DNA of 64,000 nucleotides from Phorcus lineatus. Lineage: Eukaryota > Mollusca > Gastropoda > Trochida > Trochidae. The position numbers and the translations under genes are program-made. The notes beneath the pieces were generated by a model. It had not been told where the DNA came from. It saw only the letters and a list, made by a program, of their open reading frames with translations, and did not search any database. This document shows, one piece after another, positions 1-64,000 of the stretch (positions within the stretch are counted from its first letter, which is position 1; every line of letters begins with the position of its first letter). The stretch lies in the NCBI GenBank assembly GCA_921293015.1, contig OV121081.1, forward strand, positions 53,283,877 to 53,347,876, in the 5' to 3' direction.

Positions 1-640
1 TGATGCAACACGTGGAAGGCGAGGTTGTTGTCGTCGCCAAAGTCGTACTTTGTTGATACTCGTTTAGTAACTACGCAGTTACACATTTGTTACGTTTGGG
101 GAGTCAAGTGAATCTGGTACGAGACTGTGAAAAACGCAGCAAATGTGTTTATCGCTTTGAGTTTCCTCATACAAAAAAAACTTTTGAAAACATACGCGTT
201 ATCTATTTCATTGGAGTGTATTGGGTTCTCGTCCATATAATATAGGGTTATTATTTCAGGTTCAAAATCATTTATATCTTGTCGGGGAAAACGTTTTCTC
301 ATGAAAGTTGTTAAAATAGCTCTATATCTGGTTGACAATTTTACTTTACATTATAAAAGCTAAACACGGAAAACTGTTAAGTTAACAAATATGTTTGTTT
401 TTCCATGTGACAGAGGTGAGAACGTTGTTTGAATTCAGGTTCATGAAACTTGTACACATACAGATGTGCTACAAATGCACATATGTTTGCATATCAGTCG
501 CATGTAAATACACTTTGTCATGTATTATTAGAATTGTGACTGCCATTTAACACCTTTAAATGCTAATGAAAATTTGAAATTATGATCAAAGATTTGAGTA
601 CAAAACTGTTATTATTAGAATTGGTAATAACTAAGGAACG
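1..640. other. Non-coding, AT-rich sequence
   Basis: I see no gene here. The only open frames are short (82 codons or fewer), start-to-stop by chance, and resemble no family I know. There is no clear repeat before the mariner terminus at 650. Confidence 0.5.
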
Positions 641-649
641 TGTTAAGTA

Positions 650-1906
650 CGAGGGTTGTCCCAAAAGTTTCAGGCCTGAATATGAAAACATGCCTGAAAC
701 GCAACCATACTATGAGTGAATGAAGAACCTTCATTGACGTGTAAATGGCATGAAAATCACGAGATGCATAGTCTTCAATTGCATATAATAGCCTGTCATT
801 CAAAGGTACCCTCACATCTTTTACCGAAATGGGGAAAAGTCAATGTATGGCTGTTATCAAATATCTGAGTTTAAAAAAGTACACTCCAAAGGAAATTCAT
901 GGGGATATTTTACATTAGGTGACTCTGCTCCTTCATATAGCACCATTAAACATTGGTGTGCTGAATTTAAACGGGGTAGAGTACATGTGTAAGCATTAAA
1001 GACGAGCCCCGTCCTGATCGTCCATCTGATGCCACCACAGGTGAAAACATTGAGGCTGTTCTTGACACAATAATGCAAGACAGGCGAGTGACTATCAGAT
1101 ACTTAGCTGATACTCACCACATCAGTAAAACATCAGTTGAACGAACTACACATGAACATTTACATATGAATAAGGTATCAGCAAGCTGGGTCCCCAGAAT
1201 GTTTTCTGAAGACCAAAAGCGAAAACGTGTCATGGTTAGTCAGCAACATCTTGACGAGTATCGCGCAGACCCAGAATCATTTTTCGCTCATGTCGTTATT
1301 CAAGATGAAACCTGGGTTCATCATTTTGATCCTGAGACAAAAAGCCAAAGCTTGCAATGGCAACATAGCACATCACTCACCCCTAAAATGTTCAAATCTT
1401 GTTCTTCCAGTCGGAAGGTCATGGCATCCGTTTTCTTGGACTCTCAGGGTGTAATAATGATTAATTATTTCAAGAAAGGTTCTACAATAAATGGCACTGA
1501 TTACGCAAATGAACTACGACAATTACGAGAAAAAATCAAAGAGTATTACTGCGCAAAGGTGTGTGGCTGTTGCATGACAATGCTCCCGTTCACACCGCCC
1601 AAATTGCAGTCAGTGCAGCACAGGATTGTGGGTTCAGGATTCTCCCCCACCCTGCATATTCTCCAGACCTAGCCCCCTCAGACTTCTTCATCTTCCCTCG
1701 ACTGAAAACAGAGCTCCGTGGCCAAAGCTTTGAGACTGACGATGGGGTCTCGTGATAAGAACTCGTTTTCAGATGGGTTGCAGATGTTACAAAAACGCTG
1801 GAGCAAATGCATTGTAAAGGGTGATTATGTCGAAAAATAAGTCATAAAAATTTTAATGTTTCTTTAATTTTGATGGTCAGGCCGGAAATTGTTGGGACAC
1901 CCCTCG
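650..1906 (+). mobile_element. mariner transposon, full length but dead
   Basis: This 1257-bp element has terminal inverted repeats of about 30 bp matching at 26 of 30 positions. The left end begins CGAGGGTTGTCCCAAAAG and the reverse complement of the right end begins CGAGGGGTGTCCCAACAA. TA dinucleotides flank it at 648-649 and 1907-1908, as expected for mariner insertion. The length is normal for mariner (about 1.3 kb). Both ends are present, but the transposase between them is broken, so the copy could move only if another copy supplied the enzyme. Confidence 0.93.
829..1840 (+). pseudogene. mariner transposase, DD34D type, multiply frameshifted
   Basis: A mariner transposase cuts and rejoins DNA at the element's inverted repeats. 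The reading starts at ATG 829 (MGKSQCMAVIKYLSL) and hits a frameshift and TAG near 912-918. It continues in another frame (GDSAPSYSTIKHWCAEFKRG) to TAA at 990, then in a third frame from about 1001 to 1560. That stretch includes WVPRMFSEDQKRKR and the first catalytic aspartate in QDETWVHHFDP. It shifts again near 1560 to give LLHDNAPVHTA (second Asp) and YSPDLAPSDFF (third Asp). Exactly 34 residues separate the last two aspartates, the mariner DD34D signature. A last shift after 1753 recovers the usual C-terminus (RWSKCIVKGDYVEK, stop 1838-1840). All three catalytic residues survive, but at least four lesions prevent a full-length product. Confidence 0.92.
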
Positions 1907-1910
1907 TATA

Positions 1911-2370
1911 GGTTACTGCGTGACGGAGAATAAGAAATGCCTTGAAGGGATATGGTCGTTTCATTGTCACAATGTTATCTGATTAAAATCGACTGTGCTC
2001 AGAGGAATAAAAGTATCAAAGTTAATATTTTATCGAGATTCGAACTCGTTCTGTCTAGGGCTTTCCTCCTTACACGTTCTGACCGCAGCTACTTGAAAAT
2101 TTGTCCGCCCTTAATTATACATCTCATTATATCAAATATGCCAAATTAAAATAAAAACTCAAATGTTATCAGCCCGAATAAACAACTAATATCAATTTAA
2201 GGTCGATCAGGCGTATTTATGATCTATACACTGAAATTTAATTTGGATATGAAGAACAGTAGCGAAAATCCAAAGTGGGTCGACAATGACATCGTGTAAA
2301 TACTGACGTGGCCTTAAATATTGTGAAATGAAAATCGTCTATCGAGTCTAAGGCAATGTTGTTTCCTGAC
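1911..2370. other. Non-coding sequence
   Basis: I see no gene or convincing repeat. A 65-codon open frame at 1952-2149 has no recognisable motif. Confidence 0.4.
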
Positions 2371-2690
2371 TTTAACATGTAACCTGATGACTGACTGTCA
2401 CCTGTTACCTGTCGATTGTCATGTGATTGTATGGAAACACGTGGAATGCGGAAGGTGTAGCATGTACTGCATACAAGGAGGGGAGATGGTTGGCATAACG
2501 TTCGTAGCAGTTCACTGTGTCACTCTACCATGGCAGTGTCTCTGGAGCTACTATAACTTTACTAAGATTCTAAATAAAACAAGGACAACATCTTAGTAAG
2601 TCTCATTACATCCTGGAACTAATAAATCCCTTCTAACCAAACTTACTTGTAGTATACAAGGCTGAGAAAAAAACTCCTTAGGAAACCGCT
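2371..2690 (+). repeat. Dispersed repeat, copy 1 (second copy near 41.5 kb)
   Basis: This stretch matches 41441-41720 in the same orientation. Shared blocks include ATGCGGAAGGTGTAGC, GTTGGCATAACGTT and a TACATCCTKGAA-type block near the end, with many substitutions and small gaps between them. It is a decayed dispersed repeat of unknown class. A 69-codon open frame inside it (2387-2596) is probably accidental. Confidence 0.6.
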
Positions 2691-2699
2691 AATAGAACC

Positions 2700-5400
2700 A
2701 ACCAGCGTAATCTTGCGTGTGTCGACGTAACCATGTCGTCTTTGCAAAAACAATATCAAAAGTACTACAATTTGTATTATTCGATTCGATTATCGAATTC
2801 ACTTGACAATCGCAAGCACAGAGTGTCCAAAAACTTCTCCACTCAGACACGGAGATCTCGACAAAATCAGACCTAACAAATATCAGTAAACAGTTCCTTC
2901 ATTCAGTACCCTTCTTATACAAGCAAAATGCACATCTTTGACCACTGATTGCTCTAGAAAAACAATCCATTATATTTTGATATCACACTTTCAAATACAT
3001 AATTTTCAAGTCCTTTGAGAGATGAGAACATACATCCAATGATTTAGGTACCAATTGCAAACGCTGACTGTTTCAACAAAATATATTTGAATTTGGTTTA
3101 AATACTTGATATTTTGAGTTTCTATCCGTAGTCAACAAGTGAAATAAATATATCTAACTCATTGCACTTGTATCTAAGGAAACATTATTTTTCTTTTCAA
3201 ATAATTCAGACTATAAATACTTGCAGCTAGATTAATTGACTTCGTCAATTTCGAAAGCCTTGTTTATAAGAAACTGTCTCGAAATGATTGTTTCGAAAAC
3301 AAGAATCAAGTGTTGAAACGATAACTACCCTCATATTTCGTTAGTAAATGAATATGAGCATTAGCAAAACATTCGTGTCGACCTTGTCGTTATGATGTCA
3401 GAGTGAACCAAGTATAGCTGACAAATGCTTTGAAATGTTTGCTATGAAAACAAAACATTGTATTGAAACAATTTACATTTTGAAGTCCATCTAAGTCTAG
3501 AACAATCTAGATACAACTGGCTGTATCACTAGGTACTATGAGTCCCGGGGTCCGTTATTATGACTCTCATTTATATTACTGATTCAATCTAAAAGACAAA
3601 TATGTAGTGTTTTTGTATGAAATATTTGACATGTTATGACACGCACTCAAATGGTTAATATAAAACAATATTGATATCAATAAATTCATTTTTGTTTTTT
3701 CCTCTCTCATAAAATCTTATAGGGCATAACGTTAAAATGCATAATAATCTGAACCTGTTTTCAATATTGATAGTTATAAATTATACATTTTATCCTTTCA
3801 ACAGAAGGAATGTATATTACCCATGATATGTTCGTCCTTGGTCGCATCTCAACCTTGACATGTCGCTATGTATATCAATTATGTGCATCAGTTAACATTT
3901 TTATATAGTGAATTCTAATATTTGCTATGAATTTATAAACATTACGTCTCCGTCCTTGTACCTCAGTGGTCTGTCAATCCCAGACTAATCCACTTGGTGG
4001 CATGCTGACAGTTGCTTCATCCCCCTCTAAAGTGTGTCAGACTTAACAGCATGAACCACGGATCATCAATCATATTCTATTTACCCAGACTTTTAAATAC
4101 CTCACATTCCACTTCCACATACATTATTCAATGCCTTTAGTGCAAAAGGAGTCCTTCACCTTGTGAAATGTAGACAAACACTCGGGACATCAAATATAGT
4201 TTTTAGGTCATCTTACTGTTTACAGTTTAGAAAAAGATCTGCTTCACACTTATGTCACTAACTTTCTATGGAAAAGATGAAAGGACTAGGTTTATTTACA
4301 TTTTTAAAAGGTTCCAATTTTTACTTAAATATGGCTCTTTATGTAGTGTATATCATGTCTTTATATTTTTACATTCAATCGTTAATGATAAAGCATTTGC
4401 ATCGTTTCAGACACAGGCGAATAGACAGACGTAGTCAGTACTGAGACCCAGTGGAGGAAAGAACAACAAAGCCCAAGACTATTGCACTGGAAGTCAACCC
4501 GTGCAAAGATATCAGGGTATGTGATGGAGCTGGGCGGAGACGAATACGCTGATGTAGCAAGATGGAAAGACCTGTCATAACACAAGTGTTTACACGCTGC
4601 AACTGAATTGGAAAAAAATACAACTGTAACAACAACTCGTTCTGTTGAACGACGCTTGACAATCTCAAAAACCGAGTGAGTTCAACTCTATGGTTTCCGG
4701 GGGATGAGGTCTAGCCAGTGTTATCTACGCATAAGAGAAATGTTTATCGTTGGAGTCATAAGCAACCTAGTATCTCATACTCAGCAAAATAATTTGAAGA
4801 CCTGCTCAATATGCACTATCAAAGTATCATAGAGATCATTAGATGAACGACAGAGTATATCAATATTGAATAACTTATAACTCTTATAACTTATTATACT
4901 GAGTACATATCACGTGTATGTGCATATTTTACCTATTACATTTACTCGTAATCAATGCATATTGACAAAAAACAGTAAGGAGTTTCCACACGATTTATTT
5001 CCAATAAATAATTAGAATATTTTAGATAAACCGCGCGCCACGTGTTCAAAAGACACACAACGTGTGTATGAAAAGCCTTGTATTTTTACATGTAAGATCT
5101 CTCAATTTACATCAGTTTGCTTTGAAACCTTAAAGTCTTGATGAAGTGCCGAAGAGCGACGGTCATTACTCTACATTCGCAAAGAAGGAAGTCCGTGATA
5201 AAAACACCCCTTAGATTGTAGCCTTGGTGTTAATGTGTTAGAAAAACGTGACCCTCGACAACTCTTTTGCTGACTCAATATCATGTTTATCAATTGATAA
5301 TTCATTTATCATCAAAAACTGTGTTCCACAGGAGATATCGTTTTAACAGTAGATTTTAAACAATGCCCGTCCAACAGTCAAGTTCTTGACATCACAAATG
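2700..5400. other. Non-coding, AT-rich sequence
   Basis: Open frames are all 77 codons or shorter and resemble nothing known. I found no tRNA, transposon terminus or clear tandem repeat. Confidence 0.4.
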
Positions 5401-5410
5401 TTTTACATCA

Positions 5411-5653
5411 TGACGACGTCACAGTGCTATGACATCACCACACTGGGAGTCTTTGAGTAACTTGCAGTGTTCAGAAATAAACAATTTTCACGGAATCGAA
5501 ATGAAAACTGATTTTGGATGATAAATAGAATCTCACCCTCGTGTCTTCTAATTTTGAATATATCAACACTCAATGATAATAGTAAAAATAATTTGTAACT
5601 TTTATCAACTCGTGTTGATATATTTGATACAGAAGACACTTGGGTGAGATTCT
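5411..5653 (+). repeat. Hairpin repeat with paired CRE-like motifs
   Basis: A hairpin spans 5527-5653. The left arm begins AGAATCTCACCCTCGTGTCT and the reverse complement of the right arm begins AGAATCTCACCCAAGTGTCT. Both continue through a shared TATATCAACAC block to an AT-rich loop. About 90 bp to the left lie two CRE-like motifs at 5411-5438 (TGACGACGTCAC and TGACATCAC). The order, CRE-like pair then hairpin, is the same as in the elements at 48.7 kb and 26.5 kb, though this hairpin lacks their GCGAG-rich centre. It is probably a non-autonomous (MITE-like) element, and membership of the same family is an inference. Confidence 0.65.
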
Positions 5654-5659
5654 CTATAC

Positions 5660-8600
5660 ACTAAATGATTTGACATGTCAGACGGATCACAAGATTATAA
5701 CTTCAACATAGTATATATATATGTATATATTAATAGTAGAGGTAGCATTTCAAAAATTAGATTTTCTTAGTTTTGAAATGAATGTTTCATATCGACTAAA
5801 ATGAGAATTGTATGCTTGACTATGAAAGAAAAATACATGATGAACGATTCACGCTTTTGATCCCTTATAAACGATTTGTTTAGTGATTTTAAGGAATCTT
5901 AAAAGTTGTATTTGAATTTAAGATTCATTGTTGGATAAACTGGGAGTTTGAAAGGTCATTCCCTGTCCCACAATGAGACACGTGTTAAGAAACTTCTTGT
6001 GTCACCATAGGCAAGAGACTTTATTCAAAACATGCCTATGTTCACCCAAGGGTACCATTGAGTTCCTTGTAATAGAGAGTAAAAAATATCATGCAGTGTT
6101 TGTCCTTACATCAAAGTTATATTGTGTATTGCGCTTTTGACAAGTACTTATGCCAGAGATAATTGATTCAGCATTGTCACGATCTTTAAACGTCACCTTT
6201 ACAAACAATCTACATTAACACGAAGCTTTCTAAATTATTCATTTTGATGAATTTATGAAGTTCAGACAGTATGGCTCATTTCAAATATTCACTAAACTGT
6301 TATATGGTAAATACAATTTGGCCTTAGGTAAACCGTTTTGAAGGTTGCTTAGTCAAAGGTAACCAAGGAGACACTTGAAAGGTTATCTTTTTAAAAATAA
6401 ATCAAAATGAATTTTTCAAATTCTTTAACATTTAATTGACATGTTTTCAACATATCAAGCAAGGTTTTCATAAAATTTTATTGACATAACTGTAGCAGTA
6501 ACCCTCCAGATCGAAAATAAAATCTTCAAAGCTCGTTTGGACATTTTGAAGTTGTTTGTTTTCACAGCAGTCCTGTTGCTTCACTCATTAATGAGCTAAA
6601 ACCTTCTATTGAAGTGCATTGTATAGAAATTACACAATGGGTTTACATTTAAATTGTTTTGAAATATGTTAACAAGTTATTTATACAAGGAATGTTTAAA
6701 CAACGTTCCGTGTATTCAGCAAAGTATAAAGTCAAATTTAAAAATATCTGATATTAAGTGACCCATAGGAATGTGCTGGCTTGTCAGACATCCTCATGTC
6801 TAATAATATATATTAAAAATATAAAATTTCAAATACAAAGATAAGCAAACTTATGAAGTACTAAGGAACGAGGCTATAATGGACATAAATCAAAATTATG
6901 CATGAATTAGATATCAAATTGATCAATTACAATCAACAGTCAAACGTTTTAAAAATACTTTGTATTCTTGGCAAAATAAATCTTTTTCAAAGACATGCAA
7001 CTTCTATATATACTAAATAAAAAAGTTATAAAAATCAACGAATAATCAACATTTTTGGGGGGAAATATTACTTTCTTCTTATATGGGATAAATTATGATT
7101 ATATGTAACTATGTCATACCTTATAAATATATACAAATTTTGAAAATCCAGAATAATTTATCAACTGGTTTTCTGAAAACGTCTTTTACAGTCATCTGAC
7201 AAAAATTAAAATTGCATAAGTTAGTATTGTCATTTCGATTAAAGTTATATTGACAAAAACAGACGGTTTTTATGAATGATCGAGTTTTTTTCGTCGGAGA
7301 CTCTGTGGTAGGTAGTTTAGTGACGTCAATTCCATCCAAGTTGTTTATTAGGTATCTATCAAAGTAAAGCAAACTTAGAAGCACTTAAGATTCAATGTTT
7401 ACGTCGAAGTTTCTAGATAACGTATTAGACTAGCTAAAATACACCCATTTAGTGAATGCCTGTGTCTATCTCCGTAGTAGGAATAGGCTCACCTTTGCTC
7501 TGGATTCGAACATCAGACCCGACCTGACTTAGGAAACAAACAGACGCACACCTACCGCAGGTGTTCTATATTGAGTTTGCACAACAAGAGTCGTGTGATC
7601 ATTAGTTGCGCTTTTACTTATCTAGATTAACGAATTGCTGTTAATTTCAATATATGGTTTCAACATGTATATGTTAATTCCTTTCAACTCTATTTTAGAT
7701 GAAGTTTTTTAAGATGTCTACTTCGAGGGGATAGCTAAATTTGGACTTAGCAATCAACAAAATAAGTGCTTAAATTTTCTTAAGGGAAATTTTCAGACAG
7801 CATTTAAAACTTTTAATGAATAACATGACGGTTTGAGGGTTTTTGTTTCACATGTATGTGCCTGTGTCTATCTTGCAAACCATATGATTTTGTAAAATGA
7901 TGACCGTTAGTATTATGATTTTTTTTTTTAATTTAAACATTAAAGAGAAGCACAGTTTGCATGAAGCATATTCGACGACACAAACAAAGTTAACAATGTA
8001 TATACATTGGAATCTCCTTGCTAATGGTTGTAATTAAAAAATGGGATTCTGACACTGATAGCCGAGCAGCTGTTTTACTTCCGACATCCTCAGCAGGTCG
8101 TGGTCTTCTAAAACTTGTTCAAGTTTTCATTTACACTTTATTAAAAGGGTATGCAATAATTGACATTTGACCAATCAGAATCATCTAAAGAGCATTGATA
8201 CTTAGTAAGCACACGAGCCTCAGAAGCAAATAAATAAACAGTTATCCTCCCCCTTCCTCCCCTTTGATACTGCTATAACTTAGCACACACCTTTACTGAA
8301 TGGTAATCAAATGTACACCTAGTAATGATACAATATAGTTCTGTAATGTTACATATTTCGTCTGTTTGGCAGGTTTCACTTCAGCTACTTCAGAGTGATG
8401 TTGCAGCCTTTTTTATTTTATTAGAAGTACATATATGTGTATAAATGCAAAGTAAAGGCTCATGATAAGCCTTATATGACTGCACCTTGGGAAAGATGAT
8501 ATATTATTAAAACGATGCCTGACGTTATCCCGCGCGAGGTACTTTCTTCTGTTCCCCACTGTAGTTGTCTTAGTCACGTGTACATCCCATGAACCCAAAC

Positions 8601-11220
8601 ATCTCCTTGCTGTCGGCTGTTGGCCGTTGACCTGTATTTCTGTCATCCTCTCCACAGAACCATGCTTAATTCGTATAATTAATAACTTGATAAAACATTT
8701 GTTTCATGGATATTAACCTTGTTCTGTCTCACACACCTGCATGCAGACCATGTCACCTTACTTTATTTAATGGCATCTTGACATTAAAAAACAAATACGA
8801 ATATGTTGACTATTATGCATAAAATCTGTTAATTTACATGTGGTAAACACTTTAAAAGTGCAAGAAATTACTTATATGGCATTTTATGTCGACAGCGATA
8901 CACTTGTTGACACTTTAAACAAAGCAATGTGCGTCATTGGAGTCACTTTCAAAGGACAACGGTGTTTTTAGAATAACTTTGTCATGCAAGGAGAGTTTAA
9001 CAGGTCACTAACTTCTTTAAATATAGCAATATAATAGCAATATAAATGCCCTTTGAAGAAAAAACAACAAATGAAATTTCATAAATGATTGGAAACTTTT
9101 TGTGAGTATATCAATGCATAGACTACATATTAGGTTTCTAACATTTAGGTACAGGAATGAACGTTTACATCAACTAAATATAACTTCTTGAAAATTAAAC
9201 AGCTGAAATAAAAAAAAATGCCGGTTGCAGATGATTTTTACAGAGTCTGCAAAGGTTGACCGTATTTAAGTATTATGTGTCTGGGTACGTTTTAAGGATT
9301 TCTTTACGTTTGTTGGCTCTCTGCAAAGCCTTCAAAAAATTGACAATAAAATAACTCATAATAGTATACGGATTTTCATAATATTGAATACGTTCAGCCC
9401 CGATGCCCTGCATAACTACATAAAATAAATACAACATAAGTAGCAAGGTACAAGGGGTGACTTCAAGGTTCAGTGACAAATTCAACATAACCTACATTTT
9501 AAAGTAGTCATTGAGCATAATTTCGTAATAATCATATAGAGATATGCAAAATCCGAGAACGTCTAACATAGTTCTTTCTTATCCAAGCGCTCATGTGCAG
9601 TCTTGTCATACATGAAATGTAATAACATCTGTTGTTTGCACTCCTAGTTTATCTAAGATCCATATACAATGAAATATGAATCACGAGGTTCGTATAATTG
9701 ATAGAATATATTGACTGTGTATTTATTTCATATAAACAGAATGACTCACTCCTATCCCTTGACCCAGTTGGAGATATAAACACGGTAGCCAGGTGGCATT
9801 CAAGGAGAGGTCTTACTACCCTACTTTTCTCTGTTATCAGCTCATTTTTTTAGAGTCTCATTATTAACTTTCAAGATCTTCAAGGACAAGTAAATTGAAA
9901 AGATAAATTACTCATAAATCATTGTATGATACAAGTGTTGTGAGTTTGTTTATCTTGGAACTGTTTGATTGCTGTAAAATCAAAGAAACGTTTAGAGTAG
10001 TTTCGAATCGTATATCTAACGAATATAGCTGTTTGTGCAGATTGTTGCTATGAATGAAAAACATTGGAACAAATCTTTCAACTACTACTTGAAGATAGGA
10101 TGTTCATGTTACATTAAGTTTAAGCAATTTTGTTTCAAAGGCAAATATCTTCTTGTCATGCACCACTAAATGACATTATGTTGCATCCCTAAATTTATGA
10201 ATTTATGACAGTTTCAGAAAAGAACCAAAAAAAGGGATGTCCTTAGTAACAAATAGAATGACCATGGACTTGCAATAGATCATTGTTATCTTATTCTGTA
10301 TGTATTATTTCAAAGGGTAAAAAGAGAGACTTATTTTTTTACATTTTCATAAACAAACCCTATGGTTCGTTGTTTAAGAATGCATATAAAACAAGCATTG
10401 GAGCTAACAAAAATTGATCTTCTATTCAATTACCTCCGCTTATATCCAGATTTTTTTCTCATCAGTTTAATTCAGCAGTCTTGTAAGAAGAGGTTTACAA
10501 GAATAAATGACTTACACAACCAGTGTATGAGATCCGATATCAAAACAAATATTTGTGTTTACTTAGCCATTTCGAGACTTGACTGCCAGGAGGTTTCACT
10601 CCAGTCTTTATTGAAATATCATAAAAATCAAATGCCAAAACATATTGAAGTAATATATCTCCCACCGTGAAAATCACTGTATCCAACACTGACCTTTGTC
10701 AAAAAAAATGTAAACATTCAATAAGAAATTGATTACACATGTTTAAGATTTATGTTTTCATATGAGGGGATATATAACTGTCTCACAAATCAGTTGTTCT
10801 GAGACCAACTGTCTTAGATATGTTTGCCTTGCTACTATCTCAATGCATCTAGATTTACACATGTATGATTACTCACGAAAGTCATTGTGCTCTTGACAGA
10901 GGGATAAAAGATGTTGAATTTCATTACCTGTATACAGACCTAATGCTCTGACGTTGCCCAAGCACGAGGCAGTATCTAGCCACATGGCATAAATCCCTTG
11001 AAAATTTTAAGTGTTACAAAATATCACTTTCTGAGCAAGGAGAAGGTTTTATTTCATTATTTTTTTGTTGTCTTTTGATAGAGGCGAATAAAATATTCAG
11101 GTATTTTTTGACAAATTATATCATTGCTAATCTTTGAAAAATATTTGAACAGAAACAAACATATACCTAACGTTTTTATCCAGAAAGGATAAGTTTTATC
11201 CAGAAAACCGCGTCTTCCTT
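5660..11220. other. Non-coding, AT-rich sequence
   Basis: There is no recognisable gene. The longest open frame (10362-10670, 102 codons, plus strand) has no known motif and the same base composition as its surroundings, so I do not call it. Other frames (for example 7121-7384 and 8413-8655) are chance openings. Confidence 0.4.
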
Positions 11221-11225
11221 ATCTA

Positions 11226-12317
11226 AACTGGGCAAAAGAAACGCTACCACTTTAGATTTGAAATTACGAAACAAACAAACTCAGATTCAAACCCAATGAC
11301 ATGAAAACACATCGACCAAATACAACAATGATTGTTTCATATTGAACGCATCAAACGCATGCTTTCAAATTATGGTTTTCACCTTTTTCAAGCAAATAGC
11401 CCCATGCCCGACGGGTATAAAACCAGTTGGTGTCAGAAATGAGAGCCACCCACACCCATGTTACAAGAATGCTTGGCTGTCACCGTACAACTGTCACAAG
11501 ACTAATACAACAGTCGCAGAGGGTGCTTTTCTCTGACAAAAGTCGGTTTTGTCTCTTTAAAACAGATGGAAGAGTACGTGTTTACGGGGAGAGAGAATCG
11601 CTGCATGTTGCGTTCAGGAAGTGGTGCCCTACGGAGGAGGAGGAAGTGTCATGGTTTGGGGAGGCATACTTGGTGAGGAGAAGACGCCGCTGGTTATCGT
11701 GAATGGAAATCTAACGGCTCAGCGTTACGTCGATGACATTCTCGATCCCGTCATCTCTCCCTTTCTTCGACAACAGGCACAAGGTGTGATTTTTCAACAG
11801 GACAATGCCCGAGCGCACACAGCTCGAGTTACACCAACGCCTGACATGTAACCGATCGAACATCTTTAGAATGCTTTGGATCTTCGTATTCGTCAACGAC
11901 GACAACCACCTCCAGATAACCGCCAGCAACCTGCTCAAGCTCCCCAAGAAGAATGGCAGCGCATTCCACGTAATGACGTCAGACGTTTGATTTTCAACAT
12001 GCGTCGGAGGGTGAAGGCATGTAGCGTGGTCAGGGGAGGACATATGCGTTATTAATGTGAACTGTTTTCAATACACTGAACCTGGATTTCCCTGCAACGG
12101 GATCAGTCATGACAGTGAACTTGGACTTTTTTTTACCCCCAAGCCAATATTGGAGACTGTGCCGTTGATACCGGAAGCTGATTTGTTGCATTTTTTATGA
12201 ATATGATATCGTCACATGTTCTTGTTGAATAAACATTTTGCTTTTTTAATCTCACTTTTGTTTTTATTCTGCAATCTAGATTAAAATATATGGTAGCGTT
12301 TCTTTTTCCCGTGAGTT
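11226..12317 (+). mobile_element. Tc1-like transposon with decayed, internally deleted body
   Basis: The ends are inverted repeats: AAACT, then GGGCAAAAGAAACGCTACCA on the left. The right end, read on the minus strand, is AAACT plus CAC, then GGGAAAAAGAAACGCTACCA. The only gap is the three extra bases, and one base differs in the second block. TA lies outside each end (11224-11225 and 12318-12319), as for Tc1/mariner insertions. The length, 1092 bp, is below the usual 1.3-1.7 kb, in line with deletions seen in the transposase. Confidence 0.87.
11427..12055 (+). pseudogene. Tc1-like transposase remnant
   Basis: The N-terminal DNA-binding helices survive as VTRMLGCHRTTVTRLIQ. A deletion then joins them directly to the first catalytic block LFSDKSRF. 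After a frameshift near 11621 come GGGSVMVWGGI, LTAQRYVDDILDPVI and the second catalytic block QQDNARAHTARV. A second deletion of about 20 codons follows, then PIEHL with the catalytic glutamate. The next codon, usually Trp, is a TAG stop, and another stop precedes it (TAA at 11849-11851). The C-terminal tail continues in frame (EEWQRIPRNDVRRLIF, ending GGHMRY before TAA 12053-12055). All three catalytic positions (D, D, E) remain, but two deletions, one frameshift and two stops make it inactive. Confidence 0.9.
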
Positions 12318-12319
12318 TA

Positions 12320-15200
12320 TATCACTTCTAAATGCCCTTCAGTGACTTGATATAGCTAAGCGTACATGTTTTAACTTTTTATCAACATGCAGTCATATTT
12401 TCATCAACACGATATGAATCTTACGTAACTCGTCTTCATTTTATCTTTCCTAATTACACAATGAAGAACCTTGTAAAGTAAAATAGAATTAATTGGTTTA
12501 AGACGAATTTGTTATTTAACATGATTATATATTTAAGGAATTTTAACAAAGGAAGATTCTATAGAGTTTGTACGACAGGCTAGGATATACTCTTGTTTAG
12601 ATTCATCCCGGGCACGAATGACTAAGAGCAAGTAGATATTGATGTAAACATCATAGTCATAAATCAACTATTGACAGTTCGTAGTAATCTACAAGAAAAC
12701 AATGACTATGTGTCGCATATATTATTACATAGACAGGTACTTTATCCTTGACGAATTCAGAATGTATATAGGTATATATTACTGAACTGAACATCGCGAA
12801 AAAGTGTTCTTGTCGTGTTCATCATTAGTGCAGATGCACTGTTGAACATTTTGTCTGTTTGTTATGGAAATCACTTGAAAATAGTTGTTCTCGAATGTCA
12901 CAATATTAGCATTGCTTGTAAACTCGTTGAATAAAACTGAAACGTCAGCAAATAAGATGCATGTCGATACATTTAAAGAATCAGAACAATTTGGGGTGAG
13001 AACATAAGTCAGTCACAATATCTGTGTAAGATTATTGTAATATGCGCTAAAATTGAAATATTATAATCACCGTTCTTATAATGAACTTTACTCGTGACCA
13101 TCATCCAGGCTTTAAACATGCAGACATCATATCCATGATAAGTGAAGAGAGCAAAACGCAAGCTATATATTTCTGTAAGTTATAAATCAGTAGACAATTT
13201 CATTAGTACATTGATGTATTTAGGGCATTGAAGCAATTTGTATGTTTAATTTATATAACAAGGATCCTTTGAACATTATACTATGCAAAATATGTTAGCT
13301 TCAGCCCGATGATACTACACCCAATTATCCGTAGTCGTAGTAAAATATGTCATGATTGTGAAAACTACGTGCGACCATTTCAGTGGGAACACCTTTTAAT
13401 CATTCGAGTCAGGAAAATGGATTTTCGGGGTTAACGAAACTGCATAAGTTGCAATTGTTAACATTTGTTTTCCTTTTCAAGAGATTCTTTATTCCTTTGT
13501 CAAACGTGCTACAGTGCCTTTAATATTAAGATTAAAATTAGGGGATCAAATATTCATCCGGCCTATCAGGTTCGAATCCTGTTTGAGTCATACCAACAGA
13601 CGTGTAGACTCATAGGTTGTAATTGAAAAGCGACCAGGAAAGACAATACTTTTGCTGTATAAGAGAATGCTTAATGCTAAATATTTTTTATAACCGTTTA
13701 ACATAAAAAGAAAATCGCAAGTACGTTACTAGTAATTCAATTCTATTAGGCTGGTTGTGCTATGGTTAAAGCAGCCTTAAACGTCGAATTTTAGCATTTA
13801 CTTTCCATCCCTCAATGATATATGGTTGTTTTGGAGCATTGTACGATGAATCCATAATTTGCAAACAGGAAAATGATATCCGGTCCTAATACGTTTCTCA
13901 TGACCTTTGTTTAATCAAAATAAGCTGATATCATGACCCATGACATGTCTCCTGTAGCTAGCTACAAACGTCATCGATAACCTAAAGATTGCATCTTATC
14001 GAAAGAAAACTGATAAAATATTCTTTACTGTTTATACAAAACGTAGATTATTTTTTCAAAAAGTTTTTAAGATGTTTTCAATAGATTATTGACAATTGAT
14101 AGTGTCACCCCATTGATTGCAAATAGCTTACATGTAATTATGTTCACTATTGAGTCATAACGTAAAGCCGATATGCCGAGCTTATCAAATGTTTATGTTT
14201 GATAAGGCTTATGTTATTGACGTGTTCAGTAAAGCCTGGGTTATATGCCGGCGCCAGTGTTGATATAATCTTTCGTGTGATATTCCACACGTTTCAACTC
14301 AATATTTCATACGTGTAAAGTAGCAGAGACTAACAAATCATTCATAATCTTGATTCTTTAATCTTTAATTGAAAATCGATAAACACTCCTCACCTTTAAA
14401 CATATGTAAAGCGCGTCATATCGAATTTGCGTTTTTTTAAACCTAATGATTTTAGATTAACCATTCTATTTAGCAAACAAGATACCTAATAATTCATTGA
14501 TAAAAATGTTTGATAATTGGTTTCTTTTAACGATTTATTACATGTATCATTCATCGCCATAAACAGTGATAGCTTAAATATCAATTTTGCAGTGTCCTCA
14601 ATTTCGAATTAGTCAGCCACGGAAACAGGACGAGTTAAATCTGTTCAGATCTGATTCATCACCGGGGAAACTGGGCATTGAGAGGCGACAGAGCATGTGA
14701 TTCCGCCTCAAACCGACCAGCATTCAGTCAAAACCGGTAACGTTACTATATTTAGATTTGATCTAACCAAATCACGAGCTCTTCCAGTGAAGCATATCAC
14801 TTAACAAAGCCTCATTGTAACCTCATTCAGAGTGCCAACCATTCATGGGTACGGTCCGAGGTGACCTCACCCTACTCTCATTTGAACTATTTATCCTTAT
14901 AAGGATTTGTTTGTGCAGGATGCAGCAGACAGCATCAACCCTTAATTGAATGTCACACAATTGTGATAAATTGTAACACATTTGCAGTAATGGAATCGTT
15001 TATGTAATAGACAATAGCAGCCATGTTACAAGCGGTAATAAACAAATTATTGTTATAGGTGAGCGGTCAATAGACATTTCAAAGCATACCATAGGTGAGA
15101 ATGTGGCCCATTTTTAACATTTTGAATTGGTGTGAAAATCCCTGCATGTGTATTTATCAGGTGTGATTATGTAGAAAAAGTGGTTTTGTTATGGTAGAAT
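12320..15200. other. Non-coding sequence
   Basis: No gene is recognised. A lone GGTTCGAATCC (13569-13579) looks like a tRNA B-box, but no A-box or acceptor pairing surrounds it. A small hairpin (GCTTATCAAA with TTTGATAAGGC) lies near 14179-14210. Otherwise I see nothing. Confidence 0.4.
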
Positions 15201-15226
15201 GCTGTTTTTAACAGTTACTTTGATTT

Positions 15227-15620
15227 ATGTCCTTTAGCCTTTATGCATATATCCGTTCTGAAATTATTGATAATATTTATAAGAATTCACTGTCGTCATT
15301 ATCTTCCCATGATGTTTTTATTACTGTAATGCAAGATAAAATAGATAGTAATGCCTTAGCCGCAAGTATTCATAAAATGTTTGAATTGCGTAAAAACCAC
15401 CGCAATTAACTCTTATCAATCAGGGTGTTTTTTGCTTTTTATGTCCTTTACATGTGTTTTACTTATATTTTTATGTACATTTGACAATGAACTGTACAAT
15501 CGTGTCTCATAGGTCTTAACGGCCGGATATTTTCTTTTTAGCTTGTATTAATATGTGGTCGAATAATGTAAAGAAAATTTGTGACACGTTAATAAAATAT
15601 TTTTCTTCTTCTTTTCTTCT
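15227..15620 (+). mobile_element. LINE-type retroposon, 3' end
   Basis: The stretch ends in a short open frame (stop 15407-15409) whose translation is unremarkable. A 3' untranslated part follows with TGTCTCATAGGTCTTAAC at 15503-15520, TGTGACACGTTAATAAAAT at 15580-15598 and a TTC-rich tail to 15620. The same blocks, in the same order and about 100 bp apart, occur on the minus strand at 48419-48540. Two copies sharing one 3' end and each ending in a pyrimidine-rich simple-repeat tail are typical of 5'-truncated non-LTR retrotransposons. The family and the 5' limit are not determined. Confidence 0.62.
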
Positions 15621-15639
15621 ATGTCCGAATTGATGATTA

Positions 15640-16220
15640 TTGAATTTCGCTCTAAAGTTGTGTACCTAATGCATTGCCTCGAGTGATCCTATCAAATTTT
15701 CAATCGATTTTTCTTCCAATATACAAATTGACGGCATAATGTTGTTTCCTGTAGTTAATTGTTGGTGTCAAAATGTTCCAATCGTTGAAGTGAGGTTCTA
15801 TAATAAAATCAGTTGACGGATCGCACCTAAGTATCAGCAATGGAAAAGATTAAAAATGGGTAACCCGTTTCATCACTGGATAATGTGAGTTTGAAGGGGT
15901 CCCTTTCTCTAGTTTAAACATGGGCCGAGAGATCGATATTGTTACCTTAAGCAAAATACTTAAATCAAATTATGACCATTACTGTATCTGGGGATTGCTT
16001 TATGTAATTTGATATTGACCAGGCGGCGTTTAGACACCAACTCACTCACTCGCCCACTCTTGGTAACCTCCAAGCGTATAAATTGTCTGCTTAGGTTAGA
16101 CGAGGAATATTATGTAATAAGAGTTAGAGAAATAAATTTTTGAAATTTGGATGTAAATTTGCACAATATAATTGTATCTGACATATTGTTTACTACACAT
16201 CCCCATTTAGCTAGTGTACA
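15640..16220. other. Non-coding; possible short retroposon tail near 16060
   Basis: GGCGGCGTTTAGACACCAAC followed by CTCACTCACT at about 16023-16050 looks like a retroposon 3' tail of the kind seen in molluscan genomes. No body of such an element could be outlined, and the rest is featureless. Confidence 0.3.
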
Positions 16221-16228
16221 TTTGTACC

Positions 16229-16770
16229 TACAGATTTACTCTGTGCATATATTAGATGACAAAATAAAAGAACACGTCAGATGCAGCAGTCATCATACTC
16301 ATGTCATAGCATATAAATGATTACTGTCGTTTGATCTTCTGTGATGAAGTCACACTGTACCACAGGCGCCAGACTCTGAATTTACAATATCATGTAAGTA
16401 TATGTACATGTAGCTATATAACATAAACAAGGTCTGACACTAGTGACAGAGTCGTGTCTGCAATAGGACCGGAGTTGGTTTCCTGGCTCGGTTACCCTCT
16501 GTAAACTTCGTAGACAGATCCCAGTTCGCATTTCTGGTCCTATTGCAGACACGACTCTGTCAGACCTTGTTTATGTTAAATAGCTACAAGTTCATATACT
16601 TACATGATATCGTAAATTCAGAGTCTGACGCCTGTGACTTGTACGTACAGATTGTGCACAGAATAGATGACAAACAAATATAGTAAATAAATAAATTACA
16701 TGCAGCAGTCATCACATTCAGGTCAAAGCATGTTTGAAAGATTACAATCGTTTGATCTCCTGCATGATCG
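16229..16770. repeat. Foldback repeat nested in direct repeats
   Basis: Two inverted arms of about 100 bp (16361-16471 and 16536-16635) flank a loop of about 64 bp. The arms share AGACTCTGAATTTAC, ATATCATGTAAGTATATG, ACATAAACAAGGTCTGAC and GAGTCGTGTCTGCAATAGG. The left arm carries an extra ACTAGTGACA. Outside the arms are direct, diverged repeats of about 125 bp (16229-16355 and 16641-16770) sharing GCAGCAGTCATCA, TCGTTTGATCT and AGATGACAAA. The whole forms a symmetric foldback with a duplicated flank. It has no open frame and is presumably non-autonomous. Confidence 0.8.
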
Positions 16771-16779
16771 AGTCAAACA

Positions 16780-19700
16780 AAACAAACGAAATACATTATC
16801 TTCATTTGCTTATCTGCCGATGGTCACATCTAATATGTCTGAGATATGTATCTATCTGAGTGTTGTTCCCTAGAGCTTGGACACGACTACTGTCTGGATC
16901 CCATGTTGTTGAGTCTTATTTTCCTGTTTACTGACACTGGTCTCTCCCTGTACCCTTGACAAAGGTTACCATCGGTCTAACAAGTGGATGTACATGTACA
17001 TTTACAGCGTAAACACGATAAACTAATGATACATCAAGATCTCATCTTAATACATGTAGTCATAGAAACTGTATCTCAAAAACGTGTTCTCATTGTCAAT
17101 GTGGAAAGTGTCCCACACTTATAAATAGTGCCACTGGCGCTGTCGTTTACGACTTTTCATTGAAAATAATTATATATGTTCATACAAATTTTAAAGATGC
17201 AGGGGTTTAACAAATATCAGTTTATTATCCTCATTTTCCATAGGGTTGGCTCATATCAAGCCTTTTACTATCCACATCAGTGTAAGAAATATATTCGTTC
17301 ACATTTTAACTATTTGAATATTCCGGTTTACATTTAATTTGATAGAATTTCTACTAGAATTTGTGCAAGTCATAGTCTTCTGGCCGATAACCAAACATAT
17401 CATAGCCTACTTATGTATGATGCAAAGAATAGACAAAGTAATAACATATTTCGTATGACAATGTGCTATAGAATGATAACAATGCCAGAAAAATTCATTT
17501 GAAAGATATAAACAAAATGGTTTTAATACCACGTGGTGTTAAAATATTTTTTCGGGAACTGTACTTTTATTCGATGTTCTTGTTTACTATCTTGGTACCT
17601 TAAAAAAATCCATAGTTATTCTCGTATATAGATTCGAAGACAAACAGTATTAAGGCGTGTAACAGTAGTCTCATCACTGGGAACATGAATGGTGTTATCC
17701 AATGCAATAGTGTCCTTGTGTAGTTTTGTACGTAAACAAGTTATATTGGATCAATAGAACCAGATTACCATTCAAGATAACAGGATGAAAGGTAATCGCC
17801 CCGTGATCTTCCCTTTGTCGTCACCCCGTGATCATTCTCTTTGTCATTTAATGCTATATTTGGCTGTAGTATTGTTAATATGAGCCACTTATGGATTATC
17901 ATGCGTATCATCTAGATGGAGCGTGATACTCACATTTATACGAACATAACACTCTCAAGTCTTTCTCATAGTCTCCTGGCCATTGGGGTCGTCTCATAAA
18001 ACAAACTAATATCTATCTATAGAATTATAAATTTAAGATATCCTTAATCCCTTCTTGTCAGTAGACGTTAAAGGTTTTTCCTCGCGTTAATTGGCTTGGC
18101 ATATGTCATTTAAAGATTTGTATCTCATGTTGCATGTAGTCGTCCGAAATTTGGAATTTTTTCTTCAATTTTATAACTTTTCTGGGCTTATTTTTTTAAT
18201 TTGATGTTTCTTTATAAAATTCATTTTATTTTAATAACCATTTATTACGTTTACCAATGTATGTTTCGACGACTTGGAGCTAGTCTAGAGCGAGAGCGTG
18301 GTTTAAACAAACCGTAATGCCGGCACTGTATTGTCCATGGAAAGTTTTAGGCGTGCTGTGGAAAACTCCGAAGAGGCATGTTTTTCCAATAATCAAGCTT
18401 CATGCACCATGCTCAATGAGGTCAAGCTAACTCTGAACTTTGAATGGATTATTCATGTTATAAATATATTTTTCACAATTCACCATATATATAAACATGG
18501 TATGACTGCAGGTAATGCAAAAAAGTCCTTTTAATCTCCATTTTCCAATAATGTTACGTTTGTTTGAAAAGACCTCTAGACCTGCCAGCTCGGTCCACTT
18601 CCTTATTAAGTTGTTTACAGCGAGCACTCTCCGCTTGTAAACACATGCCGTTCAACAACACACTGACTGAGCTTCGGGGGTTGTGTCAAAACTATAATTA
18701 GGTAACCTTTCATATACAATAACACACCAAGTGTGCATGAATACTGTATGGTTTGCCCACGCTAAACAAGTAATATCCGGGGTGACAGCTATTCACCAAT
18801 GCATGTATGAAGTTATTTCAAGGAGTGCTTTATTACAATGGCACATGTAACTTATTCCTACATGGCATAGGTTACGACGGAGCAGGAATATTTGTTTTGA
18901 CACAAAAGTATTGAGGCTTGAATGGCATAAACTATAAGCTCTACGGTAGGTGCTGGGTGGAGATGACTATGGCAAATCTTCTGTGCAGAAACTGAAATTG
19001 ATTGCTTAATTTGTTTTTACCCGAATAAAAAAAATTTGAAAATGAATAAGATATTGAAAACAGTTATTTTGATAAGAATGAAAATAACATGTTTACAAAA
19101 ATAAACTTTAGCAAACAATCGAATTTCATACTTGCCAGTGGATGTCAAGCAAGTCAATAGCAATTGACAGACGCGCGATAGATATATGTTAAAATTTCAA
19201 ACGTGAGACTTAAATGTCTACCACGTGTCTGATAGAAATATGTAAACATTCAAATATGACATTGCACGGAGAAATCCAATCAAGTCAATAGCATCATAGA
19301 GACATACATTTATTAGGAGTGTACTACAATTAATATTTCCGAACCAATGTGTTTCTATAAATAAAGCATAGTTATACTCTTTAAGATCGATCTTAATTCA
19401 TATTACTTTAGAGTTTTCAGTTAGATTTCTCGCAGAAATGATCCCATGAGTCTATTTTAGGAGAAGAAGAATGTTTTCTTCAGGTGTCACACGCTATTCA
19501 TATAATATTTCCACATAAAAAACTGGTAAAACATAGCATCCAGCCATATGGCTTGCAAGACACGAATTACAGAAAATACATAACAAATTGATAATGAATA
19601 TCAAACATCAAATTTCACATAAACTGTTTTATTTTCAACTGTTTCAACACATTTTAGTTGACCCATTATATATAAAACAAATTTGAACCCCTGATGTAAA

Positions 19701-21060
19701 CAATGCACGCCATAAATCGTATCAATAATAATCGATATGAAAAATTAATATTTTCATTAAAAATTTTATGATATCATGTTTGAATTGAACCCATGTAAGT
19801 GCAATCAATACGCACATCACGATTTGTTGGCAGCCAGCTGTTACTTGGAATTTGTGTTATTTCAGGTCAGGATTACAGGCTTTCAGGTCATGATGATGCA
19901 AGACTTAATAGCCAGAGCTTTGTGAGAAAGCTGACCAGGTTAAAAGTGCTTATTTTATTACCTGTTTACAGATCGAACGCTGTTAGAATTACCTGAGCAT
20001 GGCCTGTGTTTGCGTATGACGTTCACATTGAAAATATTGCATGTACTGGTCGACGTTGGGTTTTCTGGTGACTTTAAGTCTCTCAGATAGCTCTAAGAAA
20101 GCCAGAAGCTGATTTTTTTCCATTTTCATAAGATTTAACATGATAAATTATACTCTTGATAACAATGGTAAAACTTATTTTTAACAGAAGATGTAATGAA
20201 AGAAATCGATGTAAATATGTAAATATTTATAACAATTTCACACAGATGATTAGATAATTTAATGTTAAATCATAGGAATGGCAGCATTATTTGATATTGG
20301 TTAAAAGCAAAAAGTCTTTATATAACAGTTGCTTTCTTTTCCCGAGTATGAAATATAAACTGTTAACCGTATAAAGGGGCCGTTGTTGAATCTGTTAGCA
20401 GGAATAATAAATCGTAGTAAAATGACCTAACAGAAAACGTGCGTACAAACTACAACGACCTAACTTGTTCAATCGGTAGCGAATGTGGATCATTTTCCGA
20501 TTCCTACTACGTTTAAATCAACATAATTACTTAAGTTTAAGACATTTTATAAGAAACTGTATGTATAATGAATGGAAACGTTAGGACTAGGACCATGCCT
20601 TTAAAGTATAAAGTTTTCACAACATGACGTCAAAAGCATAATTCACCGCAAGTCGGGTAAAACCTGACCATGTTCATATTACAGTTATTTTTCAGGGGAT
20701 GTTGACTGATTTTGCGACACTTGTGACACAATCCGTGCGAATAAGACAGCCCCAGGCACACGACGTGCTACTGTTATGAGGCCGATTCTCTTCTCTTAAC
20801 ATGTGCCAATATAATCAATGATTATTGACATAAACACCTCAAAAGTGTGAACTGAACTTACAATGTAAACACTAATTTGGTATTACGCCACACCAACACC
20901 GTTAAAAACCTCAAGCGTGTTTGTATGTGGGCTGTAAGATGTATGGCATCAGTCATTTAAGATAATCCTTAAATTACCTTTGTGAACCCTTCTGCCGATG
21001 TAAACAATCGGCAGCTGCTTTGCACAATGCAATGACTTTTTTATCAATAGAGTAGGCTAT
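16780..21060. other. Non-coding, AT-rich sequence
   Basis: Open frames are 67 codons or fewer and none is recognised. I see no transposon ends or strong tandem repeats. Confidence 0.4.
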
Positions 21061-21064
21061 CGAT

Positions 21065-21476
21065 GTCAGGGTTTACATATGGGATATTATATGAGTGTCC
21101 ATGACATACCATGTTTACGACACGAGTGCTTAATATTAGTATTTCCCGAGCGAGAGCGAGGGACATACTGATTTTAAGGCACGAGTGTCGTAAACATAGT
21201 ATGTATTGGACACTCATATAATATCCCCTATGTAAACCCTGACATGTAAACCTATGATATACTGCTTATTACCGAAGTCGAGAAATCAAAGAAAATAATC
21301 AAAATCAACATCCAGAATAGGCATAGGCGCATTTTGAACACAACTTCATAGGCGAACTGTGACGTCAAAGCATTGTTTTTGACGTGACGTCACAATGAAT
21401 AAGTGATATTTTGCCCTAGGGCATCGTATTAAAATTATTAACCCCGAAATAATTGCCCTCGTAGGTAATAAATGTA
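21065..21476 (-). repeat. Hairpin plus paired CRE repeat, copy A
   Basis: A 179-bp hairpin (21065-21243) has arms of about 80 bp that both read GTCAGGGTTTACAT, GATATTATATGAGTGTCC and TGTTTACGACAC inward. They meet at CCCGAGCGAGAGCGAGGG (21145-21162). About 117 bp to the right are two perfect TGACGTCA palindromes (21360-21367 and 21385-21392) separated by a CATTGTTTTTGAC-type spacer. The far end, CCTCGTAGGTAATAA near 21463-21476, resembles the outer end of the copy at 26.7 kb. Strand is given so that, as in the other copies, the CRE pair precedes the hairpin. No open frame is present. Confidence 0.75.
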
Positions 21477-21479
21477 GGC

Positions 21480-22170
21480 ATGCACATTATATAGAATTAT
21501 TAGTGATTGAATATATATCTTTAATCCAATGATGATACAAAACACTATAAATCTCATACACTAGTCTGATGTTAGTCAGTGGTCATAAACTGAAATCCTT
21601 CCTTCTGTCTGACTGCCTGTTTCTCTGTCCGTACATGTATGTTAGGAAAAAAATTATATATAGTTACATTGCATCGCTATTAAACAAATTCAAAATATTC
21701 CGTTTTGTTTTCAAAACAGACGATGCATTTTAATTTTTTCTGAGCTCGATTCGAAATTTAGAACCTCTTTTATGATGTCTTAACGGCGTAAGTTTAAGAA
21801 ATATTACAATAAACGATTGACTTCTACCACGATTCAACACACTTCAGATGCTATGTTGATTAACCATCAAAGCCTTATAATGATTTGTTTTGCTCTTATT
21901 AGTAAATTTTCGATACAGATCAAGTTAAAGATAGGTAAATAAAATCGACGATTGTTCTTTAGAGAGCTACAGGTATGTGTTAATCTCTGGATGAGGGGTT
22001 CGACACAGTTTCAGTCGTCATCTACACAGAGGAAACAGACATGCATTTACATACATGACAAGCCCTTGATGCAAATTTAAATTTTCATTTGACGATGTTT
22101 TTCAACAGTTAATTTTTACCTACAGTCTGACTATTAAGGCATATACAAATGTTTTAAACACCAATCAAAG
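21480..22170. other. Non-coding sequence
   Basis: I see no gene or clear repeat here. Confidence 0.4.
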
Positions 22171-22172
22171 AC

Positions 22173-22360
22173 AAGAATGACAAGATTTATGGATGATCAA
22201 CTTCTTTATATGTATACACAAGAATAGCAATATTTATGGATGATCAACTTCTTTATGTGTATACACAAGAATAGCAATATTTATGGATGGTCAACTTCTT
22301 TATGTGTATACACATAAAGAAGTTGATCATTCATAAATCTTGTCATTCGTGTTCTAAAAC
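22173..22360. repeat. 47-bp tandem array ending in an inverted copy
   Basis: Three direct copies of a 47-bp unit share AAGAATAGCAATATTTATGG, then ATGATCAACTTCTTTATGTG, then TATACAC. They are followed head-to-head by one inverted copy (from about 22313), so the last direct and the inverted unit can fold into a hairpin. Copy 1 differs slightly (GACAAGA for AGCAATA) and the inverted copy matches that variant. The same TTTATGGAT plus CAACTTCTTTAT core builds the hairpin at 62.9 kb. Confidence 0.85.
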
Positions 22361-22364
22361 TTAC

Positions 22365-23760
22365 TCACTCAAATACCACTCAAACAAACCAATTGGAATT
22401 GGATACATCAATTGTTAATCCAAGCATCACGATCTCTCACATAAATCAGGTTTCAGGATGAAAACAGGTAAATGTATAATTATTTGAGCAACATGTAACT
22501 ACAAATATACCATACATACGTAGTAGACCACTAGTATTATTCATGAAACAAACAATGTTTCTCTTTCTAGTTCACTTTTTATCAGTTTAAACCGCGTATT
22601 TAACACAATAATAAAATGAATTTTAAAAATTTAAGCTATAACGTTTATTTAAACAAACATATTATTTGCATGTGACAGTGGTATTCAACCTTCTAAAATT
22701 ACCAGGTGACGTCAAGCACTTTAATTGCAATTGCGTCAGTAATTCTATTTTTCACTTGCGGGTCACAAATACGTTTCAACATGAAGATGTTGTAGCAAAT
22801 AATACATGCACCTTCCAAGAAGCGTGATTCAAGCCGATAGCATCGTCTGTCACGTAGTTTTGCAACTTTATCTTATCACGCTAAAAATCTTATTAAAGGG
22901 GCATTAGCAGGTTTTTTACAGATTTATTTCTTCAAATTTTCCCTGTTAACATTACGTTAAAAATGTATTATCTTCAGAGGGTAAAAACATAAACAAATAC
23001 GATCATCTTTATTAAGCAAAAATCATTGTCGGCCATTTTTGTGTGAACGCCTTTTTATCATTTGAAATAGGTAAATGAATTCACATAGCTTGACCCATCT
23101 TGGTACTTATGTTTTGACATTGCTACTTTTAATTAAAGAACATTGACATGCAATTTGTAACATTTATTTTCGTTTTCGTGAGATCACTTATATCTATATA
23201 AAAAATAAACTGCTATTGCCCCTTTTGGATGGTCAGCAAACGTCCAAAGATAACTAAAGATAGATTTTCAATTTTAAAATAATTTTTTTCATTACTAAAA
23301 CATTTCAACAATAAAAATCCATATCAATGATGATTGTCAGTACATTTTGGGGGCACAGGCCAGTTAAAGATACTTGTTTACAAGGTACGTGTATTCGTTA
23401 AGTCCTGTTTGTATGCTGTTCAAATCGTTTGTCAAAAGCTTTAACAGTCTGAACGACTCTAGATATGTTTTTCGTCACCTTTAAAAAATCTGAATAATGC
23501 TTTTCATTGAGGTGTTATCATGAAAATTGATAATCTATTCGTAAGATGATACACTTAGTGATGGATATCTTTATTACTCATGTTGATAACTTTTTTTTCA
23601 CAAAACATTGCAGTTCTTTTAAGTTAATGTGAGGAGAAAATAAATACGTATGTATAAATATTTGATGACAAAATAAATCTCGTAGAACATTAAGAAATTA
23701 AAATCTTATTAAAAAATGCTTTATCTAAAAGAATTATACACATAACCAATTAGGGCTCGT
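22365..23760. other. Non-coding, AT-rich sequence upstream of the first GNAT gene
   Basis: No open frame of note and no repeat I can define. Distal regulatory sequence could lie here, but nothing in the sequence shows it. Confidence 0.4.
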
Positions 23761-23800
23761 CAGTCGTCACTCTCTATTACACACGGTGTACCGTTCTGCG

Positions 23801-23954
23801 TGACTCACTAGAATGTTCACTGTCGTCTCGCCGCTGTGGCACTGGACGATCTAGCCGCGGGAAAAATCGCTGGGGACACGTGACATGACGTAGATGCCTC
23901 GTTCTGAAACTGACCCTTGACCTATCGTCATGTTTACCTTATGGTGTATAAAAG
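23801..23954 (+). promoter_or_regulatory. TATA promoter of GNAT gene 1
   Basis: From distal to proximal I see an AP-1-like TGACTCA (23801-23807) and an E-box CACGTG (23877-23882) running into ACATGACG. Then come TGACCCTTGACCT (23911-23923), TGTTTAC (23930-23936) and TATAAAAG (23947-23954). The 13-mer at 23911 is, on the minus strand, AGGTCA-A-GGGTCA, a DR1 direct repeat of the type bound by HNF4- and RXR-class nuclear receptors. TGTTTAC is a forkhead-type site. DR1, TGTTTAC and TATA recur at nearly the same spacing before gene 2 (DR1 to TATA gap 23 versus 24 bp). Factor identities are inference; the motifs and their conservation are seen. Confidence 0.8.
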
Positions 23955-23973
23955 CGAGGCCGCAGCGCGTATC

Positions 23974-24094
23974 AGCATATCTCACTTGAGACACCAAGAG
24001 CGTTATCACACTCACCTGTCTCCCAAGTCACGTGCTACTGTCCATTTGTGACTCATTCCGATTCTGGGAAATACCTTGCTGTATAACTAGCCAA
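23974..24094 (+). other. GNAT gene 1, non-coding exon 1 (5'UTR)
   Basis: Transcription probably starts near 23974, 27 bases after the start of the TATA box, in a TATCAGC context. The exon ends before a strong donor GTAAGT at 24095. It contains TCACGTGCTA (24028-24037), which also occurs in exon 1 of gene 2. The end of the exon aligns with that of gene 2 (ATAACTA just before the donor in both). The intron runs 24095-24441 (347 bp) and ends in a pyrimidine-rich tract and CAG. Confidence 0.72.
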
Positions 24095-24449
24095 GTAAGT
24101 ATATCGTGATTTGTTTATGCGGTTTTATTTTGTTCTAAAGATGAAGTTTTATCTTAATTTCGTCCTTATTGTCGGATACTTATTTATTATGCAAGTAAAT
24201 TTTGTAAAATGTCTTAAACGGTAATATTTTTGTTTTAGCTTTTGATTTCATTTTACCGTCTTTTTGTATTTTTTGGCTGCACATTTAACTTTCCTGAGTC
24301 GAAATATGCTATTGAGAAGTGTAAACTTGCACAATATCATAATCTAGAGGTATGACTTGATGCATGTACTTTATATTGACTGTTCCTCTGAACATTTTAC
24401 GTTAATGACAAATTTACTAAAGTATTTACTCTCCTTTCCAGATTTGACA

Positions 24450-25022
24450 ATGCTGATCACAGAAAATATTGAGAAGGCAAAACGTCTCCCTGGCGTGGTC
24501 CCCTACACAACCATCCTCCCCGACGGTCGGCTCGTCATCATCGACTCGATGACCGACTCGCAGATCACAGAGACCTTTACCTTGATACAGGCCGCCGCGC
24601 AGACCGGAAATGGCTTCGGAGTCGACGAGTATTCGTCCGAAAAAGAGTTCCGGGAAGATATCGAGGGTGGTTACAAATTCGCCATCATGAGCAAAGAGAA
24701 CGGCGAGATGCTTGCGGCCTTCATGTTGGCCATCAGCAAATACTCACGTGGGTGCAGTGTGGCCGATCCTTTCATCATCGTCAAGAAATCCGAGCGGGGC
24801 AAGGGCATCGGAGAGTTCTGTCTGCGAATGTGTGTAGAGTTTGCCCAGGAGTTGGACTTCATGGGCATGTACGTGGACACTTTCAGCAATAACCGATCCA
24901 TGATCAAAATCATCGAGAATGTGGGAGGTTTCACCCAAGTGGGTTGTCTGCCCATGGGAGGAAGGATGCTGGACGGGTCCATTGTCAGCTCCATCATCTT
25001 CTACAAAGACTTCAATCCATAA
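24450..25022 (+). CDS. GNAT-family N-acetyltransferase, paralogue 1
   Basis: The 190-residue product is a GCN5-related N-acetyltransferase fold protein, which would transfer acetyl from acetyl-CoA to an amine. The substrate is unknown. Motif A is clear: beta-strand ADPFIIVKK (105-113), then the acetyl-CoA pyrophosphate loop RGKGIG (116-121, fitting R-x-x-G-x-G) and its helix. Motif B follows around residues 147-161 (NN, KIIENVGGF). No signal peptide or membrane segment is visible, so it should be cytosolic or nuclear. I chose ATG 24450 because exon 2 begins at 24442 after a CTCCTTTCCAG acceptor and gene 2 has the same arrangement. The in-frame ATG at 24357 lies in the intron. Third positions are strongly G/C in an AT-rich region, suggesting selected codon use and high expression. 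Family is sure; function is not. Confidence 0.9.
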   Translation: MLITENIEKAKRLPGVVPYTTILPDGRLVIIDSMTDSQITETFTLIQAAAQTGNGFGVDEYSSEKEFREDIEGGYKFAIMSKENGEMLAAFMLAISKYSRGCSVADPFIIVKKSERGKGIGEFCLRMCVEFAQELDFMGMYVDTFSNNRSMIKIIENVGGFTQVGCLPMGGRMLDGSIVSSIIFYKDFNP

Positions 25023-25062
25023 ACTTTAATCTGCTCGTATCAGGTATCTATCTTCCTACGTC

Positions 25063-25080
25063 CCTACGTAGTATTACGTC
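25063..25080 (+). promoter_or_regulatory. Conserved 3'UTR motif, gene 1
   Basis: CCTACGTAGTATTACGTC lies about 40 bases after the stop. It is identical in gene 2 (39981-39998), although the surrounding 3'UTRs differ much more. It contains the palindrome CTACGTAG. It could be an RNA element or chance conservation; its role is unknown. Confidence 0.45.
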
Positions 25081-25299
25081 ATTAATTGTCAATGGCGCAA
25101 CAACCACGACATCGCAACCACAATCTGGGTTTATCGCCCCTGCTGGAGAAGTCATGATGGAGGCCGATTAGCTCGTTGTGATAAAGAATGAGATGAAGCA
25201 TGATAAAGAACTGTGCTTGAGGCCATGTTGAGTTGATAGTCGGGGTGCTCAGTATTACCGATGTAAGATAAAGTATTAGAGAGAGGAAAGAGGTGAATC

Positions 25300-25340
25300 A
25301 ATAAAATATATATTGGAAATTGTTGTGTGTGTGTTTTTTA
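25300..25340 (+). terminator. Poly(A) signal, GNAT gene 1
   Basis: AATAAA at 25300-25305 is followed at about 20 bases by a GT-rich stretch (TTGTTGTGTGTGTG), the usual downstream element. This gives a 3'UTR of roughly 300 bases. Confidence 0.75.
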
Positions 25341-25344
25341 TCTA

Positions 25345-26070
25345 TACTTATATTTTTTGATCGATAATCAAGAATTGATGTCATGCGTGTCTTGGTAGAC
25401 TCAAATCTACATGATCGTATGGAATGGATTGTCACCATATATCTTTTTAGATTGTCTATGACACTCTAAAGTTAAATTCATCTTATACTATCATGAAGTT
25501 TTCAGATCTGCATACTTCTATATTGCAAAAGAAATATTTGAGGGATATTGACCTACATGATCTGGTCTGAAAGGACTACGACTGTGTTTTTAAATATAAA
25601 TATTCCGTTTGCATACAAACATATTACGCGATAAAATAGTTTTTCCAATTGAAATTAGAATAATAGTTGTCATTAAAAAAACACTTTTGAAGTTGTACAT
25701 CACTGATCAATAATTTAAAACACTTAGCACTTAGTCAACATACCTGTGGTGAAAAAAGAACATGGAAGGTATTTTTCCATCTATGAAAACTACGTTCATA
25801 ACTTCACTGTTGACGCGAAAGAAAATATTTACTTTCCACTCGTGTTATTAACCTCGATGTTCCCGTTGCTGCAGCCTCGTGTCACTTTAAACGGGACACT
25901 GTCTTTCTGCACATAATAAACACAGCGATGTTTCATTCATTCAATGTAGTTCCGTAACCCAAAATAGACTCGCTACTGTTAAACAAATTCATCAAATTGA
26001 TAAGCATTGTTGGATAGAATTGTTCTTACTTCAGAGATCAAAGTTTTAATAGCTACATGGATAACTTTAT
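25345..26070. other. Non-coding sequence between gene 1 and the 26-kb foldback
   Basis: No gene and no clear repeat are seen. Confidence 0.4.
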
Positions 26071-26074
26071 AAAC

Positions 26075-26766
26075 AGAGACTATTACGAGGGAATGTGTTT
26101 AATATGACTTTAATCAGATCCAGGCAGGAGCGAGGCTTTTGCACAATTTGCACACATTTCGTAACATGGCACACTTCCAAATGTAATACTTTCTTTATTA
26201 CCGTTTTTCATTCAATTGAATCGCATAGAAATATCAAGAAAACAGTCTCTTCTCCTCACTACTGACGGCAATGTCATGACAAAATGTCACGCACAATGGT
26301 TTAATTACGTCACAGACGCGCTGTAACAATCGTTGCACATGTGCTCATATTCAAAACTTGTCGCTACTTATGTTTCACTCCATGGGTATCAATCATATAC
26401 ATGTTACCCATATAGTTAATCATAAGTGATGACATATTTTCAATATGAGCACATGTGCACATATCACTTTTGCCTACCAACGATTGTTTCAGCGCGAGTA
26501 ACCTTATTATGTCGTCTGTGACGTCATCAAACCATTGTTCGTGACGTCACTGAAGCGGGCCGCCGCAAAGAAAGCAGGCCGCTTTCCGTGTGTTTTAAAT
26601 GAAATAGAATTGGTAATAAAGAAATTATAACCCTCGGAATTGTGTCATATGACTTTTACGAAACTCATGCGAACTTGTGTATAACCCTCGCTCTCGCTCG
26701 GGTAATACAAAAATTCGCACTCATTTCGTAAAAGCCATATGACACACTCCTCGGGTAATAATCTCT
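26075..26766. repeat. 692-bp foldback with hairpin ends and CRE pairs, copy B
   Basis: The two ends are inverted copies of each other. Each begins AGAGA, TATTAC and a GAGG block, passes a CGAGCGAGAGCGAGG-type core and reaches TTTCGTAA and TTCTTTATTACC. Inside, the arms continue (ACAATGGTTT, ACGTCACAGACG, AACAATCGTTG, GCACATGTGCTCATATT) to a centre near 26390-26430. The right end itself folds into a 139-bp hairpin (26624-26762) centred on CCCTCGCTCTCGCTCGGG (26685-26702), the exact reverse complement of the centre of copy A. The right arm has TGACGTCA at 26519-26526 and 26542-26549; the left arm has decayed versions near 26285-26315. It contains no open frame. It is probably a foldback/MITE-type non-autonomous transposon. 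Confidence 0.82.
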
Positions 26767-26769
26767 ATG

Positions 26770-29230
26770 AACTGCATGGTAGGGTCAACATTATTAGTTC
26801 TTTGTCAAGTACTATATATACATGTAAATATATATATACCAGTATACTTGTACACTTGCCACGTTGGTCAATGGATGCACTGATTGAGTGCATTTTTCAG
26901 TAACTGGTGGCAAATAAACGTATGAAGATAAAACCTGAAAATACTAAATTATTTGTTATGGTTTCAAGTTGACTTTTCTGTTTACACTAGGAAGTTGTAG
27001 TATTTCAGTATATAGACCATGCTTTTAAGGTATTATTAAATGGTATATAACTGCCCTAAATCATAACGAATACTGTTTAAAACGTGCAACCATTAAAGGA
27101 ATTTAATTGTAACTGAAAATGTAACGATAGCACTGGTACTTCCTGCATAATAAAGATTCACATGCCACCATCAGTTTCCCATAACGTTGATATGTAACAT
27201 TTAAAATAATTCAGTTACAAAATACAGTTCCTGCCCTCTGAAAAGACTAAACTTCGAAACCTTCCAAATTGCCAGTTAAGGGGTTGATGACGGATAAAAG
27301 GGAGTTTCCCATGTGTATAAGGCATTTTGGACCCGTAGAATGTGTCGGATAAGACGATGCGACGATGTGAGGGATTTGAAGGATGCTGGTTTGGAGAGGG
27401 ATTAAACAGTAAATCTGATTTTTATAGAAACAATTACAAAGCAATAAAGATTCATTTAAATATATTCAGATAAGATTATCAGATCATTAGATATTTTGTC
27501 AATCATGATCATCTCAATTTTATAGTTTTGTTTGTGTATCGTCACGTTCATATTGCATGAGAGTACCCTGCTTGACGTAGGAAAGCTTTATAACAATTTT
27601 ATAACCTCATCTCCATTACTTATCATCCCAGCTCTCGGGGCGAATTATGAATGAATTGTGGACAAATTCCTCACACCAGAAATAGTGTATATCGTGTAGG
27701 ACATAAAACCCGAAGAGGAATTTCTGACGTCATAGAACCTGTATCGGAATCCTGTGGGACAAACTTCACACATGGAGACCAATAACGGTTGATGAATACG
27801 TCATCGGAGATGAACATGAACACATATATGCTAGGATGGTCCATAACTAGAGGGAAGTGCGGAGATACATATCGTTACATATTTGCTGACAAACTGTTTT
27901 ATAGAATTGGGTTGGGTTGGATTTATTTCTCCATTAATTATCATTTGGTTATAAAATATATACTAAGGTGTCATGAAATATTGGGGCATGTAAGCACGGA
28001 TTCCTTTTAAATGATCATTTGCTGCATTTTGTTTTCGTGTGATGGCCGTTATTTAAGATTAAGGTATTGTTAAATTTTCAGTTTGTTATAAAATGCAACT
28101 TGAAAGTGAAATGTAAAATTTCCTTTTTACATTATTATTTTTGGTTTATTATGCCGAAGTTTCCGTTTTAATAAATGCATGGCTCAGAAAATGTCAGTGT
28201 CATTTATTCATCCACGCATTGATTAATAATCGATTTATATTATCCATTTGATAATTTAAAGTTAGAAACACACTTGTTTAAGCCGGTTGTCAGTAGGACA
28301 TCTCAGAATCGTTCGTTCTTTTAAAAAACCCCAATTATTTCAGTTAATATATGAAAGCAGCCTTAGAGAAATTCAATTAGAATCATAATTTTTGCCTCAC
28401 TTTATCAGTTTGACATTTTTAATATTTGTGTTTCGTAACAAAAATTAGCGGCAAAGAAAACTTATGTGGAGGCTGAGGAAACGTTTTAAACGTCGGTGAA
28501 ACTTTTCAAACCTTAGGAAAACGTTACAACATGAGATAAAGTAACATGTATGTACAATCTAACTAAAATACCAACAGCTGTGCCTGTAATATCAATAGGG
28601 TAATAAGATGATTTGAATTACTATCTTGTGAAATCTTTATTTTGGAGAATAGCAGAATAAAGCTTGTTTAATCGTGATATTGACAATATAAAGCTAGTAT
28701 TATTACCCTCGGATCAACATAGCACAAAGATGCAAAAAGTCTAAGGTATATAACATATTTGTAACACGACAACAAACTGTGCATTCATGACAAAATGTTG
28801 ATGTTTTGTTAATTGATTATGAAAAGAAGTCAAATAAGTTGCTGATTTAAAACATTGTACAATCCATCAAGTAAACCAACGTGGTAAGTTAAGCTGAGTG
28901 GCTTTATCATATTATATATCATATATCATATATTAAAGCTGAAAAGCTTTGGCGATTTCGTTATTTGTAAGTTGTTTGTCAGTATTCAAATGATATAGTT
29001 AAGGTTCATCTTATGCATTCTTCTCTCAAAACGTTTTTTCAAATGCAGTGCTAGAGACATATCGTTGAAACAATAATGTTTTGGGGGAAAAAGACTGTCA
29101 AATACATTGAGTTAACGCTCATTGTATTTGTAACTATCTATTAACTTAGACGCCTTAACTGACGCCGCAACGATTGCATGAGAAAATCAATACCCTCACA
29201 GTACACATGAAAGCTGCATGGTGCTGAAGT
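26770..29230. other. Non-coding sequence upstream of the split promoter
   Basis: No open frame above 73 codons and no recognisable repeat apart from short AT runs. The last bases (CACGTGAC, 29231-29238) match the E-box region of gene 1's promoter. Confidence 0.4.
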
Positions 29231-29241
29231 CACGTGACTAC

Positions 29242-29700
29242 CACTGCGTGAAAAAATGATATTTAAAATCTTGTAAATATCTATTAAAATTGTTTTTTAC
29301 AAGATATTTACAAAGATTAAAATACTTCTTTACAAAATAATAAATATATTAAATGTCATCTTTACAAGATATTTTCAAGATATTTAATCCCTTTGTAAAT
29401 ATTTGAAAAGGTTTGTAAAGTTTTGTAAAGTTTTGTAAATGTTTTTAAATGTTTTTAAATGTTTTTAAATATCATTTTTAATCTGAAATAAATATTTTTA
29501 AATATGATGATTAGTTTGTAAATATCATCTTTAATCTGCATTAGATATTTGTAAATATCATCTTTAATCTGCATTAGATTATGTAAATTACATATTTAAT
29601 CTGCATTAGATATTGAAAAATACATCTTTAATCTGCATTTTGATATTGAAAATTACATCTTTTATCTTTATTAGATATTGTAAAGAACATCTTTTTTGTC
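29242..29700. repeat. Left subterminal tandem array of the 8-kb insertion
   Basis: Diverged units of about 33 bp share GTAAATATCATCTTTAATCT and TGCATTAGATATT. They are clearest at 29519-29660 and blur into shorter TTTGTAAAT-type repeats on the left. The right array of the element carries the complementary pattern. Confidence 0.8.
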
Positions 29701-29704
29701 GATA

Positions 29705-32700
29705 TAAAAAATGTTAATCTTTTTTTAATATTGAACTTAGATTCGTATAGGTTTGTACCTTGGTGCCTTGCTTATATCATTGAAAGAGAATAAGGAGATA
29801 TCTGATAAATAAAGTTACTTTGTAATGAAAGATATTGATAAAAAGTTTCGTAAATTTGATAGCATTGCCTTTGGAATGGGATGATCAACATTCTTTTATT
29901 CCCTTATCTTCTAAAAGTTTCTAAGATGGATAAGAGATGAACGGTAGTTAAAATGGAAATCTGATGGAATTTGCATGATTTTTCACAAAGACTCATATAC
30001 AGCGAGGTTAATAATATTATTCGTTTTGCTCCTTTTTAAAATTCATTACCATCAATATTTTATTTAAATATACTGCTCCTAAATACTCTTACAGTTATGT
30101 TAACTTACTGACTGGGATTACCTTTGAATATAAAGTGCATTGATTACAATACCACTGTATTTGATTTTTTTTAATATATTTGATTTTAAGAACTATTCCA
30201 CAATTAATATGAAAAAAAATAATTATCTGCATTTTGACGGTCATTATAACTAGTTCTATCGAATCAAACGGCATACAAAGTCACTCATGGTTAGATGAAA
30301 ACCCTTTCTTTTAAAAGTTATAACAATAATTCAAAATTAATATTGTATAAATCTAGCGTCCTTCTTAAAATCAGTTTTGACAATGTATGTTGTAAATCTG
30401 ACTTGAAAAAACCCTTTGTAAAATGACCTACCTCAGACACTGATATATATTATCCATTCTTGTAACTTGTATATCCTTATACACAATGTAAGCTACAACA
30501 GTTTCCATTCAGCACTGAGCATGCACAGTGTTAATCTGACAGCTTGGCATGAGAACGAGAGATTGGCATTGAGTCATAAATGACAAACAGTAATTAGTGG
30601 GCACCACTTGTGACTGGTGTATGGCTAAAACAACATACACAGATCTCGGAATGGTCCATGTTGTTTTAACAAATTGGGCCCTTTTTGCATTGATCATGTA
30701 GATACTTTAATGAATAGAAAAAATTGTTTAAGTTTTAAACATCATCTTGAATGATATTTTATATGTTTCGGTCCAATGTATGTCACATACTTGCACAGCT
30801 TACAATTCGACCTGCTTATCCTTATGGAAATGTACAAATTACCAGTACTATGTAATAAAATACTAACATTTTGAAACTAAATGTTATGTTCCTACATGTA
30901 AATAAAATCAATTTTAGTATGATACATGGCTTCAAGAATCTTACAAAGGTATATACGTCGGTCCCATTTTGAAATTTTATCAGTTTTGACTCAAAACGCG
31001 TTTAGTCTATTGACTAACGTTTTGAAACTGAAATACATCTCTATAAGGTGTTCTATTTATCAATGGAAATACATTTAAGCAAACAAAGATTCTTACTCTA
31101 GCCACGACTTTGAAGTGCCACGCGTTTTTTTCTCAAAGATATATCAAAAATATTGTAAAAGATAAGTGACTAAAAGGTATAATGCTTGCACTTTCAGTGA
31201 GTGAAATGTTAACTCCCGCTTCACAAATTGCATGTGTTTCATGAGTCTTGATAATCTTCTCTGAATTGGTCATATTTAAGAATTCAAGATTCAACTGTCT
31301 GGTGACATATTTTTATTGAACAAGTTGATAATGTGGGATGGGCAGGATAGGGTGTTTCTTGAAGGAGGAACAAATTGAGACGTCTCACCCCTGGCTAATG
31401 CCATATTTTACAGCCCCGTTCATTACATAATTATTGTCGTAAAGACTCTTCGATCCTTATGATCTCAAGACTAATTACAGGAAAGGCTAATTAGTTGGCT
31501 CCAGTCAGTCTATTGGGTCTTATCGCAGGTGCACGGATGTACTTGTCTTGTGGAAGGGGAGAGTGTTAGGCAATCAAAAGTTCAGGAGACATGACATGTG
31601 ACAATATATTAGCTTGAACCCCTTACAATTGGTCAAAACTTAGTATATAACAAAATTTAAAGAACTGGATTTACGACTCTTGCTCGTGTGTTGGTCAAGA
31701 TTCAAGAACTCCTCTGGTGAGTAACTTAATATTTTTTGTTGGGATTTCATCCTTGTTATTGATATAGGTATACAAGGTAAGTGAGATCTACATGAGGTAT
31801 GGAAGGATTTACTCATGTCATCTTGGTTAAAACAATATCTATTTCAAAAATGAAAAGGATGTCATGTCAATTTTAGTATGTTTTTACTGAACTTATTTAC
31901 GTGAATCTGGCATTCATTGAACACTATACCAGGATAAAATGTTATCCATAATTCAGTAAAATAAATATTATATAATATAACATGCGGACTGATTAGTTTG
32001 GTAATACAAACGCTCATTTAACAAGATATATAAAATGGTTATGTAAATATGTAATATGAATATTAATTTGTACACTCGATGTATTGTAACGATGTATAAA
32101 CAAAAGACTACAAATGAATTACATATCTATATTTCACACATAGAGGAAACATTAGAAGTGAGTCATTTAGCAATGAAACAAATCACTACAATAAAAACAC
32201 AAGTGCACAGGATATGTTTGATTACAAGGAGCGAACGGATAATGCCACTGTATAAACAGGGTAAAACCTCAAATTATATCTATCTTCTCTGCCATTGTTT
32301 ACTTCCGGATCAATATACACTGTAACCAAAACGAAGAATACCATAATGATCCGGGACAAACCGCGCCAGTTACTTTCAGAATAAATAATAAAGGTGTGTA
32401 TAATTAACCATTCATGCGATATAAAACAGTTTTTCTCATTTTCTGTATCATGTTGGAAATACTTACGGTTGAAGTAATATGTGTTGTTTATGCTGAGTAA
32501 CTTAGATCTGTAAACAAAGTAAAGCTTTTTCAACAAAGCTACTGAAATCTAAGACTTATGTACACAATTAGATTTTGTGTTTTTTCAACAAAGCTTTTGA
32601 CATCTTAAACTCAAATGATCTGCCGTCATCAATTACCAAAGTATTAATGAGGTGATTAAACTTCTTTTAACTTTTGTATATAGATGTTGTCAGTCAAATT

Positions 32701-34220
32701 GAGCGCTGCATTATATAAAATGAGGCAATGAAGTATTAATATTTGTATGATTGATAATAGGAAATGTAAGAAAACGAGACTTTACTGAACTATTTAAAGT
32801 GAAATCAATCATATAAAATGCCATATTTGGCTGCGCATTACAGATATACACTTATAATAAAAGCTAAATCTGACATAAGTTCCAAACATATCGCCTTTAA
32901 GCAGGGACATAAAACTAGCCTTGCCTGTTTGATTTATCACCTAAAACCTGTAGCCTTTTGGTATACCTTTTAGAGCTTTATGGAATACTCGATTTTGGTT
33001 TTGGCGCGTTATCCCGAGATCAAACCACCACTTTCCCAGGGCCGAGAATACTAAATAACCCCTTAAAGCAGTTGTGGGTATAGACTTAAATAGTCAGGGT
33101 CTAGTTATTAATCGGTTCATAAATTATATAATATATAAAAATAAGTATATATATTATAAACGAATCAGAAATAACTTGATATGAATGTTCCGTATCAACC
33201 TACTTGGTGATCCTTTTTCACAAATAAGTTGGGGACTGACTGAAGTGACCCACGGAAACTTTCGTGATTCATAATATATGTATTCTAATTTGCCAGTAAC
33301 TTGAATTCAAATTTTCGAAATTGGCCAATAAACAACTTGATACTGCTTTTTCGAATCACCAGCTAATTAGCACCAGTGACCAGAACTGAACTGGCCCGTG
33401 GTCACTGAGGCGTGTCCTGCCGCATGACGTGCTAGTTTGCGGACAAACAGATTTTTGTCTCACTGGTATATACAACCAATCGCACAGCGATTTATGAGAG
33501 ACACTGATACAGTTATAATGTTGATATGTAAAGTAAAGGCATCTACATTAAAGGACTAAAATAATAAAACATGTCATCTGTATAACATATTACGTCATAA
33601 GGATATCATAGCAGGCCTTGGCACTATCAAGAGTTAAAACGGGATTATTAAGTATAGAATAAAGTATTGGTTTGACGATAGCATATTAAAAACCTTCCTA
33701 ATTATCAAGACAAGATACAAACAATTCCTCTAAATGACTGATATAAAGGGCAAAACAATAAGTAAGTAAGTATAACGGAAGTATAACCTCCTTAATGAAA
33801 AAACAACAGGATATCTCACAGTCATAACAGCTGTTTAAAAAGATTAGGTCATCCAAACAACTCAAACCTCAGATAAATTGATGTTAAATATATCTTTAAT
33901 TATATGTATTGTTCCAAGCGAGAGACAGTGTTTTAATATGATGCTATGCGTACTATTCCATGACATGTGTACATCAATTACAACTTCTGTCAAATGGGCG
34001 TGGCTTCGAGTCATCCTTAAGGGATTTTGTGTGAGCGTTCGCCAGTCTCAATAGGCGGTCATCCAAAACAGGGTTATAAAAGATCTCCTAGTAGTCGAAT
34101 TAAAGCATATTATATTATCTCTCTAATTGGCTCTAATGATTCTTATAATAATCAAACTTGTACGTTACATCTCCTCTTTATGGAAAAAGTTAACAAGTAC
34201 ATATATATCTTATCTAGTTA
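29705..34220. other. Interior of the 8-kb insertion, left part
   Basis: AT-rich with no frame above 104 codons and no motif I recognise. TATATAA at 31644 followed by a good splice donor (GGTGAGT at 31716) resembles a promoter plus exon, but there is no further support. Confidence 0.35.
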
Positions 34221-34227
34221 ACGATGA

Positions 34228-34715
34228 GTGGGTCGTATGCTTTTATTCAGGAACAACTGTATGATAAAATACTACTTCAGTATATTGATTTATAAATATA
34301 TTTGTTTTGGGTTTACTACAATTTGTATTTCGACTTTTCATCTCCGAAAGGTTGTTATTATGACAAGCATAAGGATGATTTATATATTGAAAACTTTTTT
34401 TTGCAACTTCCTTTGAATTTATCATCATGTCCGTCATGTAAGCAGAAGATAGGGGATGAATTTCAATGTGTGCCAGAGTGTAACCTTTTTAATGATTTAC
34501 GAGATAAAGATCTTCCTGCATATTATTGTAAACATTCATCAATTGAAAAATATATTTCATGTATGTCCATCACATACAAACCGATTTTGTTACGACTCTT
34601 TGTATAAAAAATGGTCTGCGTATGCTTGATATGTCTATTAAGTTATATTCATGTATGTTTTGTTCACTCTATGTCATCATTTATGACTTTTGAGATAAAT
34701 TTGACTTGATTTGAC
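34228..34715 (+). mobile_element. LINE fragment, C-terminal end of ORF2
   Basis: The frame at 34302-34607 reads CPSCKQKIGDEFQCVPECNL followed by FNDLRDKDLPAYY. This matches the Cys-rich tail (C-x2-C, GDEFHY, xxC, then a YLPxYY block) at the end of many invertebrate LINE reverse-transcriptase proteins. The histidine normally after GDEF is replaced by glutamine. The 3' flank ends GATAAATTTGACTTGATTTG, a common style of LINE 3' terminus. It is 5'-truncated and lies inside the 8-kb insertion, so either it arrived later or the insertion carried it. The assignment rests on pattern recognition. Confidence 0.6.
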
Positions 34716-34719
34716 AAAT

Positions 34720-36890
34720 GAAAACATTTCATTATTAGTATTTTATTTTCAAATAAAAATATCTTATTTATTTCAAAATTAATCTCCCTTTTGATCAGTG
34801 TAAGCTAGGGGAGCACTAATTAGGACTGTTCCATTTCAGCCAAGTGTCTAAGATATGGCTGGGACATAGTCTTTTACCAGGCAATTACCGTAACAATGCA
34901 ATCAGACGAAGCGTAACGTTGTTATTTGAATGAAGCCTTAGTGATTTGGGTTAATACACGTGTCAGTAGGTATTTAGTGGAGATCAAAGGAAACTTGTTA
35001 CACCGTGTGCAACAAAGCGTATCTATCATTTCAATTGAACGACGGTTTTATCATTAAACGGCACAGTTAAATCACTATAAGATATAGGTTATATGGAGGA
35101 CAGGGTAATGTATTATTCGATACTGCAAAGAGTATTATCATATGCCTTTGACATCAAACATTAAATGTCTCTAGATATATAGTTTTTATCAACGCACAAA
35201 ACAATTTTCTTAATGTATATAAATGTGTATTTGATTGTTTGATTTATTTTGATTATTATACATATTATTATGTATATCTATATATATAAATACGTTAATA
35301 TGGCAGCTTTGCATAAGGCTAAAACAGATAGCGTTGTTGTACATGTTCGTGTTGTACAAACAGACCATTATCTTGCTATATCACTATATCAAATAGCTAA
35401 GTTGACATAAAATAGAAAAATATTAGAGAAGTAACATCATTCATTGTTCGTCCCTAATTGTAATATTAAGCATATTTGAACGGCTAGGACCTAACCTAAA
35501 CTCAATACTCATAAAGTACACAAACTAAAATTTAAATAGAAAACAAATATATTAACAAACATTACGATGTATAAAATATATAATGAATAATGTATATCAA
35601 CTATAATTTTACCAAGAGGCAACGTGGATATATTTCAAACGTTAAGTAATAAATGTCATTGCATTTTTGTATTATAACCGTCGGTTAGCTGTAAAGCTAA
35701 ATGTTATTAAAGAATCGAAATGACTCCTACTCACCGTTTTATTTTGGATTTTTTTCTGCCTCCACTAAAAACTCCAAAAAAATAAACACTTACATAACCG
35801 TCTGTCTATCTTCAATAATATTTGTTACTATCAGCAATATGAACATTATTCTAAATGTTTAGTTATACACATGTTGAAAGGTAATGATCACCTACTCTCC
35901 CAAACGGCTCATATTTGAATAAAAAAGTGATTCTAAACTAGGACGGCAGTGTGGATCAATAACTGTCAACATATGTATAACTTAACTTGTAATAAACGCT
36001 TAGAGTAACAGCTTATTGAGTAGGAATAATCTTAGTTTCAAAAATAGTTTATTTTGAAAACTGAGAGAAATTCCAAGTTGGAGTGCCAATACAGAGAAGT
36101 TGGGGATTATCAAGAGTCATTCTGTCTCTGAATAAAAAGGTAAGATATGTATTATTAATAAGAATATCGTCTTGGTTTCATAATGTTTATTTTCCTCACT
36201 ATTGACTCATTAGTTTGTAAACTATATAAGTATTGAGGCTAGGTAAGGTCCTAGACGTTCAACAATGCAAAGTATTAAAAATTTTGGACACCCGACTTTC
36301 AAAATATGATAAACGATGTAATTTGCAATTCCTTGTCTGATAACACTGTAGGATACATTGATAATTTGGTTATATACTACGTATCAGGTACGTTATTTCA
36401 ATTTCAGTTTCAATTTCAAAAGAATATGTATTCATCAACATGGATCTCTATAAGAATGATTTCAGCCTCGGTCAATAATTATCTATATTTTTTTAAGGAA
36501 AAAAACAAGGTATTGGCAAAATAGATTTGTACATTTCATATTTTTAACAACAATGTTAATAAATATGTTTAAAACGAATGCATGTCGTTTAGTGTTTTCA
36601 CTCTGTTTATATCGATTCAATTTTTGTTATGGTTGAACACTTAAAAAAAAGCAGAAAACAATACTTTTTCCAAATTTGTACTTTTGGGATATATAACGAC
36701 AAAACTTAATTCAATTATTTGTTTACAATGCATTTTATATCCAATTGCTTGTAGACAATGACAAATACAAACGTATCAAGTAATTAAGGATTCCAAGTTA
36801 GGATGTGTCCCATCTTAAGATATATATACGATTTAAGAATGTCATATATAGTTTATCTATTTTGCAGACATACAGCTTAAATTTCATATA
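34720..36890. other. Interior of the 8-kb insertion, right part
   Basis: Very AT-rich. I see no gene, transposase motif or ordered repeat. Confidence 0.4.
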
Positions 36891-36894
36891 AAAA

Positions 36895-37402
36895 ATAACT
36901 AAAAGAGATTTTTAAAAATGTATGAAATCAAATATTTCATACAGATTAAAATGATATTTACAAAGATTTCATACAGGATAACGATGATATTTACAAGATT
37001 TAAAACAGAATAAAGATAATATTTACAATATTTAATAAAGATTAAAGATGTTTTTTACAATATTTAAAAAAGATTAAAGATGCTATTTACAATATTTAAA
37101 AAAGATTAAAGATGCTATTTACAATATTTAAAAAAGATTAAAGATGATATTTACAATATTTAAAAAAGATTAAAGATGATATTTACAAACATTTAAAAAT
37201 ATTTACAAATATTTAAAAATATTTACAAATATTTAAAAATATTTACAAATATTTAAAAATATTTACAAATATTTACAAACATTTACAAACATTTACAACG
37301 GATTAAACATGATATTTACAAAATGTAAATATCTATTAAAGATGATATTTAATCTTTTGTAAATGTTTGTAAATATATTAAATATCTTCTTTTTACCCAG
37401 TG
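36895..37402. repeat. Right subterminal tandem array of the 8-kb insertion
   Basis: A 32-bp unit built from AAAGATTAAAGATGATATTT and ACAATATTTAAA repeats about seven times (about 36960-37190). It is followed by an 18-19-bp ATTTACAAATATTTAAAA array (37190-37290) and diverged units up to the CAGTG end. It is the inverted counterpart of the left array. Confidence 0.85.
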
Positions 37403-37405
37403 TAC

Positions 37406-37474
37406 ATGACGTGTGCCTCGGTCCTGCTGTGACCCTTGACCTCAGTCTCTGTTTACATCATGCAGCTATAAAAG
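37406..37474 (+). promoter_or_regulatory. Proximal promoter of GNAT gene 2, cut by the insertion
   Basis: Only about 65 bp separate the insertion from TATAAAAG (37467-37474). Within them lie ATGACG (37406-37411), the same DR1 13-mer as in gene 1 (37430-37442) and TGTTTAC (37450-37456). The upstream E-box CACGTGAC, adjacent in gene 1, is here 8.2 kb away at 29231. Either the gene works from this minimal promoter or it has gained control from inside the insertion; the sequence cannot say which. Confidence 0.78.
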
Positions 37475-37497
37475 GGGCGACCGCTTAAAACCAGTTC

Positions 37498-37615
37498 AAT
37501 TCTTTCTAGAGACAGACGCCGAGCCACATCGCTCCTTTGAAGCTGATATCACGTGCTAGGCGAGACAGTTGTGACACAGTTAGAACGGGAAAGTACCTAC
37601 AGCGATAACTAACAG
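37498..37615 (+). other. GNAT gene 2, non-coding exon 1 (5'UTR)
   Basis: Transcription probably starts near 37498, about 31 bases after the TATA box begins (GTTCAATT). The exon ends in AACAG before the donor GTTAGT at 37616, and aligns with exon 1 of gene 1. TCACGTGCTA (37549-37558) is shared with gene 1. Confidence 0.7.
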
Positions 37616-39362
37616 GTTAGTCCTCTTTTACTTTTCTCTTTGTGATGTCATATCATGTTCGTATATATGCATTTGAAAATTCAATTAGGATTTTGTTTTG
37701 TCATCTTTTGATTTGAGAATGTGTTGAACTGACTATGGCATATCGAATCCTTTAAGTTATCCTATATCGTGTGAAGAAGAGTGATTCATGCCTGACTAAT
37801 AACTCGACATTTTATTTTGGAATCGAAATTGCTATGGACTTTATGGTCATTGTTAAAATAATTATTCGGAGAAGTAATCAAAAGTAATCTTTGAATAATG
37901 AATATGTTACATCACAATATACCAACATAACCTGAGGATATTGTCGTTGTAATGCAATACTTGTTGTTCAAGAAATGCATTCAAACATCGTAGTCATTGC
38001 GTCAGTTTCTAAATATTTCACAATAATTGAATCAGTCAAGCGAGAAGTCACAATTTACCTACACCTGTTCACAGCGTGAGAATACATTCTTGATGAGTTA
38101 CTCAATTCAAATAGTATTCTTACAGGGAGCAATCCCATGACAATATCCTCTAATGCCGTATGGTACTTCGAACATCTGATAGCTTTATTAATGAATCAAA
38201 ATCGAACATTTCATAAATCAATATTCACAACTGATCTATCTAGTGCGGTGAACTCGATGTGATAATGATGCTTATATGACAGAAAGAAATAAAATCATTG
38301 ATTTCGAGGACATTGCAGCGTTATAAGCGAACTCGATGATACGCCATTGTATTGATTTTCGCGATGCGTTATAGCCGTATCAACGTTCCAGAAATTTCCA
38401 GACGAAATCACATTTGTATGGTTTGTGTTTGTACACCGTTGATTGATAAAGCGCTGTATTTAAACTGAAAGTTAAAGACACGGTGCCTAGGGTTAAAGTG
38501 ACATAGCAAAGAATAAGGAGCACAAGAAATTTCCAGCGTTCATCACAGCTTTCAATGTGTAGAGGTAGCGAGGCACCCTTTCGGCTGTAGCAGACATTCT
38601 AGAAACTTCCACGCTGTCTCGCGTTATACAGCATGAACTGGTGCATGTAATCCTTTACTCATACGAGCTTGGAAGGAAATATCGTTTAACTAACAATTTA
38701 TTTGCCTCTGCATTGAATTCGGCTTCTATTGAAAGAATGAATAAAAGAAATTTTATTCACCTCATTCTATTGTTTATATTGTTCGCCATGTTCAAATACA
38801 GTTTCTTAAATGTATCCATTAATGAAAATGGGAAACATGTATAAACCTGCAGTGCATTGGCAAAGGGCCATGTCGTGAGAAAATAGTTATTAATAACTAT
38901 GACTTGGGAACCACTGGGGTATCAACTTGCATGTGCTTTATACAGGACAATAACGATCCAACCCGGTATGCCAATTAACCGCCAAGACTGAATGATCAAT
39001 GCAGTCGCTATTACCTTACAAGGACTATAAGACCCGTATTCGGTATTGAGCTGTAGCATGAAGTGACCTCGTATGCGATAGTGCGTATCACAACAACGTA
39101 GTAATCCGAAGTCAAGGCCCATACAGCTGCAACCTAATTCTATTCTAACTAGGCCAAGGCGGTTTGAACCGATGAGCGCATATTGAAATGTCGAGATGTG
39201 AAAGTGGTATGACCACGTGAAAGTGTATATCATGAAGTAGTAATTTTGATATCATTAGAAAGAAGAATTTGTGCATGTGTGATATTTACAAATTTAAAAA
39301 TATATCTTGTTGTTGTAAGTAGGTTGATTCAGATTCTTAACATATCGGGTTCTTTTTTCCAG
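37616..39362 (+). other. Intron 1 of GNAT gene 2
   Basis: This 1747-bp intron has donor GTTAGT and acceptor TTCTTTTTTCCAG, five times the length of gene 1's 347-bp intron. I found no transposon to explain the difference. Open frames inside (38641-38844; 38922-39233 on the minus strand) have no recognisable motif. An 18-bp palindrome, ATAGTTATTAATAACTAT, sits at 38884-38901. Confidence 0.65.
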
Positions 39363-39370
39363 ATTTGACA

Positions 39371-39943
39371 ATGCTGATCACAGACAACGTAGACAAGGCA
39401 AAACGTCTACCTGGCGTGGTCCCCTACACAACCATCCTCCCCGACGGTCGGTTCGTCATCATCGACTCCATGACCGACTCGCAGATCACAGAGACCTTCA
39501 CCTTGATACAGGCCGCCGCGCAAACTGGAAATGGCTTCGGAGTCGACGAGTATTCGTCCGAAAAAGAGTTCCGGGAAGATATCGAGGGTGGTTTCAAATT
39601 CGCCATCATGAGCAAAGAGAACGGCGAGATGCTTGCGGCCTTCATGTTGGCCATCAGCAAATACTCACGTGGGTGCAGTGTGGCCGATCCTTTCATCATC
39701 GTTAAGAAAACCGAACGGGGCAAGGGCATCGGAGAGTTCTGTCTGCGAATGTGTGTAGAGTTTGCCCAAAAATTGGACTTCATGGGCATGTACGTGGACA
39801 CTTTCAGCAATAACCATGCCATGATCAAGATCATCGAGAATGTGGGAGGTTTCACCCAAGTGGGTTGTCTGCCCATGGGAGGAAGGATGCTGGACGGGTC
39901 CATTGTTAGCTCCATCATCTTCTACAAAGACTTAAATCCATAA
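39371..39943 (+). CDS. GNAT-family N-acetyltransferase, paralogue 2
   Basis: This has the same 190-residue length and fold as paralogue 1: motif A with ADPFIIVKK (105-113) and the acetyl-CoA loop RGKGIG (116-121), and motif B ending KIIENVGGF. It differs at 10 residues: E5D, I7V, E8D, L28F, Y75F, S114T, E134K, R149H, S150A and F188L. Only E134K and R149H are not conservative or small, and none touches the acetyl-CoA loop. Start ATG 39371 is the first ATG after the acceptor (exon 2 begins at 39363); the upstream TTG in frame is not needed. The frame is intact, so despite the split promoter this is not an obvious pseudogene. Codon use is G/C-ending, as in paralogue 1. Substrate is unknown. Confidence 0.9.
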   Translation: MLITDNVDKAKRLPGVVPYTTILPDGRFVIIDSMTDSQITETFTLIQAAAQTGNGFGVDEYSSEKEFREDIEGGFKFAIMSKENGEMLAAFMLAISKYSRGCSVADPFIIVKKTERGKGIGEFCLRMCVEFAQKLDFMGMYVDTFSNNHAMIKIIENVGGFTQVGCLPMGGRMLDGSIVSSIIFYKDLNP

Positions 39944-39980
39944 ACTTTAAGCTGACTTCGTGCTTATCTCTCTCTACGTA

Positions 39981-39998
39981 CCTACGTAGTATTACGTC
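39981..39998 (+). promoter_or_regulatory. Conserved 3'UTR motif, gene 2
   Basis: CCTACGTAGTATTACGTC, identical to 25063-25080 and at nearly the same distance after the stop. A preceding CTACGT-type repeat is also shared. Confidence 0.45.
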
Positions 39999-40254
39999 TA
40001 CTGCAATGAATTACGCCAAAACCACGTGTTATGTCATCTGCAATTAATGACGTTAAAGGCACGATGTTCAAAACGGTTTTTCGCTACATGCCTCACAAAC
40101 TCGACAAGTACGGGCTAGGTTCGAATCCGAGAAGGTGATTAAAGGGAAGGACAAGAGCTGTAGAGTGAATAGTGGATCAAACCGGAACACCGGACAGATG
40201 CTGTCCACACTTTATTCCATGACTAGTGCATAGAGCATGAACAAAAGTTATGTG

Positions 40255-40262
40255 AATAAAAT
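40255..40262 (+). terminator. Poly(A) signal, GNAT gene 2
   Basis: AATAAA at 40255-40260 is followed by a T- and GT-containing stretch (TTTGTTATTGTC), giving a 3'UTR of about 310-330 bases, similar to gene 1. Confidence 0.7.
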
Positions 40263-40289
40263 TGTCAAAAATATGAATTTGTTATTGTC

Positions 40290-41230
40290 TATCTTTATTG
40301 TTTATTGGCATATATCTTAGATAAAACATATCAGTTCAACGTCTTTGAAAGGTAGTATTGTATCCAAGCATAGTGCATCCACAGGCTGTTTATCACCAGT
40401 AGACGATTTTGAGATTTGGTAATCGTATGGTAATGCAAATGGTAATGTTTTACTGTTAAACAAAGCATATTTTATTTCACCAAGTTTGATTTTAGATCAT
40501 CCTGATTATTTAGACAATCCCTCTCTTGTACATGTTCACAAAGCAAGTGATGAGATTCTACATAAAACGTACATTGTTACACATGGTAATCTCAATGTTA
40601 TCAAAATTATAAGATCTGATGATGTCGAAACTTACAGCTGCATCCCCAAGGTTTGTTTACCTTCCTGTCGTCTTTCAATCATCAGGGCTAATATGCAACC
40701 GATAATTTTGTGTTTCATTCAGAAGTGAATATGGAGTTTAACCTAGTTTAATCATAAATCTCATATTAAGCAGCTCTTTGAAGTGATCACTTGAATTTCG
40801 AAATTAGATTTTTAGTCCTTTCTACAAAAAAAAAACTTCAAGAAGTGGTCAACAGCATCATAGTTATAATCCAAGAAAGGAACTGAAACTTTTAAAATTG
40901 TGCGCTATCTGTCTATTTCATCATTGAACCTGACCTTACGATCTTTGAGAATGATTATTAGATCTAGGATTATTATTGGTGGACAAAGGATGAATGTTCA
41001 TCTGGACACTTGACATACTGACTCCCGAGCAAACTTCAATTTAAAGTTGATCCTGGACACACTAGGCAGTTAGTCTAACAAAAAAATAAGACTCTGAAAT
41101 GAAAAATGCATCAGTTAATTGATAACTTTAAAAATATCAAATGAAATGAAAAGGAAACTGAAATTTCTTCATTTTCCTGAAATCAAACTCTGAAGTCTTT
41201 TTATAGACTTGCTTAGGCTTCTACCTTATT
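40290..41230. other. Non-coding sequence
   Basis: An 80-codon open frame (40486-40728) has no recognisable motif. I see nothing else. Confidence 0.35.
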
Positions 41231-41232
41231 TC

Positions 41233-41355
41233 AGGGTCTGGGTTCCGTTGCACAAAACACTAAGGTGACCTAAAAATCACTAAGGTAGCTTTAGTGTTAT
41301 ATTAAAAGATGGCACTAAGGTTAAAAGTGTTAAGTTGCTTTGTGCAACGACCCTC
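41233..41355. repeat. MITE-like hairpin (CGTTGCACAAA type)
   Basis: The left end has AGGGTCTGGG and CCGTTGCACAAAACACTAAG; the right end on the minus strand reads GAGGGTCGTTGCACAAAGCA. The interior is made of CACTAAGGT and CCTTAGTG blocks that pair with each other. At about 123 bp with no coding capacity, it fits a MITE. Elements with GTTGCACAAA ends are familiar in marine invertebrate genomes. Confidence 0.75.
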
Positions 41356-41440
41356 AGGCCTACAGGCTACGTAACTAAGCACTAGGCAACAAACTTTCCG
41401 GGTGTCGCTGTGAAGAAAACGCTCAAGACTGTCGCAGACT

Positions 41441-41720
41441 GATCTCACTACCTATCGTCTTTGACCTGACACAATTGACACCTGATCGTATCGAGACAAG
41501 ACAACGGTATGCGGAAGGTGTAGCCGGTATTGTTTACAAGTAGCGGAGATTGTTGGCATAACGTTTGGGTCTGTAAAGTAATGTCACCCTACTAAAACAG
41601 AGTTTCTTAATCAGATGCCTCTTGTCCGTCTGTGGATTAAGTACATGTACGCTATAAAAAAATCTTAATACATCCTTGAAACCAGAAAGTCTTGTTTTGC
41701 TCTCTACTCCTTAAAATACA
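41441..41720 (+). repeat. Dispersed repeat, copy 2 (first copy near 2.4 kb)
   Basis: Shares TATGCGGAAGGTGTAGC-type, GTTGGCATAACGTT and TACATCCTTGAA blocks with 2371-2690 in the same order and orientation. The class is unknown. Confidence 0.6.
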
Positions 41721-41839
41721 CCCAGTCGTTGAATCATTCGTTTGGGAACGTTTTAGATTCGTTAGATAGAGTTGTTTTGATTGGATTATCTCTGGTTACC
41801 GTCGTATCAGAATAATGAAAGAGACATTCCTTGGGTTAT

Positions 41840-42190
41840 TTGTGACATATATGATTAACTTTATGAATCTTGTCATTTTATCGGAAAGTACTGGCTCAAT
41901 TGGTTAAGGAGATTGTCAATGTAAAGGGGCAAAAGTTGTAATTGTGATCGAAAACCGGACAATTCAGCACGTCAATTAGCCAAACGTATTTCTAATCTAA
42001 AACATGAAGAAGATAAAATTTTAGTTAACTGTGATTGAAAGAATATGTGATAAGTATAGATGTAAATGGTCCATGTCATTTCAGCTTCGGTTTAAACAAT
42101 CTCATATTTTCAGATTTCTTTTTTTTATTGAAAACTAATGACCGTAAGGCACTCGGCATTTCGGATGAAGATCTGAATGAAGAAAAAAAG
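41840..42190 (+). repeat. Second dispersed repeat, copy 1
   Basis: Aligns with 49740-50035 in direct orientation. Shared blocks include GTACTGRC, AAAACCGRACAAT, GTCAATTARCCAAAC and GGCATTTYGGATGAA with diverged spacers. It may be the relic of a duplicated segment or an old transposon. Confidence 0.55.
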
Positions 42191-42199
42191 CGTTATGTT

Positions 42200-44490
42200 T
42201 TTAACTTTTGAATTCATCATTCAAGTAACATATGCAGAAACGAGCGTTGGCACGGTCTACGGATTACCTTCTTTCGTGACTGAGGTTAAATTTCCTATTT
42301 GATATATGGCTCAACACGTTATTCTTATTGTAAATATTTACGGAGGGTCATAACTATTGACAAGGCTATGTTGTCAAGATAATAATATATTACTACTCAC
42401 ACGATGGACATAAGACACTAATTTTTTTTCGAAAACCAATTCTATCGTTTACATACTTCGATGGTAGTATCTAATTGGTAATTCATAATAATTATTCTGA
42501 TTTCTATGAAAAAAACACCTTTAATATATTGTAAAATGAAAATGTAAAGTGTCGTGTTACTAAATTTGATGTTGCGTAATAATTATTTAATTGTTGGCCG
42601 TATTGGTTTTGTTTCCTGCACATAAGCCTAGGACCGGATACTCAACACGAGATATTGGATTAATATCATTATTCAAATTACTAGTAATTTATAATTACAC
42701 TTTTTGTGTCGACTAGAATTTGTTCTGCACATGTGATGTCGGAGAACTGTTTTTTTATAAGTTCTGCAAAGTCACAACTTAACCTCGTCTGTCCTTTAGC
42801 ATGTAATAACATCGGCAGTCATACAGTCTATGCAGCTATTAACTGGCCTGCTAAGGTGATTGACTAAGTGTGCCGCTACGCGAAATGTAGGCCAATACGG
42901 AAGCCAACACTTGCCCTTGCGTGAAGTAATACTTCTACAAGAGTTTTAAGAGGGAAATCGAATCAGACATTTCCTCGATAAGTGTTGCTGTGCTAAGCAC
43001 TTCAGAAAGGTGAACTCAATTGTGGTCGATTCCTATACCTGAAATAGCTTATATAAACTAAACGAATCTATTTAAAGCTTATTTAATACACTAAATCATT
43101 TTTTCTAAATGCATCGATAGATGGAGACAATTTGTTAAAACGTTACAGTTATGACTAAAGAGACAGGTACGTTGAAAATAATGAACTTTTTGTGAGAAAC
43201 AGAAAGAGTCAATATCTGAAAATATGCAAAAATCTTTCCAAACCTCCTTCAACCTGCCGAATGCTAAGCAAACATTTGAAAATTATGAATAAAGATTTAG
43301 TGTCAATGGATTTACTCAATAATTACTTTAGAATGAGGCTAGTGAGCGAACCCAGAACTGTATTAATGAACCGTTGTTTATATAAAGTTATTGATCATTT
43401 ATTACAACTCTCCAAAATAAACAAACTTAATCTTTGAAGATGTTAAAAAAAATAATCTAATGGAATTGAAGTTTCCAAAGTTCATGTTCAGCAAAACGTA
43501 TACCCTAAAATAATCTATTTCCCTGAAATGTACAATGCCATGTATTTCATCTTTATATATTTCTTTATATGATGCACCTTTTCTGTTGTTAATTCTTATC
43601 AATCAAAACACAAGTGTTATACAAATGCAAATGAACTTACATAAATAACGGAGTGATATAGATCAATTTCATGAATCTATAGCTATTAAATTAACGTTTG
43701 TGACTTTCTCTAGGGTAAGAAACTCATTAACAGAGGTTACTGCAAATTTATTCCACAAGCTCCGTCCAATAAGATGTCTACTTTACTTATAACTCTGTAT
43801 ACATACATTATGTTAATGACTACAACAGGATGTAGAGGTCCGGCTGAACCCTTCCTCATGTTCAAATAATTGAAATGTTATTGATCAGGTTTTTCAAGGT
43901 TATTGCCTCTCTAACTCAGAAGGCGTTTTCTTAATGAGCAAGAGCGAAAAAATGAAACTATGTAAATGACGTTTTAAATCTACATAACATGCTTAAAATA
44001 ATGTTAAATGTGTTCTCAGTTCATGTGTGTATGACCATTCACTATGTCAAGATATCCATGTTTATAATAGATATAAAGTTACCTCTACTTCTAATAGGCT
44101 TTGTAAATTTTAATTTTGTATAATTTTGCCTTGAACAATTAAAGTTGAAGCACAAGGGTGGTAGTGAATAATTTAATTACGTTCAACGTTGCCTAAAATA
44201 TAAATGTTATGTTAACTGAATAACATTTTTAACACATCCTTCAGCTCGAAAATTGCAAAACTAAATGAAAAAAAAAATTCCTACTGTTACAAATCATTGA
44301 GATTTTAGTAAATTGTCAAAAAGATTATTCTATCCTTTTCAGTTGAGTGCTTGAGGTCCAGAAAGCTTGTATGATATTGCTTGCATTAAATCATATATCA
44401 GTAAATATATACGCCTAAATATATATAAATATGTAATAAATATATAGAAACTAACAGCATAGTGCTACTGTTTATAGACTAGAGTGCTAG
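42200..44490. other. Non-coding sequence
   Basis: The 81-codon frame at 43192-43437 is unrecognised. No other feature is supported. Confidence 0.35.
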
Positions 44491-44507
44491 AACGTTAGAA
44501 TGAGAAT

Positions 44508-44940
44508 CTAGACTGTATCAAAGGCTCTTATTCTATACACGGTAATTGTGCTGGTCTAGTGCTAACAACAAGGAGACATAAACTGCTCGGTAAATACTTA
44601 AATTAAGTGTTTGAAAAATATGGGTTTTAAAAAAATATATTGCAATTCGTTTAAAAGTTTCTTTTCTTTGTCTTGAAAATTCATGTGAGTATTGCTAAAG
44701 TTTAAGATTGCTTAAAGAGGACCTAAACTGTAATAAAGGCTCCAGTTTTATACACAGTCATGAAGTAGACTAACACTTGTCATGACAACACCATTGAGCC
44801 TAATGATATTATATTTATGAATATATTTTAGATATAAAAGACTAGTAAGACGTAATAGTAATAGTAAAAACGAATTGAGAGCTTAATTTTGAAGAAATAT
44901 CAGTCTCCTTTTCATTTTCTTAAATGTTTTGTTCTCAAAC
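44508..44940. repeat. Diverged tandem duplication, period about 215 bp
   Basis: CTAGACTGTATCAAAGGCTC with TATACACGGT at 44508 recurs as CTAAACTGTAATAAAGGCTC with TATACACAGT at 44723. Weaker similarity continues downstream (TTTTCTTTGTCTTG versus CATTTTCTTAAATG). It is old and its function is unknown. Confidence 0.45.
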
Positions 44941-44944
44941 TTTT

Positions 44945-46715
44945 CATTGATTGATTAAATTTCATGTCAGACTCACTGTTAGACTAACTGATGACATGCA
45001 ACTGATGGGCAGTTACGACACCAACATATCCGCTTATTGGACAAACTGAATCAGTTGTTAAAAAATTTATAACATTGAGTATGTGACAGGCACACAGAAA
45101 ATTAAAGTGTTTTTTGTGTGTTTTTTTTGTTGTATGTTTTTATTCAGTTCAAAAATCATTGCTATCCTGTCTTTACATACAATTTAAAGTGTTAGTTTCT
45201 TCGTTTAGCATTTACAAGACACACTGTTCGATATAAGAAAATAACACGCAATCTTTTATCAGCAAAAGATATGTGTTTGTTTACAGGTAGGACTGTTTTA
45301 AGTACATCTGCATGGTGAATAAAAGACACTCATAAACTTCAGCAATGAACATATCTACATATCACGGTGTATGAAAATAAGAAGACAATGGTGACCCGAT
45401 AAGTCACGACGTTTCACAAGAACATTGCTTTAGCGATTTGCTTTGGTGTGATTAAACATAGATAACCTCCATTACTATTAAATCAGATTGCCCCATGAAA
45501 GAAAAAACATTTGGGTTAAACATTCTGAGTGGAAAATTCTGTCGGATTGAAATGTAATCTGAAACACTAACCTAGATTTTCCAAAACATTGCTGACAGTC
45601 AACTATAAACGTAATTCGTATTCAAAGTCATTCACACTACCGTCTTAGCGGGTTTGTTTTCTCTCTAAATTTTGTATGTCTTAGCGATTATAACAACCTT
45701 TAACAAAACGTTCTGTAGCCTCAGTTACTATCCCTTGCGGCTATGAAATTGAGTTATGTCAATATAAAAAAACATTGTATGTGGAGATTTTTTTCATAGT
45801 CATTAAGAGAGTATGGCGTAGAAATCAAATGATCTTTACTTATTGAATACCATAATTTAAAATGTTTTTTTCATAGAGATGGATATTCGTCAATGCAATC
45901 TTTTATAGGTGGTTTAAATAGAGCCAAAAAATCATATCACCTTATCTTACCTTCAAATCGCCTATCTAAATCTAAAGTTGAATCTTTTTCTCTTAAAAGT
46001 CAAAATTATGACATTTTCGTGTTTTCAAATGTAAATAAGAAAACAGCTATATGAGTGTTATGAAGTCGAAATTCAGTGCTGATTTACAGTTACATGAGTA
46101 AAATGACTTATCGGCATTACTAACCCATATTTATCGTCGTGTTTGAAATAATTAAGTTCCAAAATTATGTTTTTCGATAAAAAAAAAAATCTCGATTTTT
46201 TCCGGTAAGTTGTTACTGTGCTAACTCATTGAAGCATTGGGATGTTTACTTTCAGTTACAAGTTCTACTTTTTGCCATATTTGACCCCAACAACATACTC
46301 TGTGCCCCTTTAAAGATGACATTTCCCGACTAGGTCATATCCAATGTTATCTACAAGGACATGCCAGGTTATCAGACCCCAGTAGTCATTTTGACAAAGA
46401 GTAAACATGTTCGGTGAAGTTTTACGTGTAATCAATTACAGCAATGACATTTATTTGCAATTTGATTCAGCAAAACAAGTTAGATGACGTAGGACGGGAG
46501 CAATGCTCGATAAGGTATTGACCAACTGGTTGTCACAGTAGTCGAGGTCCTTCGTGTTCTGCAGACCAAAATTGATTATTACTGGACGATCGCTTTCCAA
46601 TCGCAGGGTGTAGCTGTGTTCTTGTATTAGGATTATCTATGCTGTTTTGAACTTATTTACTGCTTAGTATACGGCGGAAGGCAATTAAGCGTTTTAAGTT
46701 CTGATATTATTGCAT
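44945..46715. other. Non-coding sequence
   Basis: AT-rich. An open stretch on the plus strand after a CATAG acceptor-like site near 45880 (to about 46054) has no known motif, and I do not call it an exon. Confidence 0.35.
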
Positions 46716-46719
46716 TCTC

Positions 46720-46775
46720 TTCCCGCAAAGATAGCTCCGTCATTAATTCCTATACAAACTCTGTTATGATAAGAG
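46720..46775 (+). repeat. Short dispersed repeat, copy 1
   Basis: ATAGCTCCGTCATTAATTCC and the following ACAAACTCTGTTATGAT match 50985-51035 (GTAGCTCCGTCATAAATTCC, ACAACCTCCGTCTTAAT). Too short to classify. Confidence 0.45.
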
Positions 46776-46799
46776 CTCTAGATTTTCGAAGCTCTCTTA

Positions 46800-48300
46800 G
46801 CACTAAGATAGACGTAAGTACCATCCATTAACGACAATCCTAACAATAAGATGGCTTCGAGAATCCAGGCGCTGGAAATATTTCAGCCAATAAAAGACAC
46901 TGAGTGCATGAATAACATATTTGTTGTCACACAGGCCTATGCATGATGCTGTCGTTAAATGAGGATAATGTGTTCTGTAAAGACGAATCAAAGTACAAGG
47001 AGAATATTGGAAAGTTAAGCTTTTAGGTTATTTGAATGATAACTTTTGAAACGGCGTGGCTGATTGCAAAACTAACTTTGATTGCTTCCGGTAAAGCCAA
47101 GACTTCATGTCATGTGTTGTACTTCACTATATTTTCAAGAAGTTAAGTGCACATATATATCGGTTGTAATATCCGAATTTGTACAAAGAGTTACACTCTA
47201 CCCAATATGTCATCTTCTCTTCAGGGGAGACATTTAGATTGTATCTTGATATGGATGGTGTTGAATCCACAGCGGTTTCTGGATGTTTTGATTTACTTCC
47301 AATGATATTTCATGATCATAAAGTCAGACATCCCGTTCAATTGCAATTTGCTATAATAGTAAAAAGATGTTTGGAAAGGTCTTAGATACTACAAAGACAC
47401 TTCTTCTTCAATCAAACGAAGAAAAAAACCCATAGGTTATCTTCTATAAGCAAATCAACTTATCTGTTCAGATTGTATTAAGGGTGTTCAGATGAAATCA
47501 GTTCTTTAAAAACGAACATAGGTTATCACCTCAAGAGATAACTGCATGTTAGTGAATCATGGATAATTTTATTTCGTGTATTCCAAATTTGAACATATTA
47601 AAAAAGGTCTTTGAACGAATAGTTTGTTAGCTTATAAGCTTAAAACGATGGTAATATTTGCAAGGTTGTTGGTGAGGTTTCCAGAGAAATTGGATCGGTC
47701 AGTGACTCAATATGTTTATGAGCTGAGCAGGTGCGATGGCCAGTTCAAGTCTGGTCAGCGCGGTCAGTGGTCCAGTTTACAGACATCCTCGGTCAGGGAG
47801 CATCTTTATGATATTAATAGCATCTACTCAATTGGACTAAAGGTACAGACAAAACTTTAAAATCAGCAGCTTAAACTAAAGTGAATTGGTCCAAAGCGAT
47901 ACAAAAATCATCTACTCGTTTAAAGGGCAAATGTTAGCTCCCAAATAATGTTCAGAAGGCTACATTTCAACAATGAGTACTTTCCATGGATAACTTCGAA
48001 TTCTTTCAGTCTGGGATGCATTCTACTTAATCATGTAACCAACATGTTCTTTCAACTTGCCATGAAATAATGTATTTGTCTTTAAAACAGAACTACAGAA
48101 CATTCAAATCATAAATAAAAATGAATGGAAATTTAGTGATTGGCGTAAAGCCTTAAGTCAATTTTGAGCGAATAAAACGGATAAGTTTCAGTAAGTGAAA
48201 ACACAATTGCATATCCGTAAGATAGGTATTAATTAACACAAATTTACCAGCTGCACTGAGGTTTGGTAATAGCCTGCTTCATGGTAACGCATTAAGGTGA
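46800..48300. other. Non-coding sequence
   Basis: Two short open frames (47179-47385 and 47624-47860) show no recognisable domain. Nothing else is supported. Confidence 0.35.
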
Positions 48301-48307
48301 TCAATTA

Positions 48308-48540
<233 letters not shown>

Positions 48541-48680
48541 AAATGTATTTCTAAAACTTATATAAAAGCAATAGAAGCACAGCATACCTCCAATAATCTA
48601 CTTTATTACTCGTCCGTGTAAGGTACCGCAGTGTAATATTTATATGGCAATATTAAACTAGCGTAATACCGCTTCAAGTA

Positions 48681-48955
48681 TGACGTCACAATAGTGTATG
48701 GTTGTGACGTCACAATGTTAACACTGCCGTCACAATGGCAGCCAAGTCACAGAAATGTTTCCTTCAGCAGACTTTCGACAATTAAGCTTGATTACTGAGG
48801 TCTAGTAATAAACAGAATACTAAACCCCCTTCCATTTAATACTATTTTAATTAAACTCGTTATGGTTTGGTATCAAACTCGCTTTCGCTCGTTTTATACT
48901 TAATCATTAACTCGTTTAATAAAAATAATATTAAAGGGAGAGTCGTTCAGTATCC
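48681..48955 (+). repeat. Hairpin plus paired CRE repeat, copy C
   Basis: Two perfect TGACGTCA motifs (48681-48688 and 48704-48711) are followed at about 100 bp by a 141-bp hairpin (48815-48955). Its arms share ATACT, TTTAATA, TATTTT and ATTAAAC blocks and meet at CTCGCTTTCGCTCG (48878-48891). A third partial motif, GCCGTCACAATGG, lies between. Order and spacing match copies A and B, and the centre differs from theirs by one base over 14. No open frame. Confidence 0.75.
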
Positions 48956-48964
48956 TCTATGAAG

Positions 48965-49735
48965 ACAAACAATACAGCTGTTGTAACGTTTGCATAAGTA
49001 CATGTAGGTATTCACTCCTGTTATTTCCTCTAGACATTTAGTCACATTTATTACTTAGGCGTCTTCTCAAATCTCTTTGAGATAAGCTAATAATTTTGTC
49101 CACAAAGTTACACAGATTTTAAATTGATTAAGATCTTGATTTATAGAGATTGCATCTTCTCGACATTACTCTAATTGATATTTGGACGAAAGTGCTTCAA
49201 GAAATCGCAGAGTCACAAAAATCCGAGAATTTGCAAGTGTTTATTTAGACCTCATTCTCAACATTGTGAACATATTTACCAATTCGATATGTGACATTCC
49301 CTTTTTATTCATTTATCGTATATGTTATCAACATAAACGAGTTTTAAATTAACTGTTTCTTTTTTTTTCTTTACCTGTGTTCGGTTACAATCAGATTTAT
49401 TGAATATTGATGAAACATTTTCACATGGCAGCGGTTACTTTGTATATCACGTTTGTTCTTGCAGTCAATGTACATATATCTGATTGTCTTTGTCTCCTTG
49501 AAAGAAATAAATCCAACGGTGATGCTTTATTGGTTGTAACATGTATAATGTTAAGTAGGAATCAGGCAAGGACAAGTACATACATCATAGCTCTTTGCAA
49601 TATCTTTACTGATAACAGAACCTAATGTGTTGTAAAGACTATGGCGTCAAAGGTGTTCTTGCTTGTTTGCATTAGTTTAATGATCATATTTCTTTCGACT
49701 TTAAACAAATTTTGTTCACAAAGAAGATTTGAAAA
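48965..49735. other. Non-coding sequence
   Basis: A 72-codon open frame at 49407-49625 begins with a hydrophobic run that could pass for a signal peptide, but nothing supports a gene. Otherwise nothing is seen. Confidence 0.35.
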
Positions 49736-49739
49736 GGTA

Positions 49740-50035
49740 TATCCTGTGAATTGTTTGAGTTACATATGCTGAATTTTATTAATTTTATAACATTTCTTTT
49801 ATCAAAATGTACTGACAGGATAGGGACAATCTAAAATCTAAAACCGAACAATGAGACATGTCAATTAACCAAACTTAGTTTTGGACACATGTCGAGAGCA
49901 TTTTAAAGAAAAGTAATATTAATTTTAGTCGGCAATGTAAAAATGTAATAGAACTCGCGCACACATATGGGTATTTTTCGATTTTCATTTAAAACTAAAA
50001 ATCATATTGTATTTGGCATTTTGGGATGAATGTGT
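49740..50035 (+). repeat. Second dispersed repeat, copy 2
   Basis: Direct-orientation match to 41840-42190, with blocks in the same order (AATGTACTGACAGG, TAAAACCGAACAAT, GTCAATTAACCAAAC, GGCATTTTGGGATGAA). Confidence 0.55.
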
Positions 50036-50580
50036 GAGATGTTGTGAATGGATATCATTACTGGTCCTTTGACTCTATATAAGCTAAATAGATACAGTTA
50101 CTTTAAATGAGTGTCACTGTCACCTATACTTTATTACCAGCATATCATTCGGTCCACAGTGTCGAAACAGTTACCAACGTTCACGGGAAACAATTATAAC
50201 CGAATTTAAGCTGAGAAGCATCTGTCAGCAGGGTGTTCACGGAACAAGTATCGAAAATTTCAAAATGTTGTTTTAAAGAAAAATAAACACATATTTCTGA
50301 CGCCATGAGTATCCGTACGACAGTCTGAATCTGACATCCGGTCTGACCTGGTGTGTAAAATTAGTAGCACTAGATTCACATTGATTGACACACGATGAAA
50401 GCTACAGTAAATAGTCGCGTAAGTCTTTCACAGTATTTCATGATTGTATGGGAAAGTACATTCTAGAATGAGTGATGTATGAAAACACTAGACAATGATA
50501 AACAATTAAGGGATGGACATGCTGACCGAGATACCATGATGAGTACATTATTGTCAATTGAAAACACTACTTAACTTCAC

Positions 50581-50945
50581 CAATTTGCTGTGGTAAAATG
50601 TAAAAAGCATATATTTACAGCATGTGTTGATAAAAATGTATAGAATATAGAGTCTCTGTCATTTATTGGGTTCTGCTGAACAAGCTTAGAATATGTTCGA
50701 AATAAAAGTATGATTGTAAATTCAGCTCGATCTCATTAGGCATTAATAGCATGATGGGAACATTGTGATAAATTGACAAACATCTGATGTTCCCCAATTT
50801 GCTCTGGTAACTGCAAATGAAACTTAGTAACTTGGGTGTATAGAATTCTAGAAGATCTGTCATATACTGCGTTTTGTTTAATAAGCCTAGAAATACGTTC
50901 CACTTAAAAAATATAATTGTAAATTCAGTTCAATCTCAATAAGCT
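50581..50945. repeat. Tandem duplication, period about 214 bp
   Basis: CAATTTGCTGTGGTAA at 50581 recurs as CAATTTGCTCTGGTAA at 50795. TGTATAGAAT, TCTGTCAT, TTGTAAATTCAGCTCGATCT (second copy TTGTAAATTCAGTTCAATCT) and nearby blocks follow in both copies, in order. The copies are diverged and non-coding. Confidence 0.7.
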
Positions 50946-50984
50946 TGCATTTCCCTGATCATCTATGTCTTCTCATTTTCTTAC

Positions 50985-51035
50985 AACAGAGGTAGCTCCG
51001 TCATAAATTCCTAAACAACCTCCGTCTTAATACGA
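50985..51035 (+). repeat. Short dispersed repeat, copy 2
   Basis: Matches 46720-46775 (GTAGCTCCGTCATAAATTCC). Directly follows the 214-bp tandem duplication. Confidence 0.45.
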
Positions 51036-51069
51036 AGGCTATAGTTCCGATTTAAAAAATCCGACTTTT

Positions 51070-53070
51070 TCAACGTTCACTTCGAATACAATATACATAC
51101 AAACAATAAGGTTTTTTTCTTATTTAATTTTCGATTTACTGAAATTATGCTTGAAATATTTGCATTTTAAGAACATTTTAAGAAGAAGGTAGATTATCAT
51201 AATATTGACCTTCATTTAAGACGAACTGCGAGAAGAGGATAGGTTGAAAATGTAGAATTGACTTAAACTAATTCATATAGATGGTATAAGAAAAGATTAT
51301 CTCACGTGCCACCAACTTCAAGTCAAAGCAAACTAGAAGATGAACTCTATGTTATTCTGCGATGTCTAAATGATTTTGATATTTAGGTAATCTGTAAATA
51401 GATAATTATGCATACGAGTTTCGTTTCGGGCACCAATCCAGGTATTTGTATTTAATCAATCTAATTTAATTTGAATACAGCCATGGTTCTACACGTACGT
51501 GTGTACAACTACAATGTTTGATATCATTCGACAATATCGGATTCCCACAGTGTCATTAATGCTTCTATACATCTTTAATTACATTTTTATTATTGACACC
51601 AAAACCATCGGCAACAGGCATATCCACAAAAAGTAACATGAAACAGTTAAGTGCAGTTTGGTACCATGCAGTGATGACACAAGAGAGCATTCGTTCTGTT
51701 TTTGATTCATTGAAGGGAAATCACGTGAGATGTCATAGGTCAGAGAATGTACTGGAACATCCTGGAAGCGTGACTGTGTGACAGGTCATCATGCAGTAAG
51801 TGGGTGACACGACACTGGAGTGAATAAACACGCTGCTTTCTACAACGTTGGGATGGGATCAAGTGTGGAAATGTTTGATACTTTGAACCATTCCATGTTT
51901 TGTAATCTGAAATTTGAAAACATTAAGTACGTTACTGCGTATCTTGATTTGGTAATGGCATGAGGTATGTAATGCATGCATGTCCACAAGGTTTGTCATT
52001 CCTTTGTTGTAAATGTTAGTAAAAAATCATCAAACGACGTGTATCCCCAATGGTGGTAATTCAAATCTGGTTCGGCAAGCTTGAATTCCCCGTTCCTTAT
52101 TTACTGATAAACAAACTATGGCATTGCATTTCAATATTTATGGTATTAAAATGTAATTATTTCACTTAAATTTATATTAATATTGTACCTGGTATGAACA
52201 GTTCATTCAAACAGAAATATGTTTCACTTTCATCTGACAATATTGCTGATGATAAAGAATGCTTTGCGACACAAAGAACATTTCAAATTTTGAACCGCTA
52301 CTGGTACAATATCACAAGACAAAATTAGTCATGTCCGTTATTTGGTCATTGGAAATGTACCATTTATGATGTTTTAGTTTAAGACATAATCCAGTATGCA
52401 ACGGGAAGGTCGTTATACCCTGGAAAAAGATACAACATATCAATTGATTTAAAATACATGAGGGGGAGAAATCTATCCTAAACCAGCGGATGACCTTTGT
52501 GTAATTGCCCCACATTGACACTCCTGGGTCAGCGTGACATTAGTCATACCGGTATACATATACGTGTCGTAGTCTCGCTTACATTCACTGACAATGAGCC
52601 TCTGTCACCTACGCATTACTTTTATATCATTTTTGACAGATGAGTATGTTAAATACGTAGATGTTCCTTTTACCAGGAAAGTTAAGAACTGCATTCACAA
52701 TACAAGGAATTTCTTGAGACATCGATACAACAAGAATGGGGGCAAATTTTTACAACTGGTGTCACGAGTACTTTGCAGTGCATTTACATAAAACGCATTT
52801 CCATTTCATCAAGGGTTATTAAAGAATTTATAAAATGATATATGTTCGAAGATCTATATTGCTCATCTTTCATTTACAGTACGTAGAAGATATCTATATA
52901 TACCGGCAGCTGTTTAATCCATTTGTCAACCCCGATGTCAGAGAAAAGGAGTTTTTCCCTATCCAACTTTCCTCTTAATTCTTTAAACAGTGCCCTAACA
53001 GTTGTTTATGAAATTAGCAAAAGTAAGATGTTTGTATATTTTGTTTGATAAACCATCACACCATAGTTTT
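51070..53070. other. Non-coding sequence
   Basis: Open frames of 62-69 codons (51593, 52312, 52594) have no known motif. No repeat or RNA gene is seen. Confidence 0.35.
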
Positions 53071-53077
53071 AGCGGTT

Positions 53078-53356
53078 GATGGTAGCACTAGTTGTTTGGA
53101 TGAATGAGGATGGGTGTGGAGTAAGGGTATCCGTAGAGGTGGATGGTAGCACTAGTGGTTGGGATGCGTCGGGTGGGTGTAGGGTGCGGTTATCCGTGGA
53201 GGTGGATGGTAGCACTAGTGGCTTGGGTGGGTCGGGGCGGATGTGGGGTGAGGGTATCCGTAGATGTGGATGGTAGTACTAGTGGTTTGGATGCGTTGGG
53301 TTGGTGTGGGGTGCGGTTAACCGTGGAGGTGGATGGTAGTACTAGTGGTTGGGATG
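53078..53356. repeat. G-rich minisatellite, alternating 63/64-bp units
   Basis: Units begin GATGGTAGCACTAGTGGTT at 53078, 53142, 53205, 53269 and a partial unit at 53332. Units 1 and 3 (64 bp) share AGGGTATCCGTAGA, while units 2 and 4 (63 bp) share GTGCGGTTA and CCGTGGAGG, so the true period is a 127-bp dimer. The plus strand is strongly G-rich with many GGG runs. The 127-bp period is not a multiple of three, so the open frames here (53076-53364) are not conserved protein repeats. Confidence 0.92.
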
Positions 53357-53359
53357 ACA

Positions 53360-54510
53360 GTTAACGTTACCTGTTAACATTTGGTTCTCTATTGACTATG
53401 TTGTTAGTTTAACGAGATCATGGTTTTATAGGTGTTAAGTAAAAAAACTTATCATTACGAGTAAAAGGACATTGACGTATTATGTACATGTTGTTGTGGG
53501 TATGTGATGGTTCTTAACCTAAACATTGTTTAAATTTTTTAACTCTTCATGGACCTCAGCTTATTGTGGTGTGCACGTGGTTGTGTAACCAAGCTTATTT
53601 CAAATATTTCCATGGATTTCCTGATTGTCTGTGACAGACCTTTCTGCTGGAAGCTTCTAGAGGAAATGTAATCAATAAAACTATGATAGAAATCAGTTTA
53701 CTCCGATTCCTGATACAATTGACTGTTATTCCTCTTCTGTGCTATTGTTCTCAAATCTCTTGGATATCATCACACCGAATTCATGTGAGAGTTGCTCTCA
53801 GGTCTCTATCGGGTGATTCAACTGTTATAAACTGTTGTGCTAACCAATGACTTTGGTGAGTATAATTAGTTACCTTATTTATCTACTGAATCAATTGATA
53901 TTGTATTAACAATTTGTAATTAGTCTTATTAGTTTTCATTAATTACCAATTATGCTAATTATATACATTTGTACAGTTGTTAATCATACATGTATTTCGC
54001 TGACTTGACAGGGGATATTTCTTAATGTAAATTCACACGTAACAAAATCCTAAGAGTGTTGCAACAGAATCAGTATGTGCACTAGTCAGAAACCTGTCTT
54101 CCGTTGTTGATGCATATGAACTATTACAGACAACGGAAGATGTTAACATTAGCATACCTGGCCTATAACAGAAACACGACACAAAATCGTTGGCACCACC
54201 GAATTTGCAAACTATATTTTACTTCGAGATTGGGGTCTGAGTATAAGCGGAATATGGCGAAACGGTGAGGGAGGTATGGGTTAAAAAATAACCGACAAGC
54301 ATGGTTTTGGGTGTGATAGACACCTCGAGCAGATACACTTATTTAGTTCTGAAGCCTATCTGTAGACAATGGAATGAGTATTTAGTATTAGTCCTTAGGG
54401 GAAAAGACAGTTGTATTAGTGAATAGTGACTACATAAAAAGGTGCATATGAGAGGTTTACTAACAGTTTACACTCATGTCATGGCATACAGCTATGACAA
54501 TAACTGCTCA
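53360..54510. other. Non-coding sequence
   Basis: A small hairpin (TCTTCCGTTGT with ACAACGGAAGA) sits near 54091-54143. No gene. Confidence 0.4.
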
Positions 54511-54516
54511 ATCCTA

Positions 54517-55448
54517 CACTGAAGTACAAAAGAAAGTACACACGCCAGGAATTTGGATATTAAAGAAAACAATACAAACTTTCGAGCATTTAAAATGTTT
54601 AATATTAATAGTGAACCATTTTCAAACATTGTAAGGACATGTTGGAGTGTTTTGTTCAAAACATCACTTCTCTATAACTCTTTGTGTCCACTGGGGGTAT
54701 AATTTGAAATTTACATTGGACAGATCAGGCGATATTACGATGTATGAATTTCATAAATAGTGGAGTAAGTATAGACACATCTTCTCATGGAAAAGGTAAG
54801 ACGTCGGGTGATGTCATTCGGGATACATTACCACTCTTCGTGCATTGCATGTCCCAGCTGTTGTATGGTAACTGTTTGCTGTGGGCGACGTTTAAGTCAT
54901 CTTCCGAAATGGTCCCATAGATGCTCGATCGGTGATAAGTCAGGGGAGTGTGATGGCCAAAGGAAAACCTTGATGATTTGCCAGTGTTGGAAGTCCAGGT
55001 TTTCATACTTGATCCCTGTCTCTCTGGGTTTTTGGGTCTGACGAATTATCACCAAATCTGTCTCTGGTCGCCGCAGATCCCGCCCCAGACCATGACACTG
55101 CCACCGCCATAGGGTACAACTTCTTGGACACATGCTACTGTCTGCCTCTGTCCTCTGCATCAGTATCTACTCACCCTGCTGTCTGCTTGGAACAGGTTGA
55201 ATCGACTTTCGACGCTGAAGATCACTTTTGCCCAATTACGACTTTGCCAGCGACTCACTCTCCAAGCGTAGACGTTTGAGGCTATGTTCGACGATCAAGG
55301 TCATTCTGCGGATAGGTCGATATGTCCGAATGTGTTTTCGCTTTTTCCATTCGTTACATTAGGAAAATATATTAAAGAATTCTATTTTGTCAAAAATTAT
55401 ATCAGAATACGAAAATCTGTGGGCGTGTACTTTTTTTTGTACTTAAGT
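54517..55448 (-). mobile_element. Tc1-like transposon, second relic
   Basis: The left end reads CACTGAAGTACAAAAGAAAG and the right end on the minus strand ACTTAAGTACAAAAAAAAGT; both continue GTACAC and ACGCC-type sequence. TA dinucleotides lie outside (54515-54516 and 55449-55450). At about 932 bp it is well short of a full Tc1 element, because part of the transposase is missing. Its ends differ from those of the element at 11.2-12.3 kb, so it belongs to another subfamily. Confidence 0.8.
54783..55330 (-). pseudogene. Tc1-like transposase remnant, minus strand
   Basis: Reading the minus strand from about 55290: SRWQSRNWAKVIFSVESRF is the first catalytic block, with the usual Asp of SDESRF replaced by Val. 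Then VVPYGGGSVMVWGGI follows, and after frame changes HSPDLSPIEHLWDHFGR, which holds the catalytic glutamate. The block with the second aspartate (QDNARPH type) is gone. The tail reads LKRRPQQTVTIQQLGHAMHE, with stops before and after, and ends near RRLTFSMRR. Two of the three catalytic residues are lost, along with the frame. Confidence 0.88.
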
Positions 55449-55454
55449 TAAAAT

Positions 55455-58400
55455 ATGACCAACAAAACTGCTGGCACCAAATTTCTTTCTACGGAAACAC
55501 GTCTTGCATTTACTCACACGATGTGATGTATAACATGATCATGCTTATTACATTCTAAAATATAGAACATACATGTACATATGTTGGTGTTTCGGTTTTT
55601 AAAAACCTTTAAATTTCCAAAACCTTTGAAAGCTTTACAGAAGTGTCTTGACATACGAATGTAATAATTTGCTCACACTCCCCTTCCTGCATATTTTTCA
55701 TACATAGAGAAACCACAAAATTTCCCCTCCGAACTATTTCGGCGGAATGTTTAAGGGTTTTTTTCAAAAATACCCGTGAAAACAACTTTCGACACATTAA
55801 TATCTTACAAACTAGACGACACAAAATGTAAGCACAACTCTACCCTCAACAATCGTCATTTGGTGCTTTTTATTCCTTTTATTTGAAACATTTTCAGATA
55901 TTTCATTATTAATCCTACAACTCTAATTCTACTATGAAAACTGACAGGTCTGAACAAAATAAATCTATTAGTGATTTTTTAAACCTTTTTCATTTGTATT
56001 AATGCTATATAATAGTCATATCATCTGTTGTCTACTATTTTTTTACAATAATAACGAAACTAACAACAATTTTACATCATTTCTCAAGTAACTGAACTCA
56101 ATCATTGCAGCTAAAGGAGCATTCTTTCACATAATGTATTTATTTTTCAGATGACTCAAGTGTTCATGACGGAGGCGAAAATAGGGAGAAAGGTCACGGG
56201 GATTTAAATTTATTAAATATCATGTGCAGGTTGTGCAAATGATAAAAAATTATTATGTTTTAGGTTTCTTTTTTAGGCCATGCTTCCAAGAACAATGAGG
56301 CAGATTCAAAGGGTTGCAAAGCACGATATGGAGGGTAGTTCTTCTCGAGGTGCGATAGAAGGAACATTGCGGGGAGTAGACGAGCCTTGTTCCATGTATC
56401 GAACCGGGAGTTGATCCCATAACTGAACTAGGTGGCCATAGCAAAACTTTTAAAAACTGGTTGTCTGATAAGTAATCCTTTGACAGGTCGTTCACAGAAA
56501 TCTCCGACCCTGGATACTGACCTGATGATCAATCCATATATGATATAATTGAGAAGTAACTGTCACCGTGGCTTGACCTGTTTCGATGCATTAGTTTTAA
56601 ATTTTTTCATAAATAAGATGACAAATGTAGATCATTTGGCGGATTCAAAATTTAGCATTGAAAACAAGTTAGATACGACTTTTTAAGTAATATACGTAAT
56701 TATTGATGTTTTTGAAAAAGTGCAAAGATTTGCTTAGCTTAAAACGATATGCAACATTTAACGTTTGGCAAGAAGATAAGTGATAAAAGGCTATCATTGA
56801 GAACCAAGGTACGTTAACTGCACTAGATGTTTGATACGAATGTGTCCCAGCTTGCCTGTAGTGTTGAAACTAAATGTTATCAGTGCAAATATATCTGAAA
56901 ATCATTCAATAAATCAATAACCACAAGATATGAAATCTTCAATCTACATCAATTTAGATCGACAGTTCTACATTATGTTTTTATGACATGATATTAACAA
57001 ACTATTGATCTGAATTCATTCAGATTGTAAAATCTCTATCTTGATCAATGAATTTTTTTTCTTTCATTTCTATTGTTAAAGACTTGTTTAATTCTTAATC
57101 AGGATTTGATTTAGCGATGAAATATTTTTGAACACGGAGTATCACAAATAAAAAGCCGATGCTTGCAGGTTTCACCGCAATAAAAAGCCTCAATAATGTT
57201 GCGGGCTTTCCACCTGCCATAATACTAGCAGCCGTGATGTAAGTGAAATACTCTTGAAGGCAGCGTTAAAAAAAATCTTTTTGACTAAATCTAATTGGTT
57301 CAATTTCATCAAAAATATGACGAACAATAACCTTTTGCAGAAAAAATGGGATTAAGGAACGTGATACATCATTTGTTTATTGAAATATCATGTGAGTTGT
57401 AAGTACTTAGGTTAAACATCATAATCTGGTTAAGTTGCAGAGTTGTCCATGACGTATATAGATGGTCACGAGGTCTTGCTTAGTGCATTATTGATTTCAA
57501 CATTCGTACCATCAAAAGCTCGGGACACAGCATACTAGTGATCTTACCACAAACCAGATCAGTGACTAGTGTGAATATAGTTTTTAAAATGATCAAACGA
57601 TACCATAATTACTTAATCTCCTGTCTGTTAACAAATTCCTAAACGCAATAGAAATAATTATGAATTGACCTTTACTACAACAAAAATTGTCTTTGCACAA
57701 GATCACTTTAAAGAGTGAAATCTTTCATTGACTGAATGAAAATTCATTGAAAACTGTATTTATGTGTATTATGTGTATTTGTTGGTGAAATATTTATCAG
57801 ATGTACTGTGGATCTCAGTGAATCCCTGAAGGATTCAGGTCTATGTCAGTATTGTATATCGTCTTTTTAATTTTTATTGTGTCGACTGTGCAGTAATGCC
57901 CACGTGCATCTTGTCACGCGCGTTGCGCCATTGCTCCATTGATAGATATGATTTAATCGTTTACCTATTGTGAAAAAGTTTTATCATTAAAGGCGTTACA
58001 GTTATCAACGATTACAAACTCCTTATAGCTTCACGTATCTTAATAACTGTAAGTCTGCAGCAAGGGACACAACTAGCTCCTATCTTATTTGTTTACTTAC
58101 TGAGGTCACGAACAGGACATCTCGATTGCCTTGAACTCTCACCTTTTCGAAAACAGTGGCTACATCCATGAATTAAGCATTAGTTTGTGGACAATTACTA
58201 CGTGCACTCTATGACAGCTGTAATTGACTCGGGTCAGCTTGTTTTGTTTACTTCTGACTGTTTTCTGAGGGTCAAGAGCATTTCTACTATCAAAACTAAT
58301 TCCTACAATATTTCCTTCTAGCCTTGTTACGGCTCTGTTGAATCGAGAAATACCCATGAAATACAGAATTACAATACGTTTTTTAATTATATCTTTTAAA

Positions 58401-61400
58401 CGGATCGAGCGTATACACAAATTTTTTTTGACGAGTTTATGGTGTTTTTACTTGAAACATTTTCCATACTTAATGATTATTAGCCTGAAGGTCAAGCAAG
58501 TACATCGTTAGCATATTACATCACTAATTCGTTCACGTTACAAGTATGACTACGAAATCGAAAATGGTTCACTATATTTGTTTCCTTTACAAAGTGTTTC
58601 AAACAATCTTCTCTTGGAAGATATTTTGACTAAGGTAAACTAGGGTAGGGGTATCACCCCAGCGTCAAGGTGTAGACGGGCACGATACAATTTACAAAAA
58701 CAAACAATATTTGAAGGCATAAGTACGATTAAGTAAAGTTTATAGTGTAAAGTCTCAAAGCTATTGTAACAGAAACTATATGACTCATTTGGCTCCTTCA
58801 ACTCTGTGTTACCAACCTCTTCGCCTGTGAAATTGTGACCATAGTATGTTTAAAAAGTCAATAAACCTAACTACTTAAAAGCTTAGAGTGCATGGCGGAC
58901 TTTTGCAATTGACTGCATTGATTTAACCACTGACAGCTTTGGCATATGGTGTCCAGCACTTCGAACTAAATGGTTTCCTTACCATTTTGCACTCATTCGA
59001 AGAACAGCTGTGCAGGCAGCGTTAACTTTGTGATTTGGTAGTTATGTAGTTTAACAGGCGTATCTAACTGCACAATGACCTATCGTTGGTATAAAGGGTA
59101 TGGCCAATGCTAAATGCCGAATTGTTTTTATCCTGTTGAAGTTTGAAACGTCTCAATCAAAAGGAACGTGATTTCATTTTTGGAGTTCTTACCAGCACAT
59201 TTATATTATTTCAACATTTCAAATTGTTTTTTTTTACAAAATCGACACGTTCATGTTCAATGTTCACAGGATGAACATTCAAAAAGTAGGTTACGTAATG
59301 TTCACCTTCCTTTTTGTTCAGGGTTCAAGGTATGGACGTTGTAACAGATCTCGCTTATGATCTCGCCACGTGTTGTTTGTCTCGTGTGCAACGTCTTCTC
59401 TTATCTTTCTTGTAGGGTAAGGGGCGAGACAAAACCCACGTAGATCGTTATCTTTACCACTTGTTTTGTCCGCCCACTTGATAACTTCATCACCAATCTC
59501 AGACCACTGTTATCACTAGATGATTACAACTGTCCACACTCTTCTACCTACGGCCATACCCATATAAGGAAAGTTAAGTGGATCATAACAAATCACAAAT
59601 ATATCAGTTGTACATATAAGTTATCTTATATCGTCTTTGTCCAGGATAAGATGAGATATCAGAAGTAGCCAATCTCCCATCTCAACATCAAACCTTAAGA
59701 TTTTTCTCAATGATTAGAACGAACGTGTAAATCACGTTTTGGTCTGTATCCTAGTGATGTAGCATTACTTGGACTGATGGCGATAAACAATAAAGCTTTG
59801 GTTTTATAAGCAATGCACGTACTTTTTACTTTTGACTTTATAACGACACATCGTCGATGACCCAGAGCTCATTGTTCCAATTTTTTACATTACTTATCTC
59901 TTGGAATTTCATTTAGGAACCGTCTCATGATTTGTTTAAGGCAATCAAACTGCTCGGTCATTCGAGCCTCTAAAACATCAATTAAAAGGATGCTTCAACC
60001 TTGCGATGACGAATTTGCCTTCCAATAACAGCTCTTAGCTCATCCTCTTGTTATTTCCACTATCTTGGGAGGGCTTCGTCTGTGAACGCCAATTCACTTC
60101 AAGACAAGACACTTCGAACTATCATCTCATACAACGAATTTTCGTCATCATCATAGAATCATCATCCAGCTGTTGCAGATGACACTGTGTAAGATTTGAG
60201 ATAGAAGCCACGAATGGAATGGAATATTTGTTTTTGGAAAACGTTGGCAATATCGTAGTTTGTCAGTCCTATAGGTATCTAGATTTTATGTACTTTTAAG
60301 TATTGGTTATATTCAACCCCCTGTGTAAATATGAAAAAGCTGTTTCCTGCAACCATCCAATTTCATAAAGGAATAACCTGACCATATAAAACCTCGATCT
60401 TATGGAGAAAGAAAAAATACTCTATTTCTGACAGGAAACGTTTAACATTTTCCAATCTTGACACAGAATTTATCTTAAAAACAATGCTGAAAACGTAGTT
60501 TTCCGAATAGAAATCTTTAAAAGTGAAACTTAAAATACATTCAAAATTTTATTCTAAAATGTACAATGTAACAATGTATCCTTTTGAAGGATAATTTGGA
60601 TGTAGGCCTATGATGTCTTTAGTTTGTCATATCAACGATATCTTGTGAGTGTGAGCTGTGAGATAACGTAGCTGAAACATGAGGATCCAGTGAAGTGTTA
60701 GATTACAAGCGACGTAAAGATATATGTTCATAGTCACGAGGCCATTCGTATTGCATCATTCATTGCTACATAATTCAGTCTCAGGAAACTTGAACAAACT
60801 AGATTCATAAAAACTATGAACAAAGTAATAGAATATTAAACAAATCAATAGTTCAAAAGTTTTGAGGTAATTTGATTTCTTCTTTTGATTATTTTCAATT
60901 TCGGAAAAAGCGTTAACGTGCAGCAGGGACCTCTCACCCACCATCTTGGTTTTAAAGAATATCTCTTTTTCAGGCGTAGTGCAAAGGATAAAAGGAGAAT
61001 AAGTTCAACTTATGCCGTGAAGAAGTAAAATGTAAAATAGCTAATCTCTAGTATATGACAGCTAAATTCATATTCAATGAAGGTAAAGATTAATAGAAAA
61101 TTAGTTTAACACTTCTATTTTGACAAACTTATGGAATGCATATGAAATTCCGCAACAAGATAAAGAATAAAAGATTGATTTATGATTGTGTATTTAAATT
61201 TTTTGTTGCAATGTAAATAGCTTCCACCTGGCTAAAATGTTATTTGTTATAAATGCATTTGTTTCTATCTTGCAGGTTATAATAACGCCCTATGTGTTTC
61301 TAGAATTTAACTTAAATATCTACTTTATATGCTTTACCATATTCATATCATCAATCTTCAAACCGATATTATTTGTGTTTTCCGTTTTCAGTCTGTGACA

Positions 61401-62930
61401 TTAGACTTGATATTTAAATCCGTAGTCAAAGTAAAGGTCAGTTTGAAATGAGATCTTTTTTGTGTGTAAAAACAATGTATTAACTTTTTTTACAGAAACA
61501 GAGAATGTATGGCGTGCATTATTTTTTATTCCTTAATACTTTATGTTTTTAATCCCCATTGTGTATCAATTTGCTTTTGCTCAATGTACCATTGAAACAA
61601 ATAGTGCAATAAGTATAATAATAACTAATCCATTGTATACGAGGATAAAACAAACACAATCTCATTGAAATGATTAATCTTGGACTGCCACTCAGTCCTT
61701 TTAAAAACAATTCCTCAAAAGTATTATTCTATCTAATATTTGAAAGAAACTTCGACGAACTTTAACAGAACTTTTCATCCCAAAAACATACTTACAATTC
61801 AAAAGAAATGTATATTGCGGTCTATGGTTATTAAAAGGATAAAATATTATAAACTATAGTATTTGGGTTAGACCGTGTGAATCTCTACAAAGGGTGAAGT
61901 CCTGACACAGCTCAAGATACCGGTTAACGACCTTTCTCTGCGTCAGTGGCTGAAACAAGAAAAGATCATTCATAGCATTCAGTTAAATCTAGACACAACA
62001 CGGTGTCGTGCCGTGTATTTGCACATGTCGGAGATAATAATGATAATAAGGGTACTTTTACCCCGCAGAAATCCACATGCAAGGCACATGCTCAATGCGG
62101 CAGAAATATATATAAATAGACTATATACAAAGTATGAGAAAATGGAGATACTTGAAAACACAAAGCTTCACCACTTGATACGATATCAAAGTGATATGAT
62201 ACACTGACCTGGTGATATCAGATATGCCACCTGGGTAAAGCATTCGTGCAACAAGAAGTCTGAGCGAATCATTTTTTACATATATGTGTTACATTGGACC
62301 TACGGATGTGACCCGTCAGCAGATTATCAGCTGCGATATTGCAACAGTGACAGGAGGTTGATAACTGTACATGAATTGATATTAACAACCATTGGTATTT
62401 GATTTAAATGTGCTTTTTTCAATTTATAGGTTACGAATGTTGATAGTAAGCAGTGTACAGTTATTTATTTTTTGCTTTATCTTTATGTAAATGAAATTCC
62501 ATATTACACCAAAATGTTTTCTTTAAACATCGTACCCGTGGTCCGAAACTAATAAAATTCGCACATTTCTCACTATCGTACTTCGAAAACAACATTCTCT
62601 AGTTCCGTATCTAATATCCATATCTGACCTTTATCAATGATTTATCAATCCGTATTTAACTTACTAACAAAAAAACTGACTATTTATAAATCATTAAGTC
62701 TGAATTGTTTGAAGGCAAAATTAGGCTTTTTGTGTATGGCAAATCGCGATCGAGCAGTCGGTGTTAGTTGTGATATCGCCGTCTCGCTACCGCTCGCGGG
62801 TGTTACATGGCCAAGTGATAAGGGAGGAAAGGTTCATGTCCCTTACTATTCCACCTTTGAAGAAATGTTTTAATCCAAGCCGTTAGGCATGAGACCCAAC
62901 GATTGTTCAAAATTAATATAAACGTGAATT
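55455..62930. other. Non-coding, AT-rich sequence
   Basis: No gene is recognised; open frames are 86 codons or fewer. A weak hairpin (GCAGGT, CACCGCAA with TTGCGG, ACCTGC) spans about 57164-57217, and a CCATATAAGG box occurs at 59560-59569 without other promoter features. No transposon ends or tandem arrays were found. Confidence 0.4.
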
Positions 62931-62938
62931 ATAGCCTA

Positions 62939-63077
62939 CATGAAGAAATAGGAAAGTTTATGGATTTACAACTTCTTTATTGCAACGAGACGTTTCAGCG
63001 TTAGTATCGTACATCGAAACGACGCATCTCTTTGCAATAAAGAAGTTGTAAAGCCATAAATTCCCTATTTCTTCATG
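62939..63077. repeat. Hairpin repeat (CAACTTCTTTATTG type)
   Basis: Arms of about 45-60 bp begin CATGAAGAAATAGG and share TTTATGG, TTACAACTTCTTTATTGCAA and a CGTTTC block near the loop. The TTTATGGAT and CAACTTCTTTAT segments are the same as in the 47-bp array at 22.2 kb, so the two are related. No open frame. Confidence 0.8.
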
Positions 63078-63079
63078 AA

Positions 63080-64000
63080 TATGTTGTAATATTGAATTTT
63101 AAAAGATGAACATTAAAACGGACGGACATCTATCATAGTATATGAAATTCGGAAACAAAGTTGTTTTTTTAAACAGTATAGAAAATCAAGGGACTTTAAT
63201 GCGATTGGAGAGCAAAACAGTGGATTCTATAATGACTAATACCTGTATTCATACTCATTCTTTACTTAGAATACTTTGTTACATTTATCAAAACAGGTAT
63301 AAGTTATTTGAGAATTTACATTTTGTTTTCCAAATACCACTGACGTCTGTAGTAACCGGATGGACAATAATGGTATTAGTTTGGACAATATACTTATACT
63401 TTTTTAGCATAAATAGACATTTAAGTGAGAAAAAATTACAAACAAGTTCATATTGGTAGGGTTTATTAGTTAGAAAAAAAGGGAAATTTTTGTTTTAAAT
63501 TTTTAAAAATATTTAAGTAACTCTTTGATACAAGTGTAACACTAAGTACATTCAAATGGGTTTATTAAGTTTTTAAGTTAATCTTAAAAAACGGAAGGAA
63601 TTGATGCAAAGTTAAATCAAATCCGAATCGACTATGAAATCGGCAATATTAGAATTATGCATACGATATATGCTAAAAATAAAAAAATAGGTAAAAAATA
63701 AAGCCGTGCTCTCTGGTAAATGTGTTGCTCCATTCTAATACAAGTAAAATTATTTCCCAATCTGCATACATGATATTAGTAGGCAGATTTGGATGAAGGC
63801 AAATTTGAACTGTAGGCACAATGCGATGTAACCTAGTATCACAGCAAACACCGAGCGCTGAGGTCTTCGGTAATCAGAATTATATATTTACTTAATAGCG
63901 GAATTAGGAGACTAAGGCATCGTTACAGCTGTCAAGATTCCAAAATTCATTAGAATACCTAATTTCCGAAACTAAACAGTCACTGCCACATACACATCTC
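63080..64000. other. Non-coding sequence with one unconvincing open frame
   Basis: The 105-codon frame 63142-63459 has a hydrophobic segment (TSVVTGWTIMVLVWTIYLYF) but no recognised domain, homologue or splice context. I leave it as doubtful. Confidence 0.3.

Follow-up and report, generated by a model that had tools for sequence, protein, structure and literature searches.

The promoter of one of two paralogous acetyltransferase genes in the gastropod Phorcus lineatus is, with a probability that we put at about 0.93, split by one recent insertion of a cut-and-paste transposon of the CACTA/EnSpm type, which lacks its own transposase and would have been moved in trans. The element occupies positions 29242 to 37402 (8161 bp, forward strand) of the window, the whole 64,000-nucleotide stretch of DNA that was analysed. 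Three structural hallmarks of the CACTA/EnSpm superfamily are present, namely CACT(A/G) terminal inverted repeats, a 3-bp duplication, and long subterminal repeats. In the proposed mechanism, Transposase_21 (tnp2) from another element would bind the ends in trans, cut the element out, and join it at a 3-bp staggered cut. A single such event, recent and later than the divergence of the two genes, would have separated the core promoter of gene 2 from an E-box by inserting the element between them. The predicted outcome is altered expression of gene 2, most likely reduced or differently regulated.

Boundaries of the insertion

The element begins with CACTGCGTGAAAAA and terminates with TTTTTACCCAGTG, and its ends form imperfect terminal inverted repeats of 28 bp (29242-29269 on the forward strand and 37375-37402 on the reverse strand) that match at 23 of 28 positions. 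Comparison of the ends and flanks places the target-site duplication, TAC, at 29239-29241 on the left and 37403-37405 on the right, both read on the forward strand. The initial annotation described an 8161-bp segment with CACTG-type inverted ends and TAC duplications, which proves to be exact to the base. Across the window, all CACTG/CAGTG pairs separated by 200-15000 bp were scanned (n = 577); identical 3-bp flanks are found in 12 of the 577, and just one of those 12, at 29242-37402, has more than 14 of 28 end positions matching.

The 742 bp to the left of the insertion have one full match in the genome, the window itself, and one additional match of 33 bp; the left flank is single copy in the assembly. 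No empty allele of the locus was seen in this one assembly, where the window accounts for the sole full-length match of the left flank. The predicted empty allele of the gene 2 promoter would read CACGTGACTACATGACG.

The acetyltransferase genes and the split promoter

The coding exons of gene 1 (24450-25022) and gene 2 (39371-39943), both on the forward strand, encode GNAT acetyltransferases that are 95% identical in protein sequence. The frame of gene 2 is intact, as had been claimed, and encodes 190 amino acids. Both proteins match Acetyltransf_1 (PF00583) above the curated cut-off (E 4.5e-06 for gene 2 and 7.5e-06 for gene 1), and comparison of gene 2 with the PDB returns distant GNAT matches only (best E 0.00044). 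The introns of the two genes show no alignment beyond chance; their coding exons have probably been made alike by homogenisation. A putative non-coding exon 1 of gene 2 is placed by eye, from sequence alone, at 37503-37614 on the forward strand, with an approximate start and a donor GTTAGT near 37615.

In the promoter of gene 1, the E-box CACGTGAC (23877-23884) directly abuts ATGACG (23885), 62 bp before TATAAAAG (23947), which agrees with the earlier statement that the two motifs are contiguous about 65 bp ahead of the TATA box. An exact match to this E-box lies to the left of the insertion at 29231-29238, and these are the only two forward-strand occurrences in the 64 kb. In gene 2, ATGACG starts at 37406 and the TATA box at 37467, 61 bp apart. 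The remaining proximal promoter (37406-37474, forward strand) comprises ATGACG, TGACCCTTGACCT (37430-37442), TGTTTAC (37450), and TATAAAAG (37467), whose counterparts in gene 1 lie in the same order at 23885, 23911, 23931, and 23947. TGACCCTTGACCT is DR1-like. The TATA box of gene 2 and the preceding 61 bp are intact, and the E-box is now 8.16 kb upstream.

BLAST homology between the genes restarts at 37400, with 77.5% identity over 80 columns. To the left of the junction, the paralogues match at 13 of the last 20 bases, a local score reached by 2.4% of 2000 shuffles, consistent with the earlier view that the left breakpoint is the weaker side of this comparison. Gene 1 had also been proposed as a natural empty site; it does allow the breakpoints to be placed, but it is an old and diverged site, and its lack of TAC sets it apart from the inferred empty site by an indel of 3 bp.

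Internal structure and coding capacity

Repeat analysis reveals subterminal arrays of ∼400-480 bp at each end of the element in opposite orientation. The left array (29283-29694, forward strand) is composed of 10-bp and 32-bp units, and the right array (36931-37385, forward strand) is its mirror image. The arms align end to end over ∼480 bp with a score of 418, whereas none of 200 shuffles scores above 212 and alignment in direct orientation gives 219. An inner inverted repeat of undefined strand at 35450-36289 (arms 35450-35528 and 36210-36289) is possibly an older nested element.

The element family is non-autonomous and has no coding capacity beyond chance. None of the 21 stop-to-stop stretches of at least 55 codons matches a Pfam family above the cut-off, the two matches below it being PHD (E 0.053) and ZnF_RZ (E 0.075). 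A tblastn comparison with the transposase of a related element on contig C25 gives a best E of 1.5, and no stop-free stretch in the element exceeds the range of shuffled sequence. On the Pfam and tblastn results, an intact or decayed transposase inside the element is rejected. ATG-initiated frames of at least 90 amino acids are absent from the window copy and from 14 of 16 other complete copies. The translation of a 103-codon stop-free stretch (34296-34604, forward strand) has no Pfam match above the cut-off and shows weak similarity (E 0.001) to an open reading frame in an extra insertion of copy L012; it looks like a non-LTR retrotransposon C-terminal tail. No RNA family was matched by an Rfam search of 29000-37600 at E 0.1. 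One subterminal unit of 22 bases is matched exactly by nothing in the viral_contigs or genome_contigs sets and the element has no megablast match in phages, two negatives that test little because they are expected of eukaryotic DNA.

Copies across the genome and age of the insertion

The initial annotation proposed a self-search of the genome with the two ends and held that a lack of further copies would count against it; copies are present: 222 end motifs are found with at most two mismatches, compared with none for a reversed control. Positions were listed for 100 of the 222, on contigs C1-C15 and the start of C16, and these 100 ends form 44 pairs spaced 7372-14936 bp apart (median 8236 bp). 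When the 40 best of 267 candidate places were scored, window included, the left end started at exactly base 29242 in 39, and a 2-kb interior segment is 97-100% identical at all 40 scored places (the best 40 of 1285 candidates), five of which are covered only in part. Together the left-end and interior searches identify at least 56 distinct places in the genome. With 39 of 40 places starting at the same base and a single-copy left flank, the left breakpoint no longer depends on the paralogue alone.

Among 20 copies that were fetched, the first 18 bases are the same in every one, and 16 have both ends, in each case CACTG...CAGTG. These 16 complete copies (7143-8952 bp) terminate at the same bases, and their printed flanks vary. 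A 3-bp target duplication is present in 13 of the 16, with 11 different words among the 13, and a matching duplication is absent from the other three. The ends, the places, and the duplications support one insertion event and short inverted ends, in line with the earlier reading of the segment. The family holds roughly 100-110 copies.

Divergence was estimated from complete copies of 7900-8300 bp, with L012, L016, L022, and L028 left out. Mean pairwise substitution divergence among the 13 copies is 0.56%. The window copy has 19 private changes in 7001 bp (0.27%), a slight undercount because alignment columns with three or more gaps were left out, and a figure that makes the insertion very young. 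The dS between genes 1 and 2 (0.12-0.15) is far above this value, and the insertion appears to be recent, long after the divergence of the genes.

The copies are too long for a MITE or small deletion derivative, since pairs span at least 7372 bp and fetched complete copies at least 7143 bp; MITEs are under about 1 kb. No derivative below 7 kb occurs among the 44 pairs from the 100 listed ends or the 16 fetched complete copies. It is conceivable, though we consider it unlikely, that this is a size-constrained gene-less CACTA element with ∼110 copies near 8.2 kb, whose 7-kb noncoding interior would aid mobility or spread and which would deliver the same regulatory cargo beside host genes. Were this so, the interior might serve in end spacing or as transcription or chromatin signals, and the burst would bring the same cargo near host genes such as gene 2.

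Related elements carrying a transposase

A Transposase_21 element on contig C25 (∼32937770 to beyond 32948966; L029, L043, L044, and L047) has a 912-codon frame ∼0.8 kb inside an outward-facing terminal array, whereas the window element has no such frame. One end of the C25 element was read, and its terminal array is 83% like the right end of the window element (332 of 400 columns). Its tip is degenerate, CTCTGG compared with CACTGG, and it is thus a relative, not an established autonomous partner. It also matches interior bases 2108-2325 of the window element at 74.5%, and two shorter matches keep the same order. An independent dispersed repeat could account for this interior similarity. A Transposase_21 gene beside a related array would fit a CACTA/EnSpm element moved in trans.

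Hand grouping of the matches gives 29 transposase-like places. Thirteen are on contigs with listed ends (100 of 222 listed), and each of these lies outside every pair and more than 15 kb from any listed end; the other 16, C25 included, fall outside those contigs. A second CACTA family in the same genome (L030, L031, and L032) has one end read as CACTACAAAAATGA and an 859-codon Transposase_21 frame, and the L030 and L031 regions are 99.8% similar across 8.27 kb. Over the 11.5 kb of this family that was read, the best DNA match to the window element is 21 bases (E 0.004), which is not significant. L030-L032 and L034 are rejected as the transposase partner, as their DNA, in the stretches read, does not significantly resemble that of the element.

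Alternative explanations

The segment could belong to another superfamily with similar ends (Chapaev/Chapaev3, Transib, Mirage, or Plavaka) and be moved by the transposase of that superfamily. As the element carries no transposase, its class rests on the ends, the duplication length, and one relative with one end read, and one source describes CMCT lineages as having mostly 5'-CA..TG-3' termini and 2-5 bp duplications (PMC12730594). In that source, 3-bp duplications combined with CAC..GTG ends are considered to fit EnSpm (PMC12730594); the related terminal array adjoins a Transposase_21 gene, and the 11 words among 13 matching duplications indicate no fixed target word, all of which make another superfamily very improbable. 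A view of the 8.16 kb as normal intergenic DNA, with the contiguous promoter of gene 1 as the deleted form, is scarcely credible: the evidence does come from a single genome, but this reading is contradicted by the recurrent left boundary, the 222 end motifs, the shared end bases of 16 complete copies with differing flanks, and the single-copy left flank.

The insertion may be real and have no regulatory consequence, the TATA box and preceding 61 bp being enough for gene 2, a reading to which we give somewhat less than even odds. The intact frame and TATA, DR1-like, and TGTTTAC motifs would favour it, as would the scant conservation of the paralogues upstream of the junction. Against it stand the 8.16-kb displacement of an E-box common to gene 1 and a possible analogy with maize Spm, in which transcription is blocked when TNPA occupies the subterminal repeats (PMC2613891).

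Comparison with known elements

CACTA/EnSpm elements of plants (soybean Tgmt*, maize Spm/En) have the same CACT-type ends, 3-bp duplication, and long subterminal arrays, and they too are inserted within genes or close to them (PMC2613891, PMC8978399). Direct and inverted repeats fill subterminal regions of several hundred bp in CACTA elements (PMC8978399). In contrast, the element described here ends in CACTG, is ∼8.2 kb long without a transposase gene, and resides in an animal; its subterminal units are 10 and 32 bp, compared with 12 bp in En-1 and 17-20 bp in soybean Tgm (PMC2613891, PMC8978399). The animal TRC elements (SmTRC1 of Schistosoma and its Tribolium and Aedes relatives) are likewise linked to Transposase_21, with inverted ends and animal hosts, and a Tribolium end contains ATATTTGTAAAA, by eye akin to the TTTGTAAATAT unit here (PMC1636069). 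As given there, TRC ends begin with CCC and have 2-bp duplications; the CAC ends and 3-bp duplications of the present family rule out membership of that subgroup. A literature search by the family's own sequence returned no paper, and nothing equivalent was found in the accessible parts of the literature on CACTA elements in molluscs, animal CACTA elements, and large non-autonomous CACTA elements.

The family is new, of a known kind (non-autonomous CACTA-type), and the promoter insertion as such is of an ordinary type. What stands out is the recent burst of a noncoding CACTA-type family in an animal genome, uniform at ∼8.2 kb and gene-less, together with a Transposase_21 relative that has a common terminal array. 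The burst and this relative allow one to ask which transposase moves the family and why its copies remain long, and, because the recent promoter insertion has exact boundaries and the sister gene is intact, expression could be compared directly among gene 1, the filled gene 2, and, if found, the empty gene 2.

Structure and position of the insertion

A clean, young insertion of a known kind separates the E-box from the core promoter of gene 2, one of two paralogous GNAT acetyltransferase genes in the window (G000:C1:53283877-53347876; genome of 957.8 Mb in 74 contigs). As the initial annotation proposed, this promoter is split by an 8161-bp segment, located at 29242-37402 between TAC (29239-29241) and TAC (37403-37405), and the segment carries CACTG-type inverted ends, in which 23 of the 28 terminal bases match as inverted repeats. 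Equal 3-bp flanks are found in 12 of the 577 CACTG/CAGTG pairs in the window, and the runner-up among these 12 matches at 14/28 end bases versus 23/28 for the element. Random 28-mer pairs from elsewhere in the window never attained 23/28 matches (0/400000), and 627 of 222783 pairs inside the two AT-rich subterminal arms did so because the arms are repetitive. In inverted orientation the arms align along their whole length of about 480 bp with a score of 418, whereas the best of 200 shuffles gives 212 and the direct orientation 219. The 742-bp left flank of the insertion has itself as its sole full match in the genome, with one 33-bp match elsewhere.

The E-box CACGTGAC and ATGACG adjoin in gene 1 and flank the segment in gene 2, where the order is CACGTGAC-TAC-element-TAC-ATGACG, in agreement with the earlier reading. 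The proposal that the paralogue serves as a natural empty site holds for this contiguity, but gene 1 lacks the three bases TAC present in the inferred empty site CACGTGACTACATGACG and hence stands for a diverged empty site, not an exact one. The left breakpoint was rightly regarded as the weaker side, as the match left of the junction is limited to CACGTGAC and a GCTG block, with a local score attained by 2.4% of shuffles. Right of the junction, both promoters contain ATGACG, TGACCCTTGACCT, TGTTTAC, and TATAAAAG, which resemble a CRE half-site, a DR1 nuclear-receptor site, a forkhead site, and a TATA box, respectively. The DR1-like motif TGACCCTTGACCT occurs only twice in the 64-kb window, once per GNAT promoter (23911-23923 and 37430-37442); TGTTTAC by itself is frequent there.

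Other repeats in the window include a perfect AG run of 54.5 copies (48310-48418), a 63-bp tandem repeat of 4.5 copies (53070-53356), and self-complementary stretches like short inverted-repeat elements at 16361-16636, 21063-21245, 22171-22352, 26334-26459, 26620-26766, and 62939-63077. A frame of 199 codons at 1073-1672 resembles, by a motif, a fragment of a mariner-type transposase.

Copies of the element and age of the insertion

Decisive support comes from the genome, where the element is repeated with the same ends. A motif covering both ends, allowing up to two mismatches, retrieved 222 end motifs (109 + 113) and none in the reversed control, and two DNA searches combined name at least 56 distinct places. 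With the first 1001 bp as query, 40 places, the best of 267 candidates, were scored; 39 of them, counting the window, begin precisely at the first base of the query. All 20 copies fetched from places other than the window start CACTGCGTGAAAAAATGA, and 16 are complete in that the retrieved DNA contains both ends. Matching 3-bp flanks, representing 11 distinct words, are present at 13 of the 16 complete copies and absent from L015, L018, and L026; the chance expectation is about 2% under a simple assumed base composition. The 100 ends listed of the 222 (C1-C15 and the start of C16) form 44 inward-facing pairs and leave 12 ends unpaired. These pairs measure 7372-14936 bp with a median of 8236 bp; 25 of the 44 fall within 8.0-8.4 kb, and all exceed 7 kb.

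Thirteen copies, consisting of the window copy and 12 of the 16 complete copies (four outside 7.9-8.3 kb were left out), differ by a mean pairwise divergence of 0.56% over the 7-kb interior, counting substitutions only. The minor variants counted include 162 private to a single copy, 39 common to L026 and L027 alone, and 8 otherwise shared, a pattern that points to a recent burst of the family with one small subgroup (L026, L027). Private changes number 19 in 7001 bp (0.27%) in the window copy, more than in any of the other 12.

The GNAT genes supply the time scale for comparison. The coding exons of gene 1 (24450-25022) and gene 2 (39371-39943) have intact frames matching Pfam PF00583, and each gene would consist of this single coding exon after a non-coding first exon predicted from splice signals only. 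Between the coding exons, dS is 0.12 (NG86) to 0.15 (YN00), or roughly 0.06-0.075 per lineage. This is over 20 times the private divergence of the window copy, so the insertion is much younger than the divergence of the two genes. Identity reaches 94.6% between 24435-25080 and 39356-39998, spanning the coding exon with about 15 bp 5' and some 58 bp 3', while the introns (334 and 1736 bp) show no alignment beyond chance, a contrast suggesting that gene conversion has homogenised the exon; the promoters are 77.5% alike over 80 columns. Four more GNAT relatives occur in the genome, one at C1:53387384-53387923 (56% identical, about 40 kb beyond the window end) and three within C16:35131488-35549822. 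About 80 kb separate the element copy L026 (C16:35.04-35.05 Mb) from one of the latter.

Coding capacity and possible sources of transposase

The family is non-autonomous. ATG frames reaching 90 codons are absent from the window copy and from 14 of the 16 complete copies, the exceptions being L012 (213 codons, inside an extra insertion) and L027 (109 codons). Stop-to-stop stretches in the window copy reach at most 108 codons; for shuffled 7-kb interiors, the corresponding maximum has a median of 90 codons and a 95th percentile of 124 codons. A Pfam scan of its 21 stretches of 55 codons or more gave no match above cut-off for any of them, and tblastn of a 912-residue Transposase_21 protein of the same genome against the element found nothing (best E 1.5). 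Two further features lie within copies. Weak mutual similarity (E 0.001) links 34296-34604 of the window element to L012:3034-3672, within an extra insertion that one copy carries; both look like the C-terminal tails of non-LTR retrotransposons. An inverted repeat at 35450-36289, with arms of about 79 bp and a target duplication not clear by eye, is possibly an older nested transposon.

The genome contains 10 Transposase_21 matches. A second CACTA family (L030, C16:21.18 Mb; L031, C17:2.54 Mb; L032, C17:32.11 Mb) harbors Transposase_21 with an 859-codon frame, and the one end read is CACTACAAAAATGA. This family was probably active recently, because L030 and L031 share a region of 8.27 kb that is 99.8% alike; the 11.5 kb read shows no significant similarity at the DNA level to the window element. 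A 912-codon Transposase_21 frame on C25 (C25:32938979-32941714; PF02992, E 6.6e-18) is set back about 0.8 kb inward from a terminal array, whose tip is about 1.2 kb away. The array faces outward, and over 400 columns it has an 83% match to the right end of the window element. Beyond the frame in the opposite direction, at a distance of about 7 kb, L047 aligns with element interior bases 2108-2325 at 74.5%, followed by two shorter interior matches in the same order. This arrangement, with one end read, fits the layout expected of a coding relative; the mutated array tip counts against it, and the L047 match might be a separate repeat. A CACTA tandem array with steps of mostly 82 bp (L044, C25:32942433-32944721) adjoins the frame. 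Of 29 grouped transposase-like places, 13 fall on contigs that the end list covers, and all 13 are more than 15 kb from every listed end.

Comparison with known CACTA elements

With its ends, duplications, copies, youth, and absence of genes, the element represents a new non-autonomous CACTA/EnSpm-type family, whose end and unit sequences have no occurrence in the open-licence literature searched. Most worth following is its uniform 8.2-kb gene-less form, which lacks short derivatives among the ends listed. By analogy with established CACTA biology, a tnp2-type transposase would bind the element ends, and the element would be excised and then reinserted with a 3-bp stagger. In maize Spm, TNPA binds at subterminal repeats (PMC2613891). 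The animal TRC elements are described with CCC ends and 2-bp duplications (PMC1636069), and a Hydra element is presented as the same sort (PMC4298943); in contrast to both as so described, the window family has neither feature. In one account, the features given for CACTA elements are their ends, several hundred bases of subterminal repeats, and a 3-bp duplication (PMC8978399); another considers the combination of CAC..GTG ends and 3-bp duplications to be consistent with EnSpm (PMC12730594).
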